The notes under the pieces: generated by a model | The model's input: only the letters and a program-made list of their open reading frames with translations | Database searches by the model: none | What the model was told of the DNA's origin: nothing | Made by a program: the position numbers and the translations under genes | Shown here: one piece after another, positions 1-64,000 of the stretch | Layout of the letters: the number at the start of each line of letters is the position of its first letter | Numbering within the stretch: the first letter of the stretch is position 1 | From: Favolaschia claudopus | Lineage: Eukaryota > Basidiomycota > Agaricomycetes > Agaricales > Mycenaceae | Assembly (NCBI GenBank): GCA_037176885.1 | Contig: JAWWNJ010000082.1 | Coordinates: 248,001-312,000 of the forward strand | Reading direction: 5' to 3' | Length of the DNA: 64,000 nt

Positions 1-999
1 ACGGTCCCGGCCCGAGCAAGCCGGGCACTATCTTTGGATCTGTTTAGTTTCGAAGCTTCGAGACTGATGAACCTGCTTTCACTGCGATTTCCAAGCAAAT
101 CTCACTGTAATCGGCCTCACCGTCTAACATTGAACAAGTTCCAGAGCTGCGAGTTTGCGACAACGGTAATCTCGAATACCTGTCACCGAATCACAATCCA
201 CTGCACCTGCGGCACAAACTTGAACTGCCATTGAAAATTCAAAATGTCTAACCTTGTCTAACATTCTCAAAGTACACAACGGCAATCCGGATTCAAATGG
301 AACGTTCACAGTCCCCGTTGAGTCCTATCTGGCTGGTGTTTTTCGAGACCGGGCATCTCGGACCTGGCCGCACGGACTCGGGTATGTGAATTGGACGTTG
401 CCGGTCAAGCCCCGGTTTAGCTGAGTCTGGGGACGCCTCAAGTAGCCCATGGATGCTTTTCTGAGTAAAATTGGAGGTTTGTGAAGCATCGCTGCGTCAT
501 CTGCGAGGGACTACTGGTACTGGAGGCCACTGTGACTCGGAATCTCCCGGAAATCTCCGGAATGGAATATGTTTGCAGTTGTTTGTGTTTACTTGCTCCT
601 GACCCAAAAGTTTCTCGTCGCTGTCCTCGTCGTCGACGACGTTCAAGATGCCAGAACCGCACACAGAATGTCTAGCGAGCCGTATCATGGCCTGCGTTGT
701 GGATGTCGCGCGTTCCCGAAAAGGAAATTCGCAAACACTGCGCACGTCCTCCTTACGCTAAGGCATCCGTCGCCAAGGCGTACTCCGTCGCCCTTTTTGT
801 CTAGCTTTATAGCTGGGGCTCGCGCACGGACCTCTTGTTTGTTTGCGCATTGACTGCCGGGGGAGAAAAATCAAATATTCAACAAGCATAGTCGCGTTTT
901 CCCGTGACTTGACGCGTCGTTTGGGCAAGGGAGGTGGGGGACGTGTTGGGGGAGCTCAGAGAAGTTGAGGGACGCGTCGAGACGCGTTAATTAGCGTGT

Positions 1000-3560
1000 T
1001 TTCATGCGTTTTTAGAGGTCAAAGCGAAATATATTCAATTTCTACCAAGGTACAAGTCCGTGGTTCAGACGCCGCGTGGAATCGCGCCAAGTCCCACCCG
1101 TTCAAAGCAATAAGTTGAGCTCGATTTGCTGAAGTGGTCGGCCGCGGGACGTCGATACGTCGTGTCTTGCAATTTTTGGATGCGCCGTTTTTGAAGGAGA
1201 GTCAAAATATCTTCGAATTTGAACTGAGTTGAACCTGTCGAATCAAATCAAATCAGAATCGAACGAAGGTAAAGCAAGGAGAACCTTACCGTGAGGATTA
1301 TTGCTTGCGGGAACTCGATACTTCGTGTCAACTCCATATTTGCCGTCTCTTCAAGCCGCCGCTTTCGAGCTGAGTTGAAATTTGTTGAGCAAAAGTACTG
1401 CGGAGATGCACTTACCGGCCAGATCGTCGCTCGCGGGAGCTCGATACGTCGTGTAATCGCAATTTCTGACCCTGAGAGCTGTTAATTTAAGCACAACTGT
1501 GGTTCTGTTCAATTTGGTGTGAAAAACACACGTCAGAGTTGAACAGCAATGAACCCGCCAGTTGGATCGTCGCTCGCGGGAAGACGATACGTCGTGTCGG
1601 CGCAAAATTCGAGGTATAGAGTCTGGCGCGGGAATCCAAAAGATTTGAGCTGAATGAGATTGAATCAAAGCATACTTACCTTTGCGTTCTTCCAAATGCC
1701 AAGATCTAACCCTAATTCGCTCGCGGGACACTCAAAGCTGTTTGAATCAAGAGAGGTGTCTGCAAAGAATGGCAAGTGCACATTGATAGAGCAGAATGAA
1801 TAACTTACCGAACATTTACGCCGCTCGCGGGAACGCGATCCATATAGTCATCGCTGTTGGCGCCGCCTAGAAAGAAGAGCGGCCAGAACACAGTTAAGAC
1901 TGTAAAGAAGTTGTCAGAAGATTCGTCGTGAAGGTGCACTGAACGGTGATCTGGAGGTTGAGAGGGAGCGCCGCTTTGCGGCGGGGTAGAGGTAGAAACT
2001 TGATGTGAATCAAGTGGGACGCCGTTTTGAATTTGGAGAGGCGTCGTTAGCCTGCCGGCGGCCCGAGCCCGTAGAAAAAAATCAGACCGAATCCGAATTT
2101 TAACATCAAATGAACACTTACCAACTATACGTCACGCTCGCGGGACGGTGAAATATCCAGTGGAGAGTTAGCGCCGCTGCGCGGCGCGGCGGCAGCGGCA
2201 ACCCCAACGATTCGAAGTGATTCGGGGACTCGCTGTTTGAATCGTCGGGGGTGGGGTTAGCCTGCCGGCAGCCAAAATCCGGATGAAAAAGCTCTAGAAT
2301 AGCGTCAAAATTAGGATTGAATGAACACAGAATGAAAGTACTCGAACATACCTCGACTATACTTTGGCGCCGCTGCGCGGCGCGTCGACTGCGCCGGAAG
2401 ACTCGTGGGAGAGCGGGAGAACCGCTGGATTGAGGTAGAGGACGCGGGGTTAGCCTGCCGGCGGCTGAAACTCGCGGCAAAAAGTCTGAGAGTTTGTCAG
2501 ATTAAGACAACAGAATGAACTCAAAATGCAGCGTACCTGATCCATGAGAAAGCGTTGCGCCGCTTCGCAGCGCGCTCGCAGCGACGAACGTCGTTTTGAA
2601 CTCGAGGGCGTCGGATTGCCTGCCGGCGGCCAATTTCGCCTACAAAAACTACTCGGAAAGTCTTCAAGACGTGAAGAAACAATCTCATACCTTAAGAACC
2701 TGTGAGATATAACGGTAGCGCCGCTGCGCGGCGCCGACAGTGACCCGAGACTTGCTCGGCGCAGTGGCAACGTTGCATTGAAGTGAGAGAGTCGTGGGTT
2801 TGCCTGCCGGCGGCCAAAACGCGTTCAAAACCTGCTCAAAAAGACCGTCAGAATACACGGTCAGAGGACAAATGTTGAGTGGCTCACATATAAAAAGTTG
2901 CTGAAGATCGACGCCGCTTCTCGGCGCGCGCTCTCTATTTAGAAGCTCAGACCAGCGGGTCGTGGACGATGTTGAAGTGCGAATCGAGGGCGAGGGTGCC
3001 TGCCGGCGGCCGAAACGAGCTCGAAAGTCTACCGAAAAGGTCGTCAGAAAGACGAAAAAATGGCAAGGGATTGAGACGCATACCTTATGAACAGTAAGAG
3101 ACTCGGATAAGCGCCGGAGCTTCGCGGCGCGCTCGTGATCAAGTGGTTGAAAAGAGCACACACGCTGACTTCAGTCTGGAGTGGCGCGACTTGCCTGCCG
3201 GCCGCAAAACAGGTTGAAAAGTGCTAACGAAGGCGTTACGACAACAGAGAACGATGAACTGGAGACGAGCTAAACTTACCTGACAGAGTCGGAGAAGGTG
3301 GCGCCGCGAACTCGGCGCGTGGACGGCGCGATAGTTGTGATGGGTGGCGCGGACCGACGAATTGATTTGAGTTGATGGACATGGGGCTCGAATGGAGTCG
3401 AAGTAGACTGAGAAAGTCGTCAGTGGTGGGTTAGATGTTGAGGGAGGAACGAAGCTCACCTGTGAGTAATCGGTGTCGAGTTCAACTCGAGAACACGATG
3501 ACATGAGGGTTGGGAAAGAGGAGGTTAATGTCGAGGAAGCGCTGGATGAGCCGGTTGGGC
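1000..3560 (-). repeat. Minus-strand array of exon/intron-like modules with GC hairpins (unit 1)
   Basis: Read on the minus strand, the region alternates intron-like stretches (donors gtaagt or gtatgn) with exon-like blocks. Most right-hand introns end in GGCCGCCGGCAG followed by GC. Each exon block there carries an inverted repeat of the form GCGCCGC-loop-GCGGCGC, near 1968, 2171, 2367, 2557, 2718, 2911, 3111 and 3301, so the period is about 190 bp. The left-hand modules (about 1140-2140) instead share TCCCGCGAG before a short block and a donor. Exon-block lengths do not keep a reading frame, so a spliced structured non-coding RNA is my best reading. Splicing is inferred from consensus sites only. 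Confidence 0.6.
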
Positions 3561-4680
3561 GTTGTGGAAGAGGGAGGTGGGGAGAAAGTTGAACTTCAGT
3601 GAGGGAGAGGTGGTGGTGGTAATAAAGGAAGGAGCTGCCGTGATTTGGTTGAGTTGCGGTGCAATCAAATCAAACATTCAACAAAACACACGCACATACC
3701 CGTGTCATGGCCCTGAGCAACGCGTCTTCCGCCAATTTATTAATAGTTTCGCTTCGGTTTCGTTGTGTCCCCGCTGTTTTGGAAGGATGGACTAACACGG
3801 TCGAGTAGATCTGGAAATCGAGTCAGTCGATGTTAAGCAAACTCAAACTTAATGGATTGTGGTGGTCCTAGACGGTTGAGAACAAGGAAGCGCTAACAGC
3901 GCATCAAATAGGACTGTCAGGCTCGCGAGTCTCGCATTGGAAGCAACGAAAGATTCCAGATCCAAATGAAAATCAACCAGAAGGTAATATTCATTCTAAC
4001 GGGACAAAAATGAAGGGCAAGAAAGCTCACCTGAACATGAACGGCCCAGCTTAATGCTACAATCTAAGTAGGAAGCGACAGAGGCGACGATCGATTTGTA
4101 GATTCGCGTGTCTCGCGTCGTAAAGCAACAAAAGATTCTAAATCCAGCCGAAGATCTTGATTCCACAAAGAAACGAAAATAAAGAGCAAGAGAGCCCACC
4201 TAAAGTAAACGGCCCAGATCTATTCTACAATCTAAGTAGGAAGCGACAGGAGGGACGGTCGATTTGTGAACCAGTTATTTTTGCAACTTTGACCGCCTGA
4301 AGTCGGGGGTCGGCGGCGCCGCACGAGTCAAATGACGTTGCCAATGTTTGCAGATCCAACGTGTCGATTGACGAGAACGGGATCCCACAGCCAAAGATAG
4401 TTTTGTGTAAGCGAACGCGCCGAATGTTGAACTGATATCAATCTGAGCCGGCCAATTTCGCTAAAGAGACCTTCACGAAACGCGCTGGCAGGCTGAATGC
4501 CGAAGACTTGAATGCCGCAAAGTCAAAGCGATATGCCGTCGAGGTACCGCGAAGATAACAGATAAAAAATTTGTCGGAGATGGCGGTCAAGAGCAAGCCG
4601 GGGGCAAACGCTGCCAAATAGTTTTTGACAGCTCAACGCCGGCGTCCAGAATAGGAAGGCGACCACTCTTGTCCTCTTCC
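3560..4680. other. Central region between the divergent module arrays (unit 1)
   Basis: The minus strand of about 3570-3640 is a pyrimidine-rich tract typical of a fungal core promoter or 5' leader, placed just upstream of the minus module array. Two sub-blocks near 4020-4075 and 4190-4260 share the phrase CTACAATCTAAGTAGGAAGC and look like a local duplication. I see no convincing gene. Equivalent regions lie at about 13430-14550 and 23530-24650. Confidence 0.4.
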
Positions 4681-7335
4681 TCCATCATCGATTTTGGTTT
4701 CGCTGGGGTTTTTGGGCAGTAACAACTCAGGTGAGTACTCGTATACTTTCTGAACTGACTCGAACGCTAATTCGCTCGAAATAGCCGCTCAGGGTTGCAC
4801 AAACGGCGGAAACGGCAAATGCAGCAATTTCGTGAAAACGCGGTTCAGAAGGTCAGGGTCTGGTCTGTGTCAGCGGAAGTCACCCAAAATAGATTTTATG
4901 GATACGCCGAGGATTTGGAAATGCTGTTAGAGCGAAAAGAGCGGCGGAGAATGGTCAGGGAAATCTGGTGCGTTTTCCCATATCTCGCTTATTTCGCGGT
5001 ACGTTTGTGACTCGTCCTAATTTTAGCTGGAGAAAGTTGTTTTTTGAAGCTCTGTATGTGAGCTGGGCAACTCTCTGCTGCCTAGCCCATCCATGACTCG
5101 ATAATCGCGACTCGACCGTTTTCCAGCATTCCGGATTTCAGAGTGAAGACTCAGGGATTCGGCGGAAATGAGTTACGGAATCTGACTAGAAGCATCAAAT
5201 ACGCATGGAAACGGGTGCGTGGCCTCCTTTCGAACGTCGCTGCTGGGCTGTGAATATTTTAGGCCATTTCCACTATCAGCGATGACCCTCCCTGGCGCTG
5301 CTTCCTCCCACCCAAACTTCCGGGTCGGCTTTCTGACTCATGTCTTCATTCCCGCGGAACCCGACACGGATCTCCCAACTAAGCTGGATCTTCAGGGTGG
5401 TTGGTTGGTCACTGGGCGGAGACGGAAATAGCTCGAGGAGGGTATATAAGCCCTGCGTGTTTGGGTTGTCAGCAATCTCCCTCTTTCCTTCCCCCCACCA
5501 TCTACTCTGACTATTCCAACTCATATTCGCCCACTCTTGCCTCGCCGTCGCCCTCAACACTGCCCTCTCCTCGACACCGTCGACGCTGATGAGTTCGACG
5601 TTCAACTTCAGCTCGACTCTTCGTTCCGTGCACTGATGATCTTGTTCCCTATTTCAGGTCGTTCGTCTATAACGTCTCTCGTCTCGGTTGGTTGGATTGG
5701 AGGTGGAAGTTGTCGAGTGGCGCGCCGCGCTCATGGGTCGTCGGGCATCGTGGTGAGTCCACGCCGTCGCTGTCTTCGTTTCAGACCACCACTGACCTAT
5801 CACACTGCCGTTCAGTTATGTTGATGTTCGAGAGGTATGTATCTTACCCTGACTCTATCATCGATGCTCTTTCAGTTGACTCACTTTCATAGTACATACA
5901 TGTACATGTTCATACTTCGAAGTGAGTTAATCCCTCTTTCAATGCCGTTCTCTTCAACTCTAATCAACTTCCTTCTTGACCAGTACTATCCTTTTCACCT
6001 TTCATGCCGGCGCTCGATGAGATGTACATTGTGACTGGTTAGGGTATCGGTGAGTACGTCTGAGTTCTTCTCTTCAAACTTTCATTGACCTTTTAACTGG
6101 TCCTTCCCAGTGCTTATGAACTAAGATAGATATACATTTCGACTGGTTAGGGCAGCGGTGAGTGAGTTAATCTATTCAAGTTTATCTTGACTTCAACCTC
6201 GACGTTGACCTTGATCTTTCATTAGGTTTAACATAACCGTGTGCTACTAGTATCTGCAAAGAGATACACGCTTCGACTGTTCGGGTAACGAGGTAAGTGT
6301 ATTCTATTCAAGTTTATCTCAATCGACGTTGACCCTCGATCTTCCAATACTAATTAGGTATATCACAACCGAGTGCTATCTGCAATGAGATGCACATTTC
6401 GACTGGTTGGAGCAACAAGGTAAGTGTATTCTATTCAACTTGGATTTGAAGCTCTTAAACTGACGGGTTCGAAGCTCGATAGATGTCAGTTCATAATCGA
6501 GTGCTATCTGCAACGAGATGCACATTTCGACTGGTTGGTCTACAAGGTAAGTGCATTCATTAATATTCAATCTGAAGTCGAAGCTCTTCAACTGACGGGT
6601 TTGAAGCTCAATAGATTCAGTTCATAGTCGAGTGCTATCTGAGATGCACATTTCGACTGGTTGGAGCAGCACGGTGAGTTCATCCAGTCTTAACTTTTAA
6701 AGCTTACCATTGAATGGAGTTATGCAGATTCAATTTGTATGCTCTGTATCGCACCAAGCTGCATCTCGTGAGTGCAGCCTTAATTCCGTTTCTTTGAGTC
6801 TCCTTTGTCTCGATCTGCACCTTGCCTTGATTTCGTTCTCTTCGACTCGACTTTGTACAAAATTGTACTATCAATGTTTACTCCTTCTTTGTAGTTTTCT
6901 GTACCTTTCGCACTCGCCGCTAGCTGAATCTCTCAAGGTATGCATTTTCCGTTGAACTGAAATTTCATTCAAAAGTGACACTTCTTGTATTCAGTTCTCT
7001 TCATGCGCTATGCACCGCACCAAGCTGCATTTGGTGGGTTCTAGTTTTATTGCATTTCTTTACTTGGCGAGCGTTTCGAGGCGTTTCTTGCCGTATGTAA
7101 TTCACTTCCTTTCTTCGAGTTTCGTGCTGTTTCGACTTGACCTGACGATATTGCTCCGATTGAAGTCTTTTTGATTCTTCCTCTATGTGACTCGTTGACG
7201 ATCTTTACAGTGTGCCTTAAATCTAGCTTAATAGCGGCCGAGTTCGTGTGAGTAAATGCTTTTCATTGACTTCAAGTTGTAACGTTGCTTTTGGATTCAC
7301 GCGGGGTTTAGAAGCAAAATCAATATAGTTACTAT
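4680..7335 (+). repeat. Plus-strand array of short exon/intron-like modules (unit 1)
   Basis: A possible upstream exon ends near 4730 at CTCAG|gtgagt, with an acceptor near 4783. Downstream of the TATA box the region repeats a cassette of about 100-130 bp. Its exon-like block contains GATGCACATTTCGACTGGTT, followed by gtaagt or gtgagt, an intron-like stretch of about 55 bp and a tag acceptor. I count six such cassettes (blocks near 6010, 6130, 6270, 6390, 6515 and 6645). A second cassette type with GCACCAAGCTGCAT occurs near 6755 and 7020. Exon-like blocks measure about 62-64 bases and do not share a frame, so a spliced non-coding RNA is more likely than a protein. Splicing is not proven. Confidence 0.55.
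5443..5449 (+). promoter_or_regulatory. TATA box of the plus-strand module array (unit 1)
   Basis: TATATAA lies in GAGGGTATATAAGCCC and is followed 30-90 bases later by a long CT-rich leader. Box and leader are kept in the diverged unit 3, which suggests function. Transcription would run rightward into the modular region. Confidence 0.65.
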
Positions 7336-9256
7336 CTACGAACAAGGTATGTACGTAGTGCACGACATTGTTCCTCAAGGCGTTCCGCTGACTTGAGAAT
7401 CTGCAGGGCAGAAACGGCGGCGCGCGCTTTGTGGATAGCGAGTCTGCCGAGCTCCGCCCCAGCGCGACGCCTCCGTGAGCGCGAGTGTCGGGATGCCCTC
7501 GGTGTAGGCGGGCGGCGTTTCGAAAGATGGGAGGGAGACGGTGCGGTGGAGTGTCGGTAGTCGGCGGTGGCGACGAGGCGGGAGCGGCTGCGGGTTTCGG
7601 GGGATGGGAGAGAGACGGTGCGCTGAGGCGGGCGCGGGATGCGTTTGGGAGATGCGAGGGAGATGGTGCGCCGAGCCGTGGAGTCGCTGGCAGCGGCGGC
7701 GAGGCGGGAGACGACGAAGGAATAGAGTAGATAGACGTACCGTAAATTTCCCTGAGCTCTCCATTTGTCCCCGAGGTGCGTTTCCTTTCCCTTTCTCTCT
7801 GTTCTTCCGTTAACGATAAGATAGATTAAACTAGGATTGAGAATAGTCACTATAAGTAGAGTGAAGTAAGAACAGCGCGCACCTCGAAGGTAAGCACGGC
7901 TGCGAGGCGCGACACAACACGGCGGCATGGGATAAAATGAGGGCAGCGTCGAAGGCGTCGAAGTTGGTGACGATGGTAACGCGGAGTCGCAATGGTCGAG
8001 TCGAGCGCGGCGCTGACTCAATCCGCCCGCCTTGAGCCGCGTCTAAATAGGATAAGTAACAGCCGTGAGATGGCGTAGGGCATGACACTTGCTTGAGGGT
8101 AACTTACGAGCTCTTTCTTCATAGGTGCCATCTGTGCTTTGATAATATCAATATCCAATGGGCTGCCTCTGCGTCAGAATTGTTAATGCGGTGAGGGAAC
8201 CGACATACGAGGGTTCAACACATTGACGTTTGCGGGGAACAGCATCGTCTGGGGCTTTCGGGGCGGGGCGTTTCAGGGATGGAGAAGTGGTAGAGGCCGG
8301 CTTCGAAGGTCCAGGTTCGGTGGTTTTCGGCACGGGGGTCGGCTTGGAACTAGAAGGTGTTACGGGTTTCTTGTTTTTCTTTGACGAAGAGGCAGTCGAA
8401 GGCGAGGGTGACGACTTTGGTGCCTTCGTGAAATCAAGACGAGGCAGAGGGGCAGAGATGGATTGAGCACTTGGTGCGTTAAAGGAAGCGGTAGCAGCAC
8501 GATGGGTCTTGAGCTCCTTAGCGCGCGCGGCTAGCATGGAGGATAGAGCTTGTTTATTCAGAGGAGCAGCGGCAGCAAGGTCGGGTGACTGAGGCGAAAC
8601 CTGAGATTTCTTGGCATCCGCCGCAGAGGGTTGGCTCGAGCCGGCGGGCGGCGAAGAAAGGCCAGCCGGCTCGGACTCTTGATTCGAACGAGTAGACGAC
8701 GGAGCCGAAACTCGGGGTTTCTTGGTGTTATCCGGTCCCGTCGTCTCATCCCCAGCCTTCCGCTTAAAGGTCTTGCTCGCCGTCCTTTTCTTCGAAGCAA
8801 CAATTCCCTCCAAAATTTCTTTCGCGGAACCAACTAACAGAATCAGGATCCGCGCAGCTAATTGAATGGAAACTGGACCTACTTAGCCTTGGTTTGGTTG
8901 ACTTGAGAAACCAAGAGACCTGGGAGTTGTTGGGGCGGGCCCATAGAACATGGGTTTCATGAGTGGGATGCACGACGGGTTGGGCACCGGCACGCCAGAG
9001 CGTCCACTTGTCCGAACAGCGACCCCAGAGGCCAGGGGACGCTGTGTCAAGGTAAATGTCGCCAACGGCGCCAACCGATTCAGATGGCGGTCCTTGACCT
9101 TGAAATTCGTCATAATAGATCTTTGTTGTGCTGTCAGGGTCGGCAGAGAGCGAGAAGGAACGGTTTTGACACGTCGGCTGATTCTGCATGTTAGTTCAGA
9201 GTGCACATTGCGAGGTCGGTCCAACTTACAGCGTTTGTGGAATTCGGGTTGCTCAT
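7332..9256 (-). CDS. Repeat-borne protein with GDIYLDT motif and Ser/Pro/Lys-rich tail (unit 1)
   Basis: A spliced minus-strand gene starts at the ATG at 9256, just downstream of a 5'-leader intron. Confident exons are 9256-9230, 9183-8883, 8833-8209 and 8168-8108; their phases join cleanly for 338 codons. The N-terminal part (about residues 10-110) holds GAVGDIYLDTASPGLW, then DKWTLWRAG and an HPTHETHVLW stretch, a pattern I associate with an uncharacterised agaricomycete family. Residues 120-320 are low-complexity Ser/Pro/Ala/Lys with basic clusters (KRK, RKRQ), suggesting a nuclear, disordered tail. Beyond 8108 the exon chain is uncertain; a conserved block with NGRTERKGKETHLGDKWRA near 7750-7810 and a last block SAERLEEQ before the stop at 7332 are probably included. 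Function is unknown. Confidence 0.6.
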
Positions 9257-10869
9257 AATTCTACAAAGAGTAAGAACGGAGAATTTAGCTCGAATACTAG
9301 CAGCTTACCGGAAATTTGAGAATCCAAGAGCCAGTCAGTTCTAGATGCCAGGAAATGAGTAAATCTATCGCCCTTGAAGTTGCTATTGCTGTTGCTTGGA
9401 CCAGTGACCGCATATGAAACGATTCGTCCTCAAGACCAGGAATCACAAAGAAAAGAAGGTTGTGATTATGGGCCCATCGCCTCTCCCGGAGCTTCGAAGT
9501 AAACGCATCTATTTACAGTCGACTCGTCTTCGTCTGCAAAATTCTCGACACTACACCCCTCTACACTCGGTGATACGAGAGCACTTTCATGGCTATCCCA
9601 ATCGTAACACCTCAAGTTGGGAACCGTATAATATCTGGTATCCCAGCTTGATTCCATACGAAAAACTCGGCACGATATCTCGCCAAACTGGCGAATTATA
9701 CCTATCCCCCGGCTATCCCCCATGCCCCTCCCTAACAACTCCCAAAGTCAGAGAAAGACTTACAGACACATTTGGTAGCAATTTGAGGGTGATAGGCCGC
9801 AATACCCTGGTCGAAAACGCGTCCTTGAGCAGGAGGGATGCACTGGCAAATGTAGGTTCGGAACAAGCCCACGGTCCCGGCCCGAGCAAGCCGGGCACTA
9901 TCTTTGGATCTGTTTAGTTTCGAAGCTTCGAGACTGATGAACCTGCTTTCACTGCGATTTCCAAGCAAATCTCACTGTAATCGGCCTCACCGTCTAACAT
10001 TGAACAAGTTCCAGAGCTGCGAGTTTGCGACAACGGTAATCTCGAATACCTGTCACCGAATCACAATCCACTGCACCTGCGGCACAAACTTGAACTGCCA
10101 TTGAAAATTCAAAATGTCTAACCTTGTCTAACATTCTCAAAGTACACAACGGCAATCCGGATTCAAATGGAACGTTCACAGTCCCCGTTGAGTCCTATCT
10201 GGCTGGTGTTTTTCGAGACCGGGCATCTCGGACCTGGCCGCACGGACTCGGGTATGTGAATTGGACGTTGCCGGTCAAGCCCCGGTTTAGCTGAGTCTGG
10301 GGACGCCTCAAGTAGCCCATGGATGCTTTTCTGAGTAAAATTGGAGGTTTGTGAAGCATCGCTGCGTCATCTGCGAGGGACTACTGGTACTGGAGGCCAC
10401 TGTGACTCGGAATCTCCCGGAAATCTCCGGAATGGAATATGTTTGCAGTTGTTTGTGTTTACTTGCTCCTGACCCAAAAGTTTCTCGTCGCTGTCCTCGT
10501 CGTCGACGACGTTCAAGATGCCAGAACCGCACACAGAATGTCTAGCGAGCCGTATCATGGCCTGCGTTGTGGATGTCGCGCGTTCCCGAAAAGGAAATTC
10601 GCAAACACTGCGCACGTCCTCCTTACGCTAAGGCATCCGTCGCCAAGGCGTACTCCGTCGCCCTTTTTGTCTAGCTTTATAGCTGGGGCTCGCGCACGGA
10701 CCTCTTGTTTGTTTGCGCATTGACTGCCGGGGGAGAAAAATCAAATATTCAACAAGCATAGTCGCGTTTTCCCGTGACTTGACGCGTCGTTTGGGCAAGG
10801 GAGGTGGGGGACGTGTTGGGGGAGCTCAGAGAAGTTGAGGGACGCGTCGAGACGCGTTAATTAGCGTGT

Positions 10870-13430
10870 TTTCATGCGTTTTTAGAGGTCAAAGCGAAAT
10901 ATATTCAATTTCTACCAAGGTACAAGTCCGTGGTTCAGACGCCGCGTGGAATCGCGCCAAGTCCCACCCGTTCAAAGCAATAAGTTGAGCTCGATTTGCT
11001 GAAGTGGTCGGCCGCGGGACGTCGATACGTCGTGTCTTGCAATTTTTGGATGCGCCGTTTTTGAAGGAGAGTCAAAATATCTTCGAATTTGAACTGAGTT
11101 GAACCTGTCGAATCAAATCAAATCAGAATCGAACGAAGGTAAAGCAAGGAGAACCTTACCGTGAGGATTATTGCTTGCGGGAACTCGATACTTCGTGTCA
11201 ACTCCATATTTGCCGTCTCTTCAAGCCGCCGCTTTCGAGCTGAGTTGAAATTTGTTGAGCAAAAGTACTGCGGAGATGCACTTACCGGCCAGATCGTCGC
11301 TCGCGGGAGCTCGATACGTCGTGTAATCGCAATTTCTGACCCTGAGAGCTGTTAATTTAAGCACAACTGTGGTTCTGTTCAATTTGGTGTGAAAAACACA
11401 CGTCAGAGTTGAACAGCAATGAACCCGCCAGTTGGATCGTCGCTCGCGGGAAGACGATACGTCGTGTCGGCGCAAAATTCGAGGTATAGAGTCTGGCGCG
11501 GGAATCCAAAAGATTTGAGCTGAATGAGATTGAATCAAAGCATACTTACCTTTGCGTTCTTCCAAATGCCAAGATCTAACCCTAATTCGCTCGCGGGACA
11601 CTCAAAGCTGTTTGAATCAAGAGAGGTGTCTGCAAAGAATGGCAAGTGCACATTGATAGAGCAGAATGAATAACTTACCGAACATTTACGCCGCTCGCGG
11701 GAACGCGATCCATATAGTCATCGCTGTTGGCGCCGCCTAGAAAGAAGAGCGGCCAGAACACAGTTAAGACTGTAAAGAAGTTGTCAGAAGATTCGTCGTG
11801 AAGGTGCACTGAACGGTGATCTGGAGGTTGAGAGGGAGCGCCGCTTTGCGGCGGGGTAGAGGTAGAAACTTGATGTGAATCAAGTGGGACGCCGTTTTGA
11901 ATTTGGAGAGGCGTCGTTAGCCTGCCGGCGGCCCGAGCCCGTAGAAAAAAATCAGACCGAATCCGAATTTTAACATCAAATGAACACTTACCAACTATAC
12001 GTCACGCTCGCGGGACGGTGAAATATCCAGTGGAGAGTTAGCGCCGCTGCGCGGCGCGGCGGCAGCGGCAACCCCAACGATTCGAAGTGATTCGGGGACT
12101 CGCTGTTTGAATCGTCGGGGGTGGGGTTAGCCTGCCGGCAGCCAAAATCCGGATGAAAAAGCTCTAGAATAGCGTCAAAATTAGGATTGAATGAACACAG
12201 AATGAAAGTACTCGAACATACCTCGACTATACTTTGGCGCCGCTGCGCGGCGCGTCGACTGCGCCGGAAGACTCGTGGGAGAGCGGGAGAACCGCTGGAT
12301 TGAGGTAGAGGACGCGGGGTTAGCCTGCCGGCGGCTGAAACTCGCGGCAAAAAGTCTGAGAGTTTGTCAGATTAAGACAACAGAATGAACTCAAAATGCA
12401 GCGTACCTGATCCATGAGAAAGCGTTGCGCCGCTTCGCAGCGCGCTCGCAGCGACGAACGTCGTTTTGAACTCGAGGGCGTCGGATTGCCTGCCGGCGGC
12501 CAATTTCGCCTACAAAAACTACTCGGAAAGTCTTCAAGACGTGAAGAAACAATCTCATACCTTAAGAACCTGTGAGATATAACGGTAGCGCCGCTGCGCG
12601 GCGCCGACAGTGACCCGAGACTTGCTCGGCGCAGTGGCAACGTTGCATTGAAGTGAGAGAGTCGTGGGTTTGCCTGCCGGCGGCCAAAACGCGTTCAAAA
12701 CCTGCTCAAAAAGACCGTCAGAATACACGGTCAGAGGACAAATGTTGAGTGGCTCACATATAAAAAGTTGCTGAAGATCGACGCCGCTTCTCGGCGCGCG
12801 CTCTCTATTTAGAAGCTCAGACCAGCGGGTCGTGGACGATGTTGAAGTGCGAATCGAGGGCGAGGGTGCCTGCCGGCGGCCGAAACGAGCTCGAAAGTCT
12901 ACCGAAAAGGTCGTCAGAAAGACGAAAAAATGGCAAGGGATTGAGACGCATACCTTATGAACAGTAAGAGACTCGGATAAGCGCCGGAGCTTCGCGGCGC
13001 GCTCGTGATCAAGTGGTTGAAAAGAGCACACACGCTGACTTCAGTCTGGAGTGGCGCGACTTGCCTGCCGGCCGCAAAACAGGTTGAAAAGTGCTAACGA
13101 AGGCGTTACGACAACAGAGAACGATGAACTGGAGACGAGCTAAACTTACCTGACAGAGTCGGAGAAGGTGGCGCCGCGAACTCGGCGCGTGGACGGCGCG
13201 ATAGTTGTGATGGGTGGCGCGGACCGACGAATTGATTTGAGTTGATGGACATGGGGCTCGAATGGAGTCGAAGTAGACTGAGAAAGTCGTCAGTGGTGGG
13301 TTAGATGTTGAGGGAGGAACGAAGCTCACCTGTGAGTAATCGGTGTCGAGTTCAACTCGAGAACACGATGACATGAGGGTTGGGAAAGAGGAGGTTAATG
13401 TCGAGGAAGCGCTGGATGAGCCGGTTGGGC
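10870..13430 (-). repeat. Minus-strand hairpin-module array (unit 2)
   Basis: This is the copy of the 1000-3560 array, shifted by 9870 bases, with the same modules, intron ends (GGCCGCCGGCAG) and eight GC hairpins. I saw no internal differences from unit 1. Confidence 0.6.
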
Positions 13431-14550
13431 GTTGTGGAAGAGGGAGGTGGGGAGAAAGTTGAACTTCAGTGAGGGAGAGGTGGTGGTGGTAATAAAGGAA
13501 GGAGCTGCCGTGATTTGGTTGAGTTGCGGTGCAATCAAATCAAACATTCAACAAAACACACGCACATACCCGTGTCATGGCCCTGAGCAACGCGTCTTCC
13601 GCCAATTTATTATAGTTTCGCTTCGGTTTCGTTGTGTCCCCGCTGTTTTGGAAGGATGGACTAACACGGTCGAGTAGATCTGGAAATCGAGTCAGTCGAT
13701 GTTAAGCAAACTCAAACTTAATGGATTGTGGTGGTCCTAGACGGTTGAGAACAAGGAAGCGCTAACAGCGCATCAAATAGGACTGTCAGGCTCGCGAGTC
13801 TCGCATTGGAAGCAACGAAAGATTCCAGATCCAAATGAAAAATCAACCAGAAGGTAATATTCATTCTAACGGGACAAAAATGAAGGGCAAGAAAGCTCAC
13901 CTGAACATGAACGGCCCAGCTTAATGCTACAATCTAAGTAGGAAGCGACAGAGGCGACGATCGATTTGTAGATTCGCGTGTCTCGCGTCGTAAAGCAACA
14001 AAAGATTCTAAATCCAGCCGAAGATCTTGATTCCACAAAGAAACGAAAATAAAGAGCAAGAGAGCCCACCTAAAGTAAACGGCCCAGATCTATTCTACAA
14101 TCTAAGTAGGAAGCGACAGGAGGGACGGTCGATTTGTGAACCAGTTATTTTTGCAACTTTGACCGCCTGAAGTCGGGGGTCGGCGGCGCCGCACGAGTCA
14201 AATGACGTTGCCAATGTTTGCAGATCCAACGTGTCGATTGACGAGAACGGGATCCCACAGCCAAAGATAGTTTTGTGTAAGCGAACGCGCCGAATGTTGA
14301 ACTGATATCAATCTGAGCCGGCCAATTTCGCTAAAGAGACCTTCACGAAACGCGCTGGCAGGCTGAATGCCGAAGACTTGAATGCCGCAAAGTCAAAGCG
14401 ATATGCCGTCGAGGTACCGCGAAGATAACAGATAAAAAATTTGTCGGAGATGGCGGTCAAGAGCAAGCCGGGGGCAAACGCTGCCAAATAGTTTTTGACA
14501 GCTCAACGCCGGCGTCCAGAATAGGAAGGCGACCACTCTTGTCCTCTTCC

Positions 14551-17206
14551 TCCATCATCGATTTTGGTTTCGCTGGGGTTTTTGGGCAGTAACAACTCAG
14601 GTGAGTACTCGTATACTTTCTGAACTGACTCGAACGCTAATTCGCTCGAAATAGCCGCTCAGGGGTTGCACAAACGGCGGAAACGGCAAATGCAGCAATT
14701 TCGTGAAAACGCGGTTCAGAAGGTCAGGGTCTGGTCTGTGTCAGCGGAAGTCACCCAAAATAGATTTTATGGATACGCCGAGGATTTGGAAATGCTGTTA
14801 GAGCGAAAAGAGCGGCGGAGAATGGTCAGGGAAATCTGGTGCGTTTTCCCATATCTCGCTTATTCGCGGTACGTTTGTGACTCGTCCTAATTTTAGCTGG
14901 AGAAAGTTGTTTTTTGAAGCTCTGTATGTGAGCTGGGGCAACTCTCTGCTGCCTAGCCCATCCATGACTCGATAATCGCGACTCGACCGTTTTCCAGCAT
15001 TCCGGATTTCAGAGTGAAGACTCAGGGATTCGGCGGAAATGAGTTACGGAATCTGACTAGAAGCATCAAATACGCATGGAAACGGGTGCGTGGCCTCCTT
15101 TCGAACGTCGCTGCTGGGCTGTGAATATTTTAGGCCATTTCCACTATCAGCGATGACCCTCCCTGGCGCTGCTTCCTCCCACCCAAACTTCCGGGTCGGC
15201 TTTCTGACTCATGTCTTCATTCCCGCGGAACCCGACACGGATCTCCCAACTAAGCTGGATCTTCAGGGTGGTTGGTTGGTCACTGGGCGGAGACGGAAAT
15301 AGCTCGAGGAGGGTATATAAGCCCTGCGTGTTTGGGTTGTCAGCAATCTCCCTCTTTCCTTCCCCCCACCATCTACTCTGACTATTCCAACTCATATTCG
15401 CCCACTCTTGCCTCGCCGTCGCCCTCAACACTGCCCTCTCCTCGACACCGTCGACGCTGATGAGTTCGACGTTCAACTTCAGCTCGACTCTTCGTTCCGT
15501 GCACTGATGATCTTGTTCCCTATTTCAGGTCGTTCGTCTATAACGTCTCTCGTCTCGGTTGGTTGGATTGGAGGTGGAAGTTGTCGAGTGGCGCGCCGCG
15601 CTCATGGGTCGTCGGGCATCGTGGTGAGTCCACGCCGTCGCTGTCTTCGTTTCAGACCACCACTGACCTATCACACTGCCGTTCAGTTATGTTGATGTTC
15701 GAGAGGTATGTATCTTACCCTGACTCTATCATCGATGCTCTTTCAGTTGACTCACTTTCATAGTACATACATGTACATGTTCATACTTCGAAGTGAGTTA
15801 ATCCCTCTTTCAATGCCGTTCTCTTCAACTCTAATCAACTTCCTTCTTGACCAGTACTATCCTTTTCACCTTTCATGCCGGCGCTCGATGAGATGTACAT
15901 TGTGACTGGTTAGGGTATCGGTGAGTACGTCTGAGTTCTTCTCTTCAAACTTTCATTGACCTTTTAACTGGTCCTTCCCAGTGCTTATGAACTAAGATAG
16001 ATATACATTTCGACTGGTTAGGGCAGCGGTGAGTGAGTTAATCTATTCAAGTTTATCTTGACTTCAACCTCGACGTTGACCTTGATCTTTCATTAGGTTT
16101 AACATAACCGTGTGCTACTAGTATCTGCAAAGAGATACACGCTTCGACTGTTCGGGTAACGAGGTAAGTGTATTCTATTCAAGTTTATCTCAATCGACGT
16201 TGACCCTCGATCTTCCAATACTAATTAGGTATATCACAACCGAGTGCTATCTGCAATGAGATGCACATTTCGACTGGTTGGAGCAACAAGGTAAGTGTAT
16301 TCTATTCAACTTGGATTTGAAGCTCTTAAACTGACGGGTTCGAAGCTCGATAGATGTCAGTTCATAATCGAGTGCTATCTGCAACGAGATGCACATTTCG
16401 ACTGGTTGGTCTACAAGGTAAGTGCATTCATTAATATTCAATCTGAAGTCGAAGCTCTTCAACTGACGGGTTTGAAGCTCAATAGATTCAGTTCATAGTC
16501 GAGTGCTATCTGAGATGCACATTTCGACTGGTTGGAGCAGCACGGTGAGTTCATCCAGTCTTAACTTTTAAAGCTTACCATTGAATGGAGTTATGCAGAT
16601 TCAATTTGTATGCTCTGTATCGCACCAAGCTGCATCTCGTGAGTGCAGCCTTAATTCCGTTTCTTTGAGTCTCCTTTGTCTCGATCTGCACCTTGCCTTG
16701 ATTTCGTTCTCTTCGACTCGACTTTGTACAAAATTGTACTATCAATGTTTACTCCTTCTTTGTAGTTTTCTGTACCTTTCGCACTCGCCGCTAGCTGAAT
16801 CTCTCAAGGTATGCATTTTCCGTTGAACTGAAATTTCATTCAAAAGTGACACTTCTTGTATTCAGTTCTCTTCATGCGCTATGCACCGCACCAAGCTGCA
16901 TTTGGTGGGTTCTAGTTTTATTGCATTTCTTTACTTGGCGAGCGTTTCGAGGCGTTTCTTGCCGTATGTAATTCACTTCCTTTCTTCGAGTTTCGTGCTG
17001 TTTCGACTTGACCTGACGATATTGCTCCGATTGAAGTCTTTTTGATTCTTCCTCTATGTGACTCGTTGACGATCTTTACAGTGTGCCTTAAATCTAGCTT
17101 AATAGCGGCCGAGTTCGTGTGAGTAAATGCTTTTCATTGACTTCAAGTTGTAACGTTGCTTTTGGATTCACGCGGGGTTTAGAAGCAAAATCAATATAGT
17201 TACTAT
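14551..17206 (+). repeat. Plus-strand exon/intron-like module array (unit 2)
   Basis: This is the copy of the 4680-7335 array with the same six GATGCACATTTCGACTGGTT-type cassettes. Three of the five single-base differences between units 1 and 2 fall in its left part (near 14664, 14863 and 14937). Confidence 0.55.
15314..15320 (+). promoter_or_regulatory. TATA box of the plus-strand module array (unit 2)
   Basis: TATATAA in the same context as in unit 1, 9871 bases downstream, followed by the same CT-rich leader. Confidence 0.65.
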
Positions 17207-19127
17207 CTACGAACAAGGTATGTACGTAGTGCACGACATTGTTCCTCAAGGCGTTCCGCTGACTTGAGAATCTGCAGGGCAGAAACGGCGGCGCGCGCTT
17301 TGTGGATAGCGAGTCTGCCGAGCTCCGCCCCAGCGCGACGCCTCCGTGAGCGCGAGTGTCGGGATGCCCTCGGTGTAGGCGGGCGGCGTTTCGAAAGATG
17401 GGAGGGAGACGGTGCGGTGGAGTGTCGGTAGTCGGCGGTGGCGACGAGGCGGGAGCGGCTGCGGGTTTCGGGGGATGGGAGAGAGACGGTGCGCTGAGGC
17501 GGGCGCGGGATGCGTTTGGGAGATGCGAGGGAGATGGTGCGCCGAGCCGTGGAGTCGCTGGCAGCGGCGGCGAGGCGGGAGACGACGAAGGAATAGAGTA
17601 GATAGACGTACCGTAAATTTCCCTGAGCTCTCCATTTGTCCCCGAGGTGCGTTTCCTTTCCCTTTCTCTCTGTTCTTCCGTTAACGATAAGATAGATTAA
17701 ACTAGGATTGAGAATAGTCACTATAAGTAGAGTGAAGTAAGAACAGCGCGCACCTCGAAGGTAAGCACGGCTGCGAGGCGCGACACAACACGGCGGCATG
17801 GGATAAAATGAGGGCAGCGTCGAAGGCGTCGAAGTTGGTGACGATGGTAACGCGGAGTCGCAATGGTCGAGTCGAGCGCGGCGCTGACTCAATCCGCCCG
17901 CCTTGAGCCGCGTCTAAATAGGATAAGTAACAGCCGTGAGATGGCGTAGGGCATGACACTTGCTTGAGGGTAACTTACGAGCTCTTTCTTCATAGGTGCC
18001 ATCTGTGCTTTGATAATATCAATATCCAATGGGCTGCCTCTGCGTCAGAATTGTTAATGCGGTGAGGGAACCGACATACGAGGGTTCAACACATTGACGT
18101 TTGCGGGGAACAGCATCGTCTGGGGCTTTCGGGGCGGGGCGTTTCAGGGATGGAGAAGTGGTAGAGGCCGGCTTCGAAGGTCCAGGTTCGGTGGTTTTCG
18201 GCACGGGGGTCGGCTTGGAACTAGAAGGTGTTACGGGTTTCTTGTTTTTCTTTGACGAAGAGGCAGTCGAAGGCGAGGGTGACGACTTTGGTGCCTTCGT
18301 GAAATCAAGACGAGGCAGAGGGGCAGAGATGGATTGAGCACTTGGTGCGTTAAAGGAAGCGGTAGCAGCACGATGGGTCTTGAGCTCCTTAGCGCGCGCG
18401 GCTAGCATGGAGGATAGAGCTTGTTTATTCAGAGGAGCAGCGGCAGCAAGGTCGGGTGACTGAGGCGAAACCTGAGATTTCTTGGCATCCGCCGCAGAGG
18501 GTTGGCTCGAGCCGGCGGGCGGCGAAGAAAGGCCAGCCGGCTCGGACTCTTGATTCGAACGAGTAGACGACGGAGCCGAAACTCGGGGTTTCTTGGTGTT
18601 ATCCGGTCCCGTCGTCTCATCCCCAGCCTTCCGCTTAAAGGTCTTGCTCGCCGTCCTTTTCTTCGAAGCAACAATTCCCTCCAAAATTTCTTTCGCGGAA
18701 CCAACTAACAGAATCAGGATCCGCGCAGCTAATTGAATGGAAACTGGACCTACTTAGCCTTGGTTTGGTTGACTTGAGAAACCAAGAGACCTGGGAGTTG
18801 TTGGGGCGGGCCCATAGAACATGGGTTTCATGAGTGGGATGCACGACGGGTTGGGCACCGGCACGCCAGAGCGTCCACTTGTCCGAACAGCGACCCCAGA
18901 GGCCAGGGGACGCTGTGTCAAGGTAAATGTCGCCAACGGCGCCAACCGATTCAGATGGCGGTCCTTGACCTTGAAATTCGTCATAATAGATCTTTGTTGT
19001 GCTGTCAGGGTCGGCAGAGAGCGAGAAGGAACGGTTTTGACACGTCGGCTGATTCTGCATGTTAGTTCAGAGTGCACATTGCGAGGTCGGTCCAACTTAC
19101 AGCGTTTGTGGAATTCGGGTTGCTCAT
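17203..19127 (-). CDS. Repeat-borne protein with GDIYLDT motif (unit 2)
   Basis: This is an identical copy of the unit 1 gene, starting at the ATG at 19127. Confident exons correspond to 19127-19101, 19054-18754, 18704-18080 and 18039-17979; the tail to 17203 is uncertain as in unit 1. The order is short N-terminus, GDIYLDT region, and Ser/Pro/Lys-rich tail with basic patches. Confidence 0.6.
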
Positions 19128-20739
19128 AATTCTACAAAGAGTAAGAACGGAGAATTTAGCTCGAATACTAGCAGCTTACCGGAAATTTGAGAATCCAAGA
19201 GCCAGTCAGTTCTAGATGCCAGGAAATGAGTAAATCTATCGCCCTTGAAGTTGCTATTGCTGTTGCTTGGACCAGTGACCGCATATGAAACGATTCGTCC
19301 TCAAGACCAGGAATCACAAAGAAAAGAAGGTTGTGATTATGGGCCCATCGCCTCTCCCGGAGCTTCGAAGTAAACGCATCTATTTACAGTCGACTCGTCT
19401 TCGTCTGCAAAATTCTCGACACTACACCCCTCTACACTCGGTGATACGAGAGCACTTTCATGGCTATCCCAATCGTAACACCTCAAGTTGGGAACCGTAT
19501 AATATCTGGTATCCCAGCTTGATTCCATACGAAAAACTCGGCACGATATCTCGCCAAACTGGCGAATTATACCTATCCCCCGGCTATCCCCCATGCCCCT
19601 CCCTAACAACTCCCAAAGTCAGAGAAAGACTTACAGACACATTTGGTAGCAATTTGAGGGTGATAGGCCGCAATACCCTGGTCGAAAACGCGTCCTTGAG
19701 CAGGAGGGATGCACTGGCAAATGTAGGTTCGGAACAAGCCCACGGTCCCGGCCCGAGCAAGCCGGGCACTATCTTTGGATCTGTTTAGTTTCGAAGCTTC
19801 GAGACTGATGAACCTGCTTTCACTGCGATTTCCAAGCAAATCTCACTGTAATCGGCCTCACCGTCTAACATTGAACAAGTTCCAGAGCTGCGAGTTTGCG
19901 ACAACGGTAATCTCGAATACCTGTCACCGAATCACAATCCACTGCACCTGCGGCACAAACTTGAACTGCCATTGAAAATTCAAAATGTCTAACCTTGTCT
20001 AACATTCTCAAAGTACACAACGGCAATCCGGATTCAAATGGAACGTTCACAGTCCCCGTTGAGTCCTATCTGGCTGGTGTTTTTCGAGACCGGGCATCTC
20101 GGACCTGGCCGCACGGACTCGGGTATGTGAATTGGACGTTGCCGGTCAAGCCCCGGTTTAGCTGAGTCTGGGGACGCCTCAAGTAGCCCATGGATGCTTT
20201 TCTGAGTAAAATTGGAGGTTTGTGAAGCATCGCTGCGTCATCTGCGAGGGACTACTGGTACTGGAGGCCACTGTGACTCGGAATCTCCCGGAAATCTCCG
20301 GAATGGAATATGTTTGCAGTTGTTTGTGTTTACTTGCTCCTGACCCAAAAGTTTCTCGTCGCTGTCCTCGTCGTCGACGACGTTCAAGATGCCAGAACCG
20401 CACACAGAATGTCTAGCGAGCCGTATCATGGCCTGCGTTGTGGATGTCGCGCGTTCCCGAAAAGGAAATTCGCAAACACTGCGCACGTCCTCCTTACGCT
20501 AAGGCATCCGTCGCCAAGGCGTACTCCGTCGCCCTTTTTGTCTAGCTTTATAGCTGGGGCTCGCGCACGGACCTCTTGTTTGTTTGCGCATTGACTGCCG
20601 GGGGAGAAAAATCAAATATTCAACAAGCATAGTCGCGTTTTCCCGTGACTTGACGCGTCGTTTGGGCAAGGGAGGTGGGGGACGTGTTGGGGGAGCTCAG
20701 AGAAGTTGAGGGACGCGTCGAGACGCGTTAATTAGCGTG

Positions 20740-23530
20740 TTTTCATGCGTTTTTAGAGGTCAAAGCGAAATATATTCAATTTCTACCAAGGTACAAGTCC
20801 GTGGTTCAGACGCCGCGTGGAATCGCGCCAAGTCCCACCCGTTCAAAGCAATAAGTTGAGCTCGATTTGCTGAAGTGGTCGGCCGCGGGACGTCGATACG
20901 TCGTGTCTTGCAATTTTTGGATGCGCCGTTTTTGAAGGAGAGTCAAAATATCTTCGAATTTGAACTGAGTTGAACCTGTCGAATCAAATCAAATCAGAAT
21001 CGAACGAAGGTAAAGCAAGGAGAACCTTACCGTGAGGATTATTGCTTGCGGGAACTCGATACTTCGTGTCAACTCCATATTTGCCGTCTCTTCAAGCCGC
21101 CGCTTTCGAGCTGAGTTGAAATTTGTTGAGCAAAAGTACTGCGGAGATGCACTTACCGGCCAGATCGTCGCTCGCGGGAGCTCGATACGTCGTGTAATCG
21201 CAATTTCTGACCCTGAGAGCTGTTAATTTAAGCACAACTGTGGTTCTGTTCAATTTGGTGTGAAAAACACACGTCAGAGTTGAACAGCAATGAACCCGCC
21301 AGTTGGATCGTCGCTCGCGGGAAGACGATACGTCGTGTCGGCGCAAAATTCGAGGTATAGAGTCTGGCGCGGGAATCCAAAAGATTTGAGCTGAATGAGA
21401 TTGAATCAAAGCATACTTACCTTTGCGTTCTTCCAAATGCCAAGATCTAACCCTAATTCGCTCGCGGGACACTCAAAGCTGTTTGAATCAAGAGAGGTGT
21501 CTGCAAAGAATGGCAAGTGCACATTGATAGAGCAGAATGAATAACTTACCGAACATTTACGCCGCTCGCGGGAACGCGATCCATATAGTCATCGCTGTTG
21601 GCGCCGCCTAGAAAGAAGAGCGGCCAGAACACAGTTAAGACTGTAAAGAAGTTGTCAGAAGATTCGTCGTGAAGGTGCACTGAACGGTGATCTGGAGGTT
21701 GAGAGGGAGCGCCGCTTTGCGGTGGGGTAGAGGTAGAAACTTGATGTAAATCAAGTGGGACGCCGTTTTGAATTTGGAGAGGCGTCGTTAGCCTGCCGGC
21801 GGCCCGAGCCCGTAGAAGAAAAAACTGATATCAAGTCAGAATTTGCGCATGGAGGGATAGAATTGAAGACTCACCGAGCATGCGTCCCGCTCGCGGGACG
21901 TCGATACATAGCGTCAAGGGTACGCGCCGCTGCGCTGCGCTCGTGGGATGCCGTTGAAAGCAAGGTAAAGGTACGCCAGCGTTATACTTAGAGACATGGC
22001 GTTAGCCTGCCGGCGGCTTGAACCCTTGGAAAAAAATCAGACCGAATCCGAATTTGAACATCAAATGAACACTTCCCAAGTATACGTCACGCTCGCGGGA
22101 CGGCGAAATATCCAGTGGAGAGTTAGCGCCGCTGCGCGGCGCGGCGGCAGCGGCAACCCCAACGATTCGAAGTGATTCGGGGACTCGCTTTTTGAATCGT
22201 CGGGGGTGGGGTTAGCCTGCCGGCAGCCAAAATCCGGATGAAAAAGCTCTAAAATAGCGTCAAAATTAGGATTGAATGAACACAGAATGAAAGTACTCGA
22301 ACATACCTCGAATATAGTTTGGCGCCGCTGCGCGGCGCGTCGACTGCGCCGGAAGACTCGTGGGAGAGCGGGAGAACCGCTGGATTGAGGTAGAGGACCG
22401 TACGCGGGGTTAGCCTGCCGGCGGCTGAAACTCGCGGCAAAAAGTCTGAGAGTTTGTCAGATTAAGACAACGAAATGAACTGAAAATGCGGCGTACGGTC
22501 CACCAGAAGGGCTTGCGCCGCTTCGCGGCGCACGCGCGGCAAGGGGAGGTACAGTTCGCAGCGACGAAGCCGTCGGTTTGAACTCGAGGGCGTTGGCTTG
22601 CCTGCTGGCGGCTGAATCGGCTTCAAAAACTACTCAGAGAGTCGTCAAGAGGTGAAGAAACAATCACATACCTTTAGAACCCTTTGAGAGACAACGTTAG
22701 CGCCGCTGCGCGGCGTCCATAGTGACCCGAGACTTGCTCGGCGCAGTGGCAACGTTGCATTGAAGTAAGAGAGTCGTGGGTTTGCCTGCCGGCGGCCAAA
22801 ACACGTTCAAAATCTGCTCAAAAAAAACCGTCAGAATACACGGTCAGAGGATAAATGTTGAGTGGCCCACATATGAAAAGTTGCTGAAGATCGCGCCGCT
22901 TCGCGGCGCACACGTATTGGATCCAAGAATTCGGATCGGCGGGTCGTGGGCGTTGTGTAAGTTCGATTCGAGGGCGAGGTAGCCTGCTGACGGTCGAAAC
23001 GAGCTCAAAAATCTATCGAGAAGGTCGTCAGAACAAAAGGAAATGTCAAAAGAGAGGCCCACATACCTTAAGAGCAGTAAGAGGTAAGCGCCGCGAAGCG
23101 GCGCTCGCGATCAAGTGGTTGCAAAAGCGCAAAGACACCGGTTTGGGTTTGGAGTGCCGCGGCTAGCTTGCCCGGGCCGGCGGCCAAACGAGGTTGAAAA
23201 CTGCGAAAGAAGTCGTTAGAACAGCAAAAAAAAGATGAGCTGGAGACGAGATGCACATACTTGAAACATTCGGAGGAGTCGGCGCCGCGAAGCGGCGCGT
23301 GGACGGCACGGGAGGCGTGGTGAGTGGCGGCAGACCGACGAATCGAGTTGTTGAAACGCGGGGCTTGAACGGATTCGCAGTGGACTGAGAAGGTCATCAG
23401 CGGTGGGCTCGATGCTGAGGGAGGCTCACCTACGGTTTTGAGTTCAACTGGAGAACTCGACGACGTGAAGGTTGAGAGAGAAGCGCTGGGCATGTCGGGG
23501 ACGCGGTGAGTGAGTCGGTTGGACGTTGTA
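20740..23530 (-). repeat. Minus-strand hairpin-module array, diverged and one module longer (unit 3)
   Basis: This is the same array as in unit 1, but from 21723 rightward it is diverged. There are nine hairpin modules instead of eight; the extra one, with a GCGCCGCTGCGCTGCGC-type inverted repeat near 21923, lies at about 21825-22015. Hairpins near 22126, 22322, 22514, 22700, 22892, 23090 and 23282 keep their stems while loops and stem bases change. Some exon blocks that are open in unit 1 contain stop codons here, for example just after the hairpin near 22700 read on the minus strand. This argues against protein coding. Confidence 0.6.
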
Positions 23531-24649
23531 GGAGAGGGAGGTGGGGAGAAAGTTGAACTTCAGTGAGGGAGAGGTGGTGGTGGTAATAAAGGAAGGAGCT
23601 GCCGTGATTTGGTTGAGTTGCGGTGCAATCAAATCAAATGTTCAACAAAACAAATGCACATACCCGTGTCGTGGCCCTGAGCAACACGTCTTCCGCCGAT
23701 TTATTAATAGTTCCGCTATAGTTGCGTTGCATCAGCGTCGCTATCTTGGAAGGATAGATTAGGACGGTCGCGCACATGTCGAAATCGAGTCAGTCGACGA
23801 ATCAGGCAAAGTCAAAATTGGATTCTGGTGAGCCTAGACCGCTGAGAACGGGAAAGCTCTGACGGTGCATCAAATACATAGAGAGCAATGTTTGACGTTT
23901 GTAGCGTCTCGCGTCGGAAGGAACGAGAGATTTGAAATCCAAGTGAAAATGAGCCAGAATGATATATTTATGCCAAAGAGATGAAAATGAAGGGCAATAA
24001 AGCTCACCTGAACATGAAGGGCCCAGCTCTATCATACAATGTAAGTAGGAAGCGACAGAGGGGACGATTGATTTCTAAATTCGCGTGTATCGCGTCGTAA
24101 AGCAACGATAAATCCTGAATCCAAACGAGAATCAATCAGATGATTCGATTCAGATATTCATTCCAAAGAGAGGAAGATAAAGCGCAAGAGAGCTCACCTA
24201 AAGCAAGCGGCCCAGATTTATTCTACAATCTAAGTAGGAAGCGACAGGAGGGACGGTCAATTTGTGAAATTCGAAGCCAGTTATTTTTGCAACTTTGACC
24301 GCCTGAAGTCGGGGGTCGGCGGCGGCGCACGAGTCGAATGATGTTGCCAAAATTTGCAGATCCAACGTGTCGATTGATGAGAACGGGATCCCACAGCCAA
24401 AGATAGTTTTGTGTAAGCGAACGCGCCGAATGTTGAACTGATATCAATCTGAGCCGGCCAATTTCGCTAAAGAGACCTTCACGAAACGCGCTGGCAGGCC
24501 GAATGCCGGTGAGTTGAGTGCCGCAAGGCCAAAGCGATGAGCCATCGAGGCACCGCGAAGATAACAGATAAAAGATTGTCGGAGATGGCGGTCAAGAGCA
24601 AGTCGGGGGCAAACGCCACCAAATAGTTTTTGACAGCTCAACGCCGGCG

Positions 24650-27337
24650 TCCAGAATAGGAAGGCGACCACTCTTGTCCTCTTCCTCCATCATCGATTTT
24701 GGTTTCGCTAGGGTTTTTGGGCTGCGACACCTCAGGTGAGTATATTTTACTTTCATTATCTGACTCGAACGCTAATCCGCTCGAAATAGCCGCTCAGGGC
24801 TGCACAAACGGCGGAAACGGTAAATTCAACATAACCGCGAAAACGTCGGTTAGAAGGTCAGGGTCCGGGCTGCGTTGCGAAGAGTTACCCAAAATAGACG
24901 CCATGGATACGCCGAGGACTTGGAAATGCTGTTAGAGCGAAAAGAGCGGCGGAGAATGGTCAGGTAATTCTGGTGCGTTTTCTCATATCTCGCTTGTTTA
25001 GCGGTATCGCTGTGACTCATGCCATATTTAGCTGCTCAGATTTATTTGATTGTATTTTTACTGTTGCTGAGGCCTTATACCAGCTCACCACCGCGCCCAC
25101 AACCTCGTATCTGCGATTCAACCACTTTCCAACATCGCAGTTTTCAACGCAGAGCGTCAGGGTTTCGGCGGAGTAGATGTACGAAACCTGATGAGAACTG
25201 TCAGATACGCATGGAAACCGGTGCGCAGGCTCGTATCCCCCATCTCCGCCGACATATGAATATTTCAGGCATTCCAACCATCTCGACAACCCTACCGATT
25301 CCTCGCCGCGTGTGCGAGATTCTATTTCGGAACCTCTACGCGAGGTCCGCGGAACTATTCTGAGTCAGATTGAGGGCATGGAAACGGAGACGGAGATCTG
25401 GTGGTTGGAATCGGGGGAGCCGTGGACAGCCGTCTGAGGGTATATAAACCGTGCGCGTTTGGGTTGTCAACAACATCCCTCTTTCCTTCCCCCCACTATC
25501 TACTCTGACTATTCTAATCCATCCCCGCCTATCCTACTCTCGCCCTCGCCCTCTACGCTACCCCCCTCCTCGACGCCGCCGTCGACGTTGGTGAGTTCAA
25601 CTTGACCTCGACTCTTCGTTCAGTGAACTGATGATCTTTTTGACCATTTCAGGTCGTTGGCTCAACATTTATCCCCGCCTCTCGTCTCCGTTGGTTGGAT
25701 TGGAGGTTGTAGTTGTCGAGTGGCGCGCCGCGTTCATGGGTAGTCGGGCATCGTTGTGAGTCCATGCCCTCGCCGTCTTCGTTTCAGACCATCGCTGACC
25801 TATCTCACCGCTGCTCAGTGTCGTCGGTGTTAACGTTCGAGAGGTATATCCGTTACCTTGACTCTATCATCGATGCACGCTTACTTGACTCACTTTCATA
25901 GTACATATGTCTACATGTTCAACATACCTTGAAGTGAGTTGATTCATCGTTCAATACTGTCTCGTTCAACTCTAATCAACTTTCTCCTTGACCAGTACCA
26001 TCCTTTTGATCTTTCATGTCGGTGTTTGATGATGAGATGTACATTGTGATTCAGTTAGAGCAACGGTGAGTACGTCTGAAATCTTCTCCTCAAACTCTCA
26101 TTGACCTTTCAACTAGTTCTTCCCAGTGCGTACGAGCTTAGATAGATGCACATTTCGACTAGTTATAGTCAGAGCAGCGGTGAGTGAGTTAATTCATTCA
26201 AGTTCATCTTGACTTGAACTCGACGTTGACCTTAATCTTTCATTAATAGGTATATCGTAACCGAGTGCTATCTGCAATGAGATGCACATTTCGACTGGCT
26301 GGAGCAACAAGGTAAGTGTATTTATTCTATTCCACTTGAACTTAAAGCTTTGTAACTGACGGGTTTGAAACCCGGTAGATTTCGGTTCATCATCGAGTGC
26401 TATCTGCGAAGAGATGCACATTTCGACTGGTTGGGCTACGAGGTAAGTGCATTCTATTCAACTTTGATTAGAAAGCTTTGAAGTTGACGGGTTTGGAACC
26501 TTCATCAGGTATCTCGCGTAGTCGAGTGCGATCTGCAAAGACATGCACATTTCGACTGGTTGGAGCAACAAGGTAGGTCTTTATTCTATTCAACTTGAAT
26601 TTGAAGGGTTTTAACTGGCGGGTTAGAAGCTCAATAGATCTCAGTTCATAATCGAGTGCGATCTCCGATGAGATGCACATTTCGACTGGTTAGGGCAGCA
26701 CGGTGAGTTCATTCAATTGCCTTTAACTTGATTCTCAAAGTTTACCTTGAATTGAAATTGTGCAGATTCAATTTGTATGCCATGCATTGCACCAAGCTGC
26801 ATCTCGTGAGCGCAGGCTTGATTCCGTTTCTTTGAGTTTCGTTTGTCTCGATCTGTACTTGTCTTGATTTCGACTCAACTTGGATCAAAACCGTCGTATC
26901 AGCATATTTACTCAACTCGTTAACTAGGTTCTTGCAGTTATCTTTACCTTTAGCACGTCGCGCTAGCAAAATCTCTCAAGGTACGCATTTTCCGTCGACT
27001 TGAAATTCAAATTCAAAACTGACACTTCATCTATCTAGTTTTCTTTATGCGCTCTGCACTGCACGAAGCTGCATCTGGTGAGTTCTAGTGTTATTGCATT
27101 GGCTAGCATTTTCGCGCGTCGTATGTAAATCCCTTCGTTTCTTTTTGAATTTCGCGCCGTTTCGGCTTGACTTGGCAATTTATGACCATTCGACGTCTTT
27201 TGACTTGTGCTATGCGACTCGCTGACAGTCTTAACAGGTTTCGTTGATTCTAACTTAGTAGCACCCGAGTTTTCGATGAGTAAGTGATTCGTAACTTTGC
27301 TTATGGATTCACGCAGGGAGTCTGGAGCAAAATCGAT
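24650..27337 (+). repeat. Plus-strand exon/intron-like module array, diverged (unit 3)
   Basis: This is the homologous array in the diverged core. Six cassettes remain, but their internal sequences and introns differ from unit 1. The third cassette of unit 1 (GATACACGCTTCGACTG) has no clear counterpart, and another cassette ending in a gtaggt donor is present near 26550. Cassette turnover with kept splice-like ends suggests that exon/intron structure is what is conserved. Confidence 0.55.
25441..25447 (+). promoter_or_regulatory. TATA box of the plus-strand module array (unit 3)
   Basis: TATATAA and the downstream CT-rich leader are retained although the flanking sequence has diverged from units 1 and 2. 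This retention is the main support for a real promoter. Confidence 0.68.
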
Positions 27338-29200
27338 TTATTGGCTATATATGGACATGGTACGTCGCGCCCGAGATTGCTCGTTGAGGCGTTCGGCTGA
27401 CTAGAGGACTTTGCAGAGCAGAAACGGCGGCGCACGCGTCAATGCTAGCGAGTCCGCAGCGGCCGAGCGCCGCCCCGGCGCGACGCCTCCGTGAGCGCGA
27501 GTGTCGGGATGCCCTCGGTGATAGGTGAGCGGCTGCGGGTTCGGGGGATGGGAGGGAGACGGTGCGCTCACTGCGCTGGGAGGTTGGCGGTGGCGACGAG
27601 GCATGAGCGGCTGCGGGTTTTGGGGGATGGGAGGGAGGCGGTAACTGAGGCGTTGGCGGCGGCGACGAGGAAGGAATAGAAATAGAGATAGACGTACCGT
27701 ATTTCCCACTGCTCTCCATTTGTCCCCGAGGTGCGTTTCCTTTCCCTTTCTCTCTGTTCTTCCGTTAACGATAAGATAGAATAAACTAAGATTGAGATAG
27801 TCAGTATGAGGAGAGAGTGAAGTAAGATCAGCACCCACATTGAAGGTAAGCACGTCCGCGAGGCGCGACACAACGCGGCGGCGGCATGGGATAAAATGAG
27901 AGCAGCGTCGAAGTTGGTGACGAGGGTAACGCGGAGTCGCAATGGTCGAGTCGAGCGCGGCGCTGACTCGATCCGCCCGCCTTGAGCTGGGTCTAGATAG
28001 AATAAGTGAGATGACCTAGAGCATGACACTTACTTGGGGGTAACTTACCAGTTCTTTCTTCATAGGCGCCATCTGTGCTTCAATTTCCGATCGGCTGTCT
28101 CTGCGTCAGAATTGTTAAAGCGGTGAGAATAACGACATACGAAGGTTCAAGACATTGGCGTTTGCGGGGAACAGCATCGTCTGAGGCCTTTGGCGCGGAA
28201 CGTTTTAGGGATGGAGACAGGGATGGAGAAGTGGTAGAGGCCGGCTTCGAAGGTCCAGGTTCGGTGGTTTTCGGCACGGGGGTCGGCTCGGAACTAGAAG
28301 GCGTTACAGGTTTCTTGCTTTTCTTTGACGAAGATGCAGTCGAAGGCGAGGGTGACGACTTTGGTGCCTTCGTGAAATCAAGACGAGGCAGAGGGGCAGA
28401 GATGGATTGAGCACTTGGTGCGTTAAAGGAAGCGGTAGCAGCACGATGGGTCTTGAGCTCCTTAGCGCGCGCGGCTAGCATGGAGGATAGAGCTTGTTTA
28501 TTCAGAGGAGCAGCGGCAGCAAGGTCGGGTGACTGAGGCGAAACCTGAGATTTCTTGGCATCCGCCGCAGAGGGTTGGCTCGAGCCGGCGGGCGGCGAAG
28601 AAAGGCCAGCCGGCTCGGACTCTTGATTCGAACGAGTAGACGACGGAGCCGAAACTCGGGGTTTCTTGGTGTTATCCGGTCCCGTCGTCTCATCCCCAGC
28701 CTTCCGCTTAAAGGTCTTGCTCGCCGTCCTTTTCTTCGAAGCAACAATTCCCTCCAAAATTTCTTTCGCGGAACCAACTAACAGAATCAGGATCCGCGCA
28801 GCTAATTGAATGGAAACTGGACCTACTTAGCCTTGGTTTGGTTGACTTGAGAAACCAAGAGACCTGGGAGTTGTTGGGGCGGGCCCATAGAACATGGGTT
28901 TCATGAGTGGGATGCACGACGGGTTGGGCACCGGCACGCCAGAGCGTCCACTTGTCCGAACAGCGACCCCAGAGGCCAGGGGACGCTGTGTCAAGGTAAA
29001 TGTCGCCAACGGCGCCAACCGATTCAGATGGCGGTCCTTGACCTTGAAATTCGTCATAATAGATCTTTGTTGTGCTGTCAGGGTCGGCAGAGAGCGAGAA
29101 GGAACGGTTTTGACACGTCGGCTGATTCTGCATGTTAGTTCAGAGTGCACATTGCGAGGTCGGTCCAACTTACAGCGTTTGTGGAATTCGGGTTGCTCAT
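27338..29200 (-). CDS. Repeat-borne protein with GDIYLDT motif, variant tail (unit 3)
   Basis: The N-terminal two thirds are identical to the other copies because 28336-30175 is homogenised. The rest is diverged but stays open. It has an in-frame insertion of four residues that duplicates the SPSL phrase, a fourth exon (ending at 28049) that is four codons shorter, and splice sites at the same places. The QMAPMKKEL end of that exon, the NGRTERKGKETHLGDKWRA block and the final SAERLxEQ phrase are all kept. In-frame indels across diverged sequence support real coding. The stop is probably at 27338, but the last exons are uncertain. Confidence 0.58.
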
Positions 29201-29814
29201 AATTCTACAAAGAGTAAGAACGGAGAATTTAGCTCGAATACTAGCAGCTTACCGGAAATTTGAGAATCCAAGAGCCAGTCAGTTCTAGATGCCAGGAAAT
29301 GAGTAAATCTATCGCCCTTGAAGTTGCTATTGCTGTTGCTTGGACCAGTGACCGCATATGAAACGATTCGTCCTCAAGACCAGGAATCACAAAGAAAAGA
29401 AGGTTGTGATTATGGGCCCATCGCCTCTCCCGGAGCTTCGAAGTAAACGCATCTATTTACAGTCGACTCGTCTTCGTCTGCAAAATTCTCGACACTACAC
29501 CCCTCTACACTCGGTGATACGAGAGCACTTTCATGGCTATCCCAATCGTAACACCTCAAGTTGGGAACCGTATAATATCTGGTATCCCAGCTTGATTCCA
29601 TACGAAAAACTCGGCACGATATCTCGCCAAACTGGCGAATTATACCTATCCCCCGGCTATCCCCCATGCCCCTCCCTAACAACTCCCAAAGTCAGAGAAA
29701 GACTTACAGACACATTTGGTAGCAATTTGAGGGTGATAGGCCGCAATACCCTGGTCGAAAACGCGTCCTTGAGCAGGAGGGATGCACTGGCAAATGTAGG
29801 TTCGGAACAAGCCC

Positions 29815-30360
29815 ACGGTCCCGGCCCGAGCAAGCCGGGCACTATCTTTGGATCTGTTTAGTTTCGAAGCTTCGAGACTGATGAACCTGCTTTCACTGCG
29901 ATTTCCAAGCAAATCTCACTGTAATCGGCCTCACCGTCTAACATTGAACAAGTTCCAGAGCTGCGAGTTTGCGACAACGGTAATCTCGAATACCTGTCAC
30001 CGAATCACAATCCACTGCACCTGCGGCACAAACTTGAACTGCCATTGAAAATTCAAAATGTCTAACCTTGTCTAACATTCTCAAAGTACACAACGGCAAT
30101 CCGGATTCAAATGGAACGTTCACAGTCCCCGTTGAGTCCTATCTGGCTGGTGTTTTTCGAGACCGGGCATCTCGGGTCTGGCCGTACGAACTCGGGTATG
30201 TAAATTGGACGTTGCCAGTCAAGCCCCGGTTTAGCTGAGTCTGGGACGCCCTCAAGTAGCCCATGGATGCCTTTCGAGTAAAATTGGAGGTTTGTGAAGC
30301 ATCGTTGTGTTATCTGTCAGTGACTATCGGAGGTCACTGTGAATCGCCCGGAATCTCCTG
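29815..30360. repeat. Partial fourth repeat unit, right edge of the array
   Basis: Bases 29815-30175 are identical to the start of units 1-3. From 30176 the match continues at a visibly lower level (scattered substitutions and small indels) and fades out near 30350-30360. The diverged tail resembles the diverged core of unit 3 in age, so the right end of the array seems to retain the older, unhomogenised version. Confidence 0.85.
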
Positions 30361-31372
30361 GTTTTCCTCAGGCTGGTCTTACGGTGATAACAATTTTGAT
30401 TAGAGACCTCCGCCTTGTGCAATCCCGCTACCGTGAGTTCAAACTGCTCTTTAACACCGTCTGATCACTGCTAGGTAGAATCTCCGATGTCAACACTTGG
30501 GATTTTCATTTGGGAGACCAATGTCCGCCGATGGCACCAAATGTCGAGATCCTGCAGCATCAAACTGTTACATATCATCCAGACAGTTGGAGGGTCCTGC
30601 CAGGCAACAGTCATATTATAGCACTTGCGCCTACTTTAACTTGCGGGGTAGTCCCTAATTTAACTCCCGGGCCCACGAGACCGCAATTCATTGAATATGT
30701 TAGTTGAAGCGACGGTAAGCCATCAAGGTCCAAGTATGTATCTTATTGAAACCTTTCCCAGCTATTTTAAGCTTGTAAGTATTCTTAGGCTCACGACAAG
30801 GACGGCCAAGGCGATATGAGCCCTTCGAACCGTAGGCATTCCTCTCAGACGCCGTCCGTATGAAACTTCGCTTCTGGGACGGAACCTTCTCACTGCAGAG
30901 GATGATTCAAATCAAGTCTGCCTTGAAACAAAACGCTCGTTAACATTCACTCAACAATGGACCTTCGGTATCGGCCATATTGTCGAGTCTCGACCAGTCT
31001 CAATCTGGTCTCAGCCTTGAATTTTACGCGTCCCGGTCGTCGGCCATGGAAGGATCTTCTCGACGGTCGGAACGACCAGTACGTTTATCCCGAGATCCCG
31101 AAATCAAAATGAAAGAAAAAAATGTACGTGCCCATTTTTTCAGGTTATCAAGTGACTAGTCGCAATCTGCTCGACTATCAAGTGCCATCCTCTTACCTCC
31201 CGCTCCCCAGAGTTAGGCGGCCGCCTACAAACTGTCGGGCGTTGCAGTGGCTGGCCAAATTTAACCCAAGCGACTAATGACGTCATCCAAGACTCGAGTG
31301 TGAGCAACGAAACTCGAAAGAAGCTCCGAGGCCGGTGCTTCTCCCTGTGTTCCATGCGGGCCTTGCCTTTGC
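30361..31372. other. Intergenic: array edge to sugar transporter
   Basis: I see no gene here. The short open frame at 30510-30707 lacks any recognisable domain or splice context. Two CCCCAG sites (CTGGGG on the minus strand, near 31204 and 31393) fit the loose SYGGRG consensus of carbon-repressor sites, but such short motifs occur by chance. Confidence 0.35.
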
Positions 31373-31380
31373 TATTAAAA
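31373..31380 (+). promoter_or_regulatory. TATA-like box of the sugar transporter
   Basis: TATTAAAA lies about 75 bases before the start codon and is followed by a CT-rich leader, the usual arrangement of a highly expressed basidiomycete gene. Confidence 0.5.
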
Positions 31381-31454
31381 GGGGCCATGGAGCCCCAGAT
31401 TTGTACACCTTCTCTTCCACCACCTTCACCCATCTCATCTCTTGACACGAAATA

Positions 31455-33766
31455 ATGGCTGGTGGACCGTCGGGAAATGGAGGAGGCATATCCACTGCCA
31501 GCACGGCATGGGCTATCGTTATGAGCGCCTTCGCCGGTGAGTGTGGGGCTCTTTTCATTGTGAAGGTGTTAACGTTTTTCGCGTAGCGTTTGGTGGTATA
31601 CTTTTCGGGCAAGCTTTCAATATCGGCTTCGATGTTCGCTGCTTCCTAACCGTGCTTCCTAATGTAGGTACGATACTGGAACGATTGGAGGAGTGATCGC
31701 CATGCAAGATTGGTTGGACGTTTTTGGAACATTTGATTCCACGGGCCAACTGGGACAGAGCACCAAGGGCATGTACCTGCCGACGAGGGACAAGAGTTTG
31801 GTTGTAAGTCTGGACATTCTGTGTCTGGGAACCGGTTATTGAACTACTTCGCAGGTTTCGATCCTTTCTGCTGGGACGTTCTTTGGTGCTTTATTAGCTA
31901 ACCCGATGGCGGACTACGTCGGCCGCAAGAGAGGAATCGTTGCCAGTTGTGTGGTGTTCTCACTTGGTGTCGGTCTGCAGCTTGATACGCGTTGGGCGAC
32001 GTTTGTGGTGAGTTTCTTGAAGAGCAAACATTGTTGTCCATTTATAGAATTACCCCAGGTTGGACGTGTAATCGCCGGTCTCGGTGTCGGACTTGTTTCC
32101 TGCTTGGTTCCCATGTACCAGGTAATATTTTCGACTCGTTGCGGATTCGATTGTCTGAAACATCCCGAAAGAGTGAATGTGCTCCCAAGAACATTCGTGG
32201 TTTGATCGTTGGTCTCTACCAGCTCGCCATCACCATCGGTGCTCTTCTGGCTGCCGTTGTGCTCAACGCAACGAAGGCCGAACAGAGCCACTCTGCATGG
32301 CGGGTGAGTTTGCCGTTGTATACTCTATTTATATCCATATCGAATCGATTACCCCAAGACTCCGATTGCGGTTCAATTCGCATGGGCGTTCATCCTAGGC
32401 GGAGGCATGCTTCTCCTGCCCGAGTCCCCACGGTATCTTCTTCACAAGGGTCACGTTGACCGAGCACGGCGCGCTATGGGGCGTCTCACTAGCCGTCCTG
32501 CGGACTCGGTCGAAGTTGAGGCAGAATGCACGGAGATTACCCTCGCTCTCGAGGACGAGAAGGCGCACGGCAGCGGCAGCTATGCAGACTGCTTCAAGAA
32601 CAATCGTTCCAAGAACGGTTTGCGTACCTGGACTGGAATAGCGCTTCAAGCTTGGCAGCAGCTGACGGGAATTAACTTCATCTTCTATTTCGGTACGAGG
32701 TATCCAAAGAGTTGATCCCCATTTTGTGCTGAAAGTACTTTTCCACTCAGGTACCAGTTTCTTCCAGCAAGCCGGAATTACGAGCCCCAGTCCATTCATC
32801 ATCACGTTAGACTCTTTTTCTACCTTTTTCAGTTCCTAACTGAGCATCTTCCAGCATCATAGCCGATGTCGTGAACAGTAAGTATTGTCAACAAACTTTC
32901 CGATCCATCCTGACCCCTCACTTTTTTTCAGCGGCCATGACCATCATTGGCGTTAACCTCATCGATAAAGTCGGTCGGCGGAGATTGCTCCTTATTGGTG
33001 CGACGGGCATGATGGTCTGTGAATACATCATCGCGATTGTAAGCCCTCCTTCTACGTATTCCGCAGCGCCGAATCTAAAGGCTTTCCCTCTTTTCAGGTT
33101 GGTGTCACGGCCGGCCAAACTGCCTCAGACGGCTCCGTCAATCTGACTGCTCAACGCGTCCTGATCGCTTTCGTGTGCGTTTACATCGCATTCTTTGCTA
33201 CCTCCTGGGGCCCCGTTGCTTGGGTCATCACTGGTACGGCCTTCTCCGACGATGAGTTGCGCGTTAACTTGACTATTATTCTTCCGCAGGCGAGATATTC
33301 CCGCTCAACATCCGTGCCAAAGGCATGTCTCTCTCGGTCGCCTCTAACTGGCTTTGGAACTTCGCCATCGGGTACGCTACGCCCTACCTTGTCGACAGCT
33401 CCACCAAAGGAGAGCCCAACGGCGTCGCCACCGCCAATCTCCACGTCAAGGTCTTCTTCATCTGGGGATCGACCTGCCTCGGATGCCTCGTCTTCACGTA
33501 CTTCTTCATCCCTGAAACCAAAGGACTGTCGCTCGAGCAGATCGACCTTTTGTACAAGGAGTCTTCCAGTGCGTTCTATGTTATGCATGCTTGGGCCCAT
33601 CCTCACAAACTGACTCGCTCTTCCAGTCCGCAACTCAGAAAAACACCGCAGGCAAATGATAGCTGCAAACGAAACTTACGCGCACCACGAAAAGGTCACC
33701 GCCTCGCATGACGAGTCGTCGGATGACGGCAAGCCAGCAGATAACGTTCCGAATACGAATGTCTAG
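31455..33766 (+). CDS. MFS hexose transporter
   Basis: This is a plasma-membrane sugar/proton symporter of the major facilitator superfamily, of roughly 520 residues, the usual family length. Visible landmarks in order are GYDTGTIGG in helix 1, DYVGRKRG in the loop after helix 2, PESPRYL before the central loop, QQLTGIN in helix 7 (hexose-transporter signature), DKVGRRR between helices 8 and 9, GEIFPLNIRAKG near helix 10, and PETKGLSLEQ after helix 12. The coding sequence is split into about 13 exons by introns of about 50 bp. The second intron (from 31609) begins with GC rather than GT, giving an FG|Y junction exactly where the family needs it. The hydrophilic C-terminus ends at the TAG at 33764-33766. 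The exact sugar is not predictable from sequence. Confidence 0.93.
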
Positions 33767-34198
33767 GTCCAAATTGCACTGGGAAAACGGACGAACCCTG
33801 TAGTTGTATTAATACCTCCACACATTAATCGGTTTGCATGCTTTCGAAGATACATAATGAATTGCAATGTACTCAATACCAGTCGTATATTGTCTTGGTG
33901 GATTTATTTGAACCTCTTCATGATCATAGTTAACATACTCCGAGTCGGTGGCAAAATGTCGATTCCGCAAAAGGTCGGGATTTTGAAGGCGCATCACGGA
34001 GATCAGATCCCCATGTGATCCGGTGCTAAATCAACTTTTCCTCCAAACTTCATTGAACATACAGCAGAGCATTGGGTATCCGAATGCATGGCTTGACGGC
34101 AGGGTGGGTGCAATGTCGGTGATCTACCCTTGTCTGAGTGTTCATCTTCGACTTTCTGCAGCCAAAAGGATGCAAAGTCCAATAACGCTGATAATACT

Positions 34199-36040
34199 AT
34201 GCCACTCAAAGTTGAGGAAACCGTGATCGTCCCGGATGTCAAGCGTGAAGTCAAAATTGAAGAGAAATATGTATCACTCACGGTAAAGCGCGAGGTGAAG
34301 GCAGAATGCAAGTTCGACTTGAGCTCCCAGGTTTGTCCGCATTCTTTCCCTATTTTCGCCTCTCGGTCCAGTGCCACTCACTATTCCAACAAGCCTGTCA
34401 GCTCTCACTCAGGCCCTACAACCCGCAGGGCTAAAAAAGAAGAGAGGGAGGATGTAAAACTGAAAACGGTGACAGTTCATTCTCAGCGTTCTGGTTTGCA
34501 CAACTAAATTACACAAAGGAATCCGTCAAGAATTCGGAATCCAATTCAAGCCCTGAGTTACCAGCCGAAACACTCGGCGCTGATGATCTGGACAGCGTTG
34601 ACTCAATACCCGTCAATCCCCCAACGGTACGTGTATACATACCAAGCTTCGCTCGTAAACTCAACATAAGCAGATAAATGGCCCATCCTCTGTGAAGCAG
34701 GAACCTGAAGAAGTACAGCTTCCCTTGCAACCAGCTACCCAAGAGCAGCAGCGTTTTGTGATGGAGGCGGTGGTCGTTCCAACTCTGGCTTCTCTCGGTA
34801 TTAAAGGACGTCCAGCTACTGGTCGCGTGGTCTCGTCCAAAGTAAGTAAGAAACACTTGCTCTGTGCCTTCCATACCTCTAAAGCGGACCTAACAGCGCG
34901 TTGGTACGAAGCGAGGTCGAGACGTTGCGGAAGAAGGTTCATCTCAGGTAATGACTCACTTTTGTGTGGTGAGATGCATCCTCATGTATATCCTCAGCAA
35001 CCAGTTAAGAAGATTAAAAAACTTGAGCGTTCGGAGGGTTTGGCAGCTGGGACACTTCAAGCGCGTCTCATCTCTGTTGGCATCGGAACTGAACCCTACC
35101 CTATCGAAGCAGACCTTGACATCAGAGATGTATCTGTTCGCCGAGACTTCATGCGTCTACACTATGGAGGCAACTCGCAGGCCGCTTTCCCAGCTATCGC
35201 GCAAGAATGGTATACCAAAACTGGGCACCAGTACTTCATGTATCCCAATCTTATACAAAATCCCGACTCGCCGAGGATACCTGGGGCACCCGGATTGTTC
35301 ATGGCCGCAATTGGGCGTCCGGCCAAAGAATCCACGGTGGAGTGGACGTCGCATACGTACAAGGTTCTGACGCGGCTCGGTACAAATGACAACCTGTACA
35401 TGGGTGAATATATTATTCGTCCGGCGGACTCTCTGACGAAGGAGGAGTGGACTGCCCAAACGCCGGCGGTACGTCCATACACCCAGTTGACCACCTCCAT
35501 GGGTTGAACATGACAATATCAGATGCGGAACAGATGGTGCAAGAAACTTGCGAAAAAAGATTGGGGAACTATCACGAGGACTCGCATTGCTTTGCGTCGA
35601 CGTTTCGGCCGTGAACCGACATTCGAGGAAGTTGACGAGTCAATCGCGGCGAACCAGAAGTATCGCGAAATAAACGCCACTGATATTTCCCAGGGCTTCG
35701 ATAATGGCGAAGAGGTAACATTTTTGTGTTCCCTTTTGTCTGCTTGCTGATTTGTTTTCGTTTCGTTCAGCGACTGGCAGTTTGGACAATGAAGTGTGTC
35801 GGCTACGATGAACAATTTCAACGCGACCTTGTGCGCCAGATAAACGGCTGGACGCCTTCAGCATCACCGCAGCGAAGGTCCGGCACACAACGTAGAACCA
35901 AAAAATCGAAGGCGAAATGCGACGTGGAACCTGTCCGGAACAGTGGCAGCAGTAAGCGGAAAACAAAGTTCCTCCGCCAACGCGCTTCCAGTCCGGAAAC
36001 CGAAGGCGAAAGCGAAGACGAAAGTGACGTCGACGAGTAG
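34199..36040 (+). CDS. DUF6697-type protein, 509 residues
   Basis: Seven exons join in phase: 34199-34468, 34519-34626, 34674-34841, 34897-34947, 34998-35468, 35523-35714 and 35771-36040. The N-terminal third is charged and disordered, with repeated VKREVK-type phrases. The conserved part (about residues 200-420) has IPGAPGLFMA, a LYMGEYIIRPADSLTKEEW stretch, WCKKLAKKDWG, and WTMKCVGYDE near its end, which matches what I know of the agaricomycete DUF6697 domain. The C-terminus is basic, then acidic (ESEDESDVDE). No catalytic residues can be assigned, and the molecular role is unknown. The ATG at 34199 is chosen as the first in frame with the exon chain. Confidence 0.8.
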
Positions 36041-36130
36041 GCATAGATTCCAACTTTTGAAGAAATTAGTTCTATACAAGATGGTGTACATGCATATCAA
36101 TACTCTATTACTTTGAGCTGATTTCGATCA

Positions 36131-37671
36131 TCAGAGCTCATCGTATCGGGCAGTCTTGGTGTGGACGACCTCTTCCAACCATTCACGCATTAGAGCGTTG
36201 AATTGCGCGGGATGTTCAATGTGGCACCAATGCGCCCCATCCATGAACTAGGAATCGAATAGTAAGCAGGAAGCCATATAGGGTTAGCGCGGCCATACCT
36301 TGGTTCTTAAATTGGGCAAAAACTCTGGCGAATGGAGAATCTTGGATGCAACCGCCCAGTCAGCGACAGGATCCTAAATCAACCGATTAATCCGTGAGAG
36401 CCAAACTTTGCACTTCCAAAGAGCGATTCGACCGACATTTTTCGGCAGGATGGAAAGCACGGGCTGGAAAATAGTGAAATTTCCCTGCTTTTGCACAAAG
36501 GACCACGATTCTCGTCGGTTCTGCATAAATAAGTGAAGAAATTTGACGCTCTAGAAAATTGTACTCACCTCCTCCATATAAAATTGTAGTGCTGCGCGTT
36601 CATAAAGACGAATGAAGCAGATTTCAACCAAAACGTAACGCACTATATTTGAAGCCTTGAATGCTGTACTGTTCGACGAAATAGTCTTCCTCCTCCGGGG
36701 TGAAGAAGGGAACAGGAGGGATGACATCGATTCCTTCCCACCCAATCAAATATGACGCTGTACTCTTCAAAAATTCCTCCGGCGGGGGACTTGCGACAGT
36801 GCGTAGTGTAGCGCGGATACTCCTACGTACGTCCTTGTCAAGTTCTGCGATCGCTTCCGGCGTATTCTTGTCAAAGAACAGCTGGTAGCCGAGTTTCGGC
36901 AGGAATGGGACCAGGTGTTCTATCGGTACAAAATCGCCCGCAGAAGGAAGATACTGCCAAAGGACATCCGAGTTGAATTAGCTCCAGAAGGCTGAAACCG
37001 TCTTACCGGTATGACAGCACCGAGGACAGCACCGAACAAGTCTGGGCGCGTCCGAGCCGCTTCGTAACAAACCTGAGTTCCCCAGTCGTGGCTGCGACGT
37101 CGAAAATGAGTCCTGAAAAAAATATGAACGCACTGATATTAGTATCTTACCCAACGCAGACTGCTGAGGAGACGCCGGCGTGCTGTAAAATACAGACCAG
37201 ATCGCCTACTATGTCTGGTATCGTTCCAGAGCTGCGCACGCCGCCGGGATGCGCGGATTCCCCAAATCCGCGAATGTTAGGAACGATTAGACGGTATTCG
37301 GTCTGCAGAATATTTCCGAAAACAATTCTGGTGAGCCAGAGAAAATTACCTGGAACTCTTGAATCTGGTTAGACCATGTACTCCATAAGCCGGGCCACCC
37401 GTGCACCATGATCAGGCAGGGTTTACGATTTTGTGGGTCGAGGTCGATGTCGACATAGCCTGAGTTCGATTATATTTATGTGGCATAGGAATTGACGCTT
37501 GAGAATTCAATTACTGAGTCGTATTTCGACAGAATTTTGCTGAGCTTCAGCACGGTGTGCTGCAGGACAAGTGGCGAACCTCTTCGAGTACTTTCGAGGA
37601 TTGAACGTAAACGACGCAAAAGCAGCCTGAAAGCATAGTGAAAGTAAAACCAGCTTGGGGGTAGTCAGCAT
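36131..37671 (-). CDS. Secreted alpha/beta hydrolase, epoxide-hydrolase type
   Basis: The start at 37671 gives a hydrophobic signal-like N-terminus (LVLLSLCFQAAFASF). After splicing, the product shows the alpha/beta-hydrolase order: HGWPGLW (oxyanion hole), NIRGFGES, and GHDWGTQ, where Asp is the expected nucleophile of epoxide-hydrolase-like enzymes. A lid region carries Tyr residues, and GAHWCHIEHP near the C-terminus holds the catalytic His. About nine exons span from 37671 to the TGA at 36131, with introns near 50-65 bp. Length is about 400 residues, normal for the family. Expected activity is hydrolysis of an epoxide or related ester; the substrate is unknown. A dehalogenase-type activity cannot be excluded from sequence. 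Confidence 0.85.
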
Positions 37672-37983
37672 TTTCTTTGGAGGGAAGGGCTAGCCGATAG
37701 GGCCTCGCAGGGAGGGAGAAACAGCGAGCCACGAGCCAATTCAGCCCGGGGCGTCTAAGTATGCATCCTGACATGAGGGCGGTGTCAAAGAGTGGTCCGA
37801 GCGAGACGGAGTCGAGAGAGGATGATTCTCAAGTGATGCATGACGGAAAAGCTGCAACGGATCAGATTCAAACGACAGCACTATGAGGATTCGAGTAATG
37901 TAAGCATGTGGTGGTACAGGGTTTCAAAGAGCTACAGGCAGTGATTGTGGATCTTTCTTCGAATTAGTGGATCAAGTAGTACA

Positions 37984-40231
37984 TTAATCGACATCGTCTA
38001 TGCCTCCGGGAGCGGGCGGTATGTGAGGGGTGGAAGGTGCAAGGAAGGAGAACCCAAAGCTATGGGGGAGCGGAGGCGGAGGGGGTGCAGGGGTTGAGGC
38101 AGAGGAGGTCGAAGTGCCGGCGCTCTTCTTTGTAGTTTGCGTTTTTCGTCGTTTTTCTGCTCTCGCGTTGAGTTTCTTTCGCTGAGTCTTGCAGAACGAC
38201 AGTAAAGAATCGAGTCCATCCGCGAGATGCGTCTTACTCGGACGATCGCCCAATCTATTCACATTCAGAATATGCTTGCGATAGAGAAGCGCAGTGTACA
38301 TACCGATTGATCATCTCCTCAACGAGATCGGTCGACTTGAGATAGGGCATCTGCTCGACAATTTTGTAATACAGCTTGCCCAATAATACGTTTCCGCCCT
38401 TGATTGTGTTGACGGTGCTCGTCCATTCATCGAAACGTTCGCGCAGTTTTGGCCGAAACTCGTCTCGCAAGTCATCGAAGTCCGGATCTCGCGGGTCCGT
38501 GTCCAGGAAATTCAGCATGTCCATCTCGTCGCCATCCTCCATCGCAGCGCCAAGCGGGAAACCCATGATCATAGCGGCAAATGCCATCGGATGCGATGCT
38601 CCCGAGGTGGGAGTGACTACACTGTCTACCCAGCTGTTGATGCGGCTTCTTCTCTGAGGGTTGTCTGAGCGCAACTTCAAGATCTCTGTTAGCCCCTCCA
38701 CGAGGATCTTTTCTTCCACGCGATGAAATGCTGCACGCGCGGCAGCTTGGACAGCCGCAGCCGCATCCAGGATTTCCTTCTCGGCGATCTGGATCGCCCG
38801 AGGATGGAAAGACGGTATCTCTGAGAGAACGCTGACGGCGGTTTGTAAAACGCGCGCGTCCCGTGGACGGAGGAGATATGCATGTTCGTCCAGGAGGGTC
38901 ATCACCTCACGAGCATGGCCCTCCGACCCATGAATGTCGAGGGCTGCGACCAAACTGTCTGCCGAGGTGCCAGCTATCATGGAGACAGATTTAAAGAGTT
39001 TAGATTCGGTTTGTTGGGGGTCAGGACTGACGGACATGATACTCATGAAGAGCTTGTGTGACGGAGTGAGCTCGAAGAGAACCAGGAGATGCTGATAAAT
39101 CAAATCCCGCAGTTGTATACGTTGGTTGTTGATAGTGGGCGACCAATGATTGGCATGAAGGCGGCAACGGCAGCGCCATCCACCGTCTTCATCATCGACG
39201 TCCTCATCGTCCTCCAGGCATTCATCGTCCATGTCGTCCAAAAACTCATTCTCATCATCTTCTTCCTCTTCGTCTCCATCGTCATCTTCATCATCGAGGT
39301 AGGGGGAACGCACTATGACTGGTGAATTGGCGCATGCCTCGTAACCTTGCGTACTTACCCCTATAGCCACCATACAATAAACGCTCGAGAGACTGCCAAC
39401 CCAAAGTCTCTTCGATATCCGAAAGCATAGAAGGAATTTTTTCGGTATGGTTATCTGTTGCAAGCATGCAGACAAAGAGCTCGCGCCAAATCCAGAGTAA
39501 GGCGCGGTCAATATTCGGGGGTCCCGAGAGATTGAATCGTTTGATGACTTTGCCTTTGCGTCTGATGGCAAGATTGAAAGAAAGATAGTTGATAGTGCAT
39601 TTACAATGCCTAAGGAAGAGGAAGAAGTGGTGTAAGCGTAGAACGGTAGATCTGTAAGAAAACACGCACCCTCCCATCCCGGGAATGCTGCTGAGCGTAG
39701 TCAGAACCTCTGTGATGAACAGCAGACACGAGTGTGCTTCTTCAAAATGGACATTATACTCGTAGACCACCGTCCACACGTCGTTCAACCAACCAAGCAT
39801 GCTGTCGACAATTTCGCCGAGAATTTCGTCACGATTAGAACGTTCGCGAACGACGGCGCGTTTACTGTCACGCGCGAGCTCGTCGAGCAATCCATACAGC
39901 TCCTTCTTCTTTCCTTTCAGATCCAAAGTAGGCATGCCGCTGTACTTGGTTTGAAGACGATTGACGCATTTGATCACTATGATGCATTCATTGTGAAACA
40001 ACCGCATGTGCGACTGGAATACGCGTCGTACCTTTGCGAGATCGTTCCTTGTTGACTACATCAAGCAATGGCGCCAGCTTTTTTTCCACCAAGGACTGTC
40101 TGGCTTCCGGTGGTAGCGAGTTGTAAAGCTTCATGAAACTGCATTATTTCCCCGTCAGCCTGAGAGTCCCCAACTAGATTCTAGAAAGCAATATACTTGG
40201 CGCTATGAGAGTTCTGGGAGTGGGGCTTCAT
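37984..40231 (-). CDS. Conserved protein with acidic segment, function unknown
   Basis: The chain runs from the ATG at 40231 (MKPHSQNSHSAK) through five introns to the TAA at 37984, about 650 residues. The N-terminal half is helical and charged (KLYNSLPPEARQSLVEKK, then DLKGKKKELYGLLDELAR). A strongly acidic run (mostly Asp/Glu, about 40 residues) is encoded near 39185-39300. A helical C-terminal half follows, then a Lys/Arg-rich stretch and a Pro/Ser-rich end. I do not recognise the family. Alternating acidic and basic low-complexity segments suggest a nuclear or protein-binding role, but nothing shows this directly. The intron at the acidic boundary is supported by phase (YRG to VIVRSP). 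Confidence 0.7.
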
Positions 40232-40670
40232 GTTGCGGTTTGAAGAGAGCGAAAGCGGCACTTCAAATTTCGAAAGCAAAGGGCAGAGGCAAGAAGGAAC
40301 CGCGTGACAATTGTGACAGATAACGATCCCGTGACACAATTCGCGACGCGCCGCGTCAATTGCTCAAATTCTAGTATTTACATGGTGAACGCCACATAGA
40401 CCTCAACGTCTTGCGAGGTCAAGGTGAGAGTAATGGGTACAGTGCGCGGGCCACGCAGCCGCACCCTCCGAATCAGCCTGCCAGGATCTCGATTTTGCGA
40501 TATACAGTCTGGGCGTAATATATAGCAACCGCAGGTACGAGGACTCATTTGTTAATATTGTCTGTTTATAAGAGACTAGTCTGGGCGGCCCGGGCAAGAA
40601 ATACAAGTTATACAGCGGAGATCGGGCAATACAAACTCCAACAGTAGAACGAGGACAGGAGGCATGTATG

Positions 40671-42360
40671 TCACGGAGTGGCCGCAATCTCATCTTCCAT
40701 GCTCGATTTGTCAGACTGCTCAGAGTTTCGGAGAGCCAGTTCCTTGGTCCAAAATTCCTCGTCCTCCTCTCGGGTGGTTTGAAACACTGGAATCAAAGCC
40801 TCCACTTGACTCCAGCTCCTGGCATGCCGTGCAAATCCCTCCGGAGGAGGTCCCGCCCCAAAGAGATACAGGCTTTCCAGGGAGGGAAAAAGGTTGGAGA
40901 TGAAAGCAGCTACATTTGCCTCCTCCGTGCAGTCGATCGGCGACAGGCCGACGTCCAATATCTCCAGTCCGTTACTGATCCGCTGGCCAGGAACCTGGAC
41001 GAATTCGGGAACCTCGGTAGCGTCCATACGGAAACCAACGTCATACAGCTTCGGACAATTTCGCGCAAGTTGGATGAGGGAGTTGAGCGTGGTACGAGGC
41101 GGCTGCGTGTGGTAAAACGCGCCAGACAACCGTAACGACTCCATGGTTGGCCAGACCTGAATCATTTCCTTGAGGATATCATCGTCAATGTCAAAACCGG
41201 CGTATATCTGGTACTTGACTGTGGTGAGTGTCTTTATTGATAGGAGAGGCCGAAGGGTGTCTGGGGACAACACATGGGCCGCAATATTCGTTGGGCGGGG
41301 CGAGTCTTCGGATTCCTCCACCTCGATGGAGTGGAAAACAGTGCTGGTGGCTAAGGAGTCACGAAGTGCCGTGTGCAGCTCCAGCCATGAGGCAGTTTTC
41401 CAGCTACTCAAGGGGCGGAGGTCCAGACTTTCGAATCGAGGTGAAGAAATGCTTTTAATGAGACCAACGCAGAGGCGGGCGCTGTTTCCGCGAACGTATA
41501 AACGTTGGAGTGCTGAGAAGGCAGGGGTTGGAAGGAAATCGGGCGGATAGAGGGAGCCCTTGGCGTAGTCCAAGTCTAACGCCGTCAAGGAAGGAAGTTG
41601 GGCGACATAGAGGAAACCAGCTTGGTCGAGATTTGGGACGCAAAGCTCTGTGAGACGCTGGAAGCCGCACAGCACCTCCGAGATGAAGGCGATGGAGCGA
41701 GGATTGTCGGTCGAGACGATCAAGTTCAAGTCCAACAAATTGGGACAGGACGACTTGATAAGGGATAGCATGGATAAATTAGCAGCAGAGCCTTCTATTC
41801 TGAGAACCATTTTGCGGATCTGGGGTCCGAGGAAATGGCGTATGGACAGACCGTCGTCTGTATCAGGATACCAGACAATTTCGGACAGTCTCGGCATAGG
41901 AGATGGGGGAAGAGCCATGTCCAACGCTCGAAGAAATTCGGGATGCAGCTTGGTTGTGTGCATGCATGACCCACGGAAGGTGTGCAGTTCATTGAATCCG
42001 ACGATTTTGACGCGCACGGAATAAAACAGAAACCTTTGGAGGTCTGAATCCGACATTGGACGGCGAAGACACTGGAGCGCACTGAGATCATGATATATGT
42101 AATCTGTTCAGAAAACTCACGATGACACTCTTTTTTGAGGAATTAGTCCCCTGAACTTGATCCTTCCATAGAGATTCTGGCATACACTTCACCAGAGGAA
42201 CTAGACTCCGAAGTTCGCGCCATATAATATCCAGTGCGGGATCACTGAATGCTCTCGAGGTCGTTGCCAGCGAGAGAGCATTTTTTCTTGAAGGCCACGC
42301 GACCTCTTCGCAGATCATCCGGACAATTTCGGTGACTTGCAGGGCCTGCAGCCTAGCCAT
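40671..42360 (-). CDS. F-box-like / leucine-rich repeat protein A, 546 residues
   Basis: Exon 1 (42360-42121) encodes an N-terminal F-box-like domain: ALQVTEIVRMICEEV, then ALSLATTSRAFSDPALDIIW, the usual agaricomycete form. Exon 2 (42071-40671) follows a 49-bp intron in phase and begins CLRRPMSDSDLQRFLFYS. The remainder is a series of leucine-rich stretches (LTALDLDY, SLRLSGAFY, SLESLYLFGAG) forming an LRR-like substrate-binding fold. Such proteins are expected to link substrates to SCF ubiquitin ligases through the F-box; here both partner and target are unknown. It is a clear paralogue of the gene at 53414-55118, sharing domain order, length and phrases such as FLGPxIRK. Confidence 0.83.
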
Positions 42361-42860
42361 AATCGTTTTACACGCACAGTCGGTCAGAGTTACGGTGGAC
42401 GAGAGTTGGGACAGTCGCTGACGCGTCGACGCGAGGTCACAACCATCAAACTCCGTGACATTCAAAACGTGATCGTGACTGATCGTGCTTGTCTCCGCTC
42501 ATCACCTTGTTTTTTTTCTGTTGTTCAAGTTTTCCTGAATAGCCCTTGTATTCAATCCTTTGTCACTTGGGTTACCTTGTTCCTCTCTGGGCTTTTGTCT
42601 CGAATATCTGCTCTGCATCGCTTGCGACATGTGGCGCAGGAAAGTCGGACCGATAGATGGTGGTAATCTGCCTCGAGGCCAGACTTCCTTAGATGGGCTT
42701 CCTAACGTGGGCGCTTGCCTCGTTGTTCGACCTGACGCTGTTGCACGGCTAAAGACACGTTGAAAACACACGGACGATCTCCTCCTGTTAAAGCAACAGC
42801 CTTGAAGTCGCTCGTCCTTGTGTTCTTTACATCTTGTGCACTTGAAAACCAGTTATTCTC

Positions 42861-45800
42861 ATGGCTAGTCACTCTCCGCAGCGCTCTCGGAAACCCCAGG
42901 CTCATCCAACCACTCCTGGTAAGTCTTCTGCTGTCAGTCATCCTTTGGTCGCCCAAAAATCGTCGGCTTCGCGAGTCTTACCTTGTTTCTTACCGATCTC
43001 GATCCTCACTTTAATGAATTCTACTAGGCTCGATGCATATTCAAGCCCGGGAAATGTCTCCCTCGCCTACCCATAGATCTCGTTCCATGAAGGCGGCTTC
43101 TATGCCAGTAGTGCCCAGCGTCATGCAGATATTTTCCCCCGCAAATGGTGGACAACAGGGTAGCCCGAACGGGGGACACAATCTCAACGCTTTGCAGCGT
43201 TCGCCGCCGAACACGCGTCTTCTTCCATCGCCTCCGCATCAACCTTCCCATGAGCCAGAGCGGGAGGTAACTCCGCCACACCATCCACGCCCGATCAATC
43301 GGGTGCCGCCCCCTCAGTTTCTCACCAAATTGGACGAAAACTGGCAGATGACGGATGAACTCATGGCGGAGATCGAGCGTGCCGACCTGGAGCAGGCGCA
43401 AAATAACCATACACAATATCCTCGAGAGTCCCCACCGAAAGTCGACCCGGCAGTCGAAAGAATACGAGCGGGAGAGCGAGTCAGTCCGAAACATGTGGAA
43501 GGGCTGCAACGCCGACAGTCACTGCGGGACAGTCCGAAGTCCCGAGAGCGTCAACCGACGTCTCCGACGATGGCTTCATTCGCGCAAGGGCCTCGTACAC
43601 CTGAAGGTGGTCCCAATGTTTCTTCCCCCTATCACACTCCCCTTCAGTCCCCGGGCGAACACGAATACAATTACAACCCATATCACATTCAGGACCATGG
43701 TTCTCCTTCCCAGGTACCTCTAACGCGCCGGGTTATCAATGCAATCCCACCCGATTCTCGACCCGTCTTATTGGCGGTTGGTACTCATGGACAGACACCT
43801 CCATTACAGGCGATGCATCCACGTACCCCTGATCGTTCGTTGCCGGTACAGGAAGAGCAGGAGGACGAGGTTCCTAGCGTGCTGGGCAGCGGAGTTGCTT
43901 CGCGCGATCAAGTCCGGAATACTGAACGCTCGAGTCCGACCCCATCTTCAGATCTCAACCCTGAAGGTATGGCACGATACGAGGCCAGTTTACTGTCTCA
44001 TGGTGGGAGAGACAGTCGAGCAGGCCACCGGGAGGACGACGACGACGATACTCTCATCGATCAAGAAGACGTAGATGATACAGTGCATCCTCGTGGCACA
44101 CGCCCAGTTCCTGAAGAGGAGGGTGGATTTACACCTCGCTCCCCGCACTCTAGCCTTCCTCCTGACAACGCTATGGAACCCGAGCGGTACCCGCGCTACC
44201 CTGCTCAGAATGCCACCATTCGTGCCCGGACTCGGAATGGTACAACGGACCAGTTGGGGCTACACGGGATTGATCCAGCTATTTTTGCTCAGGCTGAACA
44301 CGCCGCTCAAGAACTTGATCGCCCGCCTCCGCAGTACGTCGAGCGGCGCCGAAATTCCCGCGACGCTCTCGAAGATTATTCATCGTCTCAACCACAGTAC
44401 GACCCGCGAGCGTCAGCTTCTTCGAACGGTTATAGTCATATCAACCCCGAAGACATCCAGCACTACATGGACCATCCGACCTTGCAGGCCTACTTCAGTT
44501 CTCCTCGACCAGATGCGCCGATTCCCCCTACCCCCCATAGCCAAACTGCAGCGCCGTCACCTGCGCCTCTAGTCCGTAATTCGTACGATGGTCACCAGGA
44601 GGGTCACCCTCCTTTCAGTCCAGTAGCGCCTGCTGGCTCGCCGTACCCTTACCCATTCAATCACGTTCGCAGAAACCACTCATACCCCTACACGTCCCGA
44701 CCTCACCCTCTTCACGACCCGAATCATCCTTCCACCATACAAGAACAGCTTGCGCGACAATGGCAGGTATATGCCCAGAACCAGAGCGCTCTTACGGGTG
44801 GTCATATCTCCGATTCCACCTTTTCGCCGGCGGCGACCCCGTTCCAGGGGAATGGCTCGTCATACAACCCATGGGCATATCTGCATACCAATCGCACCCT
44901 GGGTGGGGGAGGCATCGGGAGAGCTGATTTGCGCAGTCTGCAGTCGAGTCCTAGTCACGAGCCTGTAGCACTCCCCATTCCTCCGATGGTTGGCATACGG
45001 AAGAGGGATCGGCCTGCGGCAACACGGACGGAGGTCGCTGCTAGAAAGCCTCCTCCCCGAGTGGAGAGTACGCAACCTTGCTCCACTCCTGAGCCTGAGT
45101 CTTCTGGGGAGGAAACCGCGGGAGAACCTGAGGATTCGCGGATTGCCGTGAGCGTGAGCGAGGAAGGTAACTGGGTTGGTGGTGGCGTTCCGCCCATCCT
45201 TGACCCTACCGATACGGATTGGGTTGATGAGGAAGATGAAGAGGATGGCGAAGATCTCTTAGAATTAGAATACCACCCCACTTTCGTGAGCAACGTCGAG
45301 AAACGTCGCCGACGCTGGGATACTCGGTGGGATGCCCTCATTCAGGCCGTAAGTGTACCTTACCTTTTCTTACCCTTTAGGCAACTCTGACCCTGTCGGG
45401 TGTCCTTTTCCACAGTTCAATGCTTTGGATCGGCAGACGGACGCCACCCTCGTCCTCCTCGCTGCCCCATCCCACTCGACAAAACTGCATTCTTTGACGT
45501 CGCGGTCCATCAAACGGAATCCGGCCTTGTCTCACTCCCCTGCTTTGGCCGATGTTCGCGTCGGGTTCCGACATATTGCGACTCAGCGGCGGGCCACACG
45601 GTCGCGCCACTCGTCTCTCGCTGATAGGTTTATGGGGCCATCTAACCTGTCAGGCGACGGTTCGGACTTGTCGCGCGAAGAGGACCTCAAACGTGCTTTG
45701 AATACGGCACTCGGGAGTCTCGGTGCTCTCAAAGGCATTTACGAGCAGCGAGAAGCGCGGTGGGTGGACGAGATGCGCCGCATTAGTGATGATCGCGAGC

Positions 45801-45904
45801 GGGTCGAATTGCTTTTAAGGCAAGTTCTCGGAGAAGAAGGGTCGACGGATTTGTCGGCGTCCAAGAATTTTATCACCAAGGAATATCAAGCCCGCACTGT
45901 GTAA
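42861..45904 (+). CDS. Large disordered Pro/Ser-rich protein with C-terminal coiled coil, 955 residues
   Basis: Three exons (42861-42918, 43028-45348, 45416-45904) join in phase for 956 codons including the stop. Residues 1-700 are Pro/Ser/Arg-rich with many SP and TP sites, suggesting a phosphorylated scaffold. An acidic segment (DEEDEEDGEDLLELEY) precedes KRRRRWDTRWDALIQAF, which starts a conserved C-terminal region. The last 120 residues contain SLADRFMGPS and a heptad-like helix (LNTALGSLGALKGIYEQREA, then RRISDDRERVELLLRQVLG). I recognise this C-terminal pattern only as an uncharacterised conserved agaricomycete type. The role is unknown; a regulatory or cytoskeletal scaffold is a guess. 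Confidence 0.78.
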
Positions 45905-46200
45905 CCTATTTATCATCGATACCTGTAGGTAGGTAAACATGCCGACTCTTTACATCCCGTATTTATTCTCCATGCATTGTATGACTGTAGTCATGTTATG
46001 ATTCCCATATGTTCCAAGCATGTACGTAGATTCAGCAGGTTAATCCATCTAGACAGCCTCGTTGGCGCATTTGAATTTGAAGGATCTGACTTTCTCGCAG
46101 AATCCATAGTGGGTTATCCGAAATAGGAAGTTGTGCTCTTGAACTTGTACCACGACCATCATTCACTGTCGTTGACTGTGACTGACAGATCTGCTCAACC

Positions 46201-47502
46201 ATGAACTCTTCTTGCAGTAGAAAACCTGGAAACAGTTGTCCGCCGTCGGTTCTGAACTCCATCCTTCGCACAAAACGAACCGCGGAAGGGTGTGCTTGGG
46301 GACATAGTCTTGATAATTTCTTCTGCGCTCGACCTGACGCAGACTCGGAAAACTACGCATGGACCGATGTTTGGACAACCAGCGTTCTTGAGGAGCTAGG
46401 TGTGACCGATTCGTCCTCTTCTGCAGAACCTTGTATGAGACGAAGAAAGCCTTGGCCGGTCCTCAAGATTCCTCGAGGTCCAGACGATATCCTGTCTCTC
46501 GGTGATATAGACTCGGGCTTATACGGCGAGAATAATGACTCGGAAGATGTCCTTACTGCCGCCGCGTTTGGCGAAATCTCTATAGAAGTCGTGGACTCTC
46601 TCCAAACCTTCGAACAACTCCCCAAATTGGAGGAGTCTGTTCCTGCGCAGTATCTACCCAGTCTGCTCTGTGTTCACGATCCCGGTGCTCGGGTCTCTGG
46701 CACTGAGTCCTCAGACAAGTTGATCCATTATAGGCGCATATATCCAGAGCCAGCATCCGGTCACGAACATCTTCAAGAGCCAGGGCATCTGCATCTGACG
46801 CGACAGTCAAGGATAGGCTGCGGCCATCATTCCAATGTGTATAATGCCGCATTGTCTCTTGCTACGCCTGCGACTCAGCATCTCCGCGTAGTCGCCAAAG
46901 TGGCCGTTCCTCGAGTACAGGCCCGCGAATTTTTGCACCACGAAGCCGCCATCTACGACTCTTTCGCGGAGCATGTGTCGCAAGAATTTTCCGGATATGC
47001 TCTTGTACCAGGCATCAGGTATCCGGTCCCTGTTGCCGCTGTGGTGCCCAAGTTTTTTGGCTATTATGTTCCGGACCGCGAGGGTTACGAGTGCTGTAAC
47101 GTTGCTGAGCCGAGCCCTATTCTACTGCTTGAGGAATGCGGAGAACCTATTGACCCGCAAACGCTCTCTCATGATGACAAGTACGTTCGTTATACCTAAG
47201 AATCCGTCGCCAGTTGTGCTCAGTGTAGATGCAGAGCTGAATGTTTTTCCTTGTTCCTTCGACTGCATCTATCGGGGATTGTGCAGAAATCGGCTTTCAA
47301 GAACAACATCCTCGTTCAGCCAGGGCCATTGACTGCTCCGCCGCACAGACGATCCTTGAACTCACCAAGTTTTCGCATCATTGATTTCGGACGATCTCTT
47401 CGCCGGACAGACAGAAATCAGAAAGAGTGGCTTGATGAGAGGGATTCCGAGGTCAAAGACGCGCAGAAAATTTTACGCATTCCGCGACACTCTATGACAT
47501 GA
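46201..47502 (+). CDS. Protein kinase-like protein with degenerate catalytic loop, 417 residues
   Basis: Exons 46201-47180 and 47229-47502 join in phase. Residues 1-190 are a non-catalytic region. A kinase-like fold follows: SRIGCGHHSNVYNAAL resembles the glycine loop, VVAKVAVP carries the expected Lys, HHEAAIYDSF gives the helix-C Glu, ILLLEECGEPI is the hinge, and FRIIDFGRSL holds the DFG motif. The catalytic loop reads LHLSGIVQKSAFKNNILVQP and lacks the usual HRD Asp, a feature I associate with agaricomycete kinase-like (FunK1-related) proteins. It may be a pseudokinase or use another base. It converges with the PQ-loop gene, 87 bases away. Confidence 0.75.
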
Positions 47503-47588
47503 TCCAGCATTCTAACGAGCAGGGGAGCGAATCACATTGCATTTCTACATTCTCAAAGCGTCTGAATTTGGAGTTCCTCGTATCGAAT

Positions 47589-48643
47589 TCACTCCGGAAT
47601 CGCCGAGTGAGCGGATCGCGTCCGCTGTCGAGACGGAGATAACACAACGCTACCGAAAGGTTCGCCGGCAGGCGCGTTTATGCCACTATCCTCGATGTCT
47701 GCCGCTGCCAGCTCCAGCTCTCGTCGCCGTCTCCTTGCCCGGGGGTTCAGAACCAGTGCCGCCAAAACGACCAATCCATCCATCGCCTGACATTACCAAG
47801 ACGTCAGCACCCAGACGGACTTTGAGAAAGAGAAATACGCCTTACAACGACCAAGGTGTACAATACAGCGGCGACTTCATCAAACTTCGGCTTAAAAGCC
47901 AGCGACAAATCAGAAAAAATACCTTTGACGATGTCAGTTTTGAACTCCATTACATGGCGCGACTACCAACCTCCGAGCATGTCGATTGCCATGAACAAAA
48001 TCGACAATCCCACCACTTCTTTGCGTTGATAAACCTCCATATACTGCGACACCAGTCCTAGTACGAGCAGGACTGAGCTGAATATGCCGAAAAATTGGAT
48101 TGCATGGTCGTTCATGGACGGTCTTATCGCAAAGATCATGCCCACTTCGAAGCCGCCTAGTGCAACGATGGTACCAAAAGACATGGCAAACGACATCCAT
48201 TTCGGTCGAGCCGAGTTGTAATAAAGGCACTACTGATGTTGTTGATTGAGATTTTGGTATTGTGAATCTATAGCTTACCTGCCCCCAGGAGACGAGACAC
48301 AAAAATCCAAATAGTTGCGGTTGTATGATCAACGGTATGTTGAGGTTCTGGATAACAGCATAGACACCAAAGACAGCTCCAGATACTCCCCAGCACAGGC
48401 TTAGCGAAGTCAAGTCAGTTCTTGGTGGATGGTGGAAGGCAAGCGAAGAGAATACGCACACCAACCATTCAGACAACCCCTGCGTCGATTTCTCTCTATA
48501 CGACTTCCAAACCTGAGGGATGAGCTGCGCAGTCCAACAAATTGTTCCTGCATTGCATCTGTGGGCTTCGGTTCTTGCTCGACGATGTCTAAGTCTGTAC
48601 CTATCGTCCCAAGAACATTTTCGGCAACTGCGTTGGTTGGCAT
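47589..48643 (-). CDS. PQ-loop repeat membrane protein
   Basis: The start at 48643 gives MPTNAVAENVLG, joined by short introns to TICWTAQLIPQVWKSYREKS, a textbook first PQ-loop. The second PQ-loop-like repeat is degenerate and covers VSQYMEVYQRKEVVGLS and ILFMAIDMLGG. About seven hydrophobic segments are present over roughly 300 residues, and a basic cytosolic C-terminus (NPRARRRRREL) ends at the TGA at 47589. PQ-loop proteins of this fungal type sit in vacuolar or lysosome-like membranes and several export cationic amino acids; that role is family knowledge, not shown here. Six exons are inferred, all with in-phase joins and introns of about 40-75 bp. Confidence 0.85.
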
Positions 48644-49166
48644 GTCCCGACTTCCGATCTTCTACGGATTGGAATCTGCGTTTCTGAAGACCCGAATGAG
48701 TACGTGCAGCGGCAAAATCAATCGTATCTGCTACCAGTACAACTGACCGTGACCAATGATTCTTGACTCAGTCGCTGCCAAGGAGGCTCACCACAACACT
48801 GACTGTCAAATGGGGCTCATGATTTGGTCGGACCTTGCGTATGGACGTCGCTCTGTGTTTTCTGGTTGAAAATAGTGTTGGGCCTCCACACTGACTTAGC
48901 CTCTGAGTGTACTGTATGGTAGAGTACTGGTAGAGTTCGTAACACGTGAGATTGTGTCGTGAGAAGACCGCGGCGGAGATTTGCTTCTGGTAGCAGTGGC
49001 AGTGGTACTGGACACCTTATCCCAAGGCCAGGCTCTGCAGCTGGGCCTGTAAGTAATCGAACTTGAGAAGCGCTAGAACAGAACGTGCAGAACTTGCAAG
49101 GGACTGCGACTCGCCGCAATTAATATACTATGATACAAATGAGTGTGTGTGCTGCTAACAAAATAA
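48644..49166. other. Intergenic between the PQ-loop and single-pass membrane genes
   Basis: About 520 bases lie between two minus-strand genes and should hold the promoter of the PQ-loop gene and the 3' end region of its neighbour. I see no gene or clear motif. Confidence 0.3.
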
Positions 49167-50529
49167 TTATCTAGGTGGACTGGATGCCACAACGTCGACA
49201 GGAACATCGGGGGATGCACTGTGTGATCTAAAATGTACGAAACCTGAAAGCGACCCAAAACGATTATGTCGCGGGGGCCGAGTCGACGAGCTCGGAGAAC
49301 CCGAGAAAGCGAGACGAGATCCAAAAGATTGCGCGACAGGGGAGATACTAAATCGACTGGATGGCCGGGAGATATCCTCAGATACAGAGATTACATGTCG
49401 TCCCGATGCAGGCATCGCGGCGACAGCTGCTTCGCGGCGCGAACTTTGTTGAAGGCTCGACCCCCGAGGTCTCGGGACGATCGTCACGACTTCTGGGGGC
49501 TCAGGCTGGCGAAACACTGGAGAATGTGAACGCGATAGCTCTTGGGGTATTCGCGGTGGAGAGACAACTGCGTGTCGCTCGGGAGTCGAAGCCAAATGAG
49601 ATCTAGGTGTGCTGGTCGATGGACGCGAGAAATTAGGTGCCGTCAAGATGTCCACATTTCGCTCTTTTACGATATATGGATGACCCTGCGGAGACCAAGT
49701 CGTAGAATATTCCACGGGGACCTCTGGCAGGCGCTTCTCGCGGACAATTTCCTGTCGTCCTTCATGGCCTCCCGACGGACGCATCGAGGACTGGGCAGTA
49801 TTGGACGGACCAGTGGCTGCTTCCGACGAGGGCTGACCAAACTGCGAATTTTGTGAAGGGACATTAGACGCAGGCTCTGGTTTCATCCGTGGGCTGGACG
49901 CGTTTCTCGGGGTTCTGAATCGACTGTTGGCCAACGGCAACTGTCCCAAATTGTCGCGTTCGTCAATAAACCAAGCGGATTCCGCATCCTCAAATCTGCG
50001 AGGTTCGGGGGGCAGCGACGGGCTCAACGTGGGGACATTTTCGTAGGCGTAAGATTGTTCTTTCGAGTGGACGACCATGGGCTCGGGAGGGCCATTGTGA
50101 CTCGGGAGGTCTATCGCTAGCTCTCGGACCTTCTGTCGGTCACGACGCCGCCGCCATATTAACAAAAGGCCAAGGACAAGTGTGGCGACCATGGCGATTC
50201 CCCCGACGGTTCCAATGCTGATCGTGAGTACGGCGATTTGGTGGGGTGAGAGATCCCGCCTCCCAAGGACGTTGGAAGGCGCAGACTGGCACAAAATCAG
50301 TAATCTACTGAGAACAGAGGGTCATCATGCCCGGCGCACCTCCATGTTTCGTGTGTGGGGCAGTAAGACGTCCAACCTGACCGCCGGAGACGATGGCATG
50401 GCATCTCTGTGAATGAGGGTGAATGGCGTAATAATGCCAGTTGCTGGATCGAGTTGCTGACCTCAATCCTACAGCACTGACGCAGACATTGAGGCCGAAG
50501 AACAGCAGCCAAGAGCGAAGTGTCACCAT
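49167..50529 (-). CDS. Single-pass membrane protein with disordered cytosolic tail
   Basis: The start at 50529 gives a signal peptide (MVTLRSWLLFFGLNVCVSA). Two introns then lead to a short lumenal or extracellular part ending SAPSNVLGRRDLSPHQ, followed by one strong transmembrane helix (TVGGIAMVATLVLGLLLIW) and the stop-transfer run RRRRDR. The remaining 330 residues are Ser/Pro-rich and disordered, with many SP sites and polar patches. The topology (short ectodomain, one helix, long disordered tail) resembles fungal cell-surface sensor-like proteins, but no known domain is seen. Exon joins near the N-terminus are chosen for phase; the donor GAG|gtgcgc is weak, so the first 60 residues are less certain. 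Confidence 0.7.
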
Positions 50530-51428
50530 AACAGGAGTGGAGACCCACAGGGGGGACCGAGGGGTTCGTCGCCGTTGGTGGTCACCAATTATAAAAACGG
50601 CACTGCAGATGCTGAATTCGAGATTGATTCCATCATTCGCGGGGATTGAGAAGGACATGAGAAGAACTAGCCCTCGGTAGCCGAGAAACGGGGAGCAAAA
50701 GCATCAATGTCCAGATCTACATATGTTTCGCCAAGGAGACCAGCTTCGAGTTCGTAAAGGTTCAGGGTAGCTCCAGTCAGTGCTGTCAGTGTGGTCAACG
50801 AGACCCGCCATTGACAACATTAGGCCGTTGGGAATCGCCCAGTGGATCGAGTCCAGAATGAGCACGATTGCTGGAAAAGCTCGTTCTCGAGAGTCAGAGA
50901 TTAGACTTTTGCCAAGTCGCACATATCTTAATCTCAGATTTGATGTCGACACGCGAACGGGAAAACGGCGATCTGGTTCAACGTTGTGAACAAGAGAGCA
51001 CCATCAGTCACAATCACGTGAAGGTGACCTCTCTGTTCACCACCTCCACTGCCAGGCTCGCGAATCCCAGGACACCTTGAACACCGTCTTTCCGTTTGAA
51101 CTACGCAGAGAATATTAATGGCCAGCCCGCCGCTTACCCGTCTGGGCGTTCGCGGGGGAGCATTTTGTTCAGAAAAATGCTAGCGGCGACCCCTCAGGTT
51201 AAAAAGTTCTAACTGCCGTTGAGACTCTCGAAACCTTATTGTGAATTTTGTTTGAACCACTTACTGGGCCGGATCCAAACTTTGAAGTCCCCTCTTCTCA
51301 TCGCTGCAAGTGGATGTGCCAGAAGATAACGCTGGAGTGGTGTCCAAGCATCCCAGATTTGGCACTCTCTCCCTCCGGTGGTCGTCAAATCATTTAAATA
51401 ACGAGCCCGTTGCGGATGACTTGCTGTG
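50530..51428. other. Divergent intergenic region between two membrane-protein genes
   Basis: About 900 bases lie between oppositely oriented genes. An AT-rich TATA-like string (ATTTAAATAA near 51391) lies about 35 bases before the rightward start codon. Short open frames here show no domain or splice support, so I see no gene. Confidence 0.35.
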
Positions 51429-53249
51429 ATGGCTTCCACCTCAGATCAAGTCTTTCCGGTCTCTGACTCGGTCAACTCAAACTCGTCGTCTTCGAAGTTG
51501 ACCTCTTCCGACAAACTGTCAGAGCTACCTGTCTCGTCGCCGTTCCCCACTCATCGCTCCCAAAATGCACGAGCCATCCGCCGGAGCCTTGATTCTCTTC
51601 CCTCGTTCTCTAGCGGCGAATCTAATCACAGTCCCCGTATCAGTCAGGCATTGGGCAACCTGGCGGCGAATAGACAGGCCAATATTTCCGGAAATGAGAC
51701 TCCAAAGCAGCGTGTCTCCTTTGACAGCGATGGTCTGCAGGGTTGGTCACCTTTCTCTGTGGCGAGAGTCGTCTATTCACATGGAATCAGCCCGGGAAGC
51801 CGTCTCTCACTCTCGTTCCCGGGCAGCCTCTCCTCTCCGCATCCTTCAGCACCTGTCCGCATCCCTGCATCGCCGCAGCGAACCATTCGTTCCCATCAAC
51901 CCGTTCGAGCTCACTCGGGCAGTATTCAGTCTCAGCTCAGACTCGAAGACGTCAACCCGGACATTTATCACAGATACACTTCCGCGACAGGTCTATCTTC
52001 ATCTCCTTCTCCGTCTACCCTCGACGTATTTTTCCCGTGTCGCGCGCATATTCGAGGATGCCGAGGTGAGCCGGCCCGACATCGAGCGGATGGTCGATGC
52101 TGGAATCGGTGGCGATACATTCGAGCTCTATTCTGCGCGTGAGTCGGCCGCCAGCCTCTGCACAACACCGCTTCCACTCCCCGACGAATGGACCTCGGCT
52201 ATCGTCTCCCCAGCCCTCGTCCGCTTTAAGCATTCGTACTTATGATTATTGTGATGCGCGTTTTGTCGCTAACTTGCAGCTCCAGATGGGAAGAATTCAT
52301 CACATCTCTGATCAAAGAATGGAAGACGCTGAATCTAGTCTCGGCGCTGCTCCTTTCGTGGGCCTGGTTCAACTGTTTTGTCTTCTGCATCTGAAGATAT
52401 CCGCAGCGCAATCCTGACAATTTTTCAAATCCCGTCCGCAGAAAGTGACCCCGTCACACGCACCACCGCGTTGCTCTCACTCGTGTTCGCGCTCATGAGC
52501 TTGTGCTATGGATGCGTATATGTCGTGCGGTTTTCAACGATGCGAAGCATGTATCGCGCGTCCAAGTTCGCTAAGGTATATGAACATTTCTTCGATCCGA
52601 AAGACTCCACATCCACCTTTGTTGGCAGGAAGCACGCAAGACGGATACACTCATCTGGTGGAATGTACGTGCGAGACAACTCGGTTCTCTAGCTCAAACC
52701 AACGCAATGCACCTCCAGGTCTGGACGCTGCTCTCGATGCCAGCTGTTTTTCTAGCTTGGTGAGTGTTCGCGATGACCGACCCCCTCGCGACTGATAAAG
52801 CTGATGGATGGCCCAGGTCGGTCATCTTCTTCATTATATGTATCATGTCCTTTGTCTGGCGCACGGGCTCTGCACTCGACCCGGAAGAACGGGAGCCCCT
52901 GGGTCCCCAAGCAATACTCGGTCCCCGGATATCGATCACAGTCGCACTGTTTCTCGGTCTGCTCTACTTCGCGCTCATCATCGGCACTTTGCGACGGTAT
53001 GGCGAGGGCTCTTCACGCAGTGCAGCAGGACGGGGAGGATCTGGAGATGTTGAGGCGCAACTGGGGCAGAGGGGGCGCACAGTGGAGCGTCATTATAAGC
53101 CCCCTTCGGGCAAACCCAGGCGAGGAGGGGCATCTTCCATTAGGGGTGATGTGGACTTGGAGGTGGGGAGTGTGGTTAGGGAGAAAGATGCTGATGCTGG
53201 AGTACCGTCGCCGCCCAGTCCTTCGCTGGCTGCAACGAATCTTGGATAG
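51429..53249 (+). CDS. Multi-pass membrane protein with disordered N-terminus, 521 residues
   Basis: Six exons (51429-51921, 51974-52235, 52280-52357, 52407-52575, 52629-52759, 52817-53249) sum to 522 codons including the stop. Residues 1-165 are Ser/Pro-rich. A conserved region follows: PDIERMVDAGIGGDTFELY, then RWEEFITSLIKEWKTLNLVS leading into helix 1. Helices 2-4 are near ALLSLVFALMSLCYGCVYVV, VIFFIICIMSFVWRTGSALD and ITVALFLGLLYFALIIGTLR. The C-terminus is charged and disordered. I know this arrangement only as an uncharacterised agaricomycete membrane family. The first intron is placed to switch frame between the disordered and conserved parts and fits the splice consensus. Transport or signalling roles are not shown. 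Confidence 0.78.
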
Positions 53250-53413
53250 TCAGCACCACTGATAACGAACATTTTCTGAAGCAAGAAGTAATAAATTGGG
53301 CTCTGTTTCGTAAAGGTCGGAGCTTCAACGAATGTACCGACAGATACTGTGTCGATGGAATTGCCGATTGTGCAATGAAAATTGGAAAGCCGCGAAATCA
53401 AATCATTGTCTCT

Positions 53414-55118
53414 TCACAATACGAGCCCATTTGTTTGCCCATCTGTTGTACTCGCCTCCTCTTGATCTTCCTCGTCTTCTCCCTCGTCATCCTCTGCCTG
53501 CAACTCCTCCGTCCAAAACTCTTGTTCGTCAGACCGCACGGAACGGAAAATCGGGAGGAGGTCTGATACACGACCCCAGGTTTCCTGGTATGAGTTAAAA
53601 GGCTCTGGCATCGGATTGTCATACGCCCAGAGATTCAGGTCCAACATCGGGAAAAAATTGGTGATGAATGCTGCAGCCTCGCCCATATTTTCAGTCGAAG
53701 AATTGATCCACGAAGTGCCTACATATATACAGTCAAGCCAATTTTGCTCAACTCGATCTCCAGCGACATGCTTGTAAGTGGGCACATCTCTAGCATCTAT
53801 GCGGATTCCCAAGCTGCCCAAACGGGGACAATGTCGAGCAAATGAGATGAGGCACTGCAACGTCGCTCGCGGACACTGCGTTATCGACACCTCAGAGCAC
53901 AAGTGTAGAGACGATAATCTCTTCCAAGCCTTTGCTAATTCTTCCATAAAGGCATCGTCGACATCAATGCCGGGGAAGGTTTGAATTGTGACATTTTTCA
54001 GTTTCCTGAAAACTAGTAGAGGCCGAAGAACATCCGACGAGAGGAGGTAGGGTGCAAGCGCGTCTTCAGCTGGACGTATCAGACTACCCCAATCCGTAAT
54101 GTCCAGCGAGGTAAGGGCGACGTGATCTAAGTGGTCGCGAAGAGCAGAGTGCAGGTTCTGCCATGCATCTGTTGTCCATGGTGACATCGGGCAGATCGAC
54201 AAGGTCGAAAGCTGGTGAGAGGAGATGATCTGCACAAGACCAACGCAGAAACGGGCCGATCTGCAGCAAACAGACAGATCTTCGAGAGTGGGGAAAGCGG
54301 GCTTTGTGAGGAATTCTGGAAGGTGAAGGGGGGAAGCCTCATCCACGGAGCAGAGGCTCAGCTTCTTCAGAGAGGTGAGCTGCGCAGCATGTATGAACCC
54401 AGCTTTGTCGAGGTTGGGGACGGAAAGCTCGACGAGGCTGCCCCAGGCACAGACTGCGTCGGAAATCAAGGGAATGAAGTTTCGACTGCTGCTCGGTAGA
54501 ACCAAGTCAAAATCCGAGACCCGAGAACACGAAGTCTTGACAAAAGGCAAAACGGATAGACCTGCCGTAGTTGCAAGAGTCAGACGCAATTTCCGGATGC
54601 GGGGGCCAAGAAAGTGCCTGAGGATAGACAAGCTATCCTTTTTGTTCGGAGCCCAAGCGAATTGGACTAGTTTTGGCATGAAATTCTGTGCAGGGAGCGC
54701 CATGTCCAATGCCGACAGCAATTCATGGTGTACGGACTGTGACACATATACAAGTTCAAGTTGCCTGATCCTAACCGAGTAGTACAGCAATCTGGGCAGG
54801 TCTGTGGACGTTATAGGACGAAGAAGGTGCTGCAAGTGCTGTCAGATTTTTGCGAAATATCGGCAATGAAACGATACAGACAAGGACGATTCCTGTACTT
54901 CGAGTACCGCGTTGCTCCCATACGTCTTCCGGCATACATTTGACAAGGGCCGCAAGGGTCCATTGTCCCCACCAAAGCAGGTCCAAGGCCGATTCAGTGA
55001 ATGTTTTGGAAGTTCTTGCTAACAAGGCGAGATTTTTTTTGGGTAGGTCATGGCAAATCAAACGGACAATCTCTTGAATTCCGAGTGCTCGATGGCAAGC
55101 GGATCCCGAGCCATTCAT
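53414..55118 (-). CDS. F-box-like / leucine-rich repeat protein B, 553 residues
   Basis: Exon 1 (55118-54882) carries the F-box-like domain: ALGIQEIVRLICHDLPKKN, then LALLARTSKTFTESALDLLW. Exon 2 (54838-53414) follows a 43-bp intron in phase and begins HLQHLLRPITSTDLPRLLYY. The rest is leucine-rich, ending in an acidic tail (EDDEGEDEEDQEE). It is the paralogue of the gene at 40671-42360 and probably also an SCF adaptor-like protein. The intron donor (gtctgt) is weak, so the exact junction is uncertain. The start codon is only 32 bases from a pair of 306-bp direct repeats, which therefore occupy its promoter position. Confidence 0.82.
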
Positions 55119-55149
55119 GGTCGAGGTTCCAGACCGGGAGTAGATCCTA

Positions 55150-55455
55150 TCCTATACATGAAAACACAAGGATCAGGACACGTGAAAAGTAACATGACTT
55201 TGGCATGAAACCACGGGACCATGTCGAGATGTTGCTGCCGGCTGTCGAGATGTTGACGCCGGTTCCCACGAACCTTCTCGACGGCGCCGCGCACCGCGAG
55301 TGCAGCGAGCGGTAGTGCGGCGCCGAGGGCACGCAATCCAGCAAAAAAAAAAACTTTGGGGTTTGGGGCGGAGCCCCGACAAGCTGTGCACCAGCCGTAG
55401 GGAGGGACGCGAGCGCAGCGAGCCGGCCCTGCCGAAGGCGGGGTGCTTAAGCTTG
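55150..55455. repeat. 306-bp direct repeat, copy A
   Basis: The block begins TCCTATACATGAAAACACAA and ends GGTGCTTAAGCTTG, and is followed immediately by a second copy. It contains GC-rich inverted stretches (GCGAGTGCAGCGAGCGG, GGGCGGAGCCCCG, GAGCGCAGCGAGCC) and an A-rich run of 11 bases. Open frames across it are by-products of GC content. It may be a short non-autonomous element; no terminal inverted repeats or tRNA-like boxes are clear. Confidence 0.85.
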
Positions 55456-55761
55456 TCCTATACATGAAAACACAAGGATCAGGACACGTGAAAAGTAACG
55501 TGACTTTGACACGAAACCACGGGACCATGTCGAGATGTCGCTGCCGGTTGTCGAGATGTTGCTCCCGGTTCCCACGAACCTTCCCGACGGCGCCGCGCAC
55601 CGCGAGTGCAGCGAGCGGTAGTGCGGCGCCGAGGGCACGCAATCCAGCAAGAAAAAAACACGCGGGGTTTGGGGCGGAGCCCCGACAAGCTGTGCACCAG
55701 CCGTAGGGAGGGACGCGAGCGCAGCGAGCCGGCCCTGCCGAAGGCGGGGTGCTTAAGCTTG
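55456..55761. repeat. 306-bp direct repeat, copy B
   Basis: This copy has the same length as copy A and sits directly against it. It differs by scattered substitutions, for example in the A-rich run, which here is interrupted by G and C. The two copies together form one head-to-tail pair in the promoter position of the F-box B gene. Confidence 0.85.
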
Positions 55762-56273
55762 TGACAAGTGACTGGATACTGCGAACGTCACGAGAACGAT
55801 CAACTTGTACGAATAATAGGGACAAGCAACCGCATCGCAACCGAAAAAGGAAATTTTGCTTAGTGGGGCACACTGGTTCGTAGATCAAGGAAAACTCTCC
55901 CTGAAATATTCCTTAGTATGGTGCGAGGTCTATGCTTCTACACCTCCTCGTTATCAGCAAGCCTCTCAAGCATTTTAACTTCATCTCTGGGGACCGACTT
56001 GAATCTAGGAGCTGTAAAATGAGTGACACAAGTAAGACTACTATTCGGAGTCAGAAATGACCAGACTATAGTGATCCAACCATATACAGTCAAATTTTTC
56101 AGATTCATTCTGCATTAATTAACAGCACTAGTACAAAACAACCACCGCGTCTGAACAGAAGTAAATAGAGATGCACTTGTAGGAAAGTTTGATTTGTCAA
56201 TCGTAACGCACACAATGAAGCTTCGGATCAACCGTATCAAGACGGCCCTAAGCCACGCACAGTCTCGTATACA
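55762..56273. other. Intergenic between direct repeats and seven-helix gene
   Basis: About 510 mostly AT-rich bases, downstream of the minus-strand seven-helix gene. I see no gene or repeat here. Confidence 0.3.
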
Positions 56274-57530
56274 CTACACTTGGGGAGCTCCGGTATGATC
56301 ACTGTGCACCAAGGACTCCACTTTGTCCATCGCATACATTCCGGTTCGTTCCGCGTTCGCAAAAACCATAGAAGATAAGGCTACTGAGTGGGCATTTGCT
56401 TGGGATGGATCTGAGTGTTCGGTGGAAGAGTAGAGATATTTTTCCGTATCTCGAGTCCAGGCCTTTCCCTGGGATACACGAAAAATGATCAAGAGGGGAG
56501 AGATAATCTGCAAATTATTTAAGTTATTCGTAGCCAAAGCACTGTCTGCAAGACTACCTGAATATTGGCGAGTGCCGCAAGAAAAACGTATTGGATCGGA
56601 CTATTCACGGCGTAGAGGACTATGAATATCAGAGAGGTTGTCGAATATAAGGCACATGATTCAATGAGCATGGCGGCAACACCAATATACGGCTCTGACT
56701 CTCCGGAAGAGCCTACGAGAGATGTTTTGAGCTCCAGGCCGACTGAATTGAACACGATCACAAACCAAGCAATCGGCGTAATTTTGTTCTTGCCACCAAC
56801 AACCGTCCAATCATCATGGTGGTTGCAATCACTGTCATTGAGACCGATAAAACGAAGTACGGAAGGGCAAAGCTGATCGTTCCGTCGGCCCACAAAGATC
56901 CAAATGGGCGGGAAGTTTGTATGATTAGCAAGAAACCCATCGCTATTCCGGCTGGTCAGATATTGAAAATGGTATGATTTGAAGAAATACCGATTGTGCC
57001 CATGTACATGAGCACCGGAAAGAAAGCGATTATTTTAGTGTAAGGAGACCCTTGGTACAGCACAATCAAGCGCCAAAGCTGTATCTTCAATGAGAACAGT
57101 GGTGCCCTGGAACACTAACAAGACAACTGACCAGTAAAGCATCGGCCATCCAGTTTGTCAGCACATAACTGATTGTGTTCACGATGCCAACGGGGGCAGA
57201 GAACAACACAAGGTTGTTATAAGCCTCTGGGCCACCCGGGAAGTCGCGATGTTGAACGTAGGAAATTGTAGTCGCATGGACAGTCGTAACAAGGTACACG
57301 GTTCCAAAAATGAACATGGCCGATATGTAGCCCAAAAAGAGGAGGGAACGATGTTTCTCCTGAGCAGAAACCTTGATTTTTTGTCGAAGAAAATGCACGC
57401 AAATGACCCAGAGTGTGAACATGACACCGTACCCAGCAGCGCTGATAGTCGTCGAGGACACCAGGTTCACACTGTCATAGAGAAAGCCGTCGTCGAGCGG
57501 AGAGTTGACCTGCGTCGAGTTATCCGACAT
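56274..57530 (-). CDS. Fungal seven-transmembrane protein
   Basis: The start at 57530 gives a short polar N-terminus (MSDNSTQVNSPLDDG) and then seven hydrophobic segments. They include AAGYGVMFTLWVICVHFL, LLFLGYISAMFIFGTVYLV, VGIVNTISYVLTNWMADALL, a fourth split by introns, ALPYFVLSVSMTVIATTMMI, LIESCALYSTTSLIFIVLYA, and a last one ending FLAALANIQ|IISPLLIIF. The tail after FRVSQGKAW is cytosolic and polar. Four introns of 38-54 bp fit in phase; the product is about 340 residues. The layout (WMADALL|LWR after helix 3) is common in an uncharacterised agaricomycete 7-TM family, possibly receptor-like. Ligand and partners are unknown. Confidence 0.8.
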
Positions 57531-58361
57531 ATCGACGCAGTTGTTTGCGGGTGACCGAAGGACTCCCGCTAGTAGTTCTAGTAGGGCTTATGTTCGTTCG
57601 GCGCAGGATACTTGCTGTTTATATAATTCCGTTATCATCCAAGTGCCCTGGGTCTTCCATCACGGTGTTTTGGTTCATCATGTAACTTGAAGTCGAACAA
57701 GCAATGTATGGATCGCCATTTCATTGCGATCACGGAGTCGAAGCTAGGCGATTGCGGTTGCACTACACCTAGTAAACATCAGTGTCAGTGCCCGGAATAC
57801 GCCTTCGTGAAACCGCCACGCATCTTTTGCGGGAGAAGCTTAAGAAAGTTGGAAGGAAAGCTATATGGTTGATTTCAGGGTGCTTTCTAACTTGCTTTCT
57901 AAGATAAAGTGATACGGAGATGCTGAGTCCGGTCCCGGCGGGCGCATGCGCAAAATGCCAGCCTGAGGATTGCCTGAGAAGGGGGAATTTGAACGGGCAG
58001 GCTGCTTCGGTCAGATTATCATTGGGTAGCCGGCGCCTCAGGCTGGGTCTTTTTTTACTTTCATTTATCCTTTTGTGTCAGGATATCGGCCGCGGGCCTC
58101 TGAGCTGGGCAGTGAGGATTGAGAGAAGAATCAGAACTGAGAAGATGCATCTCCGCAGGTTTGCTAAACTCGAAGTTCCGAGTCGGGCCGGTTCGATCCG
58201 CCGAACAACAACCCCCAGCAGAGCCCAACTGTGTCAGTGACGTGAAAGAACTCAAGGTTGAACGTCGAAGTCGCGGTGAGATAGGTAATACGACTTTGAG
58301 CTACTGCATCCTCGGCCGCTGAATCTCTGCCACTGACAGCAAAGTTATGTATGATGTTACT
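57531..58361. other. Intergenic between seven-helix gene and MITE-like element
   Basis: About 830 bases with no supported gene. A GGTTCGATCC string near 58190 resembles a tRNA B box, but its flanks do not form a T-arm. Confidence 0.35.
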
Positions 58362-58628
58362 TACTGTACTAATTCGACCAGTTGTTCACGTTATGGGTGA
58401 CGGCCGGTCGTGAACTGAATTCTCCAGACTTGGTGACGGGTGACGATGACTTTTTCGGCCCAAAAAGGGCCCAAAAATCGCAAAATTTCGCGGCCGGCAC
58501 CCGCCGGGAGATGCCGACCTTCCATATATGGCAATTTTGCCGTGATTGCCGTGATGTGAACTACTTGTCTGGTGAACGATTTGGGTGACGGGTGACACCT
58601 GGTGAACGATGGTCGGATTAGTACAGTA
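58362..58628. mobile_element. MITE-like element with about 27-bp terminal inverted repeats
   Basis: The left end reads TACTGTACTAATTCGACCA and then GTTGTTCAC. The reverse complement of the right end reads TACTGTACTAATCCGACCA and then TCGTTCAC, a near-perfect inverted pair. The outermost TA on each side fits a TA target duplication, as in Tc1/mariner-related elements. Inside are subterminal repeats of the GGTGACGGGTGAC type and no open frame of note. The length of about 267 bp fits a non-autonomous miniature element. The family is unidentified. Confidence 0.7.
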
Positions 58629-58743
58629 TATTATACAAGACTCCGAGGGACATTCAACTTAGTTGAACTTGAAAGCACTGCTTAGCTCTGATTCATCCGT
58701 CTCTTTACATATAGGCTCTACGTACACCTCGGTGCCCCCGCCG

Positions 58744-59387
58744 CTACACGGTATTATGCACCAATTTTTTATATGAAGCATGATTTCTCTCAGCGGCATC
58801 GTAGACTTGTGTCCAATCTCGGCAAACCGTTTCGTATTCCTTGCTCGATTGCACTTCCGCATTTTTGATTGACTCCAACCTGGTGTCTGCATGGCAGAGC
58901 ACCGATTGTCGTAAGTAGTTCAAACAATGTCGAAGAAGGGGTGTCGGTGGCGAACGAGGTTTCTTCAAATACTCGTGGTGGTAGATTTCCAGGCATTTAA
59001 GCTGGTGGAAAAGCGTGACGGTGAATGCGTGGATGTCCTGGCCATCCTCGGAAGCCAGATGAACAGTATGGCCACCTGAGGGCATCAATTTGGCATAGTC
59101 CTCTGCACCCTCGTCGTTGAGACCATAGCGAGCAGTGTTGAAGACTGTAAAACCAACGAGGTCTCCGACATTTACGTCGAAGGTAAGTGGCCGCGAAGCT
59201 TCTAGCGAAACCAGATTGAAGTTCAGGTAGAGAATGCGTGGTGATACGCACCTGTAGTCGGGTTTCTTGCGAATAGCGAAAGAATGGTTACCGCGACGGA
59301 CAATAGGATGAATGAAACAGCTAAAGGCAGGAGGACAAAGGAATTCTTGTGCTTGGTGTGCATGCCGGTGGCGGAAATGTGCTTCAT
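58744..59387 (-). CDS. UstYa-family (DUF3328) protein 1, degenerate motifs, 197 residues
   Basis: Exons 59387-59252 and 59201-58744 join in phase. The N-terminus has one transmembrane helix (SFVLLPLAVSFILLSVAVTI), as in the family. The conserved region has FHQLKCLEIYHHEY where the family has an HxxHC motif (second His replaced by Lys), and LLRHCLNYLRQSVLCHAD where the second HxxHC has lost its first His. CRDWTQVYD near the C-terminus is typical. UstYa proteins act as membrane-anchored oxidases or cyclases in ribosomal-peptide and related pathways. Loss of one His from each motif suggests changed or lost catalysis. It is divergent from the secreted-peptide gene across about 520 bases. Confidence 0.85.
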
Positions 59388-59839
59388 GGGTCGTCTGGCG
59401 ACGTCAATGTATATCTAGACGCTTGAGGTGGAAAATGGGGGCAATACTTACCTTACAGTAACGATCTCCGAGTTCGTCGAATCTACTAGGAAAATCTGAA
59501 TAACTGTGTTGATAAGAAGAATATTCCGGCGGCCAGAAGTCGAAAGTGTATCCCGAGCTCAGTAGTTGCTGTGTTGCTGGTGATCATCCAGGATATCAAG
59601 TCCGCTGGCAGTTCCGTGTTTGATCACACGCGGTCCCTCTGTTGGTTTCACTCATGTCAGTGAAGACAAAGAGAGGTCCCTTCAAATTACCGGTTCGAGG
59701 ACAACGAGACAGTGGCGTAGATCTTCGGGGGCTAGTTCTGGAATGGGAAGTCCTAGAATGCTGAGCAGATGATGCCGGTACGTGTTATCATCCGACCGTC
59801 AAGACGGTCCTCGAAATATTTTTGTTTTGATTTGGCGAG
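59388..59839. promoter_or_regulatory. Divergent promoter region of UstYa 1 and the secreted peptide gene
   Basis: About 450 bases lie between oppositely oriented starts. The right side ends in a clear TATA box. On the left, a TATACA string on the minus strand near 59410 could serve UstYa 1. Shared regulation of the pair is inference from arrangement only. Confidence 0.4.
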
Positions 59840-59846
59840 TATATAA
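59840..59846 (+). promoter_or_regulatory. TATA box of the small secreted peptide gene
   Basis: TATATAA in GGCGAGTATATAATGGGCGC lies 61-67 bases before the ATG at 59907, with a pyrimidine-rich stretch (CCTTCCTCTCGCC) just before the start codon. Such a strong box supports the tiny gene as real. Confidence 0.65.
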
Positions 59847-59906
59847 TGGGCGCGTCTCTGTCAATGGCCTGCAGGTTTCAGCCTTCCTCTCGCCAGAATC
59901 CTAAAC

Positions 59907-60122
59907 ATGCAACTTACTCATCTGCTCCGCTGCGCTGTTCTCCTCGCCGTAGCTATCACCGTTGAATCGGTTGTGATTCGTACAGAGTCATGCCCTCTCG
60001 GTATATACATTTATTCGAACTTAATGTCTCAACCGCGCTTATTCACTTGGTTGTTGCATCCGACAGACAAACCTGTGAATCCTGCCGAACGTGGGATTGA
60101 GGAAAGCAGATGCTTCCTCTGA
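59907..60122 (+). CDS. Small secreted peptide, 49 residues, two exons
   Basis: Exon 1 (59907-60000) and exon 2 (60067-60122) join in phase across a 66-bp intron (GTATAT..GACAG) for 50 codons with stop. The N-terminus MQLTHLLRCAVLLAVAITVE is a good signal peptide. The mature part of about 29 residues begins SVVIRTESCPL, continues DKPVNPAERGIEES and ends RCFL, with two Cys. There is no KR Kex2 site, no internal repeat and no Tyr, so it does not look like a classical ustiloxin-type precursor. Its position beside three UstYa genes, signal peptide and strong TATA box make it a candidate precursor or effector-like peptide. Homology is unknown. Confidence 0.55.
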   Translation: MQLTHLLRCAVLLAVAITVESVVIRTESCPLGIYIYSNLMSQPRLFTWLLHPTDKPVNPAERGIEESRCFL

Positions 60123-60540
60123 GTTCCGCAAAGGTGAAGCTTTCCTTGTGAAGATTGCCTTATTTAGTCTTACTTGATCGTTATAGCTGTTGAACTCACC
60201 TTGTCGCATGTGAATGAAGTTCAGAACTGAGTGATATAAATTAGAATCTGGTGCATATCAATGAAAATCTATATTTCTGGAATGTGATTAGTTGCATGTG
60301 GCTCGAGAATTTGGCGCGCCTTATCGTCGAAGTAAGTTGGGAGTCATCTTGCCTCTTTGTGGGCGCCAGATCGTGACGTTACCAAATTCGAGTCGCCGTG
60401 CAGAACTATTTACGGAAATAGTTCGGCCGATTGGACCTTGCGCCACTCTTCGGTGGGCTGTACCTGCATCATGATGGGACCCATGTACTTATAAAGCGGT
60501 GGGTGGGTGAACATTGACCCTTGACAAAAGGAACTCAGCA

Positions 60541-61474
60541 ATGTCCATCTCAGTGAGACAACTCACTCAACCCACCGGCAAGTCCTTCAGAAAGATTGAG
60601 CCCTGAGCCCCTTGTGAGATCTGTTTTCAGACGATGAGACCCGGGACGCCACCCGAGTACTTCACGAGGCTTTTGAAAGAAGTTTGTGTTCTATTCCGCT
60701 CTGTACATGAACCCTACTGAAACTCGTCCAGAGTACTTTTTGCCTGCACTCGGGGGCGATCAAAGTCTGGTAGAGCCGTTCCTGCTGGCTCATGTCAAAG
60801 CGACTGTCATCGGTGGCCAGCTCTATGTTGCTGAACTCCCTGGGACGGGTATAGTCGGAGTAGCGTTATGGTTCGGCCCCGGCCAAAAATTTCTGTCCGG
60901 GTTCGTTACTTCTTCATTGCTTAATCCTGAGCGCAAACACGACTTTAGCAACGAACAGCGTGATGCAGGCTGGAATCAAACCATGAATGTTCTCGATACT
61001 GCATGCCAGAACTGGTGGGATAATGTGGTGCCGACCATGTTTATGCCTGTACTTCTCTGATTATTGACTAGTTTCTGTCTCTTGCCGATACGGTTCCTGA
61101 GCGCCTGTATGGTCCTGGTCAACAACAAGCCTCGTACCACCTGCAGACCTTCGGAGTTCTCCCTCAGCACCAGAAGAAAGGATATGGGACAGCGTTGATG
61201 TCCGCTGTTGAAGAAAAGGTCAACATTTCAATCACATCGTGCCACTTCAAATTTCATACATTAACAGGCAAAGCTCACTTCCTCTGATGTTGTCCTCGAG
61301 ACAATGGGCGAGGCAGCAGTTCGTTGAATCGATTGTCATTGTGCTGTCCGGCTGACCGCTTCGTAGGTTCCCATCTACAAAAAACTTGGCTTCGAGGTCC
61401 TCGGACCTGAAGTGATTAAGACGCCTCGCGGAGAGGCGAATGCGTATTGTTTCAGGAAGCGTACCGGAAAATAG
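60541..61474 (+). pseudogene. GNAT acetyltransferase, apparently frameshifted
   Basis: A TATAAAG box at 60490 precedes the ATG at 60541. Exon 1 (60541-60577) ends in MSISVRQLTQPT and is followed by an intron with a GC donor (gcaagt..ttcag). Exon 2 starts DDETRDATRVLHEAFE, but the frame then ends in a stop after about 10 further codons, while the next frame carries the expected continuation FVFYSALYMNPTETRPEYF. No intron fits, so a one- or two-base indel near 60675 is likely. Further on are FGVLPQHQKKGYGTALMSA (acetyl-CoA-binding motif A, Q/RxxGxG/A type) and VPIYKKLGFEVLGPE (motif B), ending at the TAG at 61472. The substrate is unknown. If the indel is an assembly error, the gene would be intact. 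Confidence 0.65.
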
Positions 61475-62365
61475 ACTGTACTGTTTTGGTGTTCACCACG
61501 CATGCCAGGTAGTACAGTACTTAGTACTAATAAACTTGAATGAAATCGCGAGTGTTGATTGCAGTCACGGTCGATTTAAGACGGCCGCCAAAGGCCGTCA
61601 TTATACTGCGTGCTGGACGAGGGAATTCGCATTTTGGTGCCACTCGACGCATCCTCTGTTCATGGCGAAACGATGGCTGTAGAGCGGTATGTCACGGTCG
61701 TCGGTGATCAATCACTGATCATGGTTGACACTATGGTTGATTCGCGTGTGACTTTGTATTGTCCCACGCTTGTCATTCGAGCCGTTTTCCTCACCTTCCC
61801 TTTGCGGCCTTTGCCTTGGCTGTCCGCGAAACTGCAAAGCGCCACATACGACTCGCTGACGGTACGAGTTGCATCTTTCTGAGTCGAGGCTCGCTGCATT
61901 CTGATTCGACGCTCGGTCGCCGCTTGCATTCTGGTGTCAACGGCCCCATGACATCGAAACACCGTCTCAAATATACTGTCCGCCGTTTCAGCGGCGAAGG
62001 TGAACCGCCATGGTGAACCTTGAATAGCTATCGCGCGCCGCTCACCAATCATAGCCTGTTCAACATTGCACGGAATGTACAATAGTACGACATCTAAACG
62101 CCGCAATCAACAGTTTCCTAGGACTCTGACTGATCAAGTTGAAGGGCGGCATCCAGATTGAAGCATCCACATAGAAATAGATCTTTGGGGCCTCAGTTCG
62201 TCGGCCCATCAGACAGAACAATGTACGATGCTGTGGGATGTTCCTCACACCCGGGAAGGCGCGATTATCTCTGACTATCACCTCCATGAGTCTCGCGTCA
62301 CCTTGAGAAGATAATAAAATAGGTTGTCGCTGGCGCTTCTACACTCTCGCTGTTCGTTCACCGTG
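61475..62365. other. Intergenic between GNAT and UstYa 2
   Basis: About 890 bases with no supported gene. It holds a palindromic TAGTACAGTACTTAGTACTA near 61510 and GACGGCCGCCAAAGGCCGTC near 61580, perhaps remnants of mobile-element ends. An AT-rich GATAATAAAATAGG near 62310 may be the UstYa 2 promoter. Confidence 0.35.
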
Positions 62366-63020
62366 ATGTATGCCCCACAAGCGTCGGTCGTGGTGTCTGC
62401 GCTCTGCATTCTTGCAATCCTCAACATTACGACGGTCATACTCGGTTATTATCGCCACATAGAAACAAGTCTGAACATCCCGAGTGAGTTATCTTTCAAT
62501 TGCATTTAATCAGGGGATACTAATTCCTACCTCTTCAACAGCGTACATTGATAAAAACTATCCTCTCGAGCTTGTCGGTTGGGACATCGAACCTGTGGAG
62601 ATGGCTTTCCACGAAACCGTCCGGTTCGACCTTAACGCGTCCGACAGCGCGGCCGACCGGGAATGGCGCTTGCTCTACGTCCCTCCTTACACCGTTCATC
62701 TAGGGCCCGGACAGCGTTTATTCGCTCTGGCCTTTTACCACCAGTTTCATTGTCTGCGAGCCATGCAGTTCGCCATAACTCATCCAGAGGATCATACTTA
62801 CACCCTCGAGCATATTCAGCACTGCTTGAACTATCTCAGACAACATCTGTTATGTGCGGCAGACGACGAACTTGAGGCCGGGGATTTTCTGAGATGGGAT
62901 CTCACACCAGGTCATTTGGAATCACTTCGGGTTTGCAGGGATTGGGAGAAGGTGTACCATATCGTTGACACATCTCTGATGGATTTCAAGGAGTCGACAC
63001 ACTCTCCGATCCGTACATAG
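62366..63020 (+). CDS. UstYa-family (DUF3328) protein 2, 198 residues
   Basis: Exons 62366-62483 and 62542-63020 join in phase. The N-terminal helix (VVVSALCILAILNITTVILG) anchors the protein. Both family motifs are intact: YHQFHCLRAM (HxxHC) and EHIQHCLNYLRQHLLC (HxxHC plus LRQ). CRDWEKVYH near the C-terminus also matches. The family contains copper- or iron-type oxidases and cyclases that modify ribosomal peptides such as ustiloxin; the reaction here is not predictable. An alternative upstream in-frame start would need a non-ATG codon, so the ATG at 62366 is preferred. Confidence 0.9.
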
Positions 63021-63246
63021 CTGTTTGAGTGTTAGTATTATCTCCGTTGCTCGTTCTCAATATAGCGCGTGAAGTCGGGCTTTTTACCTTCAAGTTCCAC
63101 CGTGTTTAGATCAAGATTCAGCAAAGATCTAGGGTACCCATTTTGCTAAGATGTTCATCATCGGAAGTGCACAACTCCGGTGGAAGTTCGAACTTGAACG
63201 GCAATTGGAAAGGAGATCGTGACAGTGTTCCCTTTACCCGCACACC

Positions 63247-63924
63247 ATGAATTTCAGTTATCCATTGTCTCAGAGCCGACCTCGTAATTTCTCTCTTCGT
63301 TGGATACTCTGGACGCTTGGAGGAATCAACTTCTTAATATTGCTAGTCGGTATTCGGCGGACGTGGCTTCGCGTTCATGAGCCCCACGGTATTTTTCCTT
63401 CGTTGCGCAAGTTCCGAGTCGTTCATTGACATAAAGAATAAGTAGACACCGTTTACCTGGGTCAGAACGATCCTCTTGAGCTCCCCCTCCATTTTGAAGC
63501 TGTGGGGATGAGCCTGCTCCGAGAAACCACTCGATTCGACATGGATTTATCGAGTAATATCTCTCTCAAGGAATGGGAAACACTCTCCGTGCATCCTTTT
63601 GTTGTCCATCTTGGCGCCAACAGACGTGCTTTCACCGTCGCGTACTATCACCAATGGCATTGCGTCCACGTTCTTTCTTTGACTTTCCTCAGAGGGGAAT
63701 ACAAACGTCTCACGAACGAACATGTCCAGCACTGCCTGAACTACCTGCGACAATCCTTTCTCTGTCTCTCCGACGACAGCTTAGAACCAGGGGATTTCAT
63801 GAGTGCTCATATGAACGTGTTCGGGGGCAATGTGGTTTGTAGGAATTGGGAGGAGGTGGACTTTTTCGTGGATAGAAATTTGAAGGATTGGATGGAATGG
63901 AATAAAACCAATTTCGCACTGTAA
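63247..63924 (+). CDS. UstYa-family (DUF3328) protein 3, 206 residues
   Basis: Exons 63247-63388 and 63446-63924 join in phase. The N-terminus has the membrane helix (WILWTLGGINFLILLVGI). The family motifs are YHQWHCVHVL and EHVQHCLNYLRQSFLC, both intact, and CRNWEEVDFF closes the domain. It lies 226 bases after UstYa 2 in the same direction and shares its exon sizes (exon 2 is 479 bases in both), so the two arose by tandem duplication. The activity is unknown, as for UstYa 2. Confidence 0.9.
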
Positions 63925-64000
63925 CGGTGTATGCACCTCTATGATAATTCTTCGATTCAACAAACTTAGACACAATACACCAAAGTAATTGCATAAGCGA

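What the first reader, a model, noticed from the sequence alone, without database searches (positions are those of the whole stretch)
58744..64000. Compact cluster of three UstYa-family genes with a small secreted peptide gene
Three DUF3328 genes, a signal-peptide-bearing 49-residue gene with a strong TATA box and a GNAT gene lie within 5.3 kb. UstYa proteins process ribosomal peptides in ascomycetes; basidiomycete clusters with a plausible precursor are poorly described. The cluster may continue past the window.
Basis: partly seen in the sequence, partly recalled or inferred. Interest (0 to 1): 0.78.

Follow-up and report, generated by a model that had tools for sequence, protein, structure and literature searches.

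The report
Mushroom copper-oxidase cluster with peptide gene
A wood-rotting mushroom carries a small gene cluster that pairs membrane copper oxidases of the UstYa family with a tiny secreted peptide and a But2-like membrane protein, and the same set of parts recurs elsewhere in its genome, which points to an undescribed style of peptide-tailoring pathway whose product is still unproven.

Summary
The window is from Favolaschia claudopus. Three UstYa (DUF3328) genes, a GNAT gene and a two-exon, 49-residue secreted-peptide gene are where stated. The cluster runs about 4 kb past the window: a But2-type membrane protein (D) and an FAD oxidase. The ~12.6 kb stretch is missing from two homeologous contigs. 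Genome-wide, 10 of 10 D loci (four independent groups, one by weak hits only) lie within 6 kb of a UstYa hit. The two other groups that I could read also carry small secreted-peptide genes of the same build: phase-1 intron, two mature cysteines 17-19 residues apart, C-terminal R(G)C...F, TATA-like box. The UstYa nearest the peptide belongs to a clade lacking two of the four copper-motif histidines. In four of five named assemblies found in both protein searches, UstYa and D hits share a contig length. The peptides lack Kex2 repeats and Tyr, so this is not an ordinary dikaritin cluster. Most likely it is a UstYa/But2 machine acting on a single-core disulfide peptide; the substrate link is inferred, not shown.

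The parts
58744..59387 (-). Gene A: motif-variant UstYa (HQLKC / LLRHC), two exons, phase-1 intron 59202-59251
   Evidence: PF11807 48.3 bits; model; same kind of variant motifs at T1 and T2; clade 99/93
59840..59846 (+). TATA box (TATATAA), starting 67 bases upstream of the peptide ATG
   Evidence: TATA-like boxes 54-67 bases upstream in the four distinct peptide genes (T2b only a weaker CATAAA)
59907..60122 (+). Gene P: 49-aa secreted peptide, exons 59907-60000 and 60067-60122, phase-1 intron; candidate precursor
   Evidence: second copy on C13; counterparts at T1 and T2
60707..61474 (+). GNAT acetyltransferase, five exons
   Evidence: PF13508 4.1e-10
62366..63020 (+). Gene B: canonical UstYa with both HxxHC motifs
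63247..63923 (+). Gene C: canonical UstYa with both HxxHC motifs
   Evidence: pairs with Pholiota P0020 at 100/98
58720..62021 (.). Block A+P+GNAT that has a second copy (94.7% identical) on contig C13; no B, C or D in the 10 kb read there
55858..64000 (.). Part inside the window of a ~12.6 kb stretch absent from homeologous contigs C31 and C6; it runs on to base 4459 of L009 (C82:316459) and there holds D (But2-like, L009 about 1-990, minus) and the FAD oxidase (L009 2434-4001, plus)

Best explanation
A compact peptide-tailoring cluster. Gene P makes a short secreted precursor: signal peptide, then one segment with two cysteines that can form a single disulfide loop of 17 residues and a Phe near the C-terminus. 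In the ER/Golgi lumen the canonical UstYa proteins B and C, membrane-anchored binuclear copper oxidases, act on a C-H bond of that peptide. The motif-variant UstYa A cannot bind copper in the canonical way and probably serves as a partner subunit; But2-like D, a membrane-anchored beta-sandwich, probably holds the peptide or the complex. FAD oxidase and GNAT are extras of this one copy. SHOWN by sequence: the genes, the A-clade's motif loss, the D-UstYa linkage, the recurrence of small peptide genes of one build. INFERRED: lumenal topology, copper chemistry (from CctR), A as partner, D as binder, P as the substrate, the disulfide.
For: UstYa A, B, C pass PF11807. HxxHC..HxxHC is present in B, C and in 28 of the 29 proteins, B's own record included, but in none of the eight A-type copies (C82, seven); the six of them put in the tree form a clade, 99/93. 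In CctR the motif binds two coppers and Ala mutants of its conserved His and Cys lost activity (PMC12435403, parts 1 and 2 of 3 read). D: 10 of 10 genomic D loci near UstYa hits; PF09792 hits 4 of 4 at such loci; crude chance 3e-11 for four independent groups, about 1e-8 if the weak T3 group is left out. Of five named assemblies in both protein searches, four have UstYa and D hits on contigs of equal length. Small secreted two-exon 2-Cys peptides at all three independent D groups that I could read (C82, T1, T2), near the A-type gene. Detector: 11 genes in 93.6 kb of cluster DNA (4 distinct, copies counted) against 2 in 176.7 kb of control. No indels in peptide exons between copies (0 in 1671 aligned bases, 65 in 4290 non-coding).
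Against: No expression data, no product, no protein evidence for P. P, T1 and T2 peptides are not clearly homologous by sequence (P-T1 E 0.019; only T2a-T2b clear, 7e-9), and the detector's rule was read off the same four genes that it then found; one of its two control hits lies at another UstYa locus, L006. No KR site or repeat. Pooled dN/dS about 0.28 rests on non-independent pairs, and T2b alone shows 14 nonsynonymous to 4 synonymous changes. The T3 group could not be read, and its UstYa hits are weak (E 5e-6 to 2e-4, some with stops). A+P+GNAT also exists apart from B, C, D. Peniophora sp. CONT has its UstYa and D hits on different contigs. The UstYa model is of low confidence (pLDDT 62.6).
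Confidence: 0.5

Rival explanations
1. The UstYa/But2 genes form a real conserved cluster, but their substrate is something else (another peptide, a cell-wall or glycan component, or a small molecule made with the FAD oxidase), and P is a separately acting secreted peptide that merely travels with gene A.
Against: Small peptide genes of the same build recur near the A-type UstYa at the two other independent groups read. No NRPS or PKS was named among the frames given to Pfam, which were a part of all frames.
Confidence: 0.3
2. A classical dikaritin-type RiPP cluster whose true repeat precursor lies elsewhere in the genome; P is unrelated.
For: UstYa genes stand near Kex2-processed repeat proteins in many fungi, including 103 of 1680 such genes in Basidiomycota (PMC7329392, passages).
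Against: The tandem-repeat search of the window found no array within the five genes of the finding. No protease among the ten downstream frames tested. P-like genes at each readable D group make an absent precursor less needed.
Confidence: 0.1
3. Chance gathering of tandem-duplicated, functionally ordinary UstYa genes in a repeat-rich, haplotype-variable stretch; P is a spurious ORF.
For: Repeat elements lie inside the stretch and it is absent from two homeologous contigs. No candidate protein was found for P.
Against: 10 of 10 D loci with UstYa hits nearby; B, C and D homologues on equal-length contigs in other genera; the peptide's build recurs.
Confidence: 0.1

Closest known systems
Dikaritin RiPP clusters (ustiloxin, phomopsin, asperipin-2a; ascomycetes)
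   Same: UstYa genes next to a signal-peptide-bearing precursor gene.
   Different: Known precursors are Kex2-cut repeat proteins, often with Tyr in the core (PMC7329392, PMC9233826, passages); here one short single-core 2-Cys peptide without KR, repeats or Tyr, plus a But2-like protein and a copper-motif-variant UstYa.
Lichen UstYa clusters (Lecanoromycetes)
   Same: PMC12048977 (passages) already notes signal-peptide genes without repeated motifs in some UstY-type clusters.
   Different: Ascomycetes; the passages seen do not mention a But2 partner or a 2-Cys build; those genes were not compared here.
CctR and the DUF3328 binuclear copper enzymes (cyclochlorotine, Talaromyces)
   Same: B and C belong to the same Pfam family and share the HxxHC..HxxHC copper motif and a hydrophobic N-terminal helix.
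   Different: CctR is a homodimer acting on a non-ribosomal peptide; here canonical and motif-variant copies sit together, so a heteromer is possible.
Victorin (Cochliobolus victoriae)
   Same: A UstYa-type peptide whose ring joins a C-terminal Phe side chain to an inner Leu (PMC9233826, passages); the peptides here also end in or next to Phe.
   Different: Victorin has a multi-core precursor; no sequence relation was tested.
Kex2-processed repeat proteins with DUF3328 in Basidiomycota (Umemura 2020)
   Same: A genome survey that already ties DUF3328 genes to secreted peptides in basidiomycetes (103 of 1680).
   Different: The peptides here have no Kex2 repeats, so by its stated criterion that survey would not pick them.
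But2 C-terminal family (PF09792)
   Same: 4 of the 20 proteins carry this domain, and D's own record has the UniRef name (cut off in the listing).
   Different: D itself gives no Pfam hit; in this genome the D-like genes found lie beside UstYa hits.

Membership tests
UstYa/DUF3328 (PF11807) | Profile score over the curated cut-off | tested here: met
   A 48.3, B 47.5, C 43.0 bits, cut-off 25
UstYa/DUF3328 (PF11807) | Two HxxHC motifs, genes B and C | tested here: met
   HQFHC/HIQHC and HQWHC/HVQHC (B also)
UstYa/DUF3328 (PF11807) | Two HxxHC motifs, gene A | tested here: not met
   HQLKC and LLRHC; loss also in the seven A-type copies; A is a family member by profile but not a canonical copper-motif enzyme
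UstYa/DUF3328 (PF11807) | N-terminal membrane helix, lumenal catalytic part | tested here: inconclusive
   Helix 5-35 in the B model, but low confidence overall; topology not tested
Dikaritin RiPP cluster | Precursor with repeated cores cut at Kex2 sites | tested here: not met
   No KR, RR, KK or RK in P, T1, T2a, T2b (one copy each); the C13 copy of P has one RR; no repeats in the models
Dikaritin RiPP cluster | UstYa genes beside a secreted precursor gene | tested here: met
   the precursor role itself is inferred
Dikaritin RiPP cluster | Cross-linked peptide product | not testable with these tools
   needs mass spectrometry
But2 C-terminal family | PF09792 match of D | tested here: inconclusive
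   D none at E 0.1; 4 of the 20 proteins carry PF09792; four paralogues pass its cut-off
GNAT acetyltransferase | Pfam GNAT domain | tested here: met
   PF13508 40.3 bits, cut-off 27

The most novel reading that the evidence does not exclude
A class of mushroom ribosomal peptides not described in the papers searched: single-core, two-cysteine secreted precursors with a C-terminal Phe, modified in the secretory pathway by a heteromeric copper oxidase made of a canonical UstYa and a copper-motif-deficient UstYa, with a But2 beta-sandwich membrane protein as the peptide- or glycan-binding partner; conserved across Agaricales as UstYa-UstYa-But2 clusters.
Probability: 0.4. Interest if true: 0.82.

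Novelty: new variant of a known kind. Interest (0 to 1): 0.68.

Why it matters
The large survey of UstYa-type precursors looked for Kex2 repeat proteins and found few with a DUF3328 neighbour in basidiomycetes (103 of 1680, 6.1%; PMC7329392). If mushrooms pair UstYa enzymes with short single-core precursors and a But2 partner, many mushroom UstYa genes (16 in Pleurotus ostreatus, six developmentally expressed; PMC8893723) may have small substrates beside them that such a search cannot see. It would also allow a direct test of whether DUF3328 copper enzymes work with catalytically inactive partners.

Tried and rejected
P as a CaaX pheromone precursor: rejected on reading the model; it ends CFL (P) or CF (T1), not C plus three residues, and has a hydrophobic leader.

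P as a remnant of a UstYa first exon (same intron phase, hydrophobic start): dropped, because the T1 and T2 peptides have the same closed two-exon form and lie beside UstYa genes of their own. It was not tested further.

P homologues in 5.8 billion proteins: no candidate; the search needs three shared 5-residue words, so it is weak for a 49-residue query. P in its own genome: two copies and one chance-level hit on C36 (E 3.7). T2b in its own genome: only its own three copies.

Insertion or deletion: the 12.6 kb stretch of C82 is absent from C31 and C6, but about 95 bases at the empty site do not align, and I saw no clear ends of a mobile element in the printed flanks; the direction is undecided.

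Rfam: no match at gathering threshold in the window. PDB sequence search with the UstYa profile: no match at 0.001. Fold search of D: two carbohydrate-binding modules stand out, Eph ligand-binding domains and others follow at middling Z; other folds are not excluded.

Pfam was given only part of the frames: 10 window frames, 10 of 13 frames of 190 aa or more beyond the cluster in L009-L011, 10 of 29 frames of 150 aa or more in L012, L013, L021, L022 (frame lists). These are single exons, so families may be missed.

Literature: ten searches, (open-licence PMC only). One paper holds both But2 and UstYa (only the listing was seen). No paper on this cluster type was seen in these listings, which does not exclude one elsewhere.
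Full report
WHAT THE WINDOW IS. The spliced gene B protein is 100% identical over its length to R3P38DRAFT_1780003 of Favolaschia claudopus, on a contig of 1,199,422 bases. The window lies at C82:248001-312000 of a 264.6 Mb assembly of 460 contigs, which agrees with the published 265 Mb PacBio genome of strain CIRM-BRFM 2984 with 86.8% duplicated BUSCO genes (PMC10905254, part 1 of 2 of the text read). Three places that I examined occur three times: the F-box-like gene at 53414-54841 on C82, C31 and C6 (96 and 95%), and the UstYa loci called T1 (C8, C75, C101) and T2 (C13, C70, C185) below. I treat each trio as haplotype copies of one locus; that is an inference.

THE OBSERVATION. Gene models are and domain scores. 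All three UstYa genes have a phase-1 intron behind the hydrophobic N-terminal stretch. Peptide gene P is 49 aa: a hydrophobic leader, then VVIRTESCPL / DKPVNPAERGIEESRCFL split by a phase-1 intron of 66 bases. The protein search gave no candidate for it.

PRESENCE AND ABSENCE. On C31 and C6 the left flank (to window 55857) and the right flank (from extended position 68459, L009:4459) lie about 95 bases apart. So the cluster stretch of about 12.6 kb is on one of three homeologous contigs. A DNA search found B-C only on C82. A+P+GNAT (58720-62021) has a second copy, 94.7% identical, at C13:240.9-244.2 kb, with no B, C or D in the 10 kb read there. Dispersed repeats lie inside the stretch: window 58362-58629 and L009:1206-1754, each with about 40 rows listed, a lower bound.

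THE RECURRING MODULE. Cluster proteins were searched by tblastn on the fetched UstYa loci. D-like exons lie between UstYa genes at T1 (A-type, D, canonical) and T2 (UstYa, D, A-type, UstYa). Genome-wide tblastn with D's record gives 10 loci at E 0.01 (11 rows, C82 twice): C82, the T1 trio, the T2 trio, and a third trio T3 (C23, C110, C51). UstYa hits lie within 6 kb of all 10; for T3 these are weak (E 5e-6 to 7e-6; 5e-5 to 2e-4; several with stops). PF09792 itself rings at four places, one at T1 and three at T2. A crude chance estimate for four independent groups is 3e-11, or about 1e-8 for three. Outside this genome I have no gene maps. Five named assemblies appear in both protein searches; in four of them (F. 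claudopus; Agrocybe pediades CPC08, 82,550; Pholiota conissans, 160,552; Cyathus striatus, 283,350) the UstYa and D hits have contigs of the same length, and in Peniophora sp. CONT they do not. In the tree, B groups with the Pholiota and Agrocybe proteins P0006 and P0005 and two Mycena proteins (99/97), and C with Pholiota P0020 (100/98), so Pholiota has relatives of B, C and D on what is probably one contig.

THE VARIANT UstYa. B and C have HxxHC twice, as do 28 of the 29 proteins (B included; the exception is P0029). The eight A-type copies (C82; C13, three T1 and three T2) read HQLKC or HQLRC (HQLKY on C13) and then xxRHC instead: the second His of the first motif and the first His of the second are lost. 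Six of them, put in a tree with 28 other rows, form one clade (99/93). One T2 UstYa keeps only the first motif. In CctR the four histidines hold two coppers, the motif lies at the dimer interface, and mutants of the conserved His and Cys lost activity (PMC12435403, parts 1 and 2 of 3 read). So A-type proteins are probably not self-sufficient oxidases; a heteromer with B or C is the simplest use for a conserved inactive copy. This is inference.

THE PEPTIDES. A scan for hydrophobic N-termini in T1 and T2 listed many short frames; among them, small genes present in all three copies of each locus were then modelled: T1, MNFFATLFTALTFVLAVRAAPVEVDVRCEVRGV/DMDAGAHTNTEAARCF (C75), 49 aa; T2a, 57 aa, ending CADKTNLDVPEGSDEERGCNVDF; T2b, 60 aa, ending CDTGLNLDVPDSVADTLRCNNRDF (C70). 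All eleven copies of the four peptides have two exons, a phase-1 intron of 50-66 bases, and an end R(G)C then 0-4 residues then F (P has one more residue, L). Behind the leader are two cysteines, 17 (P, T2a, T2b) or 19 (T1) residues apart (one or two copies each). A TATA-like box starts 55-67 bases upstream in P, T1 and T2a, and a weaker CATAAA 54-61 upstream in T2b. T1's gene starts 0.4 kb behind its A-type gene, P 0.5 kb from A, and the T2 genes about 1 and 1.7 kb from their A-type frame. Sequence likeness between P and T1 is marginal (E 0.019) and between T2a and T2b clear (7e-9). A detector with relaxed splice rules plus a 2-Cys/F rule finds 11 genes in 93.6 kb of cluster DNA and 2 in 176.7 kb of control, neither looking like the family, one of them at UstYa locus L006; without the rule the counts are 94 and 127 start sites. 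The rule was taken from the four peptides, so this measures how rare the build is and is not an independent test; a narrower version gave 4 motif hits in 35 kb and no model in 137 kb. Between copies (haplotype copies for T1 and T2, the C82 and C13 blocks for P), exons carry no indel (0 in 1671 bases, 65 in 4290 non-coding), and pooled changes are 29 synonymous and 25 nonsynonymous on 398 and 1243 sites (ratio about 0.28; Fisher 2e-6 on non-independent pairs). By gene, synonymous to nonsynonymous: T2a 20 to 6, T1 4 to 4, P 1 to 1, T2b 4 to 14; so T2b gives no sign of constraint. I set T3 down as a test but could not read it.

MECHANISM AND LIMITS. The anatomy fits a secreted precursor met in the secretory lumen by membrane-bound copper oxidases. 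The peptides have no Tyr or Trp; the recurring aromatic in the mature part is the Phe near the C-terminus. Victorin joins a C-terminal Phe to an inner Leu (PMC9233826, passages), so a Phe-centred reaction is a natural guess, no more. KR sites and repeats, the marks of known dikaritin precursors, are absent. Signal-peptide genes without repeats have been noted beside UstY-type genes in lichen fungi (PMC12048977, passages). Umemura's survey found 103 of 1680 basidiomycete repeat precursors with a DUF3328 neighbour and raised the possibility that cyclisation hardly occurs in this phylum (PMC7329392, passages); short single-core precursors would be another answer. The eLife study (PMC8893723, passages) counts 16 UstYa-like genes in Pleurotus ostreatus.

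VERDICT. Observation confirmed. The recurring set of canonical UstYa, variant UstYa, But2-like protein and small 2-Cys peptide is, I think, real (about 0.8). That the peptide is the substrate is likelier than any single rival but unproven (about 0.5).

Noticed in passing
window 2685-29861: Repeated copies of a unit of about 9.87 kb: frames recur at 2685/12555, 7375/17246/27345 and 9408/19279/29352; the first two copies give the same translations, the third is partly diverged.
   Followed up: no
C82, C31, C6; C8, C75, C101; C13, C70, C185: The three places examined each occur three times (F-box region at 95-96%), as if three haplotypes were assembled rather than the two of a dikaryon.
   Followed up: partly
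window 55150-55762: Two tandem copies of a 306-base unit (95% matches) at the left edge of the stretch that is absent from C31 and C6.
   Followed up: no
window 58362-58629 and L009:1206-1754: Dispersed repeats of about 270 and 550 bases, about 40 rows each in capped genome searches; the first also matches the T1 locus (L021, 83%).
   Followed up: partly
window 56519-57587: A multi-pass membrane protein gene (minus, by eye) inside the same stretch, no Pfam family over cut-off for its two exon frames; a DUF6534 protein lies near T1 (L021:1198-1971).
   Followed up: no
L022 near 1862 (C8:3032862) and C75:1161231: Frames directly behind the T1 cluster whose start (LPGPPNP) recalls cytochrome P450 (from memory); the first-exon frame L022:1832-2323 gave no Pfam family.
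   Followed up: partly
C8:3015792-3016076: A 95% identical fragment of the T1 A-type UstYa with one in-frame stop, about 12 kb from T1.
   Followed up: no
C13 copy of P (L025): One change turns VIRTESC into VIRRESC, giving that copy alone a dibasic pair among those checked.
   Followed up: no
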